Shown: positions 1 to 64,000 of the stretch, in pieces
Layout of the letters: every line of letters begins with the position of its first letter
How positions within the stretch are numbered: position 1 is the stretch's first letter
NCBI GenBank assembly: GCA_022824405.1
Contig: JAJDZZ010000019.1
Location: forward strand, 1 to 64,000
DNA from: Opitutales bacterium
GTDB lineage: Bacteria; Verrucomicrobiota; Verrucomicrobiia; Opitutales; UBA2995
Reading direction: 5' to 3'
Length of the DNA: 64,000 nucleotides
Translations under genes and position numbers: made by a program
Notes under the pieces: generated by a model
Databases searched by the model: none
Seen by the model: only the letters and a program-made list of their open reading frames with translations
What the model was told of the DNA's origin: nothing

Positions 1-372
1 TAATTCCAGTGCTTCTTCCGAGCGTCTCCAGTAGCCACCCGCGGGTTAGCACAATCACCCACGAGTTGCTTCTAATGCTTCCGAACGCTGCCATGCTTAA
101 CAAGTTTTATCAGATTCGGATTGAACGCATACCATCACAAAATACACAAGATAAGGTATAAACATGGATTCACAGGATGGACAGGATTTGGAATGGACTC
201 CCGCCACTTGTCACGCCGTAACTCAGTGGAGCCGGATGAAGGCGGAAGTTCGCAAAGTTCGCCAGGAGCAGAGTCCATTAGGAATGGACCACGTTTGCGG
301 GAATACTGGCATGAAAGTTCCCCACCCAGATTCTCTCTTAGGTGGGTCAAATCTAAACCGCCTTTTTGACTA
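1..372. other. Non-coding stretch downstream of druE-like gene
   Basis: I see no convincing gene here. Short overlapping frames exist on both strands, but none has a recognisable domain. Around 163-190 is a copy of a dispersed tag (ATGGATTCACAGGATGGACA); a second, degenerate copy lies near 18881-18910. No clear hairpin terminator for the minus-strand helicase that ends at 373 was found. Confidence 0.5.
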
Positions 373-3300
373 TTAAATTACCTGGGTTAGAAAGACACTC
401 GCCTCTTTGGATTTATCCATCAAGTTGTCCACACCGGAGGTCAAATCCCAACGAAACTGCTTTCTATCACCGCTTTGAGTTACCTCGGCTATGATCCGGC
501 GATCATGAAAATGTCCTCCCTCACCCTTGCGTCGTTGCACGTATCTGACAGGAACGGAACCAATGTTTCGGATCTTCAATTTCTTCTTGAATTCCCGTAT
601 CGTATCGCGTGGATGCCTGCCGGAGCGCGACGGATCCCATATCAGCGTCACTTTATTTACACAGCCACAGAGTGAAATGAGGTAATCGAGTAGCTCGGCG
701 GCGCTCTCGAGATTGTGCTCCCTGGAGAGCAAGTAAGGGTCCCGGATGGTAATGGCAGCCTTTTCCACGTTAATGAGAGGAGTGAAAACTTGGGCAAGGT
801 CGACAGCTTTTCCCACTGGAAAATCGAACCTCTTGGTGTCGCGCAAGAACTGGCCGAGGGCGTTGGACTCCGAGCTGCAACCTTGCTTAACGTGTTCGAT
901 ACGATCCTTAGTCGTGTTTGATATCTTACCTTCCACGAACACCGAGCCATTTGAAAGCAGCCCATTTAAGAGTGGACGGTCCCACTCTTGGGAGAAATAA
1001 CACTTTCCATTGGCCGCCGTGTCCACAACCAGCCTTGGGAACCCTGTTCGACGCTCAATTGGTCCCGATGCAAGGAATTTTAGTCGCCCTGCTTTCTCCA
1101 TCTCAGCAAGCATGGCAAGCGCTTTCAATTCCTCCCCGCTGGCCTCGGCAAGTGAGTCACGGATTGGATGTTCGGTAAAGATTCGGACCTTTCGATCAGG
1201 CGAAGCCTCCAACAGGTTCCTGATGAACCAAGCTGTTTCTCGTTGGCGTCCAAGATCTTCTCCTCCGGCAATTCTGGGAACGAAAATCTCAATATTCCGA
1301 GAACCACGAAGTCGTTCCAAAAGACCCGCCTCGGAAGGGACTTCCCATCGAACGGCTCCTTCTGGGGCAACCCCTTCCTTTATCTGCGCGCCTGCGGCAA
1401 GGGCTTCCAACCAAGGGAGCACTCGGTGGCGGTCGAATTCTTCCCAATGGGCTTGGTTGCCATAGTCGTTCAGACACCTCACACAAGAACTGGCGCAATC
1501 CGCATGGCATTTTAGAATTGCGAGTGCTTTCCTTACCAAATTCTTTGTCGAAAGTTGCCCGCCACTCCCAAGTCGGCGGGAATAACCTGCTCCGCCTGGT
1601 GTCGAGTCGTAAAGGATCACAACGGGTCGATGACCGTCCCTTTGAAAGGTGGCCGCCAAATCACGCGAATCGATTTGGAGCAATCGAACGGCAGCAAGGC
1701 GGAGGGCCTCCGCAAGAGTTCGCAGGAAGCTATCCTCGCCCGACTTCTCTTCGGGGTCGTCTTCGAATCTCGGGATCGGATTGGTGAAGGCAAAAGCGCG
1801 TACATCGGTCTCAAAAACATGCCCCAAGTCGACTGGAAATTTTAGCTCGGTTACTGGGCACTTGTCTCCTGTACGGGGATTGTCATGGTTTGTCTTGACG
1901 GGTTTCCCATACTTGGTGTCTTGGGTAGCAGGTTCGGCATACTCGCACTTCTCGCAGCGAAGGTAACCACCTCCATGAGGCCCTCGATTTACGATGAACA
2001 GCCGCCCCCGAAGATCTTCGTTGTCATCCCCTGGAAAAGCGGGAGCGTAAAAGGTCCGTGCACCTACCAAATCCGTGTCTTCGTATCGGTGAACAGGAGC
2101 CTGCGTAACTAGCCGAGCTTCATCTGCGGGACGTTGTCGAATGCGGGTCGATCCCGGATCTCTGCCTTTTCGGTCCTTCACCGAAGTCAAAAATCCCTTT
2201 GGCTCGATGAAATTACCTTGGCGGAAGTGTCCGGCAAATTTGGATGAGCACTGTGAACAGCGTCCATCAAAATCTTGGAGGTCATCCTTGATGTCCACAT
2301 GACCGCAGGAATTGCAAACCCTATACCTCTTGGTTGGCATAAATTCCTTGGGATAGCGGACGATTCCCCTGCTTGCCCAGATCCTGCCGCCAGCAACGAC
2401 CTCCGCTTCAGGGGCGTATTCGGAGATCGCTAATGTCGCCGAACGGTCGAGTTGAAGTTCGGCCTCCAGGTTCCCAAACGGGGTAGGTCTCTGCCCTTTT
2501 CCTCGAATGATCTCCAGCCTGCAAGTGTGAACCGGGAAGCTGTAAGTTGGAATCACCGCCGATCTGGAAAGGCCATCGACCAGAAATTGGTTGAGCAGGT
2601 TGGTTTGCTGACGTTGCATGATCGCCGCGATGATGTCTCGGTCGGCGTCTCGGGCCTCAATTCGCCGTTTTTGCAGGAGTTGCCAGCGAGAAGCGATGTC
2701 GTGAACGAACCGGCTCAACTCGTCACGAGTGTGTTTGGCCAGTTCGCTGCCCTGCAATCCGATAGGCCGGAATTCCTCGGGCAGGGTCGAAACAAGACGC
2801 TGTGCTTGATTCTTTGCATTAACCCCTTCTTTGCCCTCCAACCAATTTAGGAAGGTGTCCAAGAAAATGCTAACCTCGTCCTTTGTGAGGCTTTCACCAA
2901 ATAGATCTTTCAACTGAGGCGCGCCCATCCCAGTCTTCTCGATATGTTTACGGAGAAAGCGGGCGAGGATAATTGAAACCTGATGACGGCGGAAGAAATC
3001 GGCATTATCCAAGGCAAGGAAAGGAACGGGCGCCGGGTCTCCCAAATAGCGGTCGAATCTGCGGAAGCTTGCTTGGTCATAGTTGCTGTTGCGGGCAATC
3101 GTCAAAGCGACAGGTGCAGCTTGGGCTCTACGGCCTGCGCGACCGGTGCGTTGCTGATAGTTGACAACCCCAGGAGGTACGTTTTTGCAAACAATCGCTT
3201 CCAAGTCTCCGAGGTCGACTCCAAGTTCGAGTGTGGTTGTGCAGCTTAACAAATTGACCTTACCGATGCGGAAATTCTCCTCAATTGTTTCGCGTAGTTG

Positions 3301-6294
3301 ACCTCCAATAACCGCGCTGTGCTCCTTTGCCACCGCGTTGCTGCCCCCCTTAACTCTGTCAGTTTCCCTCAAATAGAGATGGGCGTAGTGGTTTTCCTTC
3401 TCAAGGGTCCGCCGGGCCTCTTTTGATAATTCTTCAAGATTCCCCTTACATTTCCAAGCGGGACAAACAGACCGAACGGAGCGAAAGGTGCGAGTCCCAC
3501 AGGTGTTGCATTCGTAAATTGGGAGATTACCCCCATCCGCAATACCGAACTTATCGAGATTCAGTCCGTATCCGACCCCAACTGGAAGAAGCAACCGTTC
3601 TCTCCTAGCCTGATGCCAAAACTCCTCCAAAACTTTGAACGCTAGATCTCGGGTTAGATTCAGTCTCGTCTCAAGTATCCATGTGGAACGGTTGGTGGTC
3701 GATCCCGCTGGCAGGAGTCCGAGAGTCGAACCGCGTTGTCTAGGCTTCCTTTCCAGAACAAAACATCGGCCTGACTGATTCTTAAAAGGCCCCCAGATGG
3801 TATCGTCCGTGAGGTCGAGTTCTTGTTGTGGATTCGCAATGGCCCGCTCACTGCGAATGCGGTCGAGCGTGAGTTCCACGAAGGCTTTGGCATCTCTGCC
3901 TTTCAGGCCTGCTCCAGTTTTTTCAATAGCTTCCACAATCCTTTCCAAACTCCCAAGGTCGTATTGCACTGACGCAATGCCCAAACCTTCGAGGGAAACC
4001 CTAACCAAACTCGGGGTGAAGAACTCCGCGACAATCTGAGCGTAAAGGGTATCCTTTGCATCGCCGTCACCCGAGTCCTCCATTCCATGATGTGCTTTAT
4101 AAGCCGCTCGGCCATGCAACCCCAACAGTTTCCAGACCCTGTTGCGGGCCTGCCGTAATGGGGTGCCTGTTGGTTCGGCATCCTTCCGAACAGCTTGGGC
4201 GATGCACGCTCGCAAGGCCAAGTCCATACTTGTCCGCTCAAAGAAAGGGGCGAAAAATGCGGCGTCCTGGCGGTTGTCCGAAAAAGCCAGGAGCTTCCGT
4301 CCGGCCAGCGGCCTCGGCTCGGAGGCGTGGTCTTGGCCGGGGAGGGCTTCAAAAAGGACTTGGGTTGCGACGGCAGCAAGCGCATCGTTTCCAGGGTGCA
4401 AGGGAGTGATTGGCTCCGGAAACCTGGATGCCCGGTTTCCACAAACTACGCACGCGTTCAGATAGCGACGCTTTTCCTCCTTGTCTTCCTTCAGTTCGCA
4501 TTTAATTACCCGCACTCTGCCAGAAACTTCGGCGGAACCCGCAATGCCCGTTTTGGGATCAATGTATACAATCTCCTCAGCCTCATTTGAGACTCCCTCT
4601 TCGGGATCCAATTCCATCGCGGCGTCCTTCGCCAATGCGACAATGCGAAATACGGCGCGTTCGGATCCAGGAATGGGCTTTCCGGACATCTTCCCATTGC
4701 GGTACCAACCTTCCAGATACGGCTCACCACAGTTGCGGCAAGATAAGAGACTGAAATAAGGAACACCATCAGGGTCGTTGTGGGATTTCTTGGGGCGAAA
4801 GTCAGACCAACCTTCCTCGGCTTCGGCATCCAGTCGAACAACTCCTCCCTCGATCCCAGTGAGGGCCAAATGATAGCGAGCCGGAAGAATCGGGAATTCG
4901 TAGTTGTTTGGCCGAGAGAAAACGGCGGTCCTGATCATGGAGCGAAGAGCCGAATTGCTCGTCTCCGGATCGGATTCGGGAAAGACCTTCTTTGCAAGAT
5001 ATTCAAAAGATCGGAGTCCTTGGGCAAGTTCTTGAGCGACTATGCGGACTTCGGAAATTGTGGCCAGGCGACGTGTGAGAGTTTTTTTTAATTCTGGCTG
5101 ATTTAGTTGGAGCAAATCGTCCAAATCTTCGCAATAAATATTCCAATCCTCTACCGTGGGGTTCTCCTCCTCTTGCATAACGTTGACAACTTCCCCTAAT
5201 TCCTTCCATTGGTCCGCTCCAAGGGAAATCTGTGCGTGTCCCTTCTTAAGGTCCGGATGAAGTTCTCGGCCTCCGGAGATTAAGCCGGCTCTCGAATCAA
5301 ACTTCTCCCCAAAGAGATCCGAGGCGAATCCGGCAAGTTCTTTGCGGTTTTCGACATTGAGACTCGCGCTCGTGCCGATTACCTGGAGGTTTCCGGATTC
5401 CAAACCGAGCTGAACTTTCAATTTGCGAAGAAGAAATGCCACTTCGATTGCCTGGGCCCCAGTGTAAGTATGGATTTCGTCCAACACAAGGAACCGAAGG
5501 CGCGCATTGTGGAAAAGTGGAGCGTTGCGAGGAAGGAGTAGGAGGTGCTCCAACATCGCATAGTTTGTGATAAGTATATGGGGAGGTGTTTCCAGCATTT
5601 CCGAGCGGGAGAGGAGCCAGGATTTGGAAAGGCGGGTAATGGTCGGTTCCAACCCCAAGGCGTCTCTCAGAGCATCGTTATCGAGCAAGCGAGATTCCTC
5701 CTGGCGCCTGTTCGCATTTGCCCGGACTTGGCCCGTGAACCGACCGAATGTGATGCCTGGGTCATTGAGTTGCCTGAGCAGCATTGGAGCCAAGCGGAAA
5801 TAGAGTTGATCGTTAGCGAGGGCGTTCAACGGGTAAATAATTACCGCTCTCACCCCTGGCGTTCCCAAATTTCCTTCGCGAAGTAGTTGATCGACCAACG
5901 GTAACAAAAAGCACTCCGTTTTCCCGGAACCTGTTCCTGTTGCAACAATGAAATTCAGGTTTTTGGCGGCCTGCCGAATGGCGCGCTCCTGATGCTTATG
6001 AAGAGGGCGGTGGAGGATTCGTTCGAAACCCGTTTCCTGCATGACTCGCCACTTATCAGCCATAACCCCGGAATCTATAAGTTCGCGAATCGACCCTCGC
6101 TTTTTAAAATCTGGCAGGTTCTCCAGAAATGGGCCCTTTGTCAAAAGGGTCGACTCAGATTTTAACGCATTCCTAACGGCACGAGCGAGTTTCGGGGCGC
6201 GGGTGTCTGACACGGGGACCGCGGTTGAAATGTAACGGGCGAGCGTTTCTCGAAGGCGATCTCTCAACCGCAAGGGATTCAGATCGCGAGCCAT
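373..6294 (-). CDS. druE: DruE-like giant DEAD/DEAH helicase with DUF1998 (Druantia type III candidate)
   Basis: Predicted anti-phage superfamily 2 helicase of 1973 residues. Seen: Walker A ATGTGSGKTE at about 118-127, DEIH box at about 272-275, and motif VI YQQRTGRAGRR further on. There are several Cys-pair zinc motifs (CRNCGEP, CVVCGN, CNTCGTR, CNSCGH) and a DUF1998-type cluster CASSCVRCLNDYGNQ. The C-terminus carries an HDRR motif followed by GVDNLMD, resembling a degenerate phospholipase D-like domain. DUF1998 helicases of about 1800-2100 residues are the DruE hallmark of Druantia; MrfA/YprA relatives are only about 750 residues. It starts 3 bp after the stop of the druH-like gene, so the two are probably co-transcribed and coupled. 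Helicase identity is near certain; assignment to Druantia III rests on size, DUF1998 and partner. Confidence 0.85.
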   Translation of the reverse strand: MARDLNPLRLRDRLRETLARYISTAVPVSDTRAPKLARAVRNALKSESTLLTKGPFLENLPDFKKRGSIRELIDSGVMADKWRVMQETGFERILHRPLHKHQERAIRQAAKNLNFIVATGTGSGKTECFLLPLVDQLLREGNLGTPGVRAVIIYPLNALANDQLYFRLAPMLLRQLNDPGITFGRFTGQVRANANRRQEESRLLDNDALRDALGLEPTITRLSKSWLLSRSEMLETPPHILITNYAMLEHLLLLPRNAPLFHNARLRFLVLDEIHTYTGAQAIEVAFLLRKLKVQLGLESGNLQVIGTSASLNVENRKELAGFASDLFGEKFDSRAGLISGGRELHPDLKKGHAQISLGADQWKELGEVVNVMQEEENPTVEDWNIYCEDLDDLLQLNQPELKKTLTRRLATISEVRIVAQELAQGLRSFEYLAKKVFPESDPETSNSALRSMIRTAVFSRPNNYEFPILPARYHLALTGIEGGVVRLDAEAEEGWSDFRPKKSHNDPDGVPYFSLLSCRNCGEPYLEGWYRNGKMSGKPIPGSERAVFRIVALAKDAAMELDPEEGVSNEAEEIVYIDPKTGIAGSAEVSGRVRVIKCELKEDKEEKRRYLNACVVCGNRASRFPEPITPLHPGNDALAAVATQVLFEALPGQDHASEPRPLAGRKLLAFSDNRQDAAFFAPFFERTSMDLALRACIAQAVRKDAEPTGTPLRQARNRVWKLLGLHGRAAYKAHHGMEDSGDGDAKDTLYAQIVAEFFTPSLVRVSLEGLGIASVQYDLGSLERIVEAIEKTGAGLKGRDAKAFVELTLDRIRSERAIANPQQELDLTDDTIWGPFKNQSGRCFVLERKPRQRGSTLGLLPAGSTTNRSTWILETRLNLTRDLAFKVLEEFWHQARRERLLLPVGVGYGLNLDKFGIADGGNLPIYECNTCGTRTFRSVRSVCPAWKCKGNLEELSKEARRTLEKENHYAHLYLRETDRVKGGSNAVAKEHSAVIGGQLRETIEENFRIGKVNLLSCTTTLELGVDLGDLEAIVCKNVPPGVVNYQQRTGRAGRRAQAAPVALTIARNSNYDQASFRRFDRYLGDPAPVPFLALDNADFFRRHQVSIILARFLRKHIEKTGMGAPQLKDLFGESLTKDEVSIFLDTFLNWLEGKEGVNAKNQAQRLVSTLPEEFRPIGLQGSELAKHTRDELSRFVHDIASRWQLLQKRRIEARDADRDIIAAIMQRQQTNLLNQFLVDGLSRSAVIPTYSFPVHTCRLEIIRGKGQRPTPFGNLEAELQLDRSATLAISEYAPEAEVVAGGRIWASRGIVRYPKEFMPTKRYRVCNSCGHVDIKDDLQDFDGRCSQCSSKFAGHFRQGNFIEPKGFLTSVKDRKGRDPGSTRIRQRPADEARLVTQAPVHRYEDTDLVGARTFYAPAFPGDDNEDLRGRLFIVNRGPHGGGYLRCEKCEYAEPATQDTKYGKPVKTNHDNPRTGDKCPVTELKFPVDLGHVFETDVRAFAFTNPIPRFEDDPEEKSGEDSFLRTLAEALRLAAVRLLQIDSRDLAATFQRDGHRPVVILYDSTPGGAGYSRRLGSGGQLSTKNLVRKALAILKCHADCASSCVRCLNDYGNQAHWEEFDRHRVLPWLEALAAGAQIKEGVAPEGAVRWEVPSEAGLLERLRGSRNIEIFVPRIAGGEDLGRQRETAWFIRNLLEASPDRKVRIFTEHPIRDSLAEASGEELKALAMLAEMEKAGRLKFLASGPIERRTGFPRLVVDTAANGKCYFSQEWDRPLLNGLLSNGSVFVEGKISNTTKDRIEHVKQGCSSESNALGQFLRDTKRFDFPVGKAVDLAQVFTPLINVEKAAITIRDPYLLSREHNLESAAELLDYLISLCGCVNKVTLIWDPSRSGRHPRDTIREFKKKLKIRNIGSVPVRYVQRRKGEGGHFHDRRIIAEVTQSGDRKQFRWDLTSGVDNLMDKSKEASVFLTQVI

Positions 6295-6297
6295 TCG

Positions 6298-9200
6298 CTA
6301 TTTCGTTTCATGCTTTTCGACCAGCGTCCACAGAAGAAGGTAGAAGGCCAGGAGTTCCGGAGCGAGCCGGAGAAGCGTGCCTATATGTTTTTGCACTTTA
6401 TCCATTGGCAAATTCGCCTTTGTCGCCAAATCCTGCCAAAACCATTCCACATTCTCTTTCCGCCAAGCCTTGCTAAGTGCTGAAATCACTCTTGGAGCGC
6501 CTTGGACCAAAGCGAATCCGTCTTCCAAATCATGGGGTAAATCCATAGCCGTGGTTTCGTGCCGCTTGAAGTGTTCCACAAGGGCCAGCACCTTGGAAAA
6601 ACGGGTTCCTTCCGAAGCGATCGCAACCCGGTCCGCCATTCGCTCGCACGCTCTGTCGTGGTGCCAGATCGATAAGGGTTTATCATCATCCGCTATTTTC
6701 TCCATAGTTCGGGCATACTGACAATATCGTGAGAAGTTGAATGCTCCCGGAGAAGCATTGGGGTTGCTTTGAAAGAATTGGAAGTTTTTGAATGCTATCA
6801 GGAAGGTCGGGCTGACATCCAAGCCCTTCACTGCATCTTCCAAGGACTCTGTAAGTCCGGCGAGGCCGACCGACTCGAACTCTTCGTAACCGGACATAGT
6901 ACTCAACCCTAACTGTCCGATATCCTCCGCATTGACGGTGAAAAGATCGGGGCAGACTTCAATGGGATGATGGAAGGGAATCCAACTCTCCCTCGCATGA
7001 GATTGGGGCGGAAGGGCGCAGGCTTTCAGCAAAGTTGATCGATGGGCATGTTTGGAGAGGTCAAGGGAATTTCCCAACCGCCTCCATGCGTTCAAGGCTT
7101 CAAAATACCCGTTGCTACGGCATTGCCTAGCGATTGGGGTTTCCATGATTCGGCTCAGTTGTAGAAAAGCCTTAGCCCTATTCGGTTCTGGACACCATTC
7201 CGAAATATCTCCATAGCCCAGTTCTTCGGCGTATGATTCTGATGTTATGCAGGTGGCGAAGGTTTCCCCACGAGAATTTATGAGGGGAAGGAATTCCATG
7301 CGGTCTTTTTCACGGATTTGGAAGCTTACAAACCAAACCCCGTCCGGGTATTTATCCTGGTCGATTTCGATGTGAATTTGAGTCGATTCGTCAGTCTTAA
7401 TTGCCGAAGCGAGAGGGAAGTCATTCCGATGATTTAGTGGAGATAGCAAGGGTAGGTTTTCTTGCAGCTTTTCCCCAAAAACCAAATTCTCAGCCTCTAT
7501 ACGCACTTCCTCTATAGGGCGTTGAAAGACTGCCTCAAATTTCCAAGAAGTCGCGCCAAGAGGTTGGGCATGGAACTCCGTGGGTTCCGCTTCTGGAACA
7601 ACGCGAACCAATACCCGTCCAAAACTCTGATTCCCGTTTGAATGAAGCCGAACCTCGTTGTGTTTCCCTTTTTGCTTTAGTCTTGCAAAAGACACCGACC
7701 ATTTTCCTATTTTACCGAACGCGTTTGGGATTATTTCCCCTTTCAAGTTAATCGCAGCTTTCGGGTCCGAATAGCGCACGATCAAGCTCGATGCAAAATC
7801 ATCTCTCACAGAAATCAAACCTCCCACCTTCAAGGGACGCACCGCTCCATCGGACTTCCGAACGGACAAGGAAACTCCGGGTGGTTTCAGGCTGAAACTG
7901 ACCAACCGATGATGGTCCACCAAGAAACAAAGGCGAGCTCGCAAATAAGCCTCACCCTCAAGGAGCGCCAAGCGGTTGTGATGGTCCCAATCGATATGCC
8001 TGAGCTGCTCTTTCGCGAGGTTTTTGGGCATCGATTTGGAAAAAAAGACTCCGTCGTTTAGTCGATCCAGACCTGGCCAAAACCAGAACTTTGTCCGGTA
8101 TAGAGCACGATCCTGTCCCCTTATGTGAAGGGAAGCTCGCGCCATTCCGAAGTGACCTGTCGTTGGCATTTCGGGGTCGGCGGCAAGAAGGCCATCGGAA
8201 GTGCTTAGGACGGGAATCCGAATCTCCTTGTCCAAGGCGGGATGTGAGATTCGCGCTTCCAGCCCTTCCGAAGCGTCGCCACTCCGACCAAGGATTCGAA
8301 GCGATATCGGCCCAGCCAATAACCACCCATCCCGGTTCCGAACGATTCTTTTTCCTACTACCTCCATTCGAAGACGCGCCTCCACATCCACTTCGCATTG
8401 GAAATCCTGCTGAAGGAGGTCTACTTTTCCCGAGATGTCGTAGAAGAGAACGAAACCTTCGGGACCCAAGGGGTGGCACCTTTCCTCATTGATTTGGAAT
8501 GCAGTTGAAGACAGGAACCAGAGTTGCCCAGCTCGAACCCTTTGCCCGCTATTTTTGGCAGGATTAAAATATCCTCGGTGGATGCCCGTCTCACCATCGA
8601 AAACCAAGATGCTTCGGCTTTCCGAAATAACCGGAAAGGGCCTCCAGCCATTGACTGCGTCGCCAGGTCTCCTCCATTCTATTGCCGAAGGCCATGGCAA
8701 GGAAAGGGCCAGCCTGCCACCGCGGCTAAGCGGGTGGACTTTTCTGTTTATCTTCACTTCCAACCTGCTTGCATGACGTGGGATTGACACCCACAATTCG
8801 CCGTCAGAGAACTCAAGAGTGAGGGGTGGAAGGTCGGTTTTCTTGCCCTTTAAAGCGGATTCGGGAGGATTCTGAATCGCCCTTTGGAATTCACGTTCAA
8901 ACTCCGAGTTTGGGGATTTCTGATGGCGAAGACGGATAAAAGTGGCAGCATGATACCCGGTCGGGTCCCCTCGGACGATGCGGCGAAGCACTTTGAGACC
9001 AGGCGGAGCAAACTCCACTGCCCTGTCCTCCCAATCATCAACTTCACGTGTTTCGTAGGCATTTGGTAGACCCATGAGGCTCTCAGCCTTCAGAAAAGCG
9101 CCCGCGAGAGAAGGTAATTGTTTGCGCGACACACCTGCTTGAAAAAGGTAGGCATCCACATAACGCTCCCCAGTGTCGGATGGGAGTGCCAAACCGATCT

Positions 9201-9558
9201 TCTCACAACTATTCCTGAATTTTATGAAAAAAGAGAAACGTTCATGATGTGGGATACCTTCACTATTCAGGTCTAAACTCTTTTCGATGTGTTTATAGAC
9301 TGCAGCATAGTCTCCCTCTTTTCCATAAGACTGCGAGAGAGCGGTGGCCACCACTCTTGTGCTGACGCAAGGGAAACTGCCCATTAATGAAAGGAAACAA
9401 TAGAAGTCCCCCCGGATCCACTCCACGAGTTCCGCATGGGCTTCCTTTTCAATCTCAGGTCGCACATCACAGTGTGCAATGAAGGGGGAGCCTTGTGATG
9501 CGGAAAGCTTTTCCAACAAAGCCTTTTCAAAGCGTTGGACAGACTCCAAAAATGTCAT
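6298..9558 (-). CDS. druH: DruH-like large protein of unknown fold, partner of the DruE-like helicase
   Basis: A 1086-residue protein with no enzymatic motif I can recognise. The first ~230 residues look helical, the middle (about 250-750) is rich in alternating beta-type segments, and the last ~300 are helical again with many Trp and His residues. Druantia type III consists of only two genes, druH (about 1000-1100 residues, unknown function) and druE; size, order and the 3-bp spacing to the helicase match. It may correspond to the YjiT/STY4851 family found beside similar helicases in enterobacteria, but that is from memory. There is no signal peptide or membrane segment, so it is cytoplasmic. 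The promoter should lie in 9559-9697. Confidence 0.7.
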   Translation of the reverse strand: MTFLESVQRFEKALLEKLSASQGSPFIAHCDVRPEIEKEAHAELVEWIRGDFYCFLSLMGSFPCVSTRVVATALSQSYGKEGDYAAVYKHIEKSLDLNSEGIPHHERFSFFIKFRNSCEKIGLALPSDTGERYVDAYLFQAGVSRKQLPSLAGAFLKAESLMGLPNAYETREVDDWEDRAVEFAPPGLKVLRRIVRGDPTGYHAATFIRLRHQKSPNSEFEREFQRAIQNPPESALKGKKTDLPPLTLEFSDGELWVSIPRHASRLEVKINRKVHPLSRGGRLALSLPWPSAIEWRRPGDAVNGWRPFPVISESRSILVFDGETGIHRGYFNPAKNSGQRVRAGQLWFLSSTAFQINEERCHPLGPEGFVLFYDISGKVDLLQQDFQCEVDVEARLRMEVVGKRIVRNRDGWLLAGPISLRILGRSGDASEGLEARISHPALDKEIRIPVLSTSDGLLAADPEMPTTGHFGMARASLHIRGQDRALYRTKFWFWPGLDRLNDGVFFSKSMPKNLAKEQLRHIDWDHHNRLALLEGEAYLRARLCFLVDHHRLVSFSLKPPGVSLSVRKSDGAVRPLKVGGLISVRDDFASSLIVRYSDPKAAINLKGEIIPNAFGKIGKWSVSFARLKQKGKHNEVRLHSNGNQSFGRVLVRVVPEAEPTEFHAQPLGATSWKFEAVFQRPIEEVRIEAENLVFGEKLQENLPLLSPLNHRNDFPLASAIKTDESTQIHIEIDQDKYPDGVWFVSFQIREKDRMEFLPLINSRGETFATCITSESYAEELGYGDISEWCPEPNRAKAFLQLSRIMETPIARQCRSNGYFEALNAWRRLGNSLDLSKHAHRSTLLKACALPPQSHARESWIPFHHPIEVCPDLFTVNAEDIGQLGLSTMSGYEEFESVGLAGLTESLEDAVKGLDVSPTFLIAFKNFQFFQSNPNASPGAFNFSRYCQYARTMEKIADDDKPLSIWHHDRACERMADRVAIASEGTRFSKVLALVEHFKRHETTAMDLPHDLEDGFALVQGAPRVISALSKAWRKENVEWFWQDLATKANLPMDKVQKHIGTLLRLAPELLAFYLLLWTLVEKHETK

Positions 9559-9696
9559 GGGATGTTATATTCAAACTCCTCCAACTTTTGGTTCAAGAGT
9601 TAAAGCAGAACAGCAACCAGCTCTTTGGTTATTGCCCGCAGATTTAGTGGTGTCCTCAGATTTTGCCAATAGGGCTCCTGATGGCAGGCTGAAAAG

Positions 9697-9733
9697 CGAA
9701 AAAAGGGGAAAGGAATGGCTCCTCTCCTTTTAT
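9697..9733 (-). terminator. Possible terminator after res
   Basis: Read on the minus strand, an imperfect stem (AAAAGGAGAGGA against TCCTTTCCCCTTTT) is followed by a run of six T. It lies about 30 bp beyond the stop of the restriction subunit and upstream of druH. It would separate the restriction operon from the Druantia pair. Stem bulges lower my confidence. Confidence 0.4.
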
Positions 9734-9764
9734 TTCATCAGCGTGATCGCTGGCAACAAAATCC

Positions 9765-12344
9765 TTAAACCTTTACCGCCTCATACAGGCTTTTCTTGAA
9801 CTGGTTTTCATCCTCCAGGTTATAAAAGGGCACGCCTACCAGTCTGAATTTTTCCGTTTTTCCCAAGGTGTTGAATTCCAATGTTTTTCCCTCGAATTTT
9901 TCCGTCAACTGTTTCAAGAAGTCCTGTTTCCATTTATCGCCGGCTTTCAGGTGTTTTCCCTTTGGTTCCACAAATACCTGGTAGGTGAGCAAGTTCCCAT
10001 CACGTTCCCGCAAAAACAGAACAAAATCCGGCTCAAATGCTTGGCCGTCATCGAATCGGTAGATTTTGAAATGCCTTTCGTTACGCATCAGGTAAATGCT
10101 GTCGTACTTTTTTCTCAGGTTTTCCATTTGCCGGTCGAGCATGCGAACGAAGGCCTTTTCCTCGCTAGTGCCGTAAATGGTATTGAAGGGAAACCAGTCC
10201 TTGGAGGATACGAAATGGGCGAATTGCGCGTCTTCTTTCGACTGTGGGCTTCGAGGGTCAAATTTCAACGCTTTATCCTTGAAGATTTTATGGGCTCTAA
10301 AGCTCCTGAAACCTCTCGAACCTTCGAATTCGGTGATTTGCTGGCGAATTTCAGACTCGATTTGGCGTAAGAGCCCACTGACGGCTTCTCGTTGTTCAAC
10401 CCGGTTGTCTTTCAGACCGGACACTCGGCCCTCAAAGGTGATTTCCAAGCCCCCAAGATAATTTTCAGATTCAATGAACTCCCGGATGGATCCCAAATTT
10501 GGGAAATAGCGTCTCAGGGAGGCAAAGGTAAAGAACGGATTGCGTGCAATGGCAGACTGAACAATGTTCCGGTTGATGTCTCTAACCCTCATATCCCGGC
10601 GGTTTTCATCTTTCACAATCAAGCCCTGTCCCCCATCCTCCAAAACGGTTTGAGCACCGCCGTGACCTGTGGCAATTTCGTGAATGTGGTTTTTCATCTT
10701 CACCCCCAAATCAGTAAAGGATTTTACGTTCTGATAATTTCTTCGGCGGCGGTCATTGAGCCAAACCACACCAAATTTGAAGAAGTTGGTCTTCTTAAAG
10801 GAGTCTTTGAGCTTCAATTTGCGGATCACTTCGCGTTCATCCATCATACCCTGGGCAATCAGGGCTGTTCGGAGCTCAGAAATATACCGAGAATCATGGA
10901 TACTATGGTAATGCAACTCCTCCAGAACGCGTAATTCATTTTCTAGGTCATCGTCAAACTTCCGACGGAAACGATCAGAATTCTCAGATAACGCAAATGG
11001 GAAATAACGGGCCCCGCGACCAATGAGCTGGGCCTCGGAAATGGTCGTTTTCCCAATTCTGTTCTTTCCCGAATCACGCGTTTCGTAACAGCGGACGATG
11101 TCAAAGAGATTGAGCACATCCCAACCTTCGTTGAGTTTTTGCACGGCAAAAATAGCGCGGATGGGATTGTCCCGGTCTTCCAGTGTGTTGACGAGGATTT
11201 GGTGTTTCTCCTTTTCTTTTTCCGCATTGACGGAGATGCAGTGATCTTCATGGAAGGCCCGCTTCAATCGTTCCGCCAATTGGGCGTCGCTGATATGATG
11301 AGCTTCAAAAAATTGAAATGCCCGCCAAACGAGGGCAATATCCGAACTGCGAAGGCGGGCTATATCCTCTTCCGTAAGAGACTCAACCAATTTGTGAAAG
11401 TTGGCCTTGTTCTCCCGGGACTGGGCAATGGTGCGCTGGGCTTTGAATAAAATTACAGGTTTGAGGTTGATCTGGTATTTAGCAGCCACTTCCTGTTTGT
11501 ATTGATTGAGAATGAGGGCTTGCAGGATACGCTCGTTCAGATCGAAATCGGATTGCACGATGACCACATCTTTGGAGAAACGGTCGTTGCGGAACTGCAA
11601 CAAGTCATACCGATTTAACACCTTGTTGCGGTACTTTTCCACCATCGTCGGCGTTTCGAAATCGTGCGTGGCGGTGAACTCCAACAGGAGATTATCTTCA
11701 TTTTGACGGAAGATCCGTTCGACGGTATTTTCCCAACTTTCCAACAATTCCCTGCCGGATTTGGTACTGACGTTGATATGGTGGGCCTCATCTGCCAAAA
11801 GGGCGATTTGCTTGTCCCTGAAATCCTCATAGGTAATGGCGTTTTCCTTTTCCGTGGTCAGATCGGAATGCAGTCTCTGGATGGTGGTGAAACAGATATT
11901 GATATCATTATCGTTGACCCCCTCAAAATTGGGGCACTGCGTTACCGAAATACGGTTGGACCCGAAATGAATCGTTTCATTAAATAGATACTTGGATGAA
12001 ATGGAGTTGAGGAAATTGTCCCGCGTCTTTTCGATGATGTTGGTGGAGTTGACGAAGAAGAGAAAATTGCGATAGCCCTTTTCATACAGGTAGAGTATCA
12101 ACCCCGCCATGATGAGGGTTTTCCCGCTACCGGTGGCCATGTTGAAGAGAAAATGCAGGGGCCAGTCCTTTCCCGGAAAGTTTTTTTCGAAGCAGTGGAA
12201 GAACCGAGTAAAGGCCTCTTCCTGATAGGGGCGCAATTCAAATTTCGGGTTCAAATTGTCCTTGAGACAGGAAGGGATTTCCCTTCTCAGAAACCCCATT
12301 TGGGAGACGGAATCGAGCGTCTCATATAAAAATTTGTCCGCCAT
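9765..12344 (-). CDS. res: Type III restriction enzyme Res subunit (helicase-endonuclease)
   Basis: Restriction subunit of a type III R-M system: ATP-dependent translocation plus DNA cleavage when bound to Mod. Seen: Walker A ATGSGKT at about 70-76, a DEAH box (LLADEAHHIN) near 185, helicase motifs through about 480, and a C-terminal PD-(D/E)xK-type nuclease with FEPDFVLFL followed by VFVEPKG near 770-795. Total 859 residues, normal for Res. I chose the ATG at 12344 over the TTG one codon upstream because it forms a TGATG overlap with the stop of the RelE-like gene, implying termination-reinitiation. It is the third gene of mod-relE-res. No lesion in the nuclease motifs is evident, so the enzyme looks intact. 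Confidence 0.93.
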   Translation of the reverse strand: MADKFLYETLDSVSQMGFLRREIPSCLKDNLNPKFELRPYQEEAFTRFFHCFEKNFPGKDWPLHFLFNMATGSGKTLIMAGLILYLYEKGYRNFLFFVNSTNIIEKTRDNFLNSISSKYLFNETIHFGSNRISVTQCPNFEGVNDNDINICFTTIQRLHSDLTTEKENAITYEDFRDKQIALLADEAHHINVSTKSGRELLESWENTVERIFRQNEDNLLLEFTATHDFETPTMVEKYRNKVLNRYDLLQFRNDRFSKDVVIVQSDFDLNERILQALILNQYKQEVAAKYQINLKPVILFKAQRTIAQSRENKANFHKLVESLTEEDIARLRSSDIALVWRAFQFFEAHHISDAQLAERLKRAFHEDHCISVNAEKEKEKHQILVNTLEDRDNPIRAIFAVQKLNEGWDVLNLFDIVRCYETRDSGKNRIGKTTISEAQLIGRGARYFPFALSENSDRFRRKFDDDLENELRVLEELHYHSIHDSRYISELRTALIAQGMMDEREVIRKLKLKDSFKKTNFFKFGVVWLNDRRRRNYQNVKSFTDLGVKMKNHIHEIATGHGGAQTVLEDGGQGLIVKDENRRDMRVRDINRNIVQSAIARNPFFTFASLRRYFPNLGSIREFIESENYLGGLEITFEGRVSGLKDNRVEQREAVSGLLRQIESEIRQQITEFEGSRGFRSFRAHKIFKDKALKFDPRSPQSKEDAQFAHFVSSKDWFPFNTIYGTSEEKAFVRMLDRQMENLRKKYDSIYLMRNERHFKIYRFDDGQAFEPDFVLFLRERDGNLLTYQVFVEPKGKHLKAGDKWKQDFLKQLTEKFEGKTLEFNTLGKTEKFRLVGVPFYNLEDENQFKKSLYEAVKV

Positions 12345-12610
12345 CAAAATTTGTCTCTGTAGACTTTCCTGCGATGTTGAATACGGTGGACTTCAATGTA
12401 CCTTTTATTTCGGTCAATGGAATAGAGGATGCGGTAATGGCCCACACGAAGTCTGAAGAAGCCTTGCTTTGGTCCGGTGAGGGCCCGCAGTTTAGTGGCC
12501 TCAAGGTTTTCGGCCAACCATCGCAACTTTCCATTTACGCGCTTTGCCGTGGCCCTGTCCAAACGACCTTCATCCGATCGGGCGCGGTCCGTAAAAACCA
12601 CGCCATACAT
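12344..12610 (-). CDS. RelE/YoeB-family toxin inserted between mod and res
   Basis: An 88-residue RelE/ParE-superfamily protein, expected to be a ribosome-dependent mRNA endonuclease. The pattern fits the family well: VVFTDRA at the start, KLRWLAEN in the middle helix, GFFRLRVGHYRILYSID over the central strands, and VHRIQHRRKVYRD at the C-terminus, where the basic and Tyr residues of the active site normally lie. The ATG at 12610 makes a TAATG overlap with the mod stop; an in-frame ATG at 12616 is the alternative. Its own stop overlaps the res start. There is no separate antitoxin ORF on either side. The C-terminal tail of Mod has antitoxin-like character and may neutralise it. Confidence 0.9.
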   Translation of the reverse strand: MYGVVFTDRARSDEGRLDRATAKRVNGKLRWLAENLEATKLRALTGPKQGFFRLRVGHYRILYSIDRNKRYIEVHRIQHRRKVYRDKF

Positions 12611-14739
12611 TACCATTTCAGCCCCAGATTTTCGGCCACTTTCTCTGCCGGGATAGTCCTTGCCCCGGCTTTTACCTCGGCGATGGACTGCTCGAGTTCC
12701 GCGACAAATTCCTCCCGCAATTCCAACCCCTCATCCGGGTCAATATCGTAGAACTCCTCGTTCAGTTCCTTGTCTTCCTCGCTGATTTTGAAATCCCCAT
12801 CGTCAATCTCGGAAAGATTCACATACAACTGGTTCTTATCAAGAAGTTCCGCCAGTAATTTCCTCTGTTTGTTCCGCCCGTTTTCCCCTTTGCCGATGGC
12901 AATGAAATCATCAAGGGCATCCTCCGGGGCTTCAGGGTTCACATACCAGTTCAAAAACGAATTTTCAGCGATGTCTCGCCAGAGGGCGACAAGTTCCCTG
13001 GAGGATCGAGCGGCTTGAATTTTGCCCATGAAGGCTTCATTGTATGGCATTAATTCACAATAGACAAAATCCCCGCCGCCCTTCCAGCCAACGGACTTGG
13101 AGATGCCTCCGGTGTCGTATTCGAACTCTTCGAGCGGTTTCCCGTCCGCATTTACTTTTTTACCAACAACTTTCTTTAACCTCTCAATGGTGAGAGCTTC
13201 AACATAATCCATTTGTTCAACTGTAATCCATTGGCGGTTCATCTTGTGAGCGACGGCAGCAGTAGTAGCAGAACCTGCGAAGAAATCTAAAACAATATCT
13301 CTCTCTTCGGTGCAGATTTTAACCACATCCTTAATTAGAAAAGGAGATTTTGGATAGCTGAATACCTTGTCACCAAAAAGTTTCTTCAACTCGTTTGTAG
13401 CAGTCTGTCCTGTATACTTTGAATCTAGCCATAAAGTCTTTGGTTTTTCACCCAGGTAATCATCTTCTCTTTCCTTGATATAAATATCATATCTAGTTCC
13501 TTTCGTCTTTACTTCGATATATTTTTCAATCCTCTTTATCAAAGTTTTCTGTCCCCACCTCCAACATCTTTCAACACCCTTTTCATCAATCGGCAATATC
13601 TTTACGGAATTGTGGCGGTGTTCCAAATCTAAATGCCTAGTTGCCGGATTGTAATAAATAGGGTAAAAAAGTTTTGGCCGTTGTTCACGTTTTGAATTAT
13701 TTCCACTGCGTCTAAAACCTCGCAATTTGTAATTTCCAAAAGAATCACTGCATCTATATTGCGAAATTTTTTTTTGGCTCATGTCCAAACGATTGAGCTT
13801 TGAACGGGTAATGTTTTTTGCATAAAACAACATGCTTTCATGAGCAGTCGGAAAGAAAGCATCATCTTGACGACCACCTGGGTTGTGGGCAACTGATATA
13901 ACTCCTATTCGGTTCTCTCGGCCGAAAATCTCATCAAGCAGAACACCAAGGTAAAAAAGTTCATAGTGATCAATCGCTACCACTAAAATACCATCTTCGA
14001 TCAAAAAATTTCTGGCAATTTCTAACCGATTTTTCATAAAAGTGAGCCAAGCACTGTGATTGAAAGTGTTGTTATAGGTAAATGTATTAGCAGCAGACTT
14101 TGTGTTAAACGGGGGATCGATATAAATCAGTTTTATCTTTCCTTGGAATTGCTTTTTCAGGGTATGCAACGCCAAAAGGTTGTTGCCCTTGATGATGAGA
14201 TTCTCGCTGAGAGTATTGTCCTTGCCGCGTCTCAATCCCATTACCTCCTCTTCCCCATTCACCGTATGGCGTTTCCAGTTGGTCAATACCTTTGGATCAA
14301 ATAGCCTGTCAATTTCGTCCTGGGCCAGAATTTCATTAAAGAATATCTCCTTCCGCTTTTCCTCTTCCCTGGTCTGGCCCCCTTCCAGGACACAATCCTT
14401 GTAGGGCCATGCCAATGACACCTCGCCTCGCTGCCGGAGGAATTTTTTATCGATGTTCAATCCGATTTTGTTGCGGAAACGAGTGTAGGAATTGGCCAGG
14501 AAGTTTTTTTCGGAAAGGTAATCAATGAAGGTGTTGGTGTTGAAAACCCAATGCCCCTCAATTTCATCAAAGAATTTCGCCTTGATTTCGGGATCGCCGA
14601 TCAATCGTTTTACAAGATCGTGGTCGATCTTCCAGGCCCGGTCGATCACCGCGGCCTTGACCAATTCCCCCTCTTCATCGACAAAACGGGGGTCGTTTTG
14701 TAGGAGGTCGATGAGCCTCTGGTGGAAATTTTTCGGCAT
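12610..14739 (-). CDS. mod: Type III R-M methyltransferase Mod with antitoxin-like C-terminal extension
   Basis: N6-adenine (beta-class) DNA methyltransferase of 709 residues, the modification and specificity subunit of a type III system. Seen: catalytic motif IV DPPFNT near 208, the SAM-binding FxG motif in DFFAGSATTA near 484, and the presumed target-recognition domain between them (about 300-480). That domain is encoded by a strikingly AT-rich stretch, suggesting specificity exchange. Typical relatives end shortly after a sequence like LNEEFYD. Here about 45 further residues (665-709) follow, with ELEQSIAEVKAGARTIPAEK and a closing LGL-type end, the style of RelB/Phd antitoxin tails. It overlaps the downstream RelE-like toxin gene (TAATG). 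The methylase call is firm; the tail function is inference. Confidence 0.93.
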   Translation of the reverse strand: MPKNFHQRLIDLLQNDPRFVDEEGELVKAAVIDRAWKIDHDLVKRLIGDPEIKAKFFDEIEGHWVFNTNTFIDYLSEKNFLANSYTRFRNKIGLNIDKKFLRQRGEVSLAWPYKDCVLEGGQTREEEKRKEIFFNEILAQDEIDRLFDPKVLTNWKRHTVNGEEEVMGLRRGKDNTLSENLIIKGNNLLALHTLKKQFQGKIKLIYIDPPFNTKSAANTFTYNNTFNHSAWLTFMKNRLEIARNFLIEDGILVVAIDHYELFYLGVLLDEIFGRENRIGVISVAHNPGGRQDDAFFPTAHESMLFYAKNITRSKLNRLDMSQKKISQYRCSDSFGNYKLRGFRRSGNNSKREQRPKLFYPIYYNPATRHLDLEHRHNSVKILPIDEKGVERCWRWGQKTLIKRIEKYIEVKTKGTRYDIYIKEREDDYLGEKPKTLWLDSKYTGQTATNELKKLFGDKVFSYPKSPFLIKDVVKICTEERDIVLDFFAGSATTAAVAHKMNRQWITVEQMDYVEALTIERLKKVVGKKVNADGKPLEEFEYDTGGISKSVGWKGGGDFVYCELMPYNEAFMGKIQAARSSRELVALWRDIAENSFLNWYVNPEAPEDALDDFIAIGKGENGRNKQRKLLAELLDKNQLYVNLSEIDDGDFKISEEDKELNEEFYDIDPDEGLELREEFVAELEQSIAEVKAGARTIPAEKVAENLGLKW

Positions 14740-14781
14740 AGGTCAGTTCCATAAACACCCAAAGGTCGATGACCGGATTTG

Positions 14782-14810
14782 TCTATATTTTTATTCCGAG
14801 GTGGGGTCTA
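14782..14810 (-). promoter_or_regulatory. Possible sigma-70-like promoter for mod-relE-res
   Basis: On the minus strand, TAGACC and TATAGA are separated by exactly 17 bp and lie about 45 bp upstream of the mod start. Each hexamer matches the consensus at four of six positions, so this is a weak candidate judged by eye only. Confidence 0.3.
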
Positions 14811-15187
14811 GCGATTTTTTGCCACGGATTCTGTTGCGCCCAATGATTACGGCAGGACAAGTGACAGGGATTAGGAATTGGGGAGTGAGGGAAAGGAAGA
14901 AGGCTGAAGGTGCTGAGATTAATCGTGATCGAAAGGAACGGGATGAAGAATTGCCTCTCGCAAGGACGTAAAGGGGGAGAGGCGCCCTCGGCGCCTCCGT
15001 TAACTCCTGTTCCGGCGAAGCCGGATACCTTTGCGTCCTTTGCGAGCTTTGCGAGAGTCCTTCCCTTTTTCCCTCTCAGCACCTCTGTGCTCTTTGTGTC
15101 CTCTGTGGTTTTTTCCTTCTCACCTTTGCGATCTTGGGGCGAGGTAATGGGTTCATCCGGAATGGGCTGAAATGCCGTATAAATAGT

Positions 15188-15364
15188 AGCCCCCATTTCT
15201 CACATATCTTCTACTGCGCTCCGGTGTATCGGCACTGGTGCGGACTTCGTTGGATTCGCTTCTTTGCAGGGTGTCGACCCAGCTTCACGCGCGAATCTGC
15301 ACGAAACCCTCACCAGCACTCGATCTCCGTTCGCTCGCTACGAATTTTGTGAGAAATGGGGGCT
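15188..15364. repeat. MITE-like palindromic element, long form
   Basis: Bounded by a perfect 16-bp inverted repeat: AGCCCCCATTTCTCAC at the left and its reverse complement at the right. The interior shares TCTTCTACTGCGCTCCGG with related elements at 21317-21379 and 26633-26774. It has no coding capacity, so it would need a transposase in trans if it is mobile. No unambiguous target-site duplication could be identified by eye. Confidence 0.75.
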
Positions 15365-15428
15365 GGTAGGGAAATATGGCGTTGATGGCAGGCAGAGACT
15401 CATGATTTAATCGAAAGCAACAAAGAGC

Positions 15429-15923
15429 ATGAAGACCATTTTCGTTCTCCTTCTCGGTTGGCTTTTTGCCTGGGGTAACCTGGCGGCCGAGGTGGTGGTA
15501 ATTTTCCAAAACCCGGATGATTACCGGGATATCGATTACTATTATTCCGGACACAAGAAGGGTCAGCGGATATACCTCCCCCAACTGAAGGAGTATATTG
15601 AGAAGCAGGGGGCCAGACAGTTGCCGGAGGGCCTCGTTTTGACCCTGACCTTCACCGATATCGATCTGGCCGGGGAGCACGAACCGTGGAGGGGTTTTCT
15701 AACCCATGATATCCGGATCGTGAGGAGCATTTACCCTCCACGCATGACCTTCAGTTATGAGTTGGTCGATGGGGATGGGAATGTTTTGAAGACGGGGGAG
15801 GAGCGTTTGGTGGATCTGGCTTTCGATTACCGGATACGCACCAATTATCACGATAACCTGTATTACGACAAGGCCATGATCGGCCGATGGTTGCGGAAAT
15901 TTGCCAAGGAGGCGGACTCTTAA
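15429..15923 (+). CDS. DUF3016-like secreted protein
   Basis: A 164-residue protein with a clear Sec signal peptide (MKTIFVLLLGWLFAWGNLAA, cleavage expected near residue 20), followed by a compact domain of about 140 residues. The pattern of FQNPDDYRDIDYYYS near the start, LTFTDIDLAGEHEP in the middle and a conserved-looking TYHD/RTNYHDN region near the end fits DUF3016, a family of unknown function predicted to be periplasmic or membrane-associated. The stop codon TAA is followed at once by ACCGAATATCTCAC, which resembles one end of the palindromic element family described at 26633. No operon partner is adjacent. Confidence 0.75.
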   Translation: MKTIFVLLLGWLFAWGNLAAEVVVIFQNPDDYRDIDYYYSGHKKGQRIYLPQLKEYIEKQGARQLPEGLVLTLTFTDIDLAGEHEPWRGFLTHDIRIVRSIYPPRMTFSYELVDGDGNVLKTGEERLVDLAFDYRIRTNYHDNLYYDKAMIGRWLRKFAKEADS

Positions 15924-16529
15924 ACCGAATATCTCACTTACCGTACGGAAAAAGGGGGGGAATCTCGCAAAGGGCGCCAAGAGCGCAGGGCAACAGGAAA
16001 AACTAATTTTTTGAATAGCCACAAAAGGCACAAAAGACTCAAAAAGGTAGGCAGATTTTTTTGTCTGCTATAAGTTGTAGGAGCGGCTTTACGCCGCGAC
16101 CCCACGATACAGCCTCCAAGCAATCTCGGCATAAAGCCGCTACTACAATTCGAATTAGGCCGGATTGAAAACTTGTCATATGGAGGAAATGGGGGACCCG
16201 CCTCCCGGCGTGGCATCAGGAATGTCCCCCCTCCTTTCTCTCTCTGGGTTCTTGGCGTGCTCTGCGAGAGTCTTCTGTGGTTAATCTCCTCTTCGCGAAG
16301 CGATCCTGTTCCGGCGAAGCCGGATCAAGTGACTGAAAGAAACGTTGTTAAATTATTTTCATTCCTCATTGCCCCATCGGTGCTCCCCCTCTCCAAGTCA
16401 TTGATTTTTCGATCACGATGATTTACTTCGTGCCCCTTCGTGTCCTTCGTGGATCCAATTTCCTTTATGCCTTTCTTTCTCTGTGCTCTCGGTGTCCTCT
16501 GTGGTTAACCAAGAGGCATTGCGGGATGG
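15924..16529. other. Gene-free stretch filled with dispersed repeats
   Basis: About 600 bp with no supported gene. It contains a partial palindromic-element end (15921-15940), a CACAAAAGGCACAAAAG-type tag near 16018 (a related copy is near 18718), a small hairpin GCAGA/TCTGC around 16051, a REP-like element at 16075-16148, the CCTGTTCCGGCGAAGCCGGAT tag near 16306, and a CACAGAG-type tag at 16478-16507 just beyond the stop of the minus-strand patB-like gene. It reads as an accumulation zone for small repeats. Confidence 0.6.
16075..16148. repeat. REP-like inverted repeat (GTAGGAGCGGCTTTA type)
   Basis: The left arm TTGTAGGAGCGGCTTTACG and the right arm, read as its reverse complement TTGTAGTAGCGGCTTTATG, differ at two positions and flank about 30 bp. 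The arm strongly resembles the GTAGGAGCGGCTTCAGCCG REP sequences known from Xanthomonas and Pseudomonas, which are mobilised by RAYT-type Y1 transposases. Only one copy is seen in this window. Confidence 0.7.
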
Positions 16530-17675
16530 TTACCGGGAGGCCAGGGCGGCGGCCATCCGTTCCAGGGCTCGTTGGAGGCGGCCTCGCGGGCAACCGAAGT
16601 TCAGGCGAAGGCGCCCGGGTGAGCCGAAGGGTGCGCCGTCGGACAAGCCGACCCCGTGTTTTTCGAAAAAGACGGCGGGGTTTTTCAAGTCGAGCGATCG
16701 CACGTCCATCCATGCCAGGTAGGTAGCCTCCATCGGACGCATTTCGATCCCGGGCAGTTTTTCCGCGACGAAGGAATAGAGATAGTCCCGGTTCGACCGC
16801 AGGTATTCGAGGAGCGCTTGGCGCCACGGTTCTCCCCAGTCGTAAGCAGCCTGGCAGCCCACGTAACCAAAGGCGTTGATTTCAGTGATGATTCCGCGGG
16901 CCGCTTTTTTGAAAGTCGAGCGTATTTCCGGGTTCTCAATCACGGCAAAGGCGCAACATAAACCGGGCAGGTTGTAGGTTTTGCTGGGGGACATGAGCAT
17001 GACGGTCCGCCGGCTGATTTCGGGGCCGATCAAATGGGTCGGCAGGTGGGTGAGGCGGCTTTCCAGAATAAGATCGGAATGGATTTCATCGGAGCAAAGG
17101 ATGAGGTCGTGCCGGATGCAGAATTCCCCCAAGGCTCTCAATTCGGATTTGGAAAATACCCTCCCCACCGGATTGTGCGGATTGCACAGAATGAACGATT
17201 TGGTATGGGGCCGGATCGCTTTCTCCATGGCCTCAAAATCGAAGGTCCAACGCGAGCCGTCCCAGATCAGGTCCACCGCAATCAGCTTTTTCCCGGAATA
17301 GACCGGCGCGGTAAGAAAGGGGGCGTAGACGGGGGTGGCGGTCATGACGCTGCCGCCGGGTGGGCCGAAGGCACGGCAGAAGAGGTTGAGGGCTGGAACC
17401 ACGCTTGGCGTCCAGATGATCCACCTGGGGTCGACGACGTAATTGTGTTGTCGCTCGAGATAGTTGACCACGCTCCTTCCCACCTCTTGCCCAGGCACCG
17501 TATAACCGAACACACCGTGGCTGGCCCGCTCTTGTAGCGCCTCCACTATCTCGGGGGCGGAAACAAAATCCATGTCAGCCACCCAAAGGGGTATCACGTC
17601 CCTTTTACGGTATTTTTCCCACTTCAGGCTGGCCGTGTCCCGGCGCCCGGGGGGGTTGTCGAAATCGTAAGTCAT
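16530..17675 (-). CDS. patB: PatB/MalY-family PLP-dependent C-S lyase (cystathionine beta-lyase type)
   Basis: A 381-residue fold-type I aminotransferase-like enzyme. The N-terminal signature MTYDFDNPPGRRDTASLKW and the IPLWVADMDF motif are typical of the MalY/PatB class, which cleaves C-S bonds of cystathionine or related thioethers to give pyruvate, ammonia and a thiol. The PLP-binding lysine is seen in SPSKTYN near 231, and the ...CNPHNPVGR... and SDEIHSDL motifs lie upstream of it. It is cytoplasmic and transcribed alone; the 207-bp divergent spacer to the HTH-MBL gene probably holds both promoters. The substrate in vivo is not determined by sequence. Confidence 0.93.
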   Translation of the reverse strand: MTYDFDNPPGRRDTASLKWEKYRKRDVIPLWVADMDFVSAPEIVEALQERASHGVFGYTVPGQEVGRSVVNYLERQHNYVVDPRWIIWTPSVVPALNLFCRAFGPPGGSVMTATPVYAPFLTAPVYSGKKLIAVDLIWDGSRWTFDFEAMEKAIRPHTKSFILCNPHNPVGRVFSKSELRALGEFCIRHDLILCSDEIHSDLILESRLTHLPTHLIGPEISRRTVMLMSPSKTYNLPGLCCAFAVIENPEIRSTFKKAARGIITEINAFGYVGCQAAYDWGEPWRQALLEYLRSNRDYLYSFVAEKLPGIEMRPMEATYLAWMDVRSLDLKNPAVFFEKHGVGLSDGAPFGSPGRLRLNFGCPRGRLQRALERMAAALASR

Positions 17676-17882
17676 GGATGAGCAGGTGGATGAAGCAAGA
17701 CTTGCCTTGGGGGATCAAGTTTTTACCTGTGGTCCGGTTGAAAACCCATGGAAAAAGGATTTACCCCCGGAGGACTCCCGGAGATATTTTCTGTTGGAAA
17801 GGTTGAGGAAAGGGAAGGCAATTTATTCTTGTAATGCGGAACTTGAGGCCAATCCTCCACCCCTTGCCCAATAAATTATACA

Positions 17883-18704
17883 ATGAAAGTACCCATTGAA
17901 GATTATTTTGAAGACATCCTGGGCAAAGCGGCCCGCGGATTGGGGTTAAGCGCCTCTCAGATAGCAGACCAGACCGGATTGTCGCGGGATGCCATTGGGA
18001 AGGCTTTGCGAGGCGAGTTCAATGAGGATCACGTCCGCCGCTTGGCCGGTCCCCTCCGTCTGGACGCGGAAGCCTTGGTTGCGGCAGGCCGAAAGACTTG
18101 GTATCCCAATGAGGTGGATTTGGAAGGCTTGGCCCTGTTCAACACCGTTTATGGAGACATGACGGTAAACGCATTTGTGGTTTGGGATCCGGCCACCGGC
18201 GAGGCAGGCATTTTCGATACCGGAGCCGAGGCCGGAGCCATGCTGACTTTCATCGAAGGAAAAAACCTGACCGTGAAATCGCTTTTCATCACCCATACCC
18301 ATGGAGACCACATTGCTGCCGTGGACCAAGTGGTGGCAGCGTATTCCTGCCCCGTTTTTGTGGGGGAAGGGGAAAGGTCGACCATAGGGCAATCCTTCTC
18401 CCCCGGGAAAGGGTTCAACCTCGGTTCGCTCGAGATTGAAACCCGATTGACCTGGGGGCATGCCCGCGGGGGAATATCTTATTGCATCCAAGGCCTGAAG
18501 CGGCCCGTGGCCATAGTGGGAGACGCTTTGTTTGCCCAGTCAATGGGCGGGGGGATGGTGTCCTATCGCGACGCCCTGGAAACCAACCGGAAGGCCCTGT
18601 TTACCCTGCCGGACGATACGGTGGTCTGCCCCGGGCACGGCCCCATGACTTCCATCGGTGAGGAAAAGAGGGTCAATCCCTTCTTCCCGGAATTCAAAGG
18701 CTGA
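17883..18704 (+). CDS. MBL-fold hydrolase with N-terminal HTH-like region
   Basis: A 273-residue protein. Residues about 10-65 resemble an XRE-type helix-turn-helix (SASQIADQTGLSRDAIGKAL). The rest is a glyoxalase II-like metallo-beta-lactamase fold with the metal motif THTHGDH near 136-142, a later His in TWGHARG, GDALF, and a closing PGHGPM. All expected dinuclear-metal ligands seem present. Some glyoxalase II enzymes and their relatives act on thioesters, but the substrate here is unknown. The HTH could make it an enzyme-coupled regulator or may only be a dimerisation region. The start ATG is at 17883; no good ribosome-binding site precedes it. Confidence 0.85.
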   Translation: MKVPIEDYFEDILGKAARGLGLSASQIADQTGLSRDAIGKALRGEFNEDHVRRLAGPLRLDAEALVAAGRKTWYPNEVDLEGLALFNTVYGDMTVNAFVVWDPATGEAGIFDTGAEAGAMLTFIEGKNLTVKSLFITHTHGDHIAAVDQVVAAYSCPVFVGEGERSTIGQSFSPGKGFNLGSLEIETRLTWGHARGGISYCIQGLKRPVAIVGDALFAQSMGGGMVSYRDALETNRKALFTLPDDTVVCPGHGPMTSIGEEKRVNPFFPEFKG

Positions 18705-18876
18705 CCACGAAGCGATTAGCCACAAAAAGCACCAAAGGCTCAAAAAGGCAGGCCAAAGTAATTGACTCTCGCAGAGAACGCGAAGGACGCCAAGAGGAGG
18801 GAGGATAGGCGCCCGGGGGCGCCGATTAGGAATTGGGGTGAGGGATCACGATCAAGATTACATGGATAGGAACGGA

Positions 18877-19851
18877 TCATTCAAATCCTGTCGATCCTGT
18901 GCATCCATGTTCAATTCTTAACCCTCTTCTGCCTTTCCGGAGTTGGGTCAGAAGGCCGCGGCGGGGACTGAGGATCCAGGCCAGGCAGAATAACAGGAAG
19001 CCAGCCACCACCATGGCGCCGGCTGGGGAACAATTCAACCAGGTTGCCAAGTGAAGTCCGGCCAGGGCGTAGAGGGCCGAAAAGACAGCCGACATAATGA
19101 GAATATGGGCCAGGCGGTCGGACAGCAACGACCCGGTAACGCTGGGCAAAATGAGCATGGCGATAACCAAAATGGCCCCGACCGATTCAAACGAGAACAC
19201 GATCACCACCGAAAGGCTCAGCATGAGGCCGTAATGAACCCAGCGGGCCGGTATTCCCAGTGAGGTGGCCAGGACCGGATCGAAGGAGGTCACCACGGCT
19301 TCCTTGTAAAACAATAGGAGCAATACGAGCAGGCCGAACAAGGTGACCGCCATACGTAGAACCGGGATCGGGACTTCCATTCCAAGAAGAGCAAAACTCT
19401 CGGCAAAATAGACAAAGCCTATTTCCCCATACAGGACGCATTCGAGGTCCAGGTCCACCTGATCGGCGTAGAGGGCAATCAGAATGACCCCGATAGAGAA
19501 CAAGGTGGTGAAAGTGACCCCCAGGGCCGCATCCGGCTTTACGCGGGTATTGCGGTGTATGAATTCGATCAGCCAAACGGCAAACAATCCGGCCCCGACC
19601 GCGCCTACCATCATGAGGCCGCTGGAACGGGAGGTAGACAAAAGAAAAGCCACCGCTATGCCGGGGAGGACGCTGTGGCTGATGGCGTCCCCCACCAGGG
19701 CCATGCGCCGGAGAACGAGGAAACTTCCCACCAGGCCGCAGGCCGCATTGACCAGGAAACCCATGATCACAATCCAAAGGGAACTTTCCCAGGCCTCCGT
19801 CCAAGGGGCTCTGAAGAACGACACGATATCGAACGGAGGAATCATTTTCAT
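18877..19851 (-). CDS. ytgD: Metal ABC transporter permease, YtgD/TroD-like
   Basis: A 324-residue ABC-3 family inner-membrane permease with about eight to nine hydrophobic segments and the family hallmark region LVGSFLVLRRMALVGDAISHSVLPGIA near residues 40-66. It forms the manganese/zinc/iron import channel with the YtgCR-like permease encoded just upstream (4-bp ATGA overlap, 19848-19851). The last ten codons (HGCTGSTGFE) and the TGA stop are derived from a dispersed ATGGATGCACAGGATCGACA tag, so the native C-terminus has probably been replaced. The end of the protein is therefore not conserved and is likely tolerated because it is cytoplasmic. Confidence 0.92.
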   Translation of the reverse strand: MKMIPPFDIVSFFRAPWTEAWESSLWIVIMGFLVNAACGLVGSFLVLRRMALVGDAISHSVLPGIAVAFLLSTSRSSGLMMVGAVGAGLFAVWLIEFIHRNTRVKPDAALGVTFTTLFSIGVILIALYADQVDLDLECVLYGEIGFVYFAESFALLGMEVPIPVLRMAVTLFGLLVLLLLFYKEAVVTSFDPVLATSLGIPARWVHYGLMLSLSVVIVFSFESVGAILVIAMLILPSVTGSLLSDRLAHILIMSAVFSALYALAGLHLATWLNCSPAGAMVVAGFLLFCLAWILSPRRGLLTQLRKGRRGLRIEHGCTGSTGFE

Positions 19852-21317
19852 CGGGAAGGACCGGCCAAAGGCGTTTTGCTGAGGTCCTGCAGGCTGGGTA
19901 TGAGTTTCCCATGCGGGTCCCGGGTCGGATAATTGAGACGGCGTTCCAGTTGTCGCACGATGTCTTCACCCAACAGGTGCTCGATTTCCTCGGCATCGTC
20001 GTGAACGTGGTCGGGTTGGTACCGTACCGATTCGGTTAGGTAGAGTTCCCACAACCGGTGGTTGCGCACGATACGGCAGGCCGTCTCCCACCCGGAGGGA
20101 GTGAGAAAAAGCTTTCTTTCCCGATCCGGGAGGGCCTCGGGATCCGGCTCATCCATGGAAGCAAAGCCCCGCCGCACCAATTGCCGGATTTCCTTTTCCA
20201 CTTCCGAGGGGGAGAGTTTTCTCCGGTTCTGCAACGCTTTCACCGGGATGCCGTCAATGGAGAAAGCATTCTTTTCCCGAACGTGGTAGACGGCCTTGAG
20301 GGTATTTTCTATTTGGATGCGCCGGTCACGGGAGAGGTTGCGAATCCATCGGGGAATGATGCCGTAACGATTGGAGAAAAGGAGGGCCAGGGCGAAAAGC
20401 GTACTTGCCGCAACTATTATGAAGGGGCCGGTGGGCAAGCTGTTGCCCAGGTAGGAGAAGAATGCGCCTGCTACCCCGGCGCCCATACCGAAAAGGCTGG
20501 CGTAAATGAGCATGCGGTGCATCCGGTCGGTCAGAAGGAATGCGGTGGCAGCCGGGGTAATGAGGAGGGCCGAGACCAGGACAACGCCCACCGCTTGCAA
20601 GGCTATGACCACGGATAAGGCCAACAATAGCATGATCAGATAATGAAAGAACCGGGCGGACAGCCCCAGCGCCTGGGCGAAACCGAAATCAAAACTGGTT
20701 ACGAGAAATTCCTTGTAAAACAGGACGATTGCGAGGAGGGAAAGTATGGTTACAATGCCGATCATCCATAGATCCTCGGCGCTGAGGGCGGCGGCCTGAC
20801 CGAACAGAAACTTGTCGAGGCCGGCTTTGTTGGCGGTAGGCAGTTGCTGGATCATGGTGAATAGGCAAATCCCCAAAGCATAAAACCCCGAAAGCACCAA
20901 GCCCATTGCGCTGTCCTCTTTTATGTGCGTGGTGGTGTGAATCCAATGAACCACCACAGTGCCCAGTAAACCGGCAAGGGTGGCGCCCACAAAAATGGCC
21001 CAGGGGTTTTTTGTCATGGTCCAGAGGAAGCCCAATGCCACCCCGGGCAGCACCGCATGACTAAGGGTGTCCCCCATCAGGGAGAGTTTGCGCACCACGA
21101 TAAAACTACCCAGCAGCCCGCAACAGGTTCCCAAAAACAGGGAAGCAGTCAGAGTGTAGCGCAAGGAGGGATCGCGCAGGGAAAAAAACCGGATCAGTTG
21201 ATCCCAGAAACGGGTATCGGAAAGATCACCGATTTTTGCGGCGGAGAGATCTCCGGCGGTCAGCAGGAGCAATCCGCCCGCCAGGGCCAGGGCCCGGTAT
21301 GGATGGTTTGGATGCAC
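19848..21317 (-). CDS. ytgCR: Metal ABC permease fused to DtxR-type repressor (YtgCR-like)
   Basis: About 489 residues. The N-terminal ~320 form an ABC-3 permease with GLLGSFIVVRKLSLMGDTLSHAVLPG and about eight membrane segments. Residues about 329-475 form a complete DtxR/MntR-like module: a winged helix, then RLWELYLTESVRY and a metal-binding/dimerisation segment ending DPHGKLIPS. This is the layout of chlamydial YtgCR, which is processed to release the YtgR repressor. I chose the GTG at 21317 because the open frame upstream (to a TTG at 21386) is encoded by a palindromic element. The cognate operators are probably the two palindromes at 22190 and 23682. The fusion is clear; proteolytic release is only by analogy. 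Confidence 0.92.
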   Translation of the reverse strand: MHPNHPYRALALAGGLLLLTAGDLSAAKIGDLSDTRFWDQLIRFFSLRDPSLRYTLTASLFLGTCCGLLGSFIVVRKLSLMGDTLSHAVLPGVALGFLWTMTKNPWAIFVGATLAGLLGTVVVHWIHTTTHIKEDSAMGLVLSGFYALGICLFTMIQQLPTANKAGLDKFLFGQAAALSAEDLWMIGIVTILSLLAIVLFYKEFLVTSFDFGFAQALGLSARFFHYLIMLLLALSVVIALQAVGVVLVSALLITPAATAFLLTDRMHRMLIYASLFGMGAGVAGAFFSYLGNSLPTGPFIIVAASTLFALALLFSNRYGIIPRWIRNLSRDRRIQIENTLKAVYHVREKNAFSIDGIPVKALQNRRKLSPSEVEKEIRQLVRRGFASMDEPDPEALPDRERKLFLTPSGWETACRIVRNHRLWELYLTESVRYQPDHVHDDAEEIEHLLGEDIVRQLERRLNYPTRDPHGKLIPSLQDLSKTPLAGPSR

Positions 21318-21379
21318 TAGCCCGCATCGGTGCCGGTATTCCGGAGCGCAGTAGAAAATTTGTGAGACATGCGGGCTAG
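21317..21379. repeat. Short palindromic element bridging ytgB stop and ytgCR start
   Basis: A 63-bp unit bounded by the perfect 11-bp inverted repeat CTAGCCCGCAT / ATGCGGGCTAG. The interior shares TTCTACTGCGCTCCGG with the long elements at 15188 and 26633. Its left terminal TAG (minus strand) is the stop codon of the ATPase gene, and its far terminal G contributes to the GTG start of the permease. Confidence 0.8.
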
Positions 21380-22164
21380 GGTCCAACGGGCAGGTTTTCC
21401 TTTTCCTGGCTGAGGCTATCCGCTACCTGGGACAGGATGGTCAGCCGCCCGCCGTAGGTGGCCTGGAGTTTTTCATAAGTGAAAACCTCATCGGTGGGAC
21501 CATAATCCACCATCCGCATGTTGAGCAGCAGCAGCATATCGAAATATTTCCGGGCCGTGGTCAGGTCGTGGTGAACGACCATCAGTGTCTTCCCCTGGGC
21601 CCGCAATTGGCTCAGGATGTTGACAATGGCGCTTTCCGTTGCCACGTCCACCCCGGCAAACGGTTCGTCCAACAGGTAGAGATCACTTTCCTGGGCCAGC
21701 GCCCTGGCCAGAAACACCCGTTGCTGTTGCCCCCCGGAAAGATTGGAAATCTGGCGGTTGGCATAGGGCAGCATCTGAACTTTTTCCAGGCAGGCCCGAG
21801 CCACCTCCCGGTCCGCTTTTCCAGGGCGTTTGAGCCATCCCAGGCGACCGTAGCGTCCCATCAGAACGACGTCCCTGACATTGACCGGAAAGTCCCAATC
21901 GACCGATTCCCGCTGGGGGACATAACCCACGCGCTTGGCGTTGTTCCGATACGGTTTGCCAAAAATTTTTACCCACCCGCTGCTGGGAGGGGCAAGGCCC
22001 AGAATGGCTTTGATCAAGGTCGATTTTCCTGCCCCGTTCGGCCCGACAATTCCGACTAACCGGCCGGACGGAACTACCAGGTCAATGCCGTAGAGCACGG
22101 GTTTTTTGTGGTAGGCTACCGTGAGGTCGTGAATCTCCAGGGGTGGAGGGGTTTGCGGCGACAT
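21376..22164 (-). CDS. ytgB: Metal ABC transporter ATP-binding protein, YtgB/TroB-like
   Basis: A 262-residue ABC ATPase. Seen: Walker A GPNGAGKST near 40-48, a Q-loop in VPQRESVDW, signature LSGGQQQRV, Walker B LYLLDEPFAGVD, and the switch His in MVVHHDL. It energises uptake by the adjacent permeases. The YVPQRESVDWDFPV and NVRDVVLMGRYGRLGW segments are characteristic of Mn/Zn/Fe chelate importers of the ZnuC/MntB type. The stop codon is supplied by the palindromic element at 21317-21379. Two inverted repeats lie directly upstream (22170-22185 and 22190-22209), so this gene probably has its own metal-responsive promoter. Confidence 0.95.
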   Translation of the reverse strand: MSPQTPPPLEIHDLTVAYHKKPVLYGIDLVVPSGRLVGIVGPNGAGKSTLIKAILGLAPPSSGWVKIFGKPYRNNAKRVGYVPQRESVDWDFPVNVRDVVLMGRYGRLGWLKRPGKADREVARACLEKVQMLPYANRQISNLSGGQQQRVFLARALAQESDLYLLDEPFAGVDVATESAIVNILSQLRAQGKTLMVVHHDLTTARKYFDMLLLLNMRMVDYGPTDEVFTYEKLQATYGGRLTILSQVADSLSQEKENLPVGP

Positions 22165-22169
22165 AACAG

Positions 22170-22185
22170 TTTCTATCAGTAGAAA
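22170..22185. promoter_or_regulatory. Inverted repeat beside the ytgB operator
   Basis: TTTCTATCAGTAGAAA has perfect 6-bp arms around a 4-bp spacer, the same geometry as the neighbouring TTTTGA-N4-TCAAAA palindrome, and lies 6 bp upstream of the ytgB start. It could be a second, weaker operator or an mRNA hairpin at the ribosome-binding site. Confidence 0.45.
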
Positions 22186-22189
22186 TTGA

Positions 22190-22209
22190 AATTTTGATTA
22201 GTCAAAATT
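22190..22209. promoter_or_regulatory. Candidate DtxR/YtgR operator upstream of ytgB
   Basis: AATTTTGATTAGTCAAAATT has perfect 8-bp arms around TTAG. The same core, with the spacer in the opposite orientation (CTAA), occurs at 23682-23699 upstream of the substrate-binding protein gene. Two matching palindromes at the two promoters of one metal-transport locus that also encodes a DtxR module strongly suggest the repressor's binding site. Confidence 0.75.
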
Positions 22210-22255
22210 GCCTTGATAAAAATACCTGAAAGGTTGAGGGGCAAGTCAATTTGGG

Positions 22256-22353
22256 AGAAAAGGGTCAGCCCTAGAATTTTGGTATCTCGATCCTTTGATT
22301 AGGCAACTGCGTCTCGCATCGATACCAAAATTCAAGGGCTGACCCTTTTCTCG
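22256..22353. repeat. Long imperfect palindrome (GGGTCAGCCCT type)
   Basis: The left arm AGAAAAGGGTCAGCCCTAGA continues into ATTTTGGTATC. The right arm is its near-perfect reverse complement (GATACCAAAATTC then AAGGGCTGACCCTTTTCT). The loop is about 38 bp. It lies between the HAD gene and ytgB and overlaps the last codons of the HAD gene. The GGGTCA...CTTGAAT ends resemble palindromes that accompany RAYT transposases. It may also stop or process the upstream transcript. Confidence 0.75.
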
Positions 22354-22769
22354 CCCAGGACGGGTGTTCCCGAGTTTGGAACGACTTGAATGGCCCGGTC
22401 ATCCCACAGTTCGATCATGTTGAAATCTTTTGCGTCGGTCACATCGAGATCGGGCAGGCCTTGTTTTTTGAGCCAGGCCTTTACCGGGGGAATTCCGTGG
22501 GGAATCCCGGCCCTGGCGGTAACAATTTTTACCTTTATGCCCTGGGCGATCCATTCTTTTACCCGGTTCATCATGGGCTCCACGGGCTGGCCGATGTGAT
22601 ATGCGTCCACCCAGGTACCATCTTGGGCCAGGGTTCCGTCCAGATCTACGCCGATCCAGGGTCGGTTGGAAGGGGATGAGCGGGGAGGGGCGCCCTCAAA
22701 ATTCCGGTCCTGGAGGAATGTTTCGGCTCTGGGGCGCCGGGAAAAGAATTGCCTTAATCGCGCAAGCAT
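22332..22769 (-). CDS. Small HAD-superfamily phosphatase-like protein
   Basis: A 145-residue protein with the HAD nucleophile motif VDLDGTLAQDG (Asp42, Asp44), a motif II-like VTARAG segment, and a closing ELWDDRAIQVVPN. The length suits minimal HAD proteins without a cap. Its function is unknown; nucleotide or sugar phosphatase activity is possible. It lies 11 bp after the substrate-binding protein gene and is presumably co-transcribed with it, an unusual insertion in a metal-transport locus. The last residues (GEKRVSP) and the stop codon are encoded by one arm of the palindrome at 22256-22353, so the original 3' end has likely been remodelled. Confidence 0.8.
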   Translation of the reverse strand: MLARLRQFFSRRPRAETFLQDRNFEGAPPRSSPSNRPWIGVDLDGTLAQDGTWVDAYHIGQPVEPMMNRVKEWIAQGIKVKIVTARAGIPHGIPPVKAWLKKQGLPDLDVTDAKDFNMIELWDDRAIQVVPNSGTPVLGEKRVSP

Positions 22770-22780
22770 ATCTCCGAGCG

Positions 22781-23683
22781 CTATTTCAGCGCATCCACGA
22801 TACGGTAGACATTGTGTTTGATCATTCCCTCATAGGTGCCCAGGTCATAGGTATCTCCATGGCGGGTTTCGGTTGTACCGGGAATGCCCATGGCATCGGA
22901 ATACAATTCTCCTCCAATTCTTACACCGGCGTCGCGGCTGATGCTTTCAATGGCGGCAGGAGCCACGGTGGATTCAACGAAGATGGCCCGGACCCCATTT
23001 TGCTCGATAAAATCGACCATTTTAACCACGTCGGCCAAACCGGCCTCGCTAGCCGTCGAAATGCCCTGCACCCCCACTACCTGAAACCCGTAGGCCAGGC
23101 CAAAATAATTGAAGGCATCGTGGCTGGTTACCAGAATGCGGGCCGATGGAGGGATCTGGCCCACCGCTTCGGTGGCCCAGTCGTGAATGGCCTGGAATTC
23201 CCTTTGCACCCGGTCCCCGTTTGCGGCAAAAAATTTTGCCAGGGAAGGGTCGGCTTGGCTCAGGCCGTCCACCACCACCCCAATGGCATATTGCCACAAA
23301 GTGGGGTCGAACCATACGTGGGGATCGTAATTCCCTGCAAATTCGGGAGGTTCCAGCAAGCGGGCCTCAGGTATGGCGGCGGTGACGGCATAAACCGCTT
23401 TCCCCTTTCCCTCCAGCTTTTCCAGGACGTCTCCAATTTTTCCCTCCAGAAACAATCCGTTGTAAAATATCACCTGGGCGCGTTGCAGGTTTTGGATATC
23501 GCTGGGCTTGGCCTTGTAGAGGTGGGGATCCACTCCCGGGTTCATCATCCCGGTGAGGTGGATCCTGTCGCCTCCAATGTCTTCTACCAGGTCCGTGATC
23601 ATGGTGGTGGTGGTTACAACCCGTATTTTCCCGTCCAGTGAAAGCCCTGCCAGAAGCAGAGTTAGGCTAATAAAAATTTTCAT
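22781..23683 (-). CDS. ytgA: Metal ABC transporter substrate-binding protein, YtgA/TroA-like
   Basis: A 300-residue periplasmic metal-binding protein with a short Sec signal (MKIFISLTLLLAGLSLDG). The cluster A-1 fold is indicated by VTTTTMITDLVEDIGGD, the MNPGVDPHLYKAKPSD motif with a ligand His, DPHVWFDP with the second His, and TSHDAFNYFG with the third. The PGVDPHLY form is that of Treponema TroA, which binds Zn/Mn; the exact metal cannot be read from sequence. No ribosome-binding site precedes the ATG, and the candidate operator overlaps the first two bases of the start codon, so the message may be leaderless or very short-leadered. Confidence 0.93.
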   Translation of the reverse strand: MKIFISLTLLLAGLSLDGKIRVVTTTTMITDLVEDIGGDRIHLTGMMNPGVDPHLYKAKPSDIQNLQRAQVIFYNGLFLEGKIGDVLEKLEGKGKAVYAVTAAIPEARLLEPPEFAGNYDPHVWFDPTLWQYAIGVVVDGLSQADPSLAKFFAANGDRVQREFQAIHDWATEAVGQIPPSARILVTSHDAFNYFGLAYGFQVVGVQGISTASEAGLADVVKMVDFIEQNGVRAIFVESTVAPAAIESISRDAGVRIGGELYSDAMGIPGTTETRHGDTYDLGTYEGMIKHNVYRIVDALK

Positions 23684-23699
23684 TTTGACTAATCAAAAT
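23682..23699. promoter_or_regulatory. Candidate DtxR/YtgR operator overlapping the ytgA start codon
   Basis: ATTTTGACTAATCAAAAT has perfect 7-bp arms around CTAA and matches the palindrome at 22190-22209. On the minus strand its last two bases are the A and T of the ytgA ATG. Binding here would block initiation if transcription starts at or very near the start codon. Confidence 0.7.
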
Positions 23700-23712
23700 A
23701 GGTCCCATACAG

Positions 23713-23782
23713 AAAAGGGGGTCAAGCCTTGAATCGGTTGACTCCGCAAGCTACGTCAAGATTGCAAGGCATGACCCCGACG
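23713..23782. repeat. GGGTCAAGCCTTGAAT palindromic repeat, copy A
   Basis: About 70 bp that recur almost identically at 36522-36590. The ends form an imperfect inverted repeat (GGGGTCAAGCCTTGAATC against GATTGCAAGGCATGACCCC) around TTGACTCCGCAAGC. It lies between ytgA and the convergent end of the acetolactate synthase gene. Confidence 0.8.
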
Positions 23783-23804
23783 ATAGTCGCGGAGATTGCG
23801 GAAG

Positions 23805-25613
23805 CTAGAGGCTGTCCCCTTTTTCCAGTTTAACCTGTTGATCCGGGGTGAGGATCATATCGTCCACGGTCCGGCCGGCCGGAATCATGGGCAAAACGTG
23901 TTCGCTATAGGGAACGATCACGTCGAGGACGTAAGGTCCGTCGTGGTCCAGCATTTCCCCGACGGCGTCAAGCAACTCTTCTTTTTTGTGGACGCGGCGA
24001 GCCTTGATGCCAAATCCCTGGGAGATCTTAACGTAATCGGGATAGAGTCCCGGGAGGTTATCCGGGCTGCCGATATTGTTGGGATCGCCCAGAATAGTCT
24101 GGGCTCTCACCCCCTCGTAGAAGCGATCCTCCCATTGAACGACCATGCCAAGGTGCTGGTTATTCAGGATCATGGCTTTGGCGTGGATCTTTTCGACCTC
24201 CGCGGTGGCCAGTTCCTGGATGTTCATGAGAAAGGAGCCATCTCCGTCGATGTCGATCACCTGGCGGTCCGGGCGGGCGATTTTGGCGCCCAGGGCGGCT
24301 GGATAGCCGAAGCCCATGGTGCCCAATCCGAGGGAGCTGAGGAAACTGCGAGGATGCCGGAAATTATAGTATTGGGGGGCCCACATCTGGTGTTGTCCGA
24401 CCCCGGTGGTGATGATGGCTTCACCATTGGTCAGTTGGTAGAGCGCTTCGACCGCTTCCTGGGGAAGGATGTGGGGGCTCGCCTCGTAGGTGAAGGGGAA
24501 TTCTTCCTTCCAATTGTTGATTTTTGTGTGCCACGCGCTCAGGTCAGGGGCTTTGAACCTTCTTTCGGCCATGAGTTCCAGCATGCGGTGCAGGGCGTAT
24601 TTCAGGTCCGATTGGATGGGGTATTGAACGATTTTGTTTTTGTGGTGTTCGGAGCGGTCGATATCGATGTGAACGATCTGGGCGTGTTCGGCGAATTTGC
24701 TCACCAATCCGGTCACGCGGTCGTCGAACCTGGCCCCGAATGCGAAAAGCGCGTCGGACTCAGCCACGGCATAGTTGGCCGTGACCGTTCCATGCATACC
24801 CAACCATTTCATGGAAAGGTCGTCCGTTTCCGGATAGGCTCCCACCCCCATCAAGGTTGTGGTAATGGGAATACCGGTACGCTGAACGAACCGGTAGAGT
24901 TCCTCCGAGGCATTGGAGGAAATGACCCCGCCGCCGACGTAGAGAACCGGTTTGCTGGATTCTTCGATCAGGTCGATAACTTCGATGAGTTCTCTATCCG
25001 GGGCCTTCTTATGGGGATGGTAACCTATGAGGTCCAGGGTCTCGGAAAATTCGGGGATGGTCCGTTTCTGCTGAACGTCTTTGGGGATATCGATGAGAAC
25101 GGGTCCGGGTCGGCCGGTTGAGGCTATGAAAAAGGCTTCTTGTACGATTTTCGGGATTTCGGCCGCATCCAGTACCAGGTAGCTGTGCTTTACCGCGGAC
25201 AGGGTCATCCCGAAAACATCCGTTTCCTGGAATGCGCTCTTGCCAATGAGATGTTGGGGAACTTGGCCGGTGATGGCGATGAGCGGAATACTGTCCATGA
25301 AGCAATCGGCGATGGCCGTGAGCAGGTTGGTTGCCCCGGGTCCGCTGGTTGCCATACATACGCCCGGTTTCCCCGTGGCACGGGCATAACCCGCCGCCAT
25401 AAATCCCCCGCCCTGTTCAAAGCGCGGCAGGATGGTGCGAATTTCGTCTTGCCGCCGGACCAGGGACTGATGCATTTCCATGGATGCCCCGCCCGGATAG
25501 GCAAACACCGTATCCACCCCCTGGCGCAGCAGGGCTTCCACCAGGATGTCGGCTCCGATCATGGCTGTTGATTTTTGTGGGGCGACCGTCGGGTTTTGGG
25601 AGGTGCTACTCAT
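23805..25613 (-). CDS. ilvB: Acetolactate synthase large (catalytic) subunit
   Basis: A 602-residue thiamine-diphosphate enzyme that condenses two pyruvates, or pyruvate and 2-oxobutyrate, in branched-chain amino-acid synthesis. Seen: an N-terminal catalytic-Glu region ([14 protein letters not shown]), [21 protein letters not shown], the biosynthetic-type marker [12 protein letters not shown], and a C-terminal TPP motif [17 protein letters not shown] with [16 protein letters not shown]. Length and FAD-site region fit the anabolic IlvB/IlvI class. No small regulatory subunit (IlvN/H) or ilvC lies next to it, so these are elsewhere in the genome. The ~220-bp leader holds repeats and no obvious attenuator. 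Confidence 0.96.
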
Positions 25614-25732
25614 AGTATTGGATCTCCGTGTATCCGGATTTTGAGAGAATTCCAGCCGAAACTAGGGCTTGAGCGCGGAGGTGCAACCCAAATAGGGAAG
25701 GATGAATAATCGTGATCGAAAGGAACGGAGTG

Positions 25733-25803
25733 GTGGAATTATGGAATTATGGATTGAAGGAATGATGGATTTATGGAATGAGGAAGTGATGGAAGAAGGA
25801 ATA
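25733..25803. repeat. Degenerate ATGGAAT-type tandem repeat
   Basis: The stretch is built of imperfect units such as GGAATTATGGA, GGAATGATGGA and GGAATGAGGAAGTGATGGA. Just upstream (25703-25730) is a copy of the GGATGAATAATCGTGATCG tag. It lies in the divergent spacer between ilvB and the YmdB-like gene and has no coding support. Confidence 0.6.
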
Positions 25804-25836
25804 GACCACGGACTACCAGCCACCAGGCGCTGAATC

Positions 25837-26631
25837 ATGGCAAAGATTCTTGTCCTTGGAGATATCGTGGGCCGTCCCGGCCGGAGATTGGTTATGGAGA
25901 AAGTGTCGGATTGGGTGGAAGAGGGCCGATACGACTTTGTCATCGCCAATTGCGAAAATGCCGCGGCGGGGGCTGGGGTCACGGGAAAAATCGCGCGCGG
26001 TTTGCTCGATGCCGGAATCGATGGATTGACCTTGGGGGATCATTGCTGGGACCGGAGGATATTTTTGAAGGAAGTGGACGAGTTGGAGGGGATTTGCCGC
26101 CCGGCCAACCTTCCGGCTGCGGCGCCGGGAAAAGACCGGCTCATCCTGGAGAAAAACCAGACCAGGCTGGGAGTTTTTACCGTTTTGGGGCGCAACTACA
26201 TGCGTGCCCAGTCCAGTTGCCCCTTTTTGACGGCGGATCGTCTGATAGAAGAACTCACCCCGGAAGTGGATTTCATTTTGGTGGAGGTGCATGCGGAGGC
26301 GACTTCCGAAAAGATTGCCTTCGGCTGGTACCTGGACGGCCGGGTGGCCGCCGTTTATGGCACCCATACCCACGTGGCTACGGCGGATGCCCGGGTATTG
26401 CCCGAGGGCACCGCCTACATTACCGACCTCGGCATGTCGGGACCTCATGCGAGTGTGCTGGGCCGGGAAACCCAACCGGTGATCGAACGGTTCCTGGACG
26501 GTATACCGAGACGGTTTCCCGTAGCTGAAGGCGATGTGAAGTTGTGTGGGATCGAGTTGGAACTGGCCCAATCCGGCCAAGCCGCCTTATCCGTTCGGGG
26601 TTTTGTTTGGCCCGGGAACGACCGGGATTGA
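25837..26631 (+). CDS. YmdB-family (TIGR00282) metallophosphoesterase
   Basis: A 264-residue calcineurin-like phosphoesterase of the YmdB/TIGR00282 family; Bacillus YmdB hydrolyses cyclic nucleotides and links to RNA turnover and biofilm control. Seen: GDIVGRPGRR (Asp9), the NCEN motif (Glu40, Asn41), LTLGDHCWD near 65-72, VEVHAEATSEK, and GTHTHVATADARVLP. In YmdB relatives the third motif usually reads GNH; here it is GDH, replacing a metal-bridging Asn by Asp, a conservative but notable change. The TGA stop is followed within two bases by a palindromic element. It stands alone on the plus strand, convergent with accA. Confidence 0.9.
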   Translation: MAKILVLGDIVGRPGRRLVMEKVSDWVEEGRYDFVIANCENAAAGAGVTGKIARGLLDAGIDGLTLGDHCWDRRIFLKEVDELEGICRPANLPAAAPGKDRLILEKNQTRLGVFTVLGRNYMRAQSSCPFLTADRLIEELTPEVDFILVEVHAEATSEKIAFGWYLDGRVAAVYGTHTHVATADARVLPEGTAYITDLGMSGPHASVLGRETQPVIERFLDGIPRRFPVAEGDVKLCGIELELAQSGQAALSVRGFVWPGNDRD

Positions 26632-26632
26632 C

Positions 26633-26774
26633 TAACCCGAATATCTACCAAATCTTCTGCTGCGCTCCGGAATGACGGCACTGGAGCGGAATTCCCTGGA
26701 TTCAGGACTTTGCAGGGTGTCGACCCGGCTTCACCCCCGAATCTCGCGACGAATTTTGTGAGATATCCGGGCTA
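26633..26774. repeat. MITE-like palindromic element, second long form
   Basis: The left end TAACCCGAATATCTACC and the right end, whose reverse complement is TAGCCCGGATATCTCAC, form an imperfect terminal inverted repeat. The interior shares CTGCGCTCCGGAAT and TTTGCAGGGTGTCGACCC with the element at 15188. It starts one base after the stop of the YmdB-like gene and ends shortly before the accA stop. Confidence 0.75.
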
Positions 26775-26782
26775 CCGGAAGG

Positions 26783-27778
26783 TTATCCGCTGAGGGAGGC
26801 GGATGCAAAATTTTCCGTTTCCAGGTAAACTCCTATTCTTCGGTATTTCCGATATCGGTTCTCCAGCAGTTGGGGGATGGGAGTTCCTTTCAGGTCCTGG
26901 AGGTGTTTGAGCAAACTATCCCGGAGGTTGGCGATACTTTTTTCGGGGTCGCAGTGGGTTCCCCCCATGGGTTCTTCGAGAATTTCATCGGCCACGCCGA
27001 ATTTGACCAGTTCCTTGGCATCCAGTTTCATGGCTTCGGCCGCTTTGGGGGCATGGGTTCGATCTTTCCAGAGGATGGCCGCGCAACCTTCCGGTGAAAT
27101 AGTGGCATAGTAGGCGTTTTCGAATACCAGGACCCGGTCGGCTACCCCGATTCCCAAGGCCCCGCCGGAACCTCCCTCCCCGAGGATTGCCGCAATTATG
27201 GGCACTTCCAGTTGGCTCATATCCCTGATATTTACCGCGATGGCTTCGGCCACATGTCGTTCCTCCGATCCGATTCCCGGCGCTGCTCCGGCCGTGTCGA
27301 TGAGACAGATGACAGGTAATCCGAACTTGTGGGCAATTGCCATGCATCTCCCGGCTTTGCGGTAGCCCTCGGGATGGGGCATCCCGAAATTGCGCAGCAA
27401 TTTGTGTTTGGTTTTCCGCCCTTTCTGCTGGGCTATGACCATGACGGGGTGCCCTTCGAAAAAACCCGGTCCGCATATGATAGCCGGGTCGTCCCGGAAG
27501 CGGCGGTCTCCATGCAGTTCCTGAAAATCTTCAATAAGGGGGCGAATGTAATCCAGCGCGTACAATCGTTTGGGATGCCGGGCGATCTGGACCTTTTGCC
27601 ACGGGGTCAGGTTTTGGTAAACGCGTTGCTTGGTCTGTTCGATTTTCCCGAGAATGGAGACAATTTCAGCTTTTACGTCTACTTTGTTCTTCCGCGATAC
27701 GGATTCCAGGGCGCGCAGTTGCTTGTCGAGATCGCGGAGCGGCTTCTCGAAGTCCAGTATAAATTCAAATTTCTCCAT
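26783..27778 (-). CDS. accA: Acetyl-CoA carboxylase carboxyltransferase subunit alpha
   Basis: A 331-residue protein, near the usual 315-330. AccA pairs with AccD to move the carboxyl group from carboxybiotin to acetyl-CoA, giving malonyl-CoA for fatty-acid synthesis. Seen: an N-terminal helical region (LDFEKPLRDLDKQLRAL), then the crotonase-like carboxyltransferase core with ELHGDRRFRDDPAIICG, PVICLIDTAGAAPGIGSEER, GEGGSGGALGIGVADRVL and TISPEGCAAILWKD, all standard AccA motifs. The gene is monocistronic. Downstream (minus direction) a palindromic element begins within 10 bp of the stop. Confidence 0.97.
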   Translation of the reverse strand: MEKFEFILDFEKPLRDLDKQLRALESVSRKNKVDVKAEIVSILGKIEQTKQRVYQNLTPWQKVQIARHPKRLYALDYIRPLIEDFQELHGDRRFRDDPAIICGPGFFEGHPVMVIAQQKGRKTKHKLLRNFGMPHPEGYRKAGRCMAIAHKFGLPVICLIDTAGAAPGIGSEERHVAEAIAVNIRDMSQLEVPIIAAILGEGGSGGALGIGVADRVLVFENAYYATISPEGCAAILWKDRTHAPKAAEAMKLDAKELVKFGVADEILEEPMGGTHCDPEKSIANLRDSLLKHLQDLKGTPIPQLLENRYRKYRRIGVYLETENFASASLSG

Positions 27779-27960
27779 AGCCGGCGAGAATCTGGTCGGA
27801 GTTTCAGGTGGGTCAACCTCGGATTTTCAGCCCGGATTAACGACAAATTTCAAGTCGGTGTAGGTCTTTTGACGCTTTTTTTGGCAATCAGTTCAAAATT
27901 AACCCTTTTATTGCGAAAACGGAGGAGGAATGGGATCTCGCCAAGCGGAGAAGGGAAAAA

Positions 27961-27995
27961 AACCACAGAGGGCACAGAGAACACAGAGAGGGAGA
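27961..27995. repeat. CCACAGAGNNCACAGAG dispersed tag
   Basis: Contains AACCACAGAGGGCACAGAG followed by a third ACACAGAG. Related copies are at 15081-15110 and 16478-16507 (opposite orientation) and 36431-36465. Each lies in an intergenic spacer. Tags of this sort are scattered through many environmental genomes; their function is unknown. Confidence 0.6.
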
Positions 27996-28059
27996 GAAAA
28001 GGAAGAAGGAAGAAGGCGCTGAGATTAATCGTGATCGTAATCGTAGGGAAGGGGACGGG

Positions 28060-28404
28060 TCAGGACGGGTCGCCTTTGAGCTCTTTCTTCCAACTTATCA
28101 TGCGGACCTGGGCGGCGAAATGTTCGGCTTTTTCCACGTTCCCGTGTTCTACCCAGATTCTGGACAGACTGGTATTGATGTGCAGGTCGTCCGGTTTGAT
28201 CTCATGGGCTTTTTCCGCCGCTTCCAGGGCTTTATCCAGGGATCTCCCATTTAAGTGAACCTCGGCCAGGGCCAGCCAGGCATCAAAGCACTGGTCGTCG
28301 AGTTCAAGGGCCCGTTTGAGTTTGGAGATAGCGGTATCGGAATCACCCATGGTAAATTCCAATATCCCTTCTTCGACCAGGTTTTGTGGTGTTTCGCCCG
28401 ACAT
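28060..28404 (-). CDS. Small TPR-repeat protein
   Basis: A 114-residue protein starting at MSGETPQN (ATG at 28404). The longer open frame upstream overlaps the anti-sigma gene and has no sensible composition, so I reject it. At least two tetratricopeptide repeats are visible: one around GDSDTAISKLKRALELDDQCFDAWLALAEVHLNGRSLDKAL in two overlapping units, the next at EAAEKAHEIKPDD. TPRs mediate protein-protein contacts. It is the last gene of the DUF1573-rhodanese-MauE-sigma-anti-sigma operon, 71 bp after the anti-sigma-like gene, so it may scaffold that module. It is cytoplasmic (no signal peptide). Confidence 0.8.
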   Translation of the reverse strand: MSGETPQNLVEEGILEFTMGDSDTAISKLKRALELDDQCFDAWLALAEVHLNGRSLDKALEAAEKAHEIKPDDLHINTSLSRIWVEHGNVEKAEHFAAQVRMISWKKELKGDPS

Positions 28405-28475
28405 CAGGCAAAAGGCTAGATCATCCGGACAGAAGATCAAGCAGGCTTTCCCGGGGTATGATGGCCGGGGCCGGG

Positions 28476-29228
28476 TTAAAAGGACACAAATTGGCTCAAT
28501 TCCTCGGGGTCGTGGGTGACCAGCAAGTAGTGTCGGTCCTCCTCCGTCCAATAGGCTGTGGAGGCGTAGGCGTTTTGCTCCAGAACGGGATTGTCCCGGT
28601 GGGGAAGTTCGGGGAAATCCCCGGTATTGACCACAAAAATGTGGGACTTGCTGTTTTTCCCAAAACAAATGACACCCACCGGTTTACCTAGATATTCCAG
28701 GGTCATGCAGCCCTTGGCCGGCATTTCGTCCATCCGCCCGGGAAGGTTGATGGGCGCGGGTGTGTCTTGTTCCCCGAGGTAGGATACCAATTCAGCCCAG
28801 TCGCTCGATTTCGAGGCGAATCTGGATGGTCCCTTCAGGGCCTGGTTGGCGAATTCCTGAAAGACCGGGATGGTTACCGGACCGGTTTCGACCCAGAATC
28901 GGCCGGGAATAAGGGCCAAGCCAAGGACCAGAGCCATGGAAGCCACCGCTCCCCATACGGAGAATTGTTTCCACCAGGGAAATTCCACCACCTTGTTTTC
29001 CCTGACAATGACCTGGGAGAAGATGGTATCGGCCAGACCGGGGGGCGGTTCTATTCGAGCCAGCTTGGCGGAAAAGGCATCGTCAAAGGCCTGTTCCGTC
29101 TGAAACCAGCTTTGCAGCCCGGTATCCTTACGCAACAACTCGAGCGCTTCTTCGAGATCGGGGTGGGCGGTGGCGCCCTCCCCTTGCCGGAAGGCTTGCA
29201 GAATAAATTTTGCCCGATCCGTGGTCAT
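28476..29228 (-). CDS. Single-pass membrane protein, likely anti-sigma factor
   Basis: A 250-residue protein immediately downstream of an ECF sigma gene (24 bp), which is the usual place for its anti-sigma factor. Residues 1-87 are cytoplasmic and mostly helical; one membrane segment lies at about 88-109 (FSVWGAVASMALVLGLALIPG); the C-terminal ~140 residues would be periplasmic. The N-terminus has no HxxxCxxC zinc motif, so this is not a ZAS-type anti-sigma. The periplasmic part holds two Cys (in KGCMTLEYLG and GVICFGKN), which could sense redox state given the rhodanese, MauE-like and DUF1573 neighbours. The function is inferred from position and topology, not from a recognised domain. Confidence 0.8.
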   Translation of the reverse strand: MTTDRAKFILQAFRQGEGATAHPDLEEALELLRKDTGLQSWFQTEQAFDDAFSAKLARIEPPPGLADTIFSQVIVRENKVVEFPWWKQFSVWGAVASMALVLGLALIPGRFWVETGPVTIPVFQEFANQALKGPSRFASKSSDWAELVSYLGEQDTPAPINLPGRMDEMPAKGCMTLEYLGKPVGVICFGKNSKSHIFVVNTGDFPELPHRDNPVLEQNAYASTAYWTEEDRHYLLVTHDPEELSQFVSF

Positions 29229-29252
29229 CCTAAATTGAAGGTTGGTCAGGTT

Positions 29253-29783
29253 TCAACGATGCGGAGTGGGGGTATTTGTGAGAATTTTTTTCAACTGGGC
29301 TTTCCCCCTGGACAATCGCGACATGACTGTGCCGATGGGAATTTCGAGGGTTTTGGCGATTTCCTTGTAGGACAGATCTTTCAGGTAAAACAGGGCCAGG
29401 GGGGCGCGGAAGGCCTCGTCGATCTGGCCGAGCGCTTCCACGGCGCTTTTCGCATCGAGCCGGTTGACAATGCCCGGTTCGATGGGGGGCAGTTCGTGTT
29501 GGATAACCTCGGCGCTGATATGGGGGAAACGGGACGATCTCCGACGCGTCCCCAGAAATTCCCTGTAGAGGATGGTAAAGAGCCAGGATTTCACCTTGGT
29601 CTTGTCCTTTAGAGTGGAACCCTTTTTCGCCCAAATCAGGAAGACTTGCTGGGTGAGATCGGATGCTTCCTCGACATTGTGGGCCAAGGAATAAGCGAAT
29701 CGATAAAGGGGCTGGTAGTAGTTGTTCACCAGTTCTTGGAAGTCCAACTCTAAGTTACTCGGGATGTCAGTTGGAGAATTCAC
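29253..29783 (-). CDS. ECF-type RNA polymerase sigma factor
   Basis: About 176 residues when started at the GTG at 29783; the longer frame to 29912 overlaps the MauE-like gene and encodes a non-family sequence. Region 2: LVNNYYQPLYRFAYSLAHNVEEASDLTQQVFLIW, with the D..Q..F pattern for -10 recognition. Region 4: FRAPLALFYLKDLSYKEIAKTLEIPIGTVMSRLSRG, the -35 HTH. These make it a normal-length extracytoplasmic-function sigma factor. It is probably held by the membrane protein encoded next and directs its own operon (28060-31360). Its target promoters cannot be identified by eye. Confidence 0.93.
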   Translation of the reverse strand: MNSPTDIPSNLELDFQELVNNYYQPLYRFAYSLAHNVEEASDLTQQVFLIWAKKGSTLKDKTKVKSWLFTILYREFLGTRRRSSRFPHISAEVIQHELPPIEPGIVNRLDAKSAVEALGQIDEAFRAPLALFYLKDLSYKEIAKTLEIPIGTVMSRLSRGKAQLKKILTNTPTPHR

Positions 29784-29802
29784 TTTGCAACTTATTCCGG
29801 AT

Positions 29803-30249
29803 TTATTCTTTGTCGCCGGGCCGGGCAGGGGGGAATGGCAGGCCCAAATGCCTCCACCAGAGAAAGCCGGCCAACCCCAGCAGGGCCAAGTCGCGGGCCA
29901 CGTAAATGACATACCTGCCGGTGCTTTCAGCCGAGGCTTGGGAAAAACAGCCGCATATGATGTTAAGACCCCGCGCCCAAGCCTGAATAAGGGCCATGAG
30001 GAAGACGACCAGAAGGGCTGCTATCAGGAACAGGCTTCCCGGGTAAGCCTTCCGCAACAGGATTCCCAACCCTGCCAGAACTTCCACCCAGGGAAGATAA
30101 AGGGCCAGCCAATAGCTCCAGCGGTAGGGAATAATCTGGTAGGTATCGGTAGCGGCAAGGAGAGAACCCGGATCCAGGATCTTCAGAATCCCCGCCACCA
30201 GAAAGACCGTTCCCAGCGCCATTCGGGCCAGGAGTTCGATCCAATTCAA
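29803..30249 (-). CDS. MauE/DoxX-like redox-associated membrane protein
   Basis: About 148 residues with four hydrophobic segments. The N-terminal IELLARMALGTVFLVAGILKILDP and the following YQIIP...LPWVEVLAGLGIL pattern match the MauE/DoxX group. MauE takes part in disulfide formation in methylamine dehydrogenase; relatives act in thiol or sulfur redox. A Cys pair in NIICGCFSQ fits such a role. I prefer the TTG at 30249, which overlaps the rhodanese stop as TTGA; an ATG at 30270 is the alternative. It is tightly coupled to the upstream rhodanese gene and followed 19 bp later by the sigma gene. Confidence 0.85.
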   Translation of the reverse strand: MNWIELLARMALGTVFLVAGILKILDPGSLLAATDTYQIIPYRWSYWLALYLPWVEVLAGLGILLRKAYPGSLFLIAALLVVFLMALIQAWARGLNIICGCFSQASAESTGRYVIYVARDLALLGLAGFLWWRHLGLPFPPARPGDKE

Positions 30250-30680
30250 CGATCCCGGTAATCCAGCCACGTTTGCCAGCCTCCCTTCAGTACGTAGACG
30301 GAATCGATCCCGAGCGACTCTCTCAAACGAACGGCCACGCTTTTACTGGCCGAGCAATTGCGGTTGTCGCAATAGACCACCAGGGTGGTGTCTCCCGTCC
30401 ATTGCAAAATGAAGGCTTCGAAGAGCCGGTCCCAATCATCCTCGTTCAACAGGATGGCGTCTCCGATCCGGTCCGCCGCATAGGCTTCTTCAGTTCTGGC
30501 ATCGATCCAGGTGACCTCGGCCAGGGCCAAGGCGTTTTCCAGCAGGATTTCCCCTTCCTCCAATTCCATGGGGTTCCATGGGGGCAACTGGGGATGGAGC
30601 AACCACGTGGCTCCCATGCCGGCCAGGCTCAGGGCCAGAATTCCAACCCCCTGTAAACTGGCTTGCCGAAGCGTTTTCAA
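30246..30680 (-). CDS. Membrane-anchored rhodanese-like protein
   Basis: A 144-residue protein with an N-terminal hydrophobic anchor (GVGILALSLAGMGATWLL, about 11-28) and a rhodanese fold: WIDARTEEAYAADRI, then the active-site loop VVYCDNRNCSASKS with Cys104, and a closing VYVLKGGWQTWLD. Rhodaneses carry sulfane sulfur on the loop Cys. The anchor puts the domain on the outer face of the inner membrane, consistent with envelope sulfur or redox chemistry together with the MauE-like protein (overlapping gene) and the DUF1573 protein (11 bp upstream). Confidence 0.88.
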   Translation of the reverse strand: MKTLRQASLQGVGILALSLAGMGATWLLHPQLPPWNPMELEEGEILLENALALAEVTWIDARTEEAYAADRIGDAILLNEDDWDRLFEAFILQWTGDTTLVVYCDNRNCSASKSVAVRLRESLGIDSVYVLKGGWQTWLDYRDR

Positions 30681-30691
30681 TGGACCGGGAG

Positions 30692-31360
30692 CTACCGAAC
30701 GATGGCGTAGATTTTCTTGGTGGACTTCATCGGATTGGGAAGGCTGGTCTTCACCAGGAAAGAGCTTCGCATTATCCCTTCCATCTCCGGATCGTCCGGG
30801 GGCCGGATGGTAAGGGAATACTTCTTTCCCTTTTCCAGAACTTCGAGCTCGTGATGGAAGCGTTCATTGCTGGAGACGATTTCCAGTACATCCACCTCAT
30901 CCTCCAGATAAGATTCAATGATGGCGGTCTTGGCTTGAACCGGTTGTTCGCTTGCTTTGTTCCAAATCATCACCCCAGGTGTCACCACCAGCGTTTTTGG
31001 AATCGTCACTTCCAGGGTCAGATCGATGAAGGGGTTGTCCGCCTGGGAGGTTTTAACCAGGATGGATTTAACCTGTATCCCCTCCCGTGAACCATAATCG
31101 AACGTGGCGGAGATCTCACCCGACTCCCCGGGCTCGAATACCCGTTGGTTGGGCACGGCTGTGGTGCATCCGCAACCGGAGCTGACTTCGAGGATCTCAA
31201 CCGCTTCCCCCCCCTTGTTGGCAAATGGAAACACAGCCCGGTATTCCGTTTCCTCCACCGTGGCCCGATGGCTGATTTTGTTTACCTCAAAGGATAGGGC
31301 GGCGCTCGCCCCGAGGGGTAGAAGGAGGCAGCCGAGGACAAGGGTGAGGATGGTCTTCAT
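30692..31360 (-). CDS. DUF1573-domain exported protein
   Basis: A 222-residue protein with a Sec signal (MKTILTLVLGCLLLPLGASA). Residues about 25-115 form the Ig-like DUF1573 domain, with the diagnostic VSSGCGCTTAVP (Cys63, Cys65), GESGEISATFDYGSREG and KSILVKTSQADNP. A second beta-rich region follows (TLVVTPGVMIW to the end). DUF1573 proteins are abundant in Bacteroidota and Planctomycetota/Verrucomicrobiota; their role is unknown, but the CGC motif suggests thiol chemistry or metal binding. It is the first gene of the six-gene operon, so the promoter should lie in 31361-31418. Confidence 0.9.
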   Translation of the reverse strand: MKTILTLVLGCLLLPLGASAALSFEVNKISHRATVEETEYRAVFPFANKGGEAVEILEVSSGCGCTTAVPNQRVFEPGESGEISATFDYGSREGIQVKSILVKTSQADNPFIDLTLEVTIPKTLVVTPGVMIWNKASEQPVQAKTAIIESYLEDEVDVLEIVSSNERFHHELEVLEKGKKYSLTIRPPDDPEMEGIMRSSFLVKTSLPNPMKSTKKIYAIVR

Positions 31361-31418
31361 GATGCTTCTCGATTTTCAAACCGGATTAAAAAATATGTCG
31401 AACTTTCTTTGCTCCGGG

Positions 31419-33377
31419 TTACCGTTCGGCGTATTTACCTTTGAGGGTTTCCAGCACACTGGGGTCTGCCAGGGTGGTCACATTGCCCAAGGCGCGTCCC
31501 TCGGCGATGTCGCGCAGGAGGCGGCGCATGATTTTGCCGCTGCGGGTCTTGGGCAAATCGGCCGAAAAGATAATTTTTTCGGGCAGGGCGAATTTGCCTA
31601 TCTTTTTGGCTACGAGATCGTTCAACTCCATCTTCAAGGCGTCGACCGGCTCAATTCCTTCTTTGAGGGTGACGAAGGAAACGAGGCACTGCCCCTTGAT
31701 TTCGTGTTTTACCCCGATCACAGCCGACTCCGCGATGGCCGGATGCTCCACGTATATGCTTTCCAACTCGGCCGTTCCTATCCTGTGGCCCGAAACATTA
31801 ACTACATCGTCCACGCGTCCCAGTACCCAGAAATATCCGTCCTGGTCCACCTTGGCCCCGTCTCCCGGGAAGTAATATTCGCCGCCCCATTTGCACCAGT
31901 AGGTATCGAGGTATCTTTGCTCATCCCCGTGAATGCCCCGGGTTATGGACGGCCAGGGCTTGCGAATGGTAAGCAGGCCAGCTTCGGCCGGCTCTCCCGC
32001 TTCCGTTACCACGGCCGCATCGACGCCGAAGAAGGGCAGGGTGGCGCTTCCCGGTTTGGTGGAAGTGACCCCGGGCAACGGGGTCAGCATGATGCCTCCG
32101 GTTTCGGTCTGCCACCAGGTGTCCATGATGGGGCATTTCCCGGACCCGATAATGTTGTGGTACCACATCCAGGCTTCCGGATTAATGGGCTCTCCAACCG
32201 TTCCCAACAGCCGTAGAGAACTGAGGTCGTGGGCCTTTGGCCACCGGTCTCCCCATTTCATAAAGGCTCGAATAGCGGTGGGGGCGGTATAAAAGATGGT
32301 GGCGCCGTATTTTTCCACAATCTGCCAGAATCTCCCGTTGTCGGGGTAATTGGGGGCGCCTTCATACATTATACAGGTAGCGGCGTTGGCCAAGGGTCCG
32401 TAAACCAAATAGCTGTGCCCGGTAATCCACCCGATGTCCGCCGTGCAAAAGTAGACATCCTCCGGCTTGAGATCGAAGACGTATTTGGCGGTCAGATAGG
32501 TGTAAACCATATAGCCGCCCTGAGTATGGATGATGCCTTTCGGCTTACCCGTTGTCCCACTGGTGTAGAGCAGGAACAACCTGTCCTCACTGTCCAGTTC
32601 CTCGGGCGGGCAGTTCATGGACTGATGCTCTACCAAGGCGTGGTACCAATGATCGCGTCCTTCCCGCATGGTTGCGGGCATGGGCCGTTCCGCCGGACGT
32701 TTGACCACCACCACATTTTCCACGCAATCGACCCCCTCGATGGCTTCGTCGACTATATCCTTCAAACGGAGAATCTTCCCCCGGCGCCAACTGCCGTCCC
32801 CGGTAATAACCATTCGGGCCTGGGAATCAAGGATGCGGTCGCGAATGGATTCGGCCGAAAACCCGGCGAATATTACGGAGTGCACGGCGCCGATTCGGGC
32901 GCAAGCCAGGAGGCTGATGGGCAGTTCGGGGATCATGGGCAGATAAATGGCGATGCAGTCCCCTTTTTTTATGCCCAGTTCCTTGAGCGCGTTGGCAAAT
33001 TTGCTCACCTCGCGGTGGAGGTCCCAATACGTGAGCACGCGGCTGTCCCCGGGTTCACCTTCCCAGATCAAAGCCGCCTTGCTGCGATCGGGGCCGTTCA
33101 AGTGCCGGTCCAGGCAGTTGTAGGAAAGATTGGTTGTGCCGCCGGTGAACCATTTGAAGAAGGGTTTTTGGGAGTCGTCCAACACCTTGTCCCAGGGCTT
33201 GAACCAGTGCAGTTCCCGCGCCGCTTCCCCCCAGAACCCTTCCGGGTCGTCCATGCTTTTGCGGTAGGTCTCCCGGTAGGCCCGCATACCGGAAATATGG
33301 GCCTTGTCCCGAAATTCCCGGCTCGGAGGAAAGGTGCGGTTTTCGTGCAATACTACCTTGATTTTCTGCGTATCCAT
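31419..33377 (-). CDS. acs: Acetyl-CoA synthetase (AMP-forming)
   Basis: A 652-residue member of the acyl-adenylate family; it activates acetate through acetyl-AMP to acetyl-CoA. Seen: the P-loop-like [30 protein letters not shown], the [10 protein letters not shown] motif typical of Acs, [21 protein letters not shown], and the C-terminal catalytic lysine in [17 protein letters not shown] near 614, the usual site of regulatory acetylation. Length is normal. It supplies acetyl-CoA for the accA route. No deacetylase gene is adjacent. It lies downstream of a threonine tRNA on the same strand. Confidence 0.97.
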
Positions 33378-33496
33378 TTTCCTGCAGTCGAGGTTAACCC
33401 TTGGGAAGGCTCGGACAGGTCATAAGATGGGTTAATACCCGAATCCTGGTCAATATGAGAATTCAGGGGGACTCGCTCCGCTAAGGGTGCGGGGAA

Positions 33497-33572
<76 letters not shown>

Positions 33573-33738
33573 CCCGTATTGAAGGACCAAAGTGTGCCAT
33601 TATTCTGCTTTGTAAAGCCAATTGCCGAGGGAGTCCCATCTCTGCAGGCATCGTCGGAGGGGCGGCCCGGCCGGCCTTCCCGTTTCATTGCTTTTTCGCG
33701 TTGATTCCCCGGTCGGCTTGCCCAAAGTTCCAGCCCTT

Positions 33739-34146
33739 ATGAGTAAGGAGCTGGAAGAGGGTCGCGAGGCGATGCTCGATTTTGGAAAACTGGAAAAAGT
33801 GGCCTCCACCGCTTCCGCCGTGCTGCCGGCTGTAGCGCAGAATGTCGAATCGGGGGAGGTGCTTTTTATCGGTTACGTCAACGAATTGGCTCTGCAAACG
33901 GCGATGCGAGAGGGGCTGGCCACCTTCTGGAGCACTTCACGCAATGAATTGTGGATCAAGGGCAAGACATCGGGGGATTATCTGGAGTTGGTGGACGTGC
34001 GGGTCAATTGCGAGCAGAATTCTCTCCTCTACCTCGTGCGGGTGAAAGGAGGGGGAGCGTGCCATACCAGATGCTCGGATGGAAAGGCGCGATCGGGTTG
34101 TTATTACCGTAGCCTCCGACCTGACGGAACCCTGGAATTCACCTGA
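33739..34146 (+). CDS. hisI: Phosphoribosyl-AMP cyclohydrolase (HisI)
   Basis: About 135 residues from the ATG at 33739; the frame to 33622 is open, but its first 39 residues are not family-like. HisI opens the purine ring of PR-AMP in histidine synthesis. Seen: LPAVAQNVESGEVLFIGYVN, ATFWSTSRNELWIKGKTSGDYLELVDVRV, then the metal region VNCEQNSLLYLV, GGGACHT and SGCYYRS. The three zinc cysteines are kept. The magnesium triad, normally D-C-D-x-D, reads N-C-E-Q-N, a marked substitution. There is no fused HisE and no other his gene nearby. Confidence 0.88.
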   Translation: MSKELEEGREAMLDFGKLEKVASTASAVLPAVAQNVESGEVLFIGYVNELALQTAMREGLATFWSTSRNELWIKGKTSGDYLELVDVRVNCEQNSLLYLVRVKGGGACHTRCSDGKARSGCYYRSLRPDGTLEFT

Positions 34147-34176
34147 CTCAATCCCATTCCCCATTTTGGTCCGGTG

Positions 34177-34227
34177 CCTGTGACACGCCCCGGTTTTGTC
34201 TGCCCCCAGTGTGTCACAGGTGTGACA
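34177..34227. promoter_or_regulatory. TGTGACA inverted repeats upstream of groESL
   Basis: CCTGTGACAC (34177-34186) is the exact reverse complement of GTGTCACAGG (34211-34220), giving a 10-bp stem. A second, compact palindrome TGTCACAGGTGTGACA (34212-34227) shares the right arm. Three TGTGACA half-sites lie about 180-230 bp before groES. They may be a terminator-like structure for hisI or a regulator site for groESL; no CIRCE is present. Confidence 0.5.
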
Positions 34228-34408
34228 GTTTGAGCCAATTATCAGTCTTCCCTCGAAATAGCGGGGAAGAAAAATTATTGGCAACTTGTTGTAAAGTAGA
34301 AGGTTACATGGTTTTTTTCCACAGTGGCACCGGCATTGCTTCACTGGCCATCGCCAAAGTTGCAAATTTACTTCAACCAAAATTAATCCAACCAATATTA
34401 GTACGGAT

Positions 34409-34699
34409 ATGAGTCAGATCAAACCTCTTGGAAACCGTGTTCTCCTCAAGAGAATTGAGGAGGATGAACAAGTTAAAGGCGGGATCATTATCCCCGACAC
34501 CGCCAAGGAAAAACCACAGGAAGCCGAAGTGGTAACGCTGGGCACCGGGAAAAAGGGTGAGGACGGAAGCGACCACGAATTTTCCGTATCAGTTGGCGAC
34601 CGGGTTCTCACCAGCAAATATGGCGGAACTGAAGTCAAGCTCGGTGATGTCGACTACATCCTCGTAGATGAGGATGACATCCTCGCCATCGTTTCTTAA
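34409..34699 (+). CDS. groES: Co-chaperonin GroES
   Basis: A 96-residue 10-kDa chaperonin, which caps the GroEL cavity. Seen: [39 protein letters not shown] with the mobile-loop KGGIIIPD, and the closing [15 protein letters not shown]. Length is standard. It is followed 29 bp later by groEL on the same strand, the usual operon. No CIRCE element (TTAGCACTC-N9-GAGTGCTAA) lies in the ~260-bp upstream region, so heat control must use another system; inverted repeats at 34177-34227 are candidates. Confidence 0.98.
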
Positions 34700-34710
34700 C
34701 CAAACCTTAA

Positions 34711-36366
<1,656 letters not shown>

Positions 36367-36388
36367 CCCGGTCATCCCCAAAATCTTT

Positions 36389-36421
36389 GAAAAGGCCCTT
36401 TCGTTTGGAAGGGCCTTTTTC
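36389..36421 (+). terminator. Rho-independent terminator of groESL
   Basis: AAAGGCCCTT and AAGGGCCTTT pair around TCGTTTGG, with a T run at the 3' side. It lies 26 bp after the groEL stop. Classic intrinsic terminator geometry. Confidence 0.9.
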
Positions 36422-36521
36422 GGGGAGAAAAACCACAGAGGACACAGAGAGCACAGAGGGGGAGAGAGGGAAAGGAAGAAGGATGAATAATCGTGATCGA
36501 AGGGAATGGCTCCGCTTACGG

Positions 36522-36590
36522 AAAAAGGGTCAAGCCCTGAATCGGTTGACTCCGCAAGCTGCGTCAAGATTGCAAGGCATGAGCCCGACG
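36522..36590. repeat. GGGTCAAGCCCTGAAT palindromic repeat, copy B
   Basis: Nearly identical over about 68 bp to 23713-23782, including the central TTGACTCCGCAAGC. It lies just beyond the 3' end of the minus-strand SDR gene. Upstream at 36431-36510 are the CCACAGAG tag and the GGATGAATAATCGTGATCG tag. Confidence 0.8.
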
Positions 36591-36597
36591 GGCATGC

Positions 36598-37278
36598 CTA
36601 TTGCGGGACGGACAAGGATCGGCCGTTGTGTTGGGGGGTGAGCGATAACAGGTAGGGAACGGCCCGTTTTGCCCACGCCTCGGCATCGGGATAATGGGAT
36701 GCCTGGGAACCGAAGCAACTGCGCAGCATATCCGTATCGATAATGCCCGGATTCAAAGGAACACAGGCCATCCCGGTCGGCAGTTCCTGAGCCATGGACT
36801 TACTCAGGCCTTCCATGGCCCACTTGGAAGCGCAGTAGGGCGCCACGTGGGGAGAGGTGCCGCGTCCCCAGCCCGAGCTGAGATTGACAATTATTCCCGA
36901 CTGTCCTTGCACCATGGCCGGAACGAAGGCTCTGATACAGTGAAAGACCCCTTGGATATTGGTTTCGAATAGCTGTTTTACCGCCTCTACTTCCAATTCC
37001 CAAAGGGGGAGATTCGAATTTATGACGGCCGCGTTGTTAATCAAGAGATCGGGCGGGCCGAACTGGCTTATGACGTCTCCAGCCCAATCCCCGACCTCGC
37101 GAAAGTCGGTCACGTCCACCCGGTCGAATATGTGCTCGGGGAATTGTCGGGCCAGTTTCATCAGGTCCCGCTCGGAGCGACCGCAGCCGAACACCTGATT
37201 CCCGCGTTTTATAAAACCTTCCGCCAGGGCCCGGCCGAGCCCCCGCGTCACCCCTGTCACCACGATTTTTTTACTCAT
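36598..37278 (-). CDS. SDR-family oxidoreductase
   Basis: A 226-residue classical short-chain dehydrogenase. Seen: the cofactor motif TGVTRGLG near 8-15, RSER after the second strand suggesting NADP(H), LLINNAAV, the catalytic Ser in NLSSGWG, and YCASKWA with the Tyr-Lys pair. The substrate is unknown. It is alone on its strand. The gene ends within about 8 bp of the palindromic repeat 36522-36590, and the very end (GRSLSVPQ) may be affected by it. Confidence 0.9.
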   Translation of the reverse strand: MSKKIVVTGVTRGLGRALAEGFIKRGNQVFGCGRSERDLMKLARQFPEHIFDRVDVTDFREVGDWAGDVISQFGPPDLLINNAAVINSNLPLWELEVEAVKQLFETNIQGVFHCIRAFVPAMVQGQSGIIVNLSSGWGRGTSPHVAPYCASKWAMEGLSKSMAQELPTGMACVPLNPGIIDTDMLRSCFGSQASHYPDAEAWAKRAVPYLLSLTPQHNGRSLSVPQ

Positions 37279-37390
37279 GAGTCGGAGTTTAGGGATAGCT
37301 CTGCGGCATGGATAGTTTAAACCGGCTGGAAGTGGAATTTAGGCAGTTGGGCCTTGTGCAGAATGCGGTTTTCCCATGGTTTTTAGGGCG

Positions 37391-38176
37391 ATGGAAATCT
37401 TTTTTTTGGGTACGGGAACTTCCCAAGGCGTTCCCATGATCGGCTGTGATTGTGAAGTTTGCCGTAGCCCGAATCCCAAAAACAAACGGGGCCGCACCTC
37501 CATTCACGTCAAGGCCGGCGGCTATGGCGTGCAGGTGGACGCGGCGCCTGAATTCCGCCTGCAATGCATTGAAAACGGCATCGATCGCATCGACTGGGTC
37601 GTCCTTACCCATGGGCATGCCGACCACATTGCGGGAATGGATGACATGCGGAGATTTGTCGATTTTCGCCATGGAGAAGCGCTGCCCGTATATGGTTCTC
37701 GTCCCACTTTGGAACGAATGAGGCAAATGTTCCCCTATGCGGTGCGGGACCGCCCCGAATTTCCCGGTTATCCCGCTTTTGTGCCCCGTGCGGTGAGTCC
37801 TCCGCAAACCTTGGAGTTTCCCTGGGGGACCCTCGACACCACTAATTTGCCCCATGGACGGTTCGAAGTCCTGGGACTTGTTTTTACGGAAAGGGAAAGC
37901 GGCAAAAAATTAACTTACTACACGGATTGCAAAACGGTCGAAGCGCCGCAACGCGCTTTGGCGGCGGGGTCCGATATCGTCGTGTTGGATGGGTTGCGCG
38001 ACCGACCTCACCCCACTCATATGACCATTGGCGAAGCCGTTGAGGTGGCTGTCTCGATCGGCGCTCCCCAGACCTATCTCATACATATGGCCCATCGGGT
38101 GGAACACGAACGGGTCGATCGAGGACTCCCCCCCGGGGTCAATCTCGCCTATGACGGGCTGCGCCTGGTCCTTTGA
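37391..38176 (+). CDS. PhnP-like MBL-fold phosphodiesterase
   Basis: A 261-residue metallo-beta-lactamase-fold protein; I start at the ATG encoding MEIFFLGTGTSQGVP (37391) rather than five codons earlier, because family members begin there. Seen: a CDCEVC zinc-type motif near 20-25, LTHGHADHIAGMDDMR with the main metal ligands, TNLPHG, YYTDCKT and a late IHMAHRVEH. This is the RNase Z/PhnP subgroup; PhnP hydrolyses cyclic phosphodiesters in phosphonate breakdown. No phn genes are nearby, so the substrate is uncertain. Confidence 0.9.
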   Translation: MEIFFLGTGTSQGVPMIGCDCEVCRSPNPKNKRGRTSIHVKAGGYGVQVDAAPEFRLQCIENGIDRIDWVVLTHGHADHIAGMDDMRRFVDFRHGEALPVYGSRPTLERMRQMFPYAVRDRPEFPGYPAFVPRAVSPPQTLEFPWGTLDTTNLPHGRFEVLGLVFTERESGKKLTYYTDCKTVEAPQRALAAGSDIVVLDGLRDRPHPTHMTIGEAVEVAVSIGAPQTYLIHMAHRVEHERVDRGLPPGVNLAYDGLRLVL

Positions 38177-38186
38177 GAAATGCGGA

Positions 38187-39986
38187 TTAATGAAACGGCC
38201 AGATCATTGGTATGAGGACAATGCTGCCGCTGAAATAGGTCAGGTTCAGAGGCAGGCCGAATCTCAGGAAATCGCTGAAGCGGTAGCCGCCCACCCCGTA
38301 GACGAACGTGTTGGTCTGGTAACCGATGGGAGTGGAGAAGCTGGCCGAGGAGGCGATGGCGGTTACGATGAGGAAGGGCCGGGGATCGACCCCAACGGTG
38401 GCGGCAATGCTGATTGACACCGGGGCCAGGAGAGCTGCTGTGGCGTTGTTGGACAATATTTCGGTCATGAACGAACACATCAGGTACATGACCGCCAACA
38501 TGACGTAGGGCTGCCACTCCGGGGAAACCAGGTGGCTTACCATCGCCACGGCCTTGTCGGCCAAAAGGGTCGAAGCTCCGGTTTCCTGCATGGCCAAGCC
38601 CAGAGCCAACATGCCGTAGATAAGAAAGATAATGTTCCATCCCACGGCAGAAAATGCTTCCTCGGATTTGATGCAACGGGTGACCAGAAGCACCGCCACC
38701 CCCATGATGGCGGATGCCACAATGGGGAAGCTGGTGAAGGTAGTCGTCCCCACGATTCCCAGGATAACGGCGACCACAATGGGTATTTTCCGTCGACGAC
38801 TTCTGGAGGTCACGTGGGGCTGGTCCAATAAAATGATATCTTCGGATTTGCGCAATTCCCCGATGGCCTGATCGGTGCCCATCATCAACAGGGTATCTCC
38901 GAATTCGAGGGGCAGGGTAGCCAATTTATCCCGCACGTTTCTCCCCCGGCGGTGCATGGCCAGGATTATCATGCGAAATCTCTGGCGAAAATCGATTTCC
39001 GCCACGGTTTTTCCGGCGATGGAGGAACTGGGGCCGATGAAACCTTCCACGATTGAACCCTCGGAGGCGGCGATTTGTTCGAGGCCCTCCCCGATTTCGC
39101 CGAGAAAATTGACCCCTTCCAGGGAGCGGGCCTCCACGATACCGTGGGGTTTGCAAGCCAACACGAGCCGGTCCCCCGCTTCGAGGACGATCTCGTTGAG
39201 TTTTTCGACAAGCGTCCTTCCCTGGCGCACAATTTCGAGAACGCGCACCCCGGGCGCTCTCAGGATTCCGGAATCCAGCACCCCCTTTCCTACCAGGGGC
39301 GAGTGCTGATGGATGAAAGCCTCGGTGATAAATTCCTTGCGCTCTTCCGGGGAGAGGATTTGGGTGAGGGTCTCCCGCACGGGGAGCCGTCTCTTGGAAA
39401 AAACCAGCAGGTAAATGGTTCCGAGGACCATCAAGGGCAGGCCCGCCATACCCAATTCGAACATGGCCAGAGGCGGTTGTTCATAGGTTTCGGCGATTCC
39501 GCTGATGATAATGTTGGTGCTGGTGCCGATCAAGGTGCAGGTTCCCCCGAAAATCGAGGCGTAGGAAAGCGGGATGAGAAGTTTTGATGCCGGAATATCC
39601 ATCTTTCGAGCCAGACTGAGAAGCACGGGCATGAAGATGACGACTACCGGGGTGTTATTGACAAAGGCTGAAAGAAAGGCCACGAACAGAATGATGATCA
39701 GCAGCAACGGGATATATCCCGCTTTGGCCAGACGGTCGAAATAGCCGCTTATCATTTCGATCGCTCCGCATTTTTCCAGACCGGCGCTGACGATAAACAT
39801 GGCGCCCACGGTAACCGGAGCGGGATTGGACAATACGGAGAGGGCTCCTTCCACCTGCAGCAACCCCAGAACCGGAAGCAGGGCAAAAACGGAAATGGCG
39901 GTGACTTCAACCGGTACCTTTTCCCAAATGAAACTGGCCAGGGCCAGTCCCAGAATGCCGAAAACCATTGCTATCTCCAGGGTCAT
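38187..39986 (-). CDS. SLC13/DASS-type permease with two RCK_C domains
   Basis: A 599-residue inner-membrane transporter. N- and C-terminal halves each carry about five to six membrane segments, with VNNTPVVVIFMPV and SNNATAALLAPVSISIA as the paired transport motifs of the ArsB/NhaD/CitT superfamily. Between them (about residues 205-380) lie two TrkA-C/RCK_C-type domains: SPLVGKGVLDSGI...VLACKP and SSIAGKTVAEIDF...LLMMGT. Such SLC13 proteins move sulfate, dicarboxylates or similar anions with Na+; the substrate is not deducible. It is monocistronic and converges with the PhnP-like gene, with only 10 bp between stops. Confidence 0.92.
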   Translation of the reverse strand: MTLEIAMVFGILGLALASFIWEKVPVEVTAISVFALLPVLGLLQVEGALSVLSNPAPVTVGAMFIVSAGLEKCGAIEMISGYFDRLAKAGYIPLLLIIILFVAFLSAFVNNTPVVVIFMPVLLSLARKMDIPASKLLIPLSYASIFGGTCTLIGTSTNIIISGIAETYEQPPLAMFELGMAGLPLMVLGTIYLLVFSKRRLPVRETLTQILSPEERKEFITEAFIHQHSPLVGKGVLDSGILRAPGVRVLEIVRQGRTLVEKLNEIVLEAGDRLVLACKPHGIVEARSLEGVNFLGEIGEGLEQIAASEGSIVEGFIGPSSSIAGKTVAEIDFRQRFRMIILAMHRRGRNVRDKLATLPLEFGDTLLMMGTDQAIGELRKSEDIILLDQPHVTSRSRRRKIPIVVAVILGIVGTTTFTSFPIVASAIMGVAVLLVTRCIKSEEAFSAVGWNIIFLIYGMLALGLAMQETGASTLLADKAVAMVSHLVSPEWQPYVMLAVMYLMCSFMTEILSNNATAALLAPVSISIAATVGVDPRPFLIVTAIASSASFSTPIGYQTNTFVYGVGGYRFSDFLRFGLPLNLTYFSGSIVLIPMIWPFH

Positions 39987-40011
39987 GGGGGGCTAGATTG
40001 CAGAGTGTCGG

Positions 40012-40944
40012 TCAAAAAATCCAGCGATCAATTACCAGAATAACAAAGAGCATGGGCAAGTGAACGATGGAGGCGTTAAACAGTTTTCGGGCCGGTTTGT
40101 CCTTGTCCCTGGCTCTGAAGAATTGCCAGGCCCTCCATCCCATGAATGCGGACACCAGGGAGGATCCGATGGCGTATATCCAGCCGGTTAAGGCGAGAAC
40201 AACGGGTAGCGCCGTAATGACGATGAGTAAGAGGGTGTAGAGTAGGGCGCTCCAACCGATTTTTTTCGCCCCTCCTGTTTCCAAGGCCAGGACGCGAAAC
40301 CCGCCCCTGCGGTAATCCTTCCGGTAGATCCAGGAGATTGCCATGAAGTGAGGCATTTGCCAGGTGAATAACACCCCGAATATAATCCACCCCAGGGCCG
40401 AAACCGAACCCTCTGCCGCCATCCAACCCATCAAGGGCGGTATGGCTCCCGGTAGCGCCCCGATTTCCGTGGCCAATGGAGTAACTTTTTTTAGCGGAGT
40501 GTAGAGGGTTATGTAGATGAGGATGGTGGCCAGGGCCAACAGGCCGACAACGGGGCGTGTTCCCAAACAAAGTACGGCCACACCCCCGGTGGAAAAAATC
40601 AGGCCCATCCAGAAGGCCGCAGGCATGCCGATCGCGCCCCGGGGCAGGGGCCGGTTCCGGGTGCGCGTCATCAGGTTGTCTTCGTCCCGTTCCCACCACT
40701 GATTCAGGATGGCGGAACCGGCGGCCGTTAAAGTTGTGCCCGCCACCAGACTCAGAAAAACGGCAATGTCCTGGGGGGGACGGGCCGCAAAATATCCCAA
40801 CAGGGCAGTGACGATCGCCATCAAGCTCAGCTTGGGCTTGGTCAGTTCCACGTATTCCATCCAGCGCGACTTTGCCGTCCCCGATTCGGATACCAGGGGT
40901 GACGATGGTTTGATGTGCATGGAATTGGTTTCTGCCTGGCTCAT
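40012..40944 (-). CDS. ctaB: Protoheme IX farnesyltransferase (heme O synthase)
   Basis: A 310-residue UbiA-family membrane enzyme that adds farnesyl to heme b, making heme O. I start at the ATG of MSQAETNS (40944): the frame stays open for another ~960 bp, but that part is only the shadow of ctaA. Seen: ELTKPKLSLMAIVTALLGY, the prenyl-diphosphate motif NQWWERDEDNLMTRTRNRPLP, ATEIGALPGAIPPLMGW, and FTWQMPHFMAISWIYRKDY. It overlaps the ctaA stop as ATGA, so the two are coupled for heme A synthesis and therefore for a heme-copper oxidase encoded elsewhere. Confidence 0.96.
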   Translation of the reverse strand: MSQAETNSMHIKPSSPLVSESGTAKSRWMEYVELTKPKLSLMAIVTALLGYFAARPPQDIAVFLSLVAGTTLTAAGSAILNQWWERDEDNLMTRTRNRPLPRGAIGMPAAFWMGLIFSTGGVAVLCLGTRPVVGLLALATILIYITLYTPLKKVTPLATEIGALPGAIPPLMGWMAAEGSVSALGWIIFGVLFTWQMPHFMAISWIYRKDYRRGGFRVLALETGGAKKIGWSALLYTLLLIVITALPVVLALTGWIYAIGSSLVSAFMGWRAWQFFRARDKDKPARKLFNASIVHLPMLFVILVIDRWIF

Positions 40945-41945
40945 GTGGATGGTTTTTCCGAAGAAGCTTCCCCGAAACCCAGCCCGGCGGGAGGCCGAAG
41001 GGCCGCTTTTGCTCGAACCGGTTGCGAGGGTTGAAACTGAAAGAATGTGATGATCCATGAGGTAGCCAGAAAAAATGCCCCGATCAGGACGTGGGCGGTG
41101 GTGACGAAGGGATTTCGGACGGTCCAGATAATGTAGGCTCCAAGGACAATCTGGCAGGACAGAAGAGCCAGGCCGACCCCTCCCAGAAGGCGGATCCGTT
41201 TGTCCAATTTCCTTTGCAGGATCAATGGAATGGCCCAAACCAGATAAACGGCAAAAATGATAAGGGCCATGAACCGGTGGGCAAAGTGAAGGGCGACCCC
41301 GAAATTCCAATTCATGGGAAAAATGCCGCCCTCCGGGGTGAGGGGAAAGGTGGGAATGGCCAGACCGGCTCCGAGATGGCGCATGACGGCTCCGATAATG
41401 AGCTGAATAAAAATCAGACCGCAAACGATGAGACCCCCCGCTTTGAGCCTGTGGTTTGCCTGGGACGGGAACCCGTGCCCTTCCCTGAACCACCAGGAGG
41501 ATTGAGCAGCGGCGATGGAAGCGACCAGGCAAACAAAGGTTTGGGCCAGGCATCCGTGGACTATGGCGAATTGCAGGTTGTTCAACAAGATGCGCATGCC
41601 TCCAACCAAGCCCTGCAGCAGAACCAGGGCGAGAGCCGCGAGGGCAAGGTGACGCACCCAAGCCCTGTTTTCCCTGAGCCAGATCCACACGGTAAGAACC
41701 AGGGTCAGGAGTCCAATCAGGGCGCCGAGCAGCCGGTGACTGTGTTCGGCCAGCATGGCTCGGTCTTTCAGCCAACCTTCGGGGTTCAGGGAACCATGGG
41801 ACAGCGGCCAATCCGGAAACACCATTCCGGCCCCGATCGAGGTGGTAAACCCTCCGGCAAATAGCAGAAAGGTCATGACAAAGAGCACTACCAGGCTGAA
41901 CCATGCCAGCTTGGGCTTGTAGTGGTCTGTTCTCCTCCTGTTCAA
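40941..41945 (-). CDS. ctaA: Heme A synthase (COX15/CtaA)
   Basis: A 334-residue membrane protein with eight hydrophobic segments in two halves. It oxidises the C8 methyl of heme O to give heme A. Seen: GFTTSIGAGMVFPDWPLSHG, the heme-ligand motifs EHSHRLLGALIG and IVHGCLAQTF in the first half, RHLGAGLAIPTFP, ALHFAHRFMAL and TAHVLIGA in the second. All four expected His positions seem present. It is directly followed by ctaB (4-bp overlap). The presence of ctaAB implies an aa3-type oxidase and aerobic respiration. Confidence 0.95.
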   Translation of the reverse strand: MNRRRTDHYKPKLAWFSLVVLFVMTFLLFAGGFTTSIGAGMVFPDWPLSHGSLNPEGWLKDRAMLAEHSHRLLGALIGLLTLVLTVWIWLRENRAWVRHLALAALALVLLQGLVGGMRILLNNLQFAIVHGCLAQTFVCLVASIAAAQSSWWFREGHGFPSQANHRLKAGGLIVCGLIFIQLIIGAVMRHLGAGLAIPTFPLTPEGGIFPMNWNFGVALHFAHRFMALIIFAVYLVWAIPLILQRKLDKRIRLLGGVGLALLSCQIVLGAYIIWTVRNPFVTTAHVLIGAFFLATSWIITFFQFQPSQPVRAKAALRPPAGLGFGEASSEKPST

Positions 41946-42020
41946 AGCGGGGTCTGGGACTGGAAATTTTGGCTAAACAGATAGGCGTTGCCCAAAAGGG
42001 GTCAAATGTTGATTTTTTTT

Positions 42021-42058
42021 GCGGGGTTGGAAAAATCCGAATTTGGATTCTTCCCCGC
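42021..42058 (+). promoter_or_regulatory. Hairpin just upstream of aroK
   Basis: GCGGGG and CCCCGC form the outer stem and AATCC/GGATT the inner one around GAATTT. The structure ends 10 bases before the chosen aroK ATG at 42069 and could mask its ribosome-binding region. If translation begins at 41988 instead, it would be inside the coding region. Confidence 0.5.
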
Positions 42059-42068
42059 TAATTTTCTC

Positions 42069-42614
42069 ATGACTTCCTCGCCACGGACCAATATATACCT
42101 GGTCGGTTTTATGGGAACCGGAAAGTCCGTTCTGGGGCGGCTCCTGGCCACGGAACTGGGGTATTCCTTTGTCGACAGCGATGAACAGATCGAGGAGAGC
42201 GCCGGTTTGACCATCCCTCATATATTCCAATCCAAGGGGGAAAAGGCCTTTCGGGACCTGGAGCGCCGTTTCGTGGAATCGGGTCACCCCGGAGAGGGGT
42301 GCGTGGTCTCATGCGGAGGCGGGATGATTCTGCAGCCGGGTATTCTTGAGTCTTTGCAAAAAAAGGGAATGGTGATAACCTTATTTGCCTCGCCCGAAAC
42401 GATTTATGAGCGAACCCGTGGCAACGAGAACCGGCCCTTGCTCGACGTGGAGGACCCTCTGGTCCGCATTCGCGAACTCCTGGAGGAACGTTTGCCGGTT
42501 TACCGGAAGGCTGGTATTGGTGTGCTGACGGACGGGCGAACCCCAATGGAAATCGTCCAGCACATCGAGCGGATATACCGGCGCGAGAGGCCGGGCCAGA
42601 GCCCGCATGATTAG
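42069..42614 (+). CDS. aroK: Shikimate kinase
   Basis: About 181 residues from the ATG at 42069, the normal length (about 170-190). The frame extends 27 codons upstream to 41988, but relatives begin as here. It phosphorylates shikimate for aromatic amino-acid synthesis. Seen: Walker A LVGFMGTGKS near 11-20, the shikimate-binding DSDEQIEE, FRDLERR, the CGGGM loop, and the lid Arg in RGNENRPLLD. No other aro gene is adjacent. It is divergent from ctaA with 123 bp between starts. Confidence 0.93.
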   Translation: MTSSPRTNIYLVGFMGTGKSVLGRLLATELGYSFVDSDEQIEESAGLTIPHIFQSKGEKAFRDLERRFVESGHPGEGCVVSCGGGMILQPGILESLQKKGMVITLFASPETIYERTRGNENRPLLDVEDPLVRIRELLEERLPVYRKAGIGVLTDGRTPMEIVQHIERIYRRERPGQSPHD

Positions 42615-42636
42615 GCCGTAAAGCCTTTGATCCGGA

Positions 42637-43071
42637 TCATCCCGCATGACCTCCCGGTCCGGGGATGCCATTGCGGAGGGCCGCCTTCATGGCGTTTAGA
42701 AACCGTCGGGGAGGGCGGATGGGTTTGGTCGATTTGTCGATAAATGCGTGCGCGGATGATCCGGTGGCCAAAAGGGTATCCCCGCGACGCACCTCGTATT
42801 CGATGCGAAAGCGGACCCCGGGCTGTTCCTTGACCAGGCAGGTGACAGTGAGACGATCGTCAAAAAAGGCTGGGCGGCGATACCTCACTTTCACCTCGAG
42901 GACCGGTATGAAATAGCCCGATGCTTCGAGTTCGCGATAAGCCAGTCCGATCCGGTCGAGCATTTCGATACGCGCCGCTTCAAACCAGGTCACGTAATTG
43001 GCGTGGTGGGCAAATCCCATGGCATCGGTTTCGCTGTAACGCACCCGAATCCTGCTTTCGGTGCGGATCAT
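42637..43071 (-). CDS. YbgC/FadM-type acyl-CoA thioesterase
   Basis: A 144-residue hotdog-fold 4HBT thioesterase starting at MIRTESRI (ATG at 43071); the frame extension upstream overlaps the glycosyltransferase and is rejected. Seen: RVRYSETDAMGFAHHANYVTWFEAAR with catalytic Asp16, and SGYFIPVLEVKVRYRRPAFFDD. YbgC-class enzymes release acyl groups from CoA or ACP. It lies just downstream of a GT4 gene on the same strand and next to the ACP/KS cluster, so it could off-load acyl chains made by that cluster. It converges with aroK. Confidence 0.9.
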   Translation of the reverse strand: MIRTESRIRVRYSETDAMGFAHHANYVTWFEAARIEMLDRIGLAYRELEASGYFIPVLEVKVRYRRPAFFDDRLTVTCLVKEQPGVRFRIEYEVRRGDTLLATGSSAHAFIDKSTKPIRPPRRFLNAMKAALRNGIPGPGGHAG

Positions 43072-43099
43072 GTTCCTGATCGGGAAAATATTTGGGAGG

Positions 43100-44290
43100 T
43101 CATGTTTCCATGGCCGCGTCCCTCGGGCCGAACAATCGATCGACCGAAGCGACCCAACTATTTCGGTTAACCCACTTCCGCCCGGTTTCTCCCAATTGCC
43201 GCCGCAACCGGCGGTCGGAAATAAGGGTGGAAAAGGCATCGGCCAGGGCCTTCCGGTCGCCGGGTTCCACCAACAGGCCCGTCTGCTTATCTGCGACCGC
43301 ATCGGAGACGCCTCCGACCCGATGCGCGACTATGGGTAACCCGTGAGCCGACGCTTCCAGGTAGACCAAGCCAAATCCTTCCACGCTCTTTTTGTAGTTT
43401 ATGCTGGTCAGGGCGAAAATGTCGGCCCTCTCATAAACCCACCGGAGTCCATCCTCGTCCAATGGACCCCACAATTTGACCGGAAAATCGCACTTCTCGG
43501 CCAGCCGTTGCACTTCTCGCTCAAACGGATTGTGCCGGCTCTCCCCGACGATCCAGAACTCCACCATCGCTTTCTCGCCCGGAGTAAGGAGATTCAGCGC
43601 CTGCAATATATTGTCCTGGCCTTTGCGCGGGTGAAGGCGGCCGACCGTAAGGATGACCACCTTGCCAGGGTCGACGGCTTTGCGGCGGTCGATTCCGACG
43701 AATGCCGAGGGCAGTGCGTTGGGGGTTAGCACCGTCTTGGTCTCGGCTTCCGGAAACCGGGAAATGAGCAAGCGGTGGGTAAAGGTGGATACGACCCCGA
43801 TGCGTTCCGCCTTCCCGATCAACTTTTTCAACAGCAGCCGATGGTGCAGTCTTCCGTGATATTTCAATATTTCCGAACCGTGAAAGGTGAGATAGAGCTT
43901 TCCGGGTAGGAAGGCTTTAATGAATTGCAGGTAGAGCAGGGCGGAAATCGGACCGGGTTCGGGCAGGTAAACGGTGGATTGGCGCAGGTGCTTTCGTTTG
44001 GAAATGATTTCCTTGGAGAGGGTAAAGAGACAGGACAGATTCTGAGTTCCTTTCATACCCAGCCTGTGGACCGTAAACGGCCACGGTTTATCGGAATCAT
44101 TCCCTCGGCCCCTGGGAGCCCATACTTCTACTTGAAATCCCGACTCGCTACTGGCCAGGGCCATTTCCTCGGTAAAAGTGGCGATCCCTCCCTTCCGGGG
44201 ATGAAACTCGTGGGTTAATATCAGAAGGGGAAGCCTGCCATTACCGTTATCCTGAGGGTAGCGCGGATGCATACTTTCCCAAATTAGCAT
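43100..44290 (-). CDS. GT4-family glycosyltransferase
   Basis: A 396-residue GT-B retaining glycosyltransferase. The N-terminal acceptor domain begins after LLILTHEFHPRKGGIATFTEEMA, a typical GT4 start. The donor domain shows VILTVGRLHPRKGQDNILQAL and the EX7E-like motif KSVEGFGLVYLEASAHGLPIVAHRVGG with both Glu. The donor sugar is unknown. It is transcribed away from the ACP-FabZ gene (40-bp divergent gap between starts) and probably shares control with it. It seems to be part of the same glycolipid-like cluster. Confidence 0.93.
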   Translation of the reverse strand: MLIWESMHPRYPQDNGNGRLPLLILTHEFHPRKGGIATFTEEMALASSESGFQVEVWAPRGRGNDSDKPWPFTVHRLGMKGTQNLSCLFTLSKEIISKRKHLRQSTVYLPEPGPISALLYLQFIKAFLPGKLYLTFHGSEILKYHGRLHHRLLLKKLIGKAERIGVVSTFTHRLLISRFPEAETKTVLTPNALPSAFVGIDRRKAVDPGKVVILTVGRLHPRKGQDNILQALNLLTPGEKAMVEFWIVGESRHNPFEREVQRLAEKCDFPVKLWGPLDEDGLRWVYERADIFALTSINYKKSVEGFGLVYLEASAHGLPIVAHRVGGVSDAVADKQTGLLVEPGDRKALADAFSTLISDRRLRRQLGETGRKWVNRNSWVASVDRLFGPRDAAMET

Positions 44291-44330
44291 TTACATTTTC
44301 CATGAAGCTAAAATAGTTGGCTGTTTACAA

Positions 44331-45203
44331 ATGAATTCTGGGATAGAAATAGACACTGTTGCCGTTAACCCGCTTTCCTCGGAGGAGCGGGCCGATCTTG
44401 AAGAAAGTTTAAAGCGATGCAGTGAAGAAACCCGAAACGCCGTGTTCGAATTTCGGGAAACGGGTCGGGTCAGCCTTCTCCCCGGGATTGTTATTGGGTT
44501 GATCGAGCGATTTTTAGAGCCTGAGGTCCGTCCTAAATTACGAAGTTCGGACGACTCCATTCGTTTGGTCGACGATTTGAGGATAGATTCCCTCACCATG
44601 ATGGAGATCGTTGTCCTGGTGGAAGAGGCCCTGGACATATCGATCGATAACCAGGAGTTGCGCGACTTGCGGACTTTGGACGATGTCAGTTGTTTTATCG
44701 ATGCCAAGACGAAGGGGCTTCCCCTTCCCCAACGGGGGCGGCTATTCGGGATTGAAGCCATAGGCGCTGCCGTGCCCCACCGTCCTCCCTTCCTCTTCCT
44801 GAACGAAGCGAGGGTGGAGAATGACACCGCCGTCGGCGCTTACACCATTACCGGGGAAGAAGATTTCCTTGGCGGCCACTTTCCCGGTAATCCGATTATG
44901 CCGGCCAGCATCATGCTGGAGGCTCTCGGTCAGTTGGCCGTATTTCATTTGGTGACGACCCAGAAGAACGGGATGGGCTCGGTAGTCGATTCCAGCAAGG
45001 TTTTATTTACCTCGGTTGAGGCGGTCCGCTGCCAACGGATATGCCTTCCGGGTGAGACCTTGACCCTCCGTGTCAAACTCAAGCATATCCGCCATCCTTT
45101 GGCCATGTTCGAGGGCAAGATAACGGTCAATGGAGAGAGCGCAGCCTGGGCCGAGGAAATCTGCCTGACTTTCGATTGGGTGGGTGTTGCGGGCGCTCGC
45201 TGA
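44331..45203 (+). CDS. Acyl carrier protein fused to FabZ-like dehydratase
   Basis: A 290-residue two-domain protein. Residues about 45-128 are an ACP; the phosphopantetheine Ser is Ser87 in DDLRIDSLTMMEIV. Residues about 138-285 are a hotdog 3-hydroxyacyl-ACP dehydratase with HRPPFLFLNE, and GHFPGNPIMPASIMLEALGQ holding the expected His183 and Glu197 exactly 14 apart, as in FabZ. It should carry and dehydrate its own acyl chain. It is the first gene of the plus-strand cluster and is followed by a ketosynthase and a reductase-like SDR, giving the core of a dedicated acyl elongation system. The fusion is uncommon. Confidence 0.92.
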   Translation: MNSGIEIDTVAVNPLSSEERADLEESLKRCSEETRNAVFEFRETGRVSLLPGIVIGLIERFLEPEVRPKLRSSDDSIRLVDDLRIDSLTMMEIVVLVEEALDISIDNQELRDLRTLDDVSCFIDAKTKGLPLPQRGRLFGIEAIGAAVPHRPPFLFLNEARVENDTAVGAYTITGEEDFLGGHFPGNPIMPASIMLEALGQLAVFHLVTTQKNGMGSVVDSSKVLFTSVEAVRCQRICLPGETLTLRVKLKHIRHPLAMFEGKITVNGESAAWAEEICLTFDWVGVAGAR

Positions 45204-45225
45204 TTTGGGAAAGGTCTAACAATTT

Positions 45226-45269
45226 ACTTGCTTGTCCCTTTGTCCCAAAAGGACAATGAGGCAAGTTTT
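45226..45269 (+). terminator. Hairpin between ACP-FabZ gene and ketosynthase gene
   Basis: Outer stem ACTTGC/GCAAGT and inner stem TTGTCC/GGACAA enclose CTTTGTCCCAAAA, followed by TTT. It ends 11 bases before the ketosynthase ATG. It could be an attenuator or partial terminator, or could control access to the ribosome-binding site. Confidence 0.55.
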
Positions 45270-45277
45270 GCCCCAAC

Positions 45278-46537
45278 ATGCCGCGCGTATTTATAACAGG
45301 CCTTGGTTATATTTGCAGCATCGGGAATGATCAGGGAACTGTGGTGCGTAACCTCCGTAACCTGAAACATGGCATGGCCCTGTTTCCCCCGGTCAACGTT
45401 CCCGATTCCCCGGTCAAGGTAGTCGCCCCGGTCAGGGGATTCGAGGTGGATTCCCTGGATCAGGAGGATTGGACCTATCCTGCCCGCTACAAAATCCGCC
45501 GGCAAACCATTCGCAGTTTTTCCCCGCACGTCCTCTACGCCTATTGCTCGTTAGTCCAGGCCATTGAAAATGCCCAACTCGAGGAGGTGGATATCTCCAA
45601 TAAGGAAACGGGCATTTATACGGCCTCCGGCGGGTCCATTCGCTTTATTTACCACCACCTGCGGCGAATGGAAAAACGGGGTGTCATGCGATGTAATCCT
45701 CTGAACATCATTTCCTCCATAGCCGGGACGCTCTCCTTCAATCTCGTCTCGCATTTCAAGATCCAAGGGGCCTCCACGGGATTCGCCTCAGCTTGCGCCT
45801 CTTCCGGGCATGCCATGGGATTTGCCTACGATGAGATTCAGCGGGGCCGCCAGCAGCGAATGTTCGTGGTGGGGGCCGAGGATTGTAACTTTGAAAGCGT
45901 GGTGCCGTTTTGCGGCATGCGGGCTTTGAGCCTTTCCCGGGATCCGTTCCGGGCTTCGCGGCCATTTGACCGGACCAGAGACGGATTTGTTTCCTCGGGC
46001 GGAGCGGTTACGGTGGTGCTGGAATCCGAGGAGGAGGTGGAGCGCCGCGGGGTTCCCGTCTACGGGGAAATGGTGGGTTGGGGCCAAGCTTCGGACGGCC
46101 ACAACGTGGCCATATCGCATCCGGAAGGGCGTGGATTGGAATCGGCCATGTTACGGGCCTTGGAGGATGCCGGCATCCAACCTGATCGGATCGAATACAT
46201 CAACGCTCATGCTCCTTCCACTCCCATCGGCGATCGGTCCGAGGTGAAAGCCATTCGCCGTGTCTTCGACCCCGGGGAAATCAGACCCATGATCAGCAGC
46301 ACCAAGGCCTTGACGGGTCATGGGCTTTCCCTTTCCAGTGTATTGGAAGCGGCTCTTTGCCTGAGCGCTTTAAGGCATGGATTCGTTCCCGGGTCCGCCC
46401 ATATCCGGCAACTCATGTCGGAAGCTGAGGGTTTAAATATCATTCGCCAAACCGTGAACGCGACACCCACCTATATTTTGAGTAACAGTAGTGGCTTTGG
46501 AGGCGCCAATACCTCACTCGTTTTCAGGCATGTCTGA
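45278..46537 (+). CDS. FabF-type beta-ketoacyl-ACP synthase
   Basis: A 419-residue thiolase-fold condensing enzyme. The catalytic triad is visible: Cys173 in FASACASSGHA, His311 in INAHAPSTPIGD, and His348 in STKALTGHGLSLSS, with Lys343. So it should catalyse decarboxylative condensation; it is not a chain-length-factor type lacking Cys. The HAPSTP form differs from the common HGTST, hinting at a specialised subgroup. It lies after the ACP-FabZ gene and overlaps the SDR gene by 8 bp. Probable role: elongation of a special acyl chain for a glycolipid or polyene-like product. Confidence 0.93.
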   Translation: MPRVFITGLGYICSIGNDQGTVVRNLRNLKHGMALFPPVNVPDSPVKVVAPVRGFEVDSLDQEDWTYPARYKIRRQTIRSFSPHVLYAYCSLVQAIENAQLEEVDISNKETGIYTASGGSIRFIYHHLRRMEKRGVMRCNPLNIISSIAGTLSFNLVSHFKIQGASTGFASACASSGHAMGFAYDEIQRGRQQRMFVVGAEDCNFESVVPFCGMRALSLSRDPFRASRPFDRTRDGFVSSGGAVTVVLESEEEVERRGVPVYGEMVGWGQASDGHNVAISHPEGRGLESAMLRALEDAGIQPDRIEYINAHAPSTPIGDRSEVKAIRRVFDPGEIRPMISSTKALTGHGLSLSSVLEAALCLSALRHGFVPGSAHIRQLMSEAEGLNIIRQTVNATPTYILSNSSGFGGANTSLVFRHV

Positions 46538-47342
46538 ATTGAGTTCTCGCTACACCCGCGCGCTCGTGACGGGGGCTCGGTCCGGGCTGGGGAAGGCTTT
46601 CGCCCTCAGGTTGATGGCGGAGGGGATCGAGGTGTGGGGATCTTCCAGAAAGCCGAATGCTTTTGAGAACCTCCCGAGTATCATTCCCGTCTCGGTTGAT
46701 TTGAACCGGGAGAAGGATTTATCCAAGTGGTACCGGGATCTGGACAGCCGGGCTGGCGGTTTCGACCTCCTGATCAACAATGCCGGGTTTGGGGTCTTTG
46801 GGAAATTTGGCGATTTCCGGGATGAGGATATCCAAAGCCAGTTGCGGGTCCTCCTGACCGCTCCCATGCAGTTGGCCCTGGGAGCAATGAAGTGTATGAG
46901 GGCCAGGAAGCGAGGTTGCATCGTCAACATTTCTTCGATGGCGGGTAGTTTGTGGATTCCATTTTTCAGCAGTTACAACGCGGGAAAAGCGGGATTATCC
47001 GCTTTTAGCCAGAGCCTGATGCTGGAGGCTCCCGGGGTCCCCCCTTGGGTTATCGATTTTTGCCCGGGGGATTTCGCGACCTCCTTCAATCGATCCACCG
47101 CGCGGCGCGGCGAGCCATCGGGCAGGTTGCAAAGGGTCTGGCGTCGCATTGAACAAAATACCGGAGCCGCCCCGCCTCCCCAACGGGCAGCAGAAGATCT
47201 GATGGCCGGGTTGAGGCGGTTTCGTCATTGCACCTTGCACAGTGGATCTTTCTTTCAAAGGATAATGGTCCGATTGGGGGCGCGACTTGTCCCGACTGGA
47301 TGCAAGCGCACGGCTCTCCGTCGCTACTTCGATCTCCATTGA
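46530..47342 (+). CDS. SDR-family reductase in the acyl cluster
   Basis: About 270 residues from the ATG at 46530, which overlaps the ketosynthase stop by 8 bp (the frame to 46491 is open but would lie inside that gene). Seen: TGARSGLGKAF near 14-24, LLINNAGFGVFG, the catalytic Ser in NISSMAG, and the Tyr-Lys pair in SSYNAGKAG. In context it is the likely 3-ketoacyl-ACP reductase, although the composition after the core (GEPSGRLQRVWRRIEQ) differs from FabG and it may act on another carbonyl. Confidence 0.88.
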   Translation: MSELSSRYTRALVTGARSGLGKAFALRLMAEGIEVWGSSRKPNAFENLPSIIPVSVDLNREKDLSKWYRDLDSRAGGFDLLINNAGFGVFGKFGDFRDEDIQSQLRVLLTAPMQLALGAMKCMRARKRGCIVNISSMAGSLWIPFFSSYNAGKAGLSAFSQSLMLEAPGVPPWVIDFCPGDFATSFNRSTARRGEPSGRLQRVWRRIEQNTGAAPPPQRAAEDLMAGLRRFRHCTLHSGSFFQRIMVRLGARLVPTGCKRTALRRYFDLH

Positions 47343-48517
47343 AGGACAATCGTCAATTGAGGATTCTGGTATTGACTTCCGCCACGGGAGGGGGACATGA
47401 CGCCCGGGCCTCGGCCTTTGCCGCCTGGTGTCGCAAGCTCTACCGGGACGGGGTGGTCCTGAGAATCGTTCGGCCCTTGGAAAGCGCCACCCGGATTACC
47501 CGTTTTGGGGTGGAACTCTATAATGTCATCCAGAAGTGGGCTCCCCTATTGCACCATCCCTATTGGTGGTTCGTGGAAGGGCTCGGATTTTTGCAGCGGA
47601 ACGGGGTGAAATTTGGCAAACCTTATTACGAATCGCAGCTCAGGGAATTTGCCCCGCACCTGATATTGAGCGTGCATGATTTTCTCAATCGGGGTTATTT
47701 TCAAACCGCCAGATCCATCCTGGGCCATCGGGTGAGGTGCTCCACTTACTGCGGCGAATTTTCCGGGGGATTCGGCTACAGCAGAAACTGGGTGGAGCCA
47801 ACGGTCGATTTATACTTTTCGCGAACTTCCATGGCTCAGGATTATGCCGTGCGTATGGGAATCGCTCCTCAAAAGTGCCGCGTCCGGGGTCATCTCATGC
47901 ACCCCAAGGTCTACGACCAGATTCTGGACGATGAGGAGCGCCGGAATCTTCTGGTCAATCATCTCGGACTATCCCCGGACAAATTTACCCTCTTGCTTGC
48001 CGCAAGCGGGATGGGCGCCAACAATCACTTGAGGATTTTGCAGATCCTGAAGCGATACGCCAGTCGTGTGCAGGCTGTTGCGGTATGCGGAAGAGATGGG
48101 AATACCGCGAACAAACTTCTGGAATGGAAGGAACGAACCCCCGATTTTCAGGTACATGTGGAAGGATATTCCCAGCGCATGCATCACCTGATTCAGGTCA
48201 GCGATGCGGTGGTCGGTCGTGGGGCCACCACTTGTGCCGAAGCTTTGTTTTTTGAGGTCCCCGTCATCTTCAACGGCATCGGTGGCCTGATGCCCCAGGA
48301 GCGGTTGACCTTCAACTATTTTTGCCGGTCCGGGGCCGCGGTAAGGATGTCCAACCTCGAGGACCTCAATGATCATCTGAAGTTGTGGCTCACCCATGAG
48401 CAAGCCTACGCCCGCCTGCGGAAACGTTGCCGGGAAATTGCCGTGGCGGAAGATCCGACCCTCCTGATCCGGGAGTTGCACAGTCTGGCCGCAGAAGCCA
48501 TGGAGGAAGGGCGATGA
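47339..48517 (+). CDS. MGDG-synthase-like (GT28-type) glycosyltransferase
   Basis: About 392 residues. I start at the TTG at 47339, which overlaps the SDR stop (TTGA) and puts LRILVLTSATGGGHDARA at the N-terminus as in MGDG synthases; an ATG at 47228 would overlap the SDR by over 100 bp. Seen: GGGHDARASAF (acceptor/lipid face), LILSVHDFLNRGYF, LLLAASGMGANNHLRIL, and the donor-binding HVEGYSQRMHHLIQVSDAVVGRGATTCAEALFFEVPVI in pieces. MGDG/diglucosyl-diacylglycerol synthases add sugars to lipids at the membrane, which fits the neighbouring acyl genes. Confidence 0.88.
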   Translation: MKDNRQLRILVLTSATGGGHDARASAFAAWCRKLYRDGVVLRIVRPLESATRITRFGVELYNVIQKWAPLLHHPYWWFVEGLGFLQRNGVKFGKPYYESQLREFAPHLILSVHDFLNRGYFQTARSILGHRVRCSTYCGEFSGGFGYSRNWVEPTVDLYFSRTSMAQDYAVRMGIAPQKCRVRGHLMHPKVYDQILDDEERRNLLVNHLGLSPDKFTLLLAASGMGANNHLRILQILKRYASRVQAVAVCGRDGNTANKLLEWKERTPDFQVHVEGYSQRMHHLIQVSDAVVGRGATTCAEALFFEVPVIFNGIGGLMPQERLTFNYFCRSGAAVRMSNLEDLNDHLKLWLTHEQAYARLRKRCREIAVAEDPTLLIRELHSLAAEAMEEGR

Positions 48518-49758
48518 AATTGAGGGTTCTCTACATTTGCACCACCTTTCCCAAACAGAGTGAACAGTTTATCATGCGGGAGGTCGAGGCCCTGTCCGAG
48601 CAGCCGGTCGACCTGGAGATCGTAACCTTGTGGGGAGGGGACTCCTCTTATAAGGGGTTGCCTGTAAGACGGTTCTCAAAATTGAATTTGTTCAGGGTGA
48701 TCTGGTTATTGCCCCTGGCCTTTTTCCTGAAGCCCCGGGTAATGTCGCGGAACCTGAAATGGTTCCTGGCCCGGCGACCGCCTTCCCTTATCAATTTATT
48801 GGAAAACCTCCTCGGGTACGGGTTCGCCCTCGCCCAATGGTTCGAAGTGGAGAATGACAAACCGGATCTGATCCACGGGACTTGGGCTACTTCACCCGCC
48901 TCGGCCGCCTTTCTGTTGAGCATATTGACGAGGATTCCGTTTTCCATGGGAGCGCACGCCTACGATGTTTTTGAAAATGGGGGAGATTGGCACTTGTCGG
49001 AAAAACTCCGTCGGGCCTCCCTGCTGCATACCACCAGCCAAAACACCGGCCAGGCCTTGTTGCGGAGAGGCTCGGATCCAAAAAAGACCCGTGTGATTCT
49101 TTCGGGGCTTATGGGGGTACCTCCCCTCAAGTCCTTGCGGTCCCCCCGAAATCCGATTCGGGTGCTTTACGTGGGCCGTCTGGTGGAAAAAAAGGGTTTG
49201 TTTTACCAGATTGACGTGCTCCGATCCCTGAAAGGGTCTGGGCTATCCTTCCGGGCCCGCATGGTGGGCGGCGGGGAGTTGGATGGGAGATTGAAGCGTT
49301 ACCGGGACCGGTCCGGCCTGCAAGGTGAACTGGAGTTTTTGGGAGAACAGACCTTCGCCGCCGTGCAAGAGCAATTCGATTGGGCCGACCTGTTCCTTTA
49401 CACCGGAAAAGTGGGCGCGAGAGGGGACCGGGATGGATTGCCCAATGTAATCGGGGAGGCCATGGCCCTTGGGGCGGTGGTCTTGACCACGGCGGTGGGG
49501 GCTACCACCGAAGCCGTTGAACACGGGGTCACGGGCCTGGTGTTGCCGCCCGACGACCCCCTGGCCTGGGTGGACCCGATAATCCGATTACAAAGGGACG
49601 ATGCCCTCATGAAAACCCTTCGCGGAAACGCCCGCACCTGGGTGGAAGAGCATTTCGATGCACGAAGAAACTCCAGGGAACTTTATCTGGCGCTTCTGAA
49701 AGCAGCCGAAAAGAATGGGAGCTCCAATCTTGCAGCATGCCACTCTATTTCGATGTAA
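48514..49758 (+). CDS. GT4-family glycosyltransferase (colanic-acid type)
   Basis: A 414-residue GT-B enzyme starting at the ATG at 48514, which overlaps the previous stop as ATGA; the frame upstream to 48427 lies inside the previous gene. Seen: LYICTTFPKQSEQFIMREVEAL (typical of WcaL/AmsK-like GT4), HGTWATSPASAAFLLS, VLYVGRLVEKKGL, LEFLGEQTFAAVQEQF, and DGLPNVIGEAMALGAVVLTTAVGATTEAV in pieces with the EX7E-type Glu. The acceptor is unknown. It overlaps the next GT by 22 bp. Confidence 0.93.
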   Translation: MKLRVLYICTTFPKQSEQFIMREVEALSEQPVDLEIVTLWGGDSSYKGLPVRRFSKLNLFRVIWLLPLAFFLKPRVMSRNLKWFLARRPPSLINLLENLLGYGFALAQWFEVENDKPDLIHGTWATSPASAAFLLSILTRIPFSMGAHAYDVFENGGDWHLSEKLRRASLLHTTSQNTGQALLRRGSDPKKTRVILSGLMGVPPLKSLRSPRNPIRVLYVGRLVEKKGLFYQIDVLRSLKGSGLSFRARMVGGGELDGRLKRYRDRSGLQGELEFLGEQTFAAVQEQFDWADLFLYTGKVGARGDRDGLPNVIGEAMALGAVVLTTAVGATTEAVEHGVTGLVLPPDDPLAWVDPIIRLQRDDALMKTLRGNARTWVEEHFDARRNSRELYLALLKAAEKNGSSNLAACHSISM

Positions 49759-50801
49759 CCCTAGCCGGGCGTAAAAGGCATTTTTCCGGTCTGCAACGGG
49801 TTTCCGGCCGGTTGAGGAAGGCCCTTCGGAAAATAATTGGAGATGAGTTGGTCCCGGTGCGGTGGAGGGCCCGAGGGCGGGGATTTTCCCGCGAAGACTC
49901 CCGTGCTCCGGTCACTCTTACCAGCGAGGATCGCTTTATCAGTCCCGAAGTCTTTTCTCCGGAGGAAAGGCCCGGGTTTTTCCATGGTTTGGAGGAAAGC
50001 GGCTGCCGCAGCGCGATTATTTATCACGATGCCATTCCCCTGAAGTGGCCGGAAATCACGTGGCCCGTAAGTGTGGCCAGGCATCCATCCTATATGAAGG
50101 CGCTGGCGCGCTTTCATCACATTTTCGCGGTTTCCCGGAGCAGCGCCGGGGAGTTGGAGATTTACCTGGATTGGTTGGATATGGCAGCCTCTCCACCCGT
50201 TTCGGTTTTGCCTTTGGGGGCGGATTTTGCCGACATCTCCGTCAGGAACTGGCGGCACTCCCCAGGCAAAATCCCCCTCATCCTTTCCGTCGGCATTCTC
50301 GAACCCCGCAAAAACCAAAGCCAGGTCCTGGCCCTGGCCAGGCGCCTCTGGGATGGGGGATTGAAATTTGAACTCCATTTCTGCGGACGGGTAAATCCCC
50401 ATTTTGGCAAACCGGTGGCTGCGGAAATAAAACGGGCCCAACGTCTGGGCTATTCCGTTTTCCACCACTCCCGCCAAAGTGATGAATTACTCCTGAATTA
50501 TTACGCCAAAGCCCATTTCAGCGTCCTCAATTCCAAAGCCGAGGGATTTGGCCTGCCCCTGGTGGAATCCCTCTGGCTGGGAGTTCCCTGCCTTTGTTCC
50601 GATTTGCCCTCCCATGCGGCCATGGCGCGGGGGGGTGGATGCCGGGTCGTATCGAGTGGGGAAGAAATGGAGGAAACCTGGAAAACCTGGCTTTGCCGGG
50701 AAACCGAATTGGAATCCGTAACCCGTGAAGCGAAAGAGAGGACCGTGCCCCTCTGGGCAGACGCCGCGGCATCCGTTCTCCAGTGGATGCGAGAAAAGTG
50801 A
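49737..50801 (+). CDS. GT4-family glycosyltransferase
   Basis: A 354-residue GT-B enzyme with a divergent N-terminal half (LYFDVTLAGRKRHFSGLQRVSGRLR; AIIYHDAIPLKWPE) and a recognisable donor half: ILSVGILEPRKNQSQVL, HFCGRVNPHFG, and NSKAEGFGLPLVESLWLGVPCLCSD with the two Glu of EX7E. The FDVT...SGLQRV start is typical of GTs in polysaccharide loci that use conserved aromatic acceptors. The start ATG lies within the previous gene (22-bp overlap), implying coupling. Confidence 0.92.
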   Translation: MPLYFDVTLAGRKRHFSGLQRVSGRLRKALRKIIGDELVPVRWRARGRGFSREDSRAPVTLTSEDRFISPEVFSPEERPGFFHGLEESGCRSAIIYHDAIPLKWPEITWPVSVARHPSYMKALARFHHIFAVSRSSAGELEIYLDWLDMAASPPVSVLPLGADFADISVRNWRHSPGKIPLILSVGILEPRKNQSQVLALARRLWDGGLKFELHFCGRVNPHFGKPVAAEIKRAQRLGYSVFHHSRQSDELLLNYYAKAHFSVLNSKAEGFGLPLVESLWLGVPCLCSDLPSHAAMARGGGCRVVSSGEEMEETWKTWLCRETELESVTREAKERTVPLWADAAASVLQWMREK

Positions 50802-52015
50802 GCGCCTTGACTTGCCTGGTAATTTCCAATTCCTTTCCCCCCGATCATGCGGGAGGGTACGAGCTTGGCGCCGGAATCCTGGCGGATGCCTTGCGGAGAT
50901 TCTGCGGTTGGGACATCCGGGTGTTTTCCTCTGTGCGCAAGAAAACACCGCCGGGGATTTTGAGTCCGCAGCTCACCGGTTTCTTCCCTGGCCGGTTGGG
51001 CCCGGCCCATCGGCGCCGGCTTGTCAAAAGGGAATTGGTCGCCCGACACGAAGGAATTTGCGCGGCCATCGACCGGGAGGCGGAACGGGCAGAGGTAATC
51101 CTCGTATTCAATCCGAGGCGATTGATATACCCCCAGTGGGCCCGCCTGCTCGATTCTTCCACTCCGGTGGTATTTTTTATCTCGGATTTCTGGCCTCGGG
51201 ATCCCCTTGGGGCAGACCTGTTTTATGCGGGTTTGGCCAAGAGAAGGCATTCCATGCGTCCCAGGGATCCGGCACTGGACGTCATTTACGAACCATTCCT
51301 GCAAGAGGAAGCTATCTTTTCCCGAGCCAAGGGTGCGGTGTTCTGCAGCCGGTATCTTCAAAATGTCCACCGGGAAACCTTCGAAGGATTGGAGCATCAG
51401 TCGGTGATTCATTGGGGGGCAAATCCGGAGCGTTTCCCCAAATTGACCAAAAGCCCTGAACACTTGAAAGTGTTTGGTTTTTGTGGCCGCGCCGTTTTGG
51501 AAAAGGGCCTGGATTGGGCTTTGCAGGCCTTTTCCGAACTCTTGAGGCGGGATTCGCGCTTGAAAATGTTGGTCGCATCGGATTTGTCGACAGCCCACGG
51601 CCGACGCCTTCGACGCAAAATTTCCCGCAACCGCGGGCTGGCAAGCTCGGTTGAACTGTTGGGACAGGTGCCCCACGATGAATTGCACGAGAAATTCTAT
51701 CGTCGCATAGGCTGGCTCATGTTTCCCAGTGTCTGGCAGGAGCCTTTCGCCTTGACCGTGGTGGAAGCCATGGCATCGGGGGTGGTGGTCATCGGATCCT
51801 CCACCGGTGGGACCCCCGAAATTTTAGATGAGGCTTGCGGCTACCCCTATGACCCAAGCGACCCGGCCGCTCTTTCGGTGGCTTGCCGAAATGCCTTAAG
51901 CCGATCCGACCGCCATGAGATATTGGCGAATCGAGCGCATCGGCAGATTGTGGAGCAGTTTAATTTGCCGGTCATGGCCGGAAAATTGGACACCTTTGTC
52001 CGCGGCCTCCTTTAA
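50798..52015 (+). CDS. GT4-family glycosyltransferase, last gene of the cluster
   Basis: About 405 residues from the GTG at 50798, which overlaps the previous stop (GTGA); an ATG at 50783 is the alternative. Seen: LVISNSFPPDHAGGYELGAGILADAL (GT4 N-terminus with the GGYE loop), VFFISDFWPRDPLGAD, VFGFCGRAVLEKGLDWALQAF, LLGQVPHDELHEKFYRRIG, and QEPFALTVVEAMASGVVVIGSSTGG with the paired Glu. It ends the plus-strand run and faces the minus-strand secreted protein gene (21 bp between stops). Confidence 0.93.
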   Translation: MSALTCLVISNSFPPDHAGGYELGAGILADALRRFCGWDIRVFSSVRKKTPPGILSPQLTGFFPGRLGPAHRRRLVKRELVARHEGICAAIDREAERAEVILVFNPRRLIYPQWARLLDSSTPVVFFISDFWPRDPLGADLFYAGLAKRRHSMRPRDPALDVIYEPFLQEEAIFSRAKGAVFCSRYLQNVHRETFEGLEHQSVIHWGANPERFPKLTKSPEHLKVFGFCGRAVLEKGLDWALQAFSELLRRDSRLKMLVASDLSTAHGRRLRRKISRNRGLASSVELLGQVPHDELHEKFYRRIGWLMFPSVWQEPFALTVVEAMASGVVVIGSSTGGTPEILDEACGYPYDPSDPAALSVACRNALSRSDRHEILANRAHRQIVEQFNLPVMAGKLDTFVRGLL

Positions 52016-52036
52016 ACCCCCATTTCCCACTCCCGA

Positions 52037-52846
52037 TCAGGGTTGAGTTTCGATGGTTTCGATAACTTCGATCTCTCCGATCTTCACTTCCCCGGTGTCG
52101 ACGCCGGCGCGCTCCTTCTCCAGTCCATCCAGATCTTTCCCAAAGTAACCGCCCGCCGCATTTATGAGATCCTCATGGGCAATTTCGAAATTTGTGCCCG
52201 GGGACCGGGTGCTGAATCTCGTGGTCCAAAGCAACTTTACCTCCCCGGTATTTTGCATTAGCTGGAAGTCAAAGGCATTCACTACGATAAAATACCGGGA
52301 ATCGCTGAGCGATTCTCTCAGTTCTGCTTGCTCCCAGGAAGCCAGGCGCCGCTTTCCGTAGAGCACTTTGTCAAAACCGGTGAGAGCTGCGTTGAGCCTC
52401 CGGGTATTGAAGTTCCAGCTATTCATGGTACTGACCAGGTCGACATCCAAATTCCCCTCCGCGTCTTGCAAACCTCCCGGGAATAAAGAGTCCAAGTCAT
52501 CCTCCCAGTCCGTCGCGCCCCAATGGATTACCAGCAGGAAGTCGCCCTTCCGCTGTTGGATGTGAGGAAACATGTTCCGTTTTTTCAGTTGGTTTCCGAT
52601 GGTGAGGATGATGTCTTCGAATTCCACGTTGGTCAGGCTGTCATCGCGGACGTTCCCCCCGAAGAAGACCCCCTCGGCCACCTGGAAGAACCAGATCTTA
52701 TCGGGGTCCTGACTCATTTGGGTGTACTCAGGGCTGGCCGTGGCGCTGATAACAATGCGCGATTTCGCCATGACGGAGGGGCCGGAAAATCCGGAAAACA
52801 ACAGTATCCCCAGGAGAATTCGGGATACGATGGGCTTCATCGGCAT
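52037..52846 (-). CDS. Exported protein of unknown function
   Basis: A 269-residue protein with a Sec signal (SRILLGILLFSGFSGPSVMA, cleavage near 27). The mature part is acidic and mixed alpha/beta, with VISATASPEYTQMSQDPDKI near the start, a central LLVIHWGATDWEDDLDSLFPG, YFIVVNAFDFQLM, and LLWTTRFSTRSPGTNFE late on. Two beta strands containing charged Trp motifs are the most distinctive parts. I do not recognise the family; it looks like a lineage-restricted lipoprotein-free periplasmic protein. It lies 16 bp downstream of PFOR on the same strand and may be read through from it. Confidence 0.7.
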   Translation of the reverse strand: MPMKPIVSRILLGILLFSGFSGPSVMAKSRIVISATASPEYTQMSQDPDKIWFFQVAEGVFFGGNVRDDSLTNVEFEDIILTIGNQLKKRNMFPHIQQRKGDFLLVIHWGATDWEDDLDSLFPGGLQDAEGNLDVDLVSTMNSWNFNTRRLNAALTGFDKVLYGKRRLASWEQAELRESLSDSRYFIVVNAFDFQLMQNTGEVKLLWTTRFSTRSPGTNFEIAHEDLINAAGGYFGKDLDGLEKERAGVDTGEVKIGEIEVIETIETQP

Positions 52847-52862
52847 GGAGGGTTGAGGTCGT

Positions 52863-55800
52863 TCAACCCCTTACCCTGCTTGGAACTTTCTTCACTTCCT
52901 CCGTGAGTACCTCGGCCCCTTTTTCCCATACCTCGTCGCGGGTTATTTCTCCACTCCGGATCTTGGCCAGGATTTTTCTTTGGGTGAGGTAGTCGATATT
53001 CTTTTGTCCGGCGCGCGATTGCATCATGCGCCAAGCCTTGCGGCGTTCCACGACAAAGAGCACCATCTGCCGGGAAAGGCTCATGTGGATCAGATTATTA
53101 TTCGCGTCTTCCACCAGGATGTAGACCCCGAAGTCCGGCACGTAGGCGCGGGCGCCGCTCTTCAGGTAGCGTTTATTGACCACGTCCTTTTGCTCCACGC
53201 ACCAGATCAGGTTGTCCAGGAAGATGAGGTCTTTGCTCTGTTCTTCCGATATGCGTTTGAGGTGGCGACGGAAGCGGCCCTCGGTGGCGGCCCAATGGGC
53301 CGTGGTGAAATTGTATCGCTGCTTGTTGGACTTGTAGCGGGCTATCATCCAATCCCGGTTGGGATTCCGGTTGCCTTTGATACTGAAAGATTCCTCGTAG
53401 GTTTCCCCCAGGTCGGGATTGTAGACAAACTCGGGAGCGCCGCGGCTATCCCGAATCCAGACAGCTTGGCGGGTGGCCATATCGTCGGCCACCCCGTGTT
53501 CCGGCTGACAGGTGGTGAAGCATTTGTGAAAGGAGGTTCCCCGGTATTCCAGGCCTTCCAGGATGGACCCGTACAATTTGGGAACGTCCGCCATGGAAAC
53601 CTGTGAAACGTATGGTGAACCGTGGCCACTGACAAAGGATTCGGCCACGTTCTTCATTTCGACCAGTTTTCCCTGGGAGGCCGCCCCCAGTTGGTTCATG
53701 TCGAACCCGCCAGTCATTGGGGAGGAGTCAGAATTCTGCCCACCCGTGTTGGAATAGACCTGGGTGTCCAGCATGAGCATTTTTACATTGGGGCGGTTTT
53801 GCAGGATGACCTTGGATACGTTCTGGTAGCCGATGTCCCCCATTGCGCCGTCGCCTCCCACACACCAGATTTTGGGCATTTCCTTGACTTCCCGATCGGT
53901 CATATGGGTGTCGCTGAAGTGAGTGTAGTCAAAATAGTCCACTTCGTCGAGCCGGGCGTCTTCCAGGAGATGGTCGCAGAGCCGTTCCGGGATAACCGAG
54001 GTTCGGGCATTATCCATGATAAAGCTTTCCCCCATGAGCCAGGAAATAGTGGCGCCGTCCTGGAATAGGGAATTCATCCAGGGATAGGGGTGCGGATTAT
54101 TGGGGGGGGTGGAACCGTAGACGGTGTTGCAACCGGTGTGAGCCCCCATGGCCATTACCGACATTCCGTTGTCCAGGCCCCCGTCGAGGGTCTGGATGTG
54201 CTTGTGGTTGAAAGCGTCCTGGCGCATGACCGCCACAATGGCGTCCACCACCTCCTTATCGGAAATTTCCCCATGCCGGGAAAGCCGGGCATCGGTATCT
54301 TCATCGCTGTCGCCACCCAGCCCCATCAACACGTGGGCCGTGGTCCGTTTGAAAATCCGATAGGCTTCTTCATCTTCGGCCTTCAAGGTGGCCAGCCGCT
54401 CTTCCCCTTCCTTCTCCAGCCGGCATGCTTTGTTCATCAAGCGGTCCGACTTGGCGTGGTATAGAGGCCGCACGTAGGCTTCGGTGACGGAGGCCAAGGC
54501 GTGGAGAACCGATTTTTCTCCGCATCCGGCGCAGGCGCCGTCTCCGGATACCAGGGCCTTGTAGGCGCCGGTCATCATCATCAAATTCCGCAGGGTGGCG
54601 GGACGGGACTCCTCGGGGGCGTCGACGTTGTAGAAACCCAGGTATTTTGTGTTGGTTTCGGGCAGGATATCGAGGAATGCCGAGGCGGTCAGGACACGGG
54701 CATTATTGGTTTCGTTATCCGGTTGCATGCGCAAAGCATCGTGATCGCCACATTCGGTGACGCATTCGCCGCAACCCTTACAGAGGTCGGATACAAAAAT
54801 GGAAAAGATTCCTCCTTCACCGGGAGACTTTCGTTCCCTGGTGCCGAAGATGGCGTTGACCTTGTTGTAGGCCAGGGGGAGTTGCTCTACTATGGCCTGG
54901 AATTCCTGCTTCGATGGTTCGGAAATGCCGGCAATTTGGCTCACTTCCCGGGTCAGGATGGAAGGCAGGGGTGTCTTCTCCTTGGCCTTGATGGAGTTCC
55001 GCATGATCTCCCGGGCCGCGGTGTCAATGCTCGGAATGGCTTCGATCATTTTGGCGCGGTCCGCCTCGTTGGAAACATAATGGTTGAATGCGGTTTCCAG
55101 GATGGTTCCCAATTCCTGGGTGGTGGTCGGAAGGGCTGTATCGGGGCAGGCCGTTATACAAGCCATGCACTGGGTGCAATTCTCCGCTATGAAGACCGGG
55201 GTTTCCCGGCGCGCTCCGTACTTTGACGCGGTAGCGCCCGATGCGGCCGCCATCACCCCGACCGAGGCCAAGGGAGAGGCCGGCTGGTTATAACCCAGGC
55301 CCGAACGGTATTCCGCATCGAAGGTTTCGGTCTTGTACATCGGAATCCGCTCCTCCTGCCTGTCCGGTTTCGGGGTACATCCGAGGGGGCCACAATCTCC
55401 GGAGGAATCGACGTTGGGGATGAGGATTTTGCCGCGCATCTGAGAACGGTCGGGAGCCTCCAGGTCGCCGTAGAGGACCTCGGTCAGGCGGTCTCCCCCA
55501 TGGGTCATCACCTGCATATTGGATTCGACCACAGCCTGCCCGAACTTTCCAAACTTCTTGACGTATTGGGCCCGCACGATTTTGCGGAATTGATCTTCTG
55601 AAATGCCAAAATCCTTTAGTAGAGTGGAAAGTCTGAAAAAGGCTCCGAGGAAGGAATTGCCTTGCATGCGGAGTTGCAGTTCCGGCCGGGATGTAGCCTC
55701 TTTGGCAATATCGAAGCCGGGCAATATGAAGACCCGGATCTTTTTCTCGATTATGGTCTGTCGGGCCGAGGGGGGGATGCGTTCCCATGCTGTGGCCGGA

Positions 55801-57551
55801 TCTTCATCCGATTCCCAAACGAAAATTCCGCCGTCCACCATTCCCTCCAAAGGGTTGAGATGGGTAAAAGCCTTGGGGTCGCAGCAAAGGACGACATTGA
55901 CATGGCGCAGGTCGCAGTTGACCCGGGCCCGTTCGGGACTGGCCACGAGGAAGAATTCCGTTGGCGCGCCTTTCTTTTCGGAACCGTACTTGGGATTGGC
56001 GGAAACGTGGATCGCTTCTTCCTGGAGACCGTGTTCGCTTATGGAACCCCTCTTTCTGGACACCACTTCACCGATTTCACCGATAATTTCCGACAGGTTC
56101 TTGCCAGTGGTTATCATTCCCCAACCCCCGATGGAGTGCAGGCGCACCGCTATGGATCCCTCCGGCAAGAGGGAGGGAGTTTCTTTGGAAACAACTCGAT
56201 AGGGATGGTCGATGCCCAAGGTGAAGAACGACTCGCCGTCGTCCCTGTGTTTCCCATCCCGACGGGAGATTCTGCCAGTGGCATATTGCCAGGCTCCTAA
56301 AATGTCCTCCGGGCGGAAATCCCGCGATCCCAATCCGTATATTCCTGAGAAAATGCGGGGCATTTTTTCCAAAATGATGTCTCCCAGGTGTTGATGGGCA
56401 AACTCGTCCTGGTTTTCCAGCGCTTTGGTCAGGGCGGTGCGAACGTCCCGGGCCAGCGGATTATCCCCGGCCATGGGCTCGTCGGTTCTCTCCAGGATTA
56501 TGACGTTCTTTTTCCCGGCCAGGGCCTTGACCACGGCCGCTTCGGGGAAGGGCCTAATGACGTTGACGTGAACGACGCCCACTTCTTCCCCGTATTCCTC
56601 CTTCACGTAATCAATGGCCGCCTCGATATTCTCAGCGGAGGAGCCCAATGTGACGAATACGGTATCCGCTTCGGCGGTGTTGTATTCGCTGACAAATCCG
56701 TAATAGCGTCCGGTCAACCGGGCGAATTCGTCGTAAGCCTCTTGCAGGAAATCGAGGATAGGTTCGACGAAGTTGTTGCGGCGGGCCGCCACCCCGTTCA
56801 TGTAGTGTTCCTGGTTCTGCACCGGCCCGATGAGGGCGGGGTTCTTCAGGTCTATTACCTTGGGCACACGGCGCCGCGTAGGACCGAAAAGTACCTTTTG
56901 CGACTCGGTCGGGCACTCGATGATATCGTCGGGAGCCCCGAGGAATTCCCTCAGCAGTTCCGATTCGTGCTTGAAAAAAGTTCTTTCCAGGTGGGTAGTG
57001 AGGAATCCGTCCTGGATATTGACCCCGGGGGTGAGGGAGTTTTCCGTGACCTTTCTTAAAATGAGAGCTTGGTCTGCCGCCTGCTGGGCATCTTTGGCGA
57101 ACAACATGATCCACCCCGTATCGAGGGCGGCATAGATGTCGTCGTGACCGCAGTGAACATTGAGGGCGTGTTTGGTCAAGGCCCGGGCTCCCACTTCCAG
57201 AACCATGGTGGAGAGTTTTCCCGGGGCGTGGTAGAATTGCTCGATGCCGTAGACGATACCTTGCCCGGAGGTGAAATTGACGGTTCTTTTGCCGGTTATG
57301 GAGTAGGCAATCGCTCCTCCCTGGGCGGCGTGTTCTCCTTCGCATTCGATGGCTATCTTGGGCCGTCCGAAAACGTTCAGCATCCCCTCGGCGTAGGATT
57401 GCTGGTACATTTCTCCCTGTTCGGTGCTGGGGGTGATGGGGTAGAATATTCCCCCATCGGTAATCCGTGCTTCCGTGAAGTAGCTCACCAACTGATTTCC
57501 GTTGGTGGTGACTCTGATTCCGGGATATTTCGGTTTCGAAGCTATCATCAT
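52863..57551 (-). CDS. Single-chain pyruvate:ferredoxin oxidoreductase, unusually long
   Basis: A 1562-residue multidomain enzyme; typical PFORs have about 1170-1230. It oxidises pyruvate (or another 2-oxoacid) with CoA to acetyl-CoA, CO2 and reduced ferredoxin or flavodoxin. Domains in order: alpha-type N-terminal (DGGIFYPITPSTEQGE), domain II to about 420, gamma-type (SIGGWGMITTGKNLSEIIG near 480), a linker with CGPLGC, a two-cluster ferredoxin (CTQCMACITACPD near 794 and CKGCGECVTECGDHD near 927), the proximal cluster region GDGACAGCGEKS near 1007, and the TPP motif GGDGAMGDIGYQN near 1235. A late C-terminal segment carries extra charged helices. All cluster and TPP motifs seem intact. Confidence 0.93.
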   Translation of the reverse strand: MMIASKPKYPGIRVTTNGNQLVSYFTEARITDGGIFYPITPSTEQGEMYQQSYAEGMLNVFGRPKIAIECEGEHAAQGGAIAYSITGKRTVNFTSGQGIVYGIEQFYHAPGKLSTMVLEVGARALTKHALNVHCGHDDIYAALDTGWIMLFAKDAQQAADQALILRKVTENSLTPGVNIQDGFLTTHLERTFFKHESELLREFLGAPDDIIECPTESQKVLFGPTRRRVPKVIDLKNPALIGPVQNQEHYMNGVAARRNNFVEPILDFLQEAYDEFARLTGRYYGFVSEYNTAEADTVFVTLGSSAENIEAAIDYVKEEYGEEVGVVHVNVIRPFPEAAVVKALAGKKNVIILERTDEPMAGDNPLARDVRTALTKALENQDEFAHQHLGDIILEKMPRIFSGIYGLGSRDFRPEDILGAWQYATGRISRRDGKHRDDGESFFTLGIDHPYRVVSKETPSLLPEGSIAVRLHSIGGWGMITTGKNLSEIIGEIGEVVSRKRGSISEHGLQEEAIHVSANPKYGSEKKGAPTEFFLVASPERARVNCDLRHVNVVLCCDPKAFTHLNPLEGMVDGGIFVWESDEDPATAWERIPPSARQTIIEKKIRVFILPGFDIAKEATSRPELQLRMQGNSFLGAFFRLSTLLKDFGISEDQFRKIVRAQYVKKFGKFGQAVVESNMQVMTHGGDRLTEVLYGDLEAPDRSQMRGKILIPNVDSSGDCGPLGCTPKPDRQEERIPMYKTETFDAEYRSGLGYNQPASPLASVGVMAAASGATASKYGARRETPVFIAENCTQCMACITACPDTALPTTTQELGTILETAFNHYVSNEADRAKMIEAIPSIDTAAREIMRNSIKAKEKTPLPSILTREVSQIAGISEPSKQEFQAIVEQLPLAYNKVNAIFGTRERKSPGEGGIFSIFVSDLCKGCGECVTECGDHDALRMQPDNETNNARVLTASAFLDILPETNTKYLGFYNVDAPEESRPATLRNLMMMTGAYKALVSGDGACAGCGEKSVLHALASVTEAYVRPLYHAKSDRLMNKACRLEKEGEERLATLKAEDEEAYRIFKRTTAHVLMGLGGDSDEDTDARLSRHGEISDKEVVDAIVAVMRQDAFNHKHIQTLDGGLDNGMSVMAMGAHTGCNTVYGSTPPNNPHPYPWMNSLFQDGATISWLMGESFIMDNARTSVIPERLCDHLLEDARLDEVDYFDYTHFSDTHMTDREVKEMPKIWCVGGDGAMGDIGYQNVSKVILQNRPNVKMLMLDTQVYSNTGGQNSDSSPMTGGFDMNQLGAASQGKLVEMKNVAESFVSGHGSPYVSQVSMADVPKLYGSILEGLEYRGTSFHKCFTTCQPEHGVADDMATRQAVWIRDSRGAPEFVYNPDLGETYEESFSIKGNRNPNRDWMIARYKSNKQRYNFTTAHWAATEGRFRRHLKRISEEQSKDLIFLDNLIWCVEQKDVVNKRYLKSGARAYVPDFGVYILVEDANNNLIHMSLSRQMVLFVVERRKAWRMMQSRAGQKNIDYLTQRKILAKIRSGEITRDEVWEKGAEVLTEEVKKVPSRVRG

Positions 57552-57913
57552 CTAATGTTCAGGGCGCCTTTTTTGTGCGGGATTTGCCTTGAAGGTGCAA
57601 CCCTGGGGAGGGCTGGGAGACTAATATAGGTAAACAAAGTTCCTCATAAAAGCGGTAAAGTCCAGCAAAATTGGCAAATCTTCCCATCTGTAAGGTTAAA
57701 ATCAGGTTAACATAAGTATTTGATGTTTCAATAGTGTATCGGGAGTCAGATGGGAAGGAAGCGTGGCATTTGATGCGTGGCGGGCCGCAGGGGTCAAGCC
57801 AGAAGGCTGAAGGTGCTGAGGATAATCGTCAGCGTGATCGAAAGAAACGGGGTCTGCTCACGGCAAAAGGGGCCGACGATGGTCGCGGAGGTTGGCGCAT
57901 GCCGGGAATAGCC
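57552..57913. other. Upstream region of PFOR with direct repeats and repeat tags
   Basis: About 360 bp without a supported gene. It holds a direct repeat GGTTAA-N5-GGTTAA at 57694-57710 (11-bp phasing, one helical turn) inside an AT-rich stretch 57620-57740 that probably contains the PFOR promoter. At 57801-57850 is a copy of the AGGCTGAAGGTGCTGAG/AATCGT tag also found at 14894-14942. At 57869-57891 is a fragment (CCGACGATGGTCGCGGAG) shared with the end of the repeat near 23776. Confidence 0.55.
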
Positions 57914-58840
57914 TTACCTGATTCCGGAGGCGAGCAAGGTTTCAAAAAAAGGCTCTGTTTTTTCCTGGGCCACCACCGATACCTCGACCTGTTCAAACCC
58001 GGCGTCTTTCAACCAACTGTAGATCTGGTTTTGAGAGAATCCCAGCCACCGGTCGGCGTACATTTCCCTGGCTTTTTCGAACTGGTGTTCCAGGAGGTCG
58101 AGGACGATTATCCGTCCCCCCGGTTTCACGATACGGAAGGCTTCGTTCAGTGCGTTAAGGGGATGGTTGGCGTGGTGCAAGGCCTGACTGAGCAGGGCCA
58201 GATCGACCTCCTCGTCGGCCAGGGGCACTTTTTCGATATCCCCGAGTTTGTAGAACAGGTTGGTAAAACCATTTTTTTCGGCCAGGGCCGTCCCCACTTC
58301 CACCATGCGCCGGGAGTTGTCGATGCAGTACACTTTTTCAGCGCGCCGGGCCAGGAGTTGGGACAAGAATCCTTCCCCCGCTCCCAGATCGGCGATGGTT
58401 ATGGGAGGGGTAATTTTCAAGAGAAAGTGTCCGATGGCCTCCCAGGAACGTCCGGGGCATTTGTATTTGTCGATGTTTCCCGCTACGGTGTTGAAAAACG
58501 CTTCCGATAATTTTCGGCGTTCTTCCAGGATGCGTCCGAGGTTTTGCAGATCGGTCTTGGCCTGATCCTGCAGGGCGAAGGATTCACAAACCACTTGCAG
58601 CAGGTTTCGCCTCTCCCGGGGCATGGAGCGGTTCAAAACGTAAAAACTTTTCTTGCCGTCCTTCCGGTCGACGACCAATTCACCTTGTCGGAGCAGGCCA
58701 AGGTGGGAGGAAATGCGCGACTGGCCCATGCCCAGGATATCCTGCAACTCGGCCACGGACAGTTCTTCTTTTTCCAGTAAACCCAGTAGTCGTAGACGGG
58801 TCGGGTCGGCTAATAACTTTAAGGTATCGGCTGTGTCCAC
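57914..58840 (-). CDS. ArsR-type regulator fused to SAM-dependent methyltransferase
   Basis: A 308-residue fusion. Residues about 5-85 are an ArsR winged helix (LLADPTRLRLLGLLEKEELSVAELQDILGMGQSRISSHL in pieces). Residues about 140-300 are a class I methyltransferase: ITIADLGAGEGFLSQLLARRA with the GxGxG motif, VYCIDNSRRMVEV, and EVDLALLSQALHHANHPLNALNEAFRIVKPGGRIIVLDL. No arsenic-type Cys pair is seen in the HTH. Such fusions often sit near SAM/SAH-cycle genes and may sense SAM or SAH; here the neighbours are PFOR and long GreA. It may be a repressor whose effector is SAM itself. Confidence 0.88.
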   Translation of the reverse strand: MDTADTLKLLADPTRLRLLGLLEKEELSVAELQDILGMGQSRISSHLGLLRQGELVVDRKDGKKSFYVLNRSMPRERRNLLQVVCESFALQDQAKTDLQNLGRILEERRKLSEAFFNTVAGNIDKYKCPGRSWEAIGHFLLKITPPITIADLGAGEGFLSQLLARRAEKVYCIDNSRRMVEVGTALAEKNGFTNLFYKLGDIEKVPLADEEVDLALLSQALHHANHPLNALNEAFRIVKPGGRIIVLDLLEHQFEKAREMYADRWLGFSQNQIYSWLKDAGFEQVEVSVVAQEKTEPFFETLLASGIR

Positions 58841-58866
58841 TGGGTGGAGCAGGGTGAACGAATTAC

Positions 58867-60714
58867 CTAGCGGTCAATGTAGCGGGAAATGGATTTGAGG
58901 TTCCATTTTTCAGAATGTCCCTCCACTTCCACTTCCACCTCCGAGTTTGCCGACCGACCGATGAGTTGCTGGGCCAGGGGCGTCTTGTAGGAGAGGATAT
59001 TCACTTGGGGATCGCTGTCCCATGCGCCCAGGATATGGTAAGTGGTTGATTTCCCAGTCCGCCCTTCCACCACCAGCACGGTGCATCCAATGCCCACCAC
59101 GTCGGTGGGAGCTTGGGTGAAATCGGTTACCCTGGCCGTGGAAAGTTCGCGCTCCAATTGGGTTTTGCGAGCCAAAAGGGTGAACTGGTCTTGCCGCGCC
59201 ATCTTGAATTCCGCGTTTTCGGTCAGGTCGCCGTGTTCCCGGGCCGCGGCAATGGCCAGCTTGTTTTCCGGGATCTTTTCCTTCACCAGAATATCGTACT
59301 CCTTCTTTCGGTCATCGAAGCTCTTCTGGGAAACATAAATGAAGCTGTCCTCCGGGGGTTCAACCGAGCTGTCGACCAAGGTTTGGACGTTGGGGAAGAG
59401 TTTTATGATGCGGGCCAGAATCGATTTTTTGGTCAACTCCTCGAATCCCTGATTAATGAGCAGGGAGTTGGCCAGGTCCCGTGCCGTTTCGGGATCGGCT
59501 TCGGCCAGGAGGTCGCCGATTAATTCCCGGTCCTCCGATAAAAGGTCCGCCAAGGGCACCCGGCGGGTTCCGGAGGATTGCAGGGACTCGTAATCAATGG
59601 AAAAAAGAATGGCGACAAAGAGCCGTGGGTTGATCAGATCGGCCAGGAGCTTGGAAAATTTGCGCGAATTGCGGTTTTTTATGATCCAAATCAGGACCGG
59701 GGCCTTGAGCTTCTGTTCAACCAACCAGCGTTCGAGCATTTCCTTTATCTCCTGCAGGGAGGCATTTTGATAGAGGAAATTGATACTCTCATTGGTGAAT
59801 TTTCCCTGGCTGCTTTTGAACAGGTCCAGAATGGTTTTGGTCCAGGATTCGGGCTGGTTGGATTTAATCAATTCCAGGAGCTTGGTCTGATAGGGGCCGG
59901 GCAACTCATTGGCCAAGGCATCCAGGGCAGGTGCTTCCTCCACCAACTTTTCCGGCAGGGGTTCGACGTTGGTTTCCCGGTCCAGGAGGGTAAGGACCTC
60001 ATCTCTGACCCAAGCGGCGTGGAGTTTTTCCAGCAGGTTCAACTGGTGGGTTTCCTCAAGGAAGCGCGAAAAGTCCTCGATGAGTTCGGAAAGGTGTACC
60101 TTGACCGCTTGGTTTGTTCGAGCCGAGGCCACTAATTCCTCGACCAGTTTCAATTTTCGCCCTGCGGAGTTGGTTTTAAAGTAGGCATCGAACACTTCGT
60201 CTTCCCGGTTGACCGGTTCTTCGCGAATAAAATAGGGATCGGTCCGACGAACGGGCATGCCGATACGCGAGTCCTTGGCCACTTGTTTTTTCGCTGCCGT
60301 CCACCACCTTTTGGCCTTGGGCATGCCCAAAAGAATTTTCAGGATTTTGTTGATTTCCTGGTCGGACCCCTTCTGCCCCGGCAGATGGGCCAGGATTTCA
60401 AAGACGATATCCGGCCGTTTTTTGGCAATCATTTGCTTGACCGTATCCGGCTCCGTCTTGCTGCGGGCCAGGATGTGAGTATCCGGCAATACTTGCAAGG
60501 TATTGGCACAAAAGGCGGGATCCATGGGGTGCCCCTCTTTTTCCTCGAAGTCAATGATGAGCCGGTTATCTTCAGCTCTATAAGCCTGGATTTGCCCGAA
60601 ACCCCAACTGCGGTGAATGCAGAAGCGGCCGGGCTGCATGGAAAGCAACTTTTCCTTTGCATGCTTTAGCCCCGGATTTTGTTGGATCAGCGTTTGAACC
60701 GCCTCTTCGTTCAT
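58867..60714 (-). CDS. greA: Long-form GreA transcript cleavage/elongation factor
   Basis: About 615 residues from the ATG at 60714 (MNEEAVQTLIQQNPG); the open frame to 60774 would run into the divergent rsmB start. The last ~160 residues are GreA: a coiled coil with AAAREHGDLTENAEFKMARQ, holding the acidic tip residues, and the C-terminal FKBP-like domain (GIGCTVLVV to ISRYIDR). Usual GreA has about 158 residues. The ~450-residue N-terminal extension is helical repeat-like (WERxL, LLxxLxPLxxL patterns) with a small beta domain at about 30-80 (GRFCIHRSWGFGQIQAYR). Chlamydia GreA (about 715 residues) has the same layout, supporting PVC affiliation. Confidence 0.88.
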   Translation of the reverse strand: MNEEAVQTLIQQNPGLKHAKEKLLSMQPGRFCIHRSWGFGQIQAYRAEDNRLIIDFEEKEGHPMDPAFCANTLQVLPDTHILARSKTEPDTVKQMIAKKRPDIVFEILAHLPGQKGSDQEINKILKILLGMPKAKRWWTAAKKQVAKDSRIGMPVRRTDPYFIREEPVNREDEVFDAYFKTNSAGRKLKLVEELVASARTNQAVKVHLSELIEDFSRFLEETHQLNLLEKLHAAWVRDEVLTLLDRETNVEPLPEKLVEEAPALDALANELPGPYQTKLLELIKSNQPESWTKTILDLFKSSQGKFTNESINFLYQNASLQEIKEMLERWLVEQKLKAPVLIWIIKNRNSRKFSKLLADLINPRLFVAILFSIDYESLQSSGTRRVPLADLLSEDRELIGDLLAEADPETARDLANSLLINQGFEELTKKSILARIIKLFPNVQTLVDSSVEPPEDSFIYVSQKSFDDRKKEYDILVKEKIPENKLAIAAAREHGDLTENAEFKMARQDQFTLLARKTQLERELSTARVTDFTQAPTDVVGIGCTVLVVEGRTGKSTTYHILGAWDSDPQVNILSYKTPLAQQLIGRSANSEVEVEVEGHSEKWNLKSISRYIDR

Positions 60715-60777
60715 AAATGAAAGGATTTTAAGTAAATGCCAGGATTTGAAGTCCATTGTGCGACACTCTCCCATAAA

Positions 60778-62067
60778 ATGTCAAAGTCAGATCATCATTT
60801 GTCCTCACAGTCCTGGCAGGTTTCCATTCAGGTCATTGAGCGCTTTCTCAAATCTTCTCCGAAACTCGATGAACTCCTCGCCGGAGCCGCCCGGCATTTA
60901 CCCGAGGGGCAGGTGACTCGGGTTCAATTTCTGTCCTACGGAGTGGTTCGCAATCTCGGGCGATTGAAAGCGCTTATCGCCGAGGTGGCCCAACGTCCCC
61001 CCAAACGTTTGTGCCAAGCCCTTCTGCTCGTGTCCGTTTGGGAATGGCTGCAGTCGGACGTCACCTTGAAACCCAAGGTGGTGCACCATGCCGTGGAGCG
61101 TGCCAAAGCCCTTCTGGGCGAGCCGGAATCGGCTTTTGTCAATGCGGTTTTGCGGCAGATGCCCAAAGCCGTGGCACGTGAGCCGGATGCCCGGAAGTCC
61201 CTGCCGGCCCTGGCCCGGATCAATAGTCACCCCGAATGGCTACTGCACCGTTTCGGACAACACTACGGCGAAAGGGCCACTGCCAGGTGGAGCCAATGGA
61301 ATCAGCAGATACCCAAGATTTACTGTCACATTTTGGGGGATTCCAAGGAACTGCCGGAGGAGTTGATCCCGACCGATTGGTCCGATTTCTATCGGGTTTC
61401 GGGAAATTTGCTCGATGCCGCAGGAGATCTCCTCCGGGACGGAAGGGCTTACATTCAGGATCCCGCCACCCGGTTGGGACCATCCCTTATCCCTGGTGAC
61501 GGGGTGAGCAGCATCCTCGACCTGTGTGCGGCGCCGGGCGGAAAAAGCATTCACTTGTTGAAATGTCTGAAAGCTCCCGGTGGTGTGCTCGTATCGGTGG
61601 ACCTGCCCGGACCTCGCTTCGAGCGAATGAAAGGGAATCTGGCCCGCTACGGCGTGGAGGGCATCCGAATGCGGCAGATACCAGCCGATGTCTTGCGATT
61701 GAAGGGGAAAGACCTTCCTTTGGAACAGTTTGATTGCGTTTTCCTGGATGTGCCCTGCTCCAATTCCGGTGTGTTTCAGCGCCGGCCCGATGCCAAATAC
61801 CGAATTGGGCAAGAATCCCTGACCCAGCTCATTGCCCTCCAGGAAAACCTGATGGGAGCTGCGGCCCGGTTTGTCGGTTTGGGAGGGCGGTTGATTTACA
61901 GCACCTGCAGTATCGATGTGGAGGAGAATGCTGGAGTGGTCTCCCGTTTCCTGGACCGGCATGGGGGTCGATTCCGGGAAGTCGGAAGGATTATCTCCCT
62001 CCCCTGGGAAAGTGGGCACGATGGTTGCGGCGCCTTTGCCCTGAAACGGGTTAAACCGGCCCCTTGA
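60778..62067 (+). CDS. rsmB: RsmB/NOL1-NOP2-family 16S rRNA (cytosine-5) methyltransferase
   Basis: About 429 residues from the ATG at 60778. The N-terminal half is an NusB-like helical domain (about 15-150), as in RsmB/Sun, and the C-terminal half is the methyltransferase: SAM motif ILDLCAAPGGKSIHLLKCL near 243-261, DLPGPRFERMKGNLARYG, the catalytic Cys in DVPCSNSGVFQRRPDAK near 324 and the release Cys in YSTCSIDVEEN near 375. It methylates a cytosine of 16S rRNA (C967 in E. coli RsmB). Divergent from greA; the last 17 bp overlap the convergent MFS gene. Confidence 0.93.
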   Translation: MSKSDHHLSSQSWQVSIQVIERFLKSSPKLDELLAGAARHLPEGQVTRVQFLSYGVVRNLGRLKALIAEVAQRPPKRLCQALLLVSVWEWLQSDVTLKPKVVHHAVERAKALLGEPESAFVNAVLRQMPKAVAREPDARKSLPALARINSHPEWLLHRFGQHYGERATARWSQWNQQIPKIYCHILGDSKELPEELIPTDWSDFYRVSGNLLDAAGDLLRDGRAYIQDPATRLGPSLIPGDGVSSILDLCAAPGGKSIHLLKCLKAPGGVLVSVDLPGPRFERMKGNLARYGVEGIRMRQIPADVLRLKGKDLPLEQFDCVFLDVPCSNSGVFQRRPDAKYRIGQESLTQLIALQENLMGAAARFVGLGGRLIYSTCSIDVEENAGVVSRFLDRHGGRFREVGRIISLPWESGHDGCGAFALKRVKPAP

Positions 62068-63373
62068 TCCTTTCCTCTTCCACAGGTGGCAGGAAGAAAC
62101 ACCGGTAGAGCGGAACAACAATGACGATGCCCGCCAACAGGTAGGCCGCTTTTGCGCCGAAGTACCAATAAACCGCTGCCGCCAGCAAGGGTCCGACGGC
62201 CCGGGCGAAGGATCCGGAAGAGCGGAACAGGCCGAGGTGGGCCCCTTGTTTTTCCTCCGTTGAATACAAAGATACCAGACTCGCCAGGCTGGGATTGACC
62301 AGTCCCCCGGCCAAGGCCATCACGGTCAGGGAGGCGTAAAAGAGCGGGATGGTTTCGGAATGGCTCAGCAACAGAAAAGCCAAGACCCCGCACCCCAGGC
62401 CGCAAAGAGCCATGCGCTTCTCCCCAAATTTTGCCGAAAGTCGGCCCACCAGCGTCCCCTGGATCAGAACCAGGAAAAATCCGACGTAGAGAAAGATGAA
62501 CCCGTTTTGGGCCGGGGTGTAGTCAAACCGCTCCACCGCCAGGAAGGTCAAGGTAAATTCCATGCCGCTGAAGGCTGCAATAAAGATCAGGAACAAACCG
62601 TTTACCTTACGTATCCCGGGATGATCGACCCGGAGCAGCGCCACCAGGGAAGCCCATGCTCCCGCGGAGGGGGCTCGGTGCCGATTTTTTTCGGTCAGAG
62701 ATTCCTCGAAACGAAATTGAAACCAGCAAAAATTGATCAGAGAGAGGATGAGGGCCAACAGGGCGGGCGCGGAAAAGGGATTTATGCCAATGCGGGCCAG
62801 GCCGGGGGCCAGATCCAGGATGTTTACCTTGGAAAGCAGAGATCCCAGGACCGGCCCCACGATAAAACCCAGACCAAAAACCGCCCCGACCAGAGCCATC
62901 CCTTTTGACCGGTTTTTCTTGCTCGTAATGTCGGCCACGGCGGCGGTGGCCACTGATATGTTCCCGGCCATGATCCCCCCCAGCAGACGGCCCAGCAGCA
63001 GCAGTTCAAAGCTTCCGCTCAATCCCCATACCAGGTAGCTGACCGCCGTTCCCAGCAAGGTGAGTTTGAGAACGGGCTTTCTTCCTATGCGGTCGGAGCG
63101 CCGGCCCCAGATGGGAGCAAAAATAAACTGGGTGCAGGAGTAGAGACTTCCCAGAATTCCTCCGAATAGGACAGCGGTGTAGTGCCCCCCTCCCGTGAGG
63201 CCATCCAATCGTGGAACGGCCCATCCCAGAATGCCCGATTGTCCACTGGCCTCGAAATAATAGTCCAGCATTCCCGGAAAAAGGGGGAAAATGATGGAAA
63301 ACCCCACCAAGTCCAGGAACAGGGTGAGCAGAACCACACCAAAATTTTTTCGGAGAGAAGGCGAGGTGGACAT
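62051..63373 (-). CDS. MFS transporter (multidrug/tetracycline-exporter type)
   Basis: A 440-residue inner-membrane protein with twelve hydrophobic segments. Seen: an N-terminal LLTLFLDLVGFSIIFPLFPGML as in TCR/Bmr exporters, the loop 2-3 motif FIFAPIWGRRSDRIGRKPVL (MFS motif A), and LLGGIMAGNISVATAAVADITS. It likely exports drugs or metabolites using the proton gradient, but the substrate is not deducible. Its end overlaps the rsmB stop by 17 bp (convergent). It lies 48 bp downstream of coaD on the same strand. Confidence 0.92.
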   Translation of the reverse strand: MSTSPSLRKNFGVVLLTLFLDLVGFSIIFPLFPGMLDYYFEASGQSGILGWAVPRLDGLTGGGHYTAVLFGGILGSLYSCTQFIFAPIWGRRSDRIGRKPVLKLTLLGTAVSYLVWGLSGSFELLLLGRLLGGIMAGNISVATAAVADITSKKNRSKGMALVGAVFGLGFIVGPVLGSLLSKVNILDLAPGLARIGINPFSAPALLALILSLINFCWFQFRFEESLTEKNRHRAPSAGAWASLVALLRVDHPGIRKVNGLFLIFIAAFSGMEFTLTFLAVERFDYTPAQNGFIFLYVGFFLVLIQGTLVGRLSAKFGEKRMALCGLGCGVLAFLLLSHSETIPLFYASLTVMALAGGLVNPSLASLVSLYSTEEKQGAHLGLFRSSGSFARAVGPLLAAAVYWYFGAKAAYLLAGIVIVVPLYRCFFLPPVEEERIKGPV

Positions 63374-63421
63374 GAGGGTATATTCTGGCTGGGAGGAGCG
63401 CCTCCCCGTCCGTTTATCGGC

Positions 63422-63910
63422 TCAATCCTGCAAGTTCGGGAACTTGTCCTGCAGGGCGGCAAAAACGTTTGCCGGGACAAACTTGGAAATGTCTCCCCCG
63501 AATTCCGCCACCTGTTTGATCAGGTTTGAACTGATGAAGGTATAGGCTTCCTTAGGCATGAGGAAGATGGTCTCGATCGATTCATCCAGATTTCGGTTCA
63601 TCTGTGCCATCTGCAACTCGTACTCGAAATCCGATATGGCGCGCAGTCCCCGGACGAGGGCGATGGCTCCGACTTCCCTGGCGAAATCGACGAGAAGGCC
63701 GTCGAAAGCTTGCACCTCCGTATTGGGGGTTCCGGCCAGGTTCTGCCGAATGAGTTCCACCCTCACGGAAGCATCGAAAGTGGGGGCCTTCTCTTCGTTT
63801 CGCGCAACCGCGATGACCACTTTGTCGAACAATTGGGTGGCTCTGTGAAAGACGTCGAGGTGGCCCAGGGTGACGGGATCGAAGGTGCCCGGATAAAGAG
63901 CGGTTTTCAT
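63422..63910 (-). CDS. coaD: Phosphopantetheine adenylyltransferase
   Basis: A 162-residue nucleotidyltransferase-fold enzyme, the standard size. It transfers AMP to 4'-phosphopantetheine in coenzyme A synthesis. Seen: the ATP-binding PGTFDPVTLGHLDVFHRA (TxGH-type motif), VVIAVARNEEKAP, RGLRAISDFEYELQMAQMNR, and KEAYTFISSNLIKQVAEFGGD with the ISS motif. The start ATG is at 63910. Nothing recognisable lies in the last 90 bp of the window. Confidence 0.97.
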   Translation of the reverse strand: MKTALYPGTFDPVTLGHLDVFHRATQLFDKVVIAVARNEEKAPTFDASVRVELIRQNLAGTPNTEVQAFDGLLVDFAREVGAIALVRGLRAISDFEYELQMAQMNRNLDESIETIFLMPKEAYTFISSNLIKQVAEFGGDISKFVPANVFAALQDKFPNLQD

Positions 63911-64000
63911 GGGGAAATCTTACAAAAAGGGTTCATTTTGCCGCAGGTTGGCCGATTCGCAACTTTGAATATTGCCAGTTCAAGGCATCGGTGGAAAACA

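Follow-up and report, generated by a model that had tools for sequence, protein, structure and literature searches.

A putative Druantia III-like operon in an Opitutales genome that pairs a DruE-type helicase with a partner protein family outside the databases

When a very large protein without a recognised family is directly followed by a DUF1998 helicase, is the pair a Druantia type III system (DruH-DruE), or is it a different system built on the same plan? The question is raised by an operon at one end of a 64,000-nucleotide stretch of DNA (the window) from an Opitutales bacterium (GCA_022824405.1, contig JAJDZZ010000019.1), whose genome comprises 3.4 Mb in 92 contigs. The initial annotation proposed a Druantia type III-like system, consisting of a 1973-residue DUF1998 helicase and a 1086-residue protein 3 bp apart. 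ORF reading confirms both genes: each starts with ATG on the minus strand, and 3 bases separate the TAG stop of the partner (here H) from the ATG of the helicase (here E). The two ORFs can be regarded as real because the frames are too long to arise by chance and because order, strand and close spacing are conserved in 61 homologous pairs. The order, partner before helicase, and the sizes agree with the druH-druE layout, as had been claimed. The contig (G000:C11) ends at base 1 of the window, and the view 3' of E is restricted to 372 bp. The features discussed below are the following.

6298..9558, minus strand: gene H, 1086 aa, helicase partner without a family in Pfam, NCBIfam or PADLOC (63 full-length relatives)
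8824..9558, minus strand: H residues 1-245, all-helical head domain (AlphaFold2 model; hhalign to the cyanobacterial first protein)
7243..8820, minus strand: H residues 247-772, predicted chain of beta-sandwich (Ig-like) domains (AlphaFold2; Foldseek and VIA)
6307..7239, minus strand: H residues 774-1084, helical tail, in which LRLAPEL(F) is a signature of the family (AlphaFold2; family alignment)
373..6294, minus strand: gene E, 1973 aa, DruE/YprA-family superfamily-2 helicase (PADLOC, Pfam, PDB match)
5359..6009, minus strand: E residues 96-312, RecA1; Walker A reads ATGTGSGKTE (K125), and the Walker B/DEAH-box position reads DEIH (Pfam, motifs)
1471..1716, minus strand: E residues 1527-1608, MZB/DUF1998 zinc-binding module (Pfam PF09369, E 2e-12)
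376..1317, minus strand: E residues 1660-1973, C-terminal region that can be aligned to the PLD-like part of DruE from Druantia III (alignment)
9765..12347, minus strand: type III restriction enzyme (res), a neighbour outside the pair, defence-island context (PADLOC, Pfam)
12610..14739, minus strand: type III modification methylase (mod), a neighbour outside the pair, context (PADLOC, Pfam)

Judged from its sequence, E is a helicase of the Druantia/YprA clade with a fused MZB/DUF1998 module. The Pfam families DEAD, Helicase_C and MZB/DUF1998 all match above cut-off, and the ATPase motifs are kept, with DEIH replacing DEAH. In PADLOC the highest scores are those of DruE1 (605 bits) and DruE3 (562), against DpdJ (88), BrxHI (78) and DrmA (44). 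Among PDB entries the closest is 9tu7 (E 2e-69), taken to be DruE of the E. coli Druantia III since PMC13192584 reports a cryo-EM structure of DruE and DruH is 9tud; MrfA/YprA (6znp) matches weakly (1e-17). The C-terminus has the conserved motifs DPYLL ... HFHDR ... D(L/V)(S/T)SG(V/I)DN, and residues 1660-1973 can be aligned to the part of DruE III that is PLD-like, through the segments D(R/P)YL and D-x-G together with a motif of H-x-R type, HFHDR in E. The C-terminus also matches that of ZorD in PADLOC and, weakly and below cut-off, the PLD-like family MIT_C in Pfam. One mark of Druantia type III is a pair of C-terminal PLD-like domains in DruE, the last of which is active; in E, the motif alone makes the C-terminal region a candidate nuclease.

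H had been likened to DruH by size and order. Up to an E-value of 1 it matches nothing in Pfam, NCBIfam (including YjiT, NF038336) or PADLOC (including the DruH models), and phmmer returns no PDB sequence match, DruH 9tud included. A 59-sequence H profile likewise does not retrieve 9tud, and a ten-sequence DruH profile does. The negative result is informative because the same libraries, applied in a control scan to ten other proteins, recognise true DruH, distant ones included (positive controls from E. coli, Azotobacter, Sinorhizobium and Chryseobacterium; L036-L039). Profile-profile comparison of H with ten DruH proteins by hhalign gave probabilities of 0.1-0.3%, at the level of the controls; the head of H alone scored 15 against DruH, with a shuffled maximum of 18 and a reversed control of 16, and this value also lies within the range of unrelated controls. 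The weak alignment sits at corresponding N-terminal positions, which is not evidence on its own. At convergence (63 full-length members) the H profile recruits no canonical DruH and no cyanobacterial protein from the same set; the wide alignments of H and DruH were too diverse for pattern scans. Profile searches do not support the identification of H as DruH, and true DruH proteins match under the same conditions. No description of the H partner family was found in the literature.

In the AlphaFold2 model of H (59 sequences; pLDDT 87.8), helices occupy residues 1-236, strands and beta-sandwiches 247-772, and helices again 774-1084. The middle part matches Ig-like, FnIII and complement-type beta-sandwiches (Foldseek and VIA; Z about 8 for residues 396-495), and the head modelled alone (pLDDT 92.5) has no PDB match with Z above 4.2. 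DruH contains Ig-like domains at 257-748, with helical regions on either side (PMC13192584). According to the model, H and DruH would share a three-part plan in which Ig-like domains lie between a helical head and a helical tail; such a plan is generic and does not prove homology between H and DruH. 9tud is not among the listed Foldseek and VIA matches for whole H or for the head, and it may lie outside the fold library. The head domain of H does recur elsewhere: cyanobacterial three-gene operons encode it as the N-terminal part of their first protein (hhalign 84%, score 45, shuffled maximum 19), and this shared domain links the partner proteins on neighbouring branches of E.

The family to which the pair belongs was opened by a search of IMG/VR with a six-helicase profile, which led to a locus (L049) where an H relative (242 bits) adjoins an E relative (1517 bits); scans of IMG/VR with single proteins gave no matches. 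A GTDB genome scan with the window E and the L049 E returned 80 loci, a biased sample and no census, in that the patterns came from two helicases. In the scanned loci an H relative immediately precedes E, and the hosts include Rhodobacterales, Rhizobiales, Azospirillum, Verrucomicrobia, Acidobacteria and Bryobacterales. Among 61 pairs with the same order and strand, H and E overlap by 4 bp at the median. The identities of H and of E, computed pairwise over 53 loci, vary together (Spearman 0.955), with medians of 20% for H and 44% for E, i.e. H diverges far faster. H-E is a real conserved unit. It is also often located in defence islands: relatives adjoin McrBC, HsdR, GmrSD, type III-like Mod, RNase H-like/helicase proteins and a serine recombinase, and the pair of the window lies after the type III mod/res operon, across a gap of 206 bp with a terminator-like hairpin (hairpins of this kind are no commoner than chance in the window).

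The H-E pair moves between bacteria. A tree of 86 sequences places the window E beside the Microvirga and Rhizobium proteins, away from the members from Verrucomicrobia, and a phylum-wide search of 388 genomes found H in the window genome only, plus one weak match. This patchy occurrence of H, together with the kinship of E to alphaproteobacterial members, fits the expectation for a mobile defence module. No H was found in phage records, and the sole relative from the plasmid search is a truncated gene on pMl2 of Sinorhizobium medicae (L004, 8962-10401; 25% identity over residues 7-326). It adjoins insertion sequences, has no helicase within 19 kb around it, and is apparently a decayed copy of an H-E system.

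The neighbouring restriction operon has peculiarities of its own. A RelE/ParE toxin gene (12344-12616, minus strand; Pfam E 1e-10) lies between mod and res, overlaps mod by 7 bp and has no antitoxin gene of its own. The Mod protein (12610-14739, minus strand) has a C-terminal extension of about 42 aa (ELEQSIAEVKAGARTIPAEKVAENLGL); Mod relatives of the same phylum stop near residue 665 and lack it. The extension weakly resembles RelB-like antitoxins (NCBIfam, E 0.023). Mod may be a methylase fused to an antitoxin, which would keep the toxin within the restriction operon in check.

The position of E among its relatives bears directly on the question posed at the outset. The H-paired E family forms one clade with full support in the 86-sequence tree and joins the cyanobacterial group and a group of G008, Ruminococcus-phage and Chloroflexi sequences; canonical Druantia III groups with Druantia I, and ARMADA falls outside the Druantia helicases. 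A reduced IQ-TREE analysis again unites canonical III with I (SH-aLRT 96), and a tree constrained to unite the E family with canonical III is worse by 27 log units (p-AU 0.046), a marginal rejection in which long branches are involved. On these topologies, E and its operon are a lineage separate from canonical Druantia III, and the branching of E with the canonical type III helicases, as initially supposed, is found in neither tree. Plain Druantia type III, with H as a very diverged DruH and E as a diverged DruE III, is for this reason doubtful, all the more so as H does not give the DruH or YjiT profile match that distant true DruH do give, and its profile-profile score against DruH is at control level. 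What speaks for it is the agreement in gene order, sizes and domain plan, the N-terminal placement of the weak H-DruH alignment, and the cyanobacterial proteins with the H head domain, whose own weak alignment to DruH covers the same motif region. An operon for DNA repair or housekeeping built around an MrfA/YprA-type helicase, rather than for defence, is very improbable: superfamily and zinc module are the same and 6znp matches weakly, but the DruE models lead by hundreds of bits, the C-terminal region is common with DruE, and the patchy distribution, the transfer and the restriction-system neighbours disfavour repair. PADLOC scores and both trees led to the rejection of MrfA/repair helicases, DISARM and ARMADA. 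In E, DUF1998 is fused and does not reside in a separate DrmB gene as in DISARM, and DrmA scores 44 bits against 605 for DruE.

A fairly probable reading is that the pair belongs to a branch of YprA helicases described as "Druantia Type III-like" and phylogenetically distinct from type III (Bell et al. 2025, PMC12458937), i.e. their yellow branch, possibly III-A or III-B, so that H alone would be undescribed. PLD domains are occasional in those helicases, Vsr occurs sometimes, and most have no nuclease (PMC12458937); separation from type III and variable C-terminal nuclease domains are also seen in the E family and its sister groups, which include long forms and short, nuclease-free ones, and DruH is absent from the main text of that paper. 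The likeness is one of description; the reference sequences of that branch are GIH50614.1 and MES1925543.1. Membership in that branch is compatible with the explanation that appears most likely from the sequences, namely a Druantia III-like sensor-plus-helicase system whose partner family lies outside the databases, and not plain Druantia III. H and E together probably form an anti-phage defence operon whose two-gene design resembles that of Druantia III. The type III-like label given initially is thus upheld in part: the clade of E, the druH-druE layout and the DruH domain plan favour it, and the DruH profile, the profile-profile score and the branching of E do not. Two findings had been named beforehand as counting against it, of which the lack of a DruH profile match was obtained and a grouping of the helicase with MrfA/DISARM was not, E being placed in the Druantia/YprA clade by PADLOC and by the trees. 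The remark that the mechanism of DruH is unknown is outdated, as it is treated in PMC13192584 and PMC13316683 (2026), and occurrence outside Enterobacteria is no novelty, since M. smegmatis and many lineages carry Druantia III (PMC13316683, PMC13192584).

Part of the family has a third gene. In 26 of the pairs (about half of those sampled), E stops near residue 1650 and is without the C-terminal domain, and downstream of 22 of these 26 short forms lies a gene for a protein of about 2000 aa (L080, L082-L084, L086, L087, L089-L092, L096, L098, L100, L106, L108, L115-L117, L119, L124, L128 and L134). Three of the large proteins were scanned and gave weak matches to AAA/STAND-type ATPases and no convincing PADLOC match; a Walker-A-like motif, GGRQLGKS, near residue 1330 is common to all seven inspected. 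The NTPase gene accompanies short E and was not seen beside any long E in the scanned loci, which suggests that the effector function may have moved to a separate protein in the three-gene branch and makes the NTPase of about 2000 aa a candidate third component of a Druantia-like type. It is possible, if somewhat short of probable, that these loci represent a widespread Druantia-like lineage (Alphaproteobacteria, Verrucomicrobia, Acidobacteria and others) with a sensor non-homologous to DruH, in which a sub-branch swapped the C-terminal nuclease-like domain for the NTPase of about 2000 aa, forming an H-E-NTPase defence type.

DruE-like helicases were also encountered with other partners. A Ruminococcus phage (NatCom_28274; L048, 3092-10542) has a pair of genes between those for endolysin and DNA processing, one encoding an unknown protein of 926 aa and the other a 1558 aa DruE-like helicase; the 926-aa protein has no detectable kinship to H, and the pair is possibly a phage-borne defence system. 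A genome of the same phylum as the window (L046, 4440-14068, minus strand) has a pair of a 1131 aa protein, which matches neither DruH nor H, and a 2076 aa DruE-like helicase, which forms a long branch near canonical Druantia III in the 86-sequence tree. The ORF upstream of the G008 helicase carries an S9 ribosomal domain and was dismissed as a partner, and matches on actinobacterial plasmids were set aside as they resembled ARMADA or other operons and not DruH-DruE.

There is a good probability, by analogy, that H-E would work like Druantia III. DruE is a dimeric helicase with peripheral PLD domains that loads on 3' ssDNA, DruH is likely the sensor, and DruH diverges fast and DruE slowly (PMC13192584); contact between DruH and DruE is needed, and phage DNA replication is blocked (PMC13316683). 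On this model, H may recognise a phage component or the state of infection via its fast-evolving Ig-like surface and then release or recruit (license) E, which would load onto the 3' single strands of phage replication intermediates and translocate; the C-terminal domain of E, or an NTPase-linked effector in the three-gene branch, would then damage the phage DNA. H is a large family (at least 63 full-length members) that stands beside a defence-type helicase and is unnamed by the annotation libraries used. Should H fill the role of DruH despite a different or unrecognisable sequence, a comparison between them would reveal the features on which the sensor depends, e.g. the Ig-like surface, the helical head or the contact with DruE. 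In practical terms, the PADLOC DruH models miss H, so that a tool needing both components would overlook H-E systems. The three-gene branch, in turn, is a natural experiment in which the C-terminal domain of E is absent where the giant NTPase gene appears, and it makes the question of the effector domain testable.

Comparison with known systems places H-E as follows. With Druantia type I it shares the top PADLOC model for E (DruE1); DruA-DruD are not present in the window, with its downstream view of 372 bp, and H matches none of them. ARMADA and DISARM resemble it in having a YprA-family helicase in a defence island; unlike in ARMADA, there is no BrxHII-like helicase or PglX methylase beside E (372 bp downstream), whose neighbours are H and the type III mod/res genes. 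The cyanobacterial three-gene DruE operons (Nostoc linckia, Pseudanabaena and Fremyella plasmids; L029, L031, L033) have an E on the neighbouring branch that is 26-27% identical, and a first protein which, at 855-967 aa, is shorter than H and carries the H-type head domain. They differ by an extra gene of 307-310 aa between this first protein and the DruE-like helicase of about 2100 aa; their first two proteins have no convincing PADLOC match and, in L029, no Pfam match. The III-like branch of Bell et al. is, as the E family is, separate from canonical III, with the C-terminal nuclease present or absent; its partner gene is not described in the main text (PMC12458937), and that of the E family is H. 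The closest likeness is to Druantia III (DruH-DruE of E. coli ATCC 8739 and M. smegmatis; PMC13192584, PMC13316683), which also has two genes of similar lengths in the order partner to helicase. Its DruE combines a helicase bearing the MZB module with a PLD-like C-terminal region, to which E aligns likewise, and its partner, like H, evolves faster than the helicase and, as in the model of H, has a helical head, an Ig-like middle and a helical tail. H-E differs from it in that H is without the DruH/YjiT signature, E has a branch of its own, and a sub-branch combines a short E with an NTPase gene.
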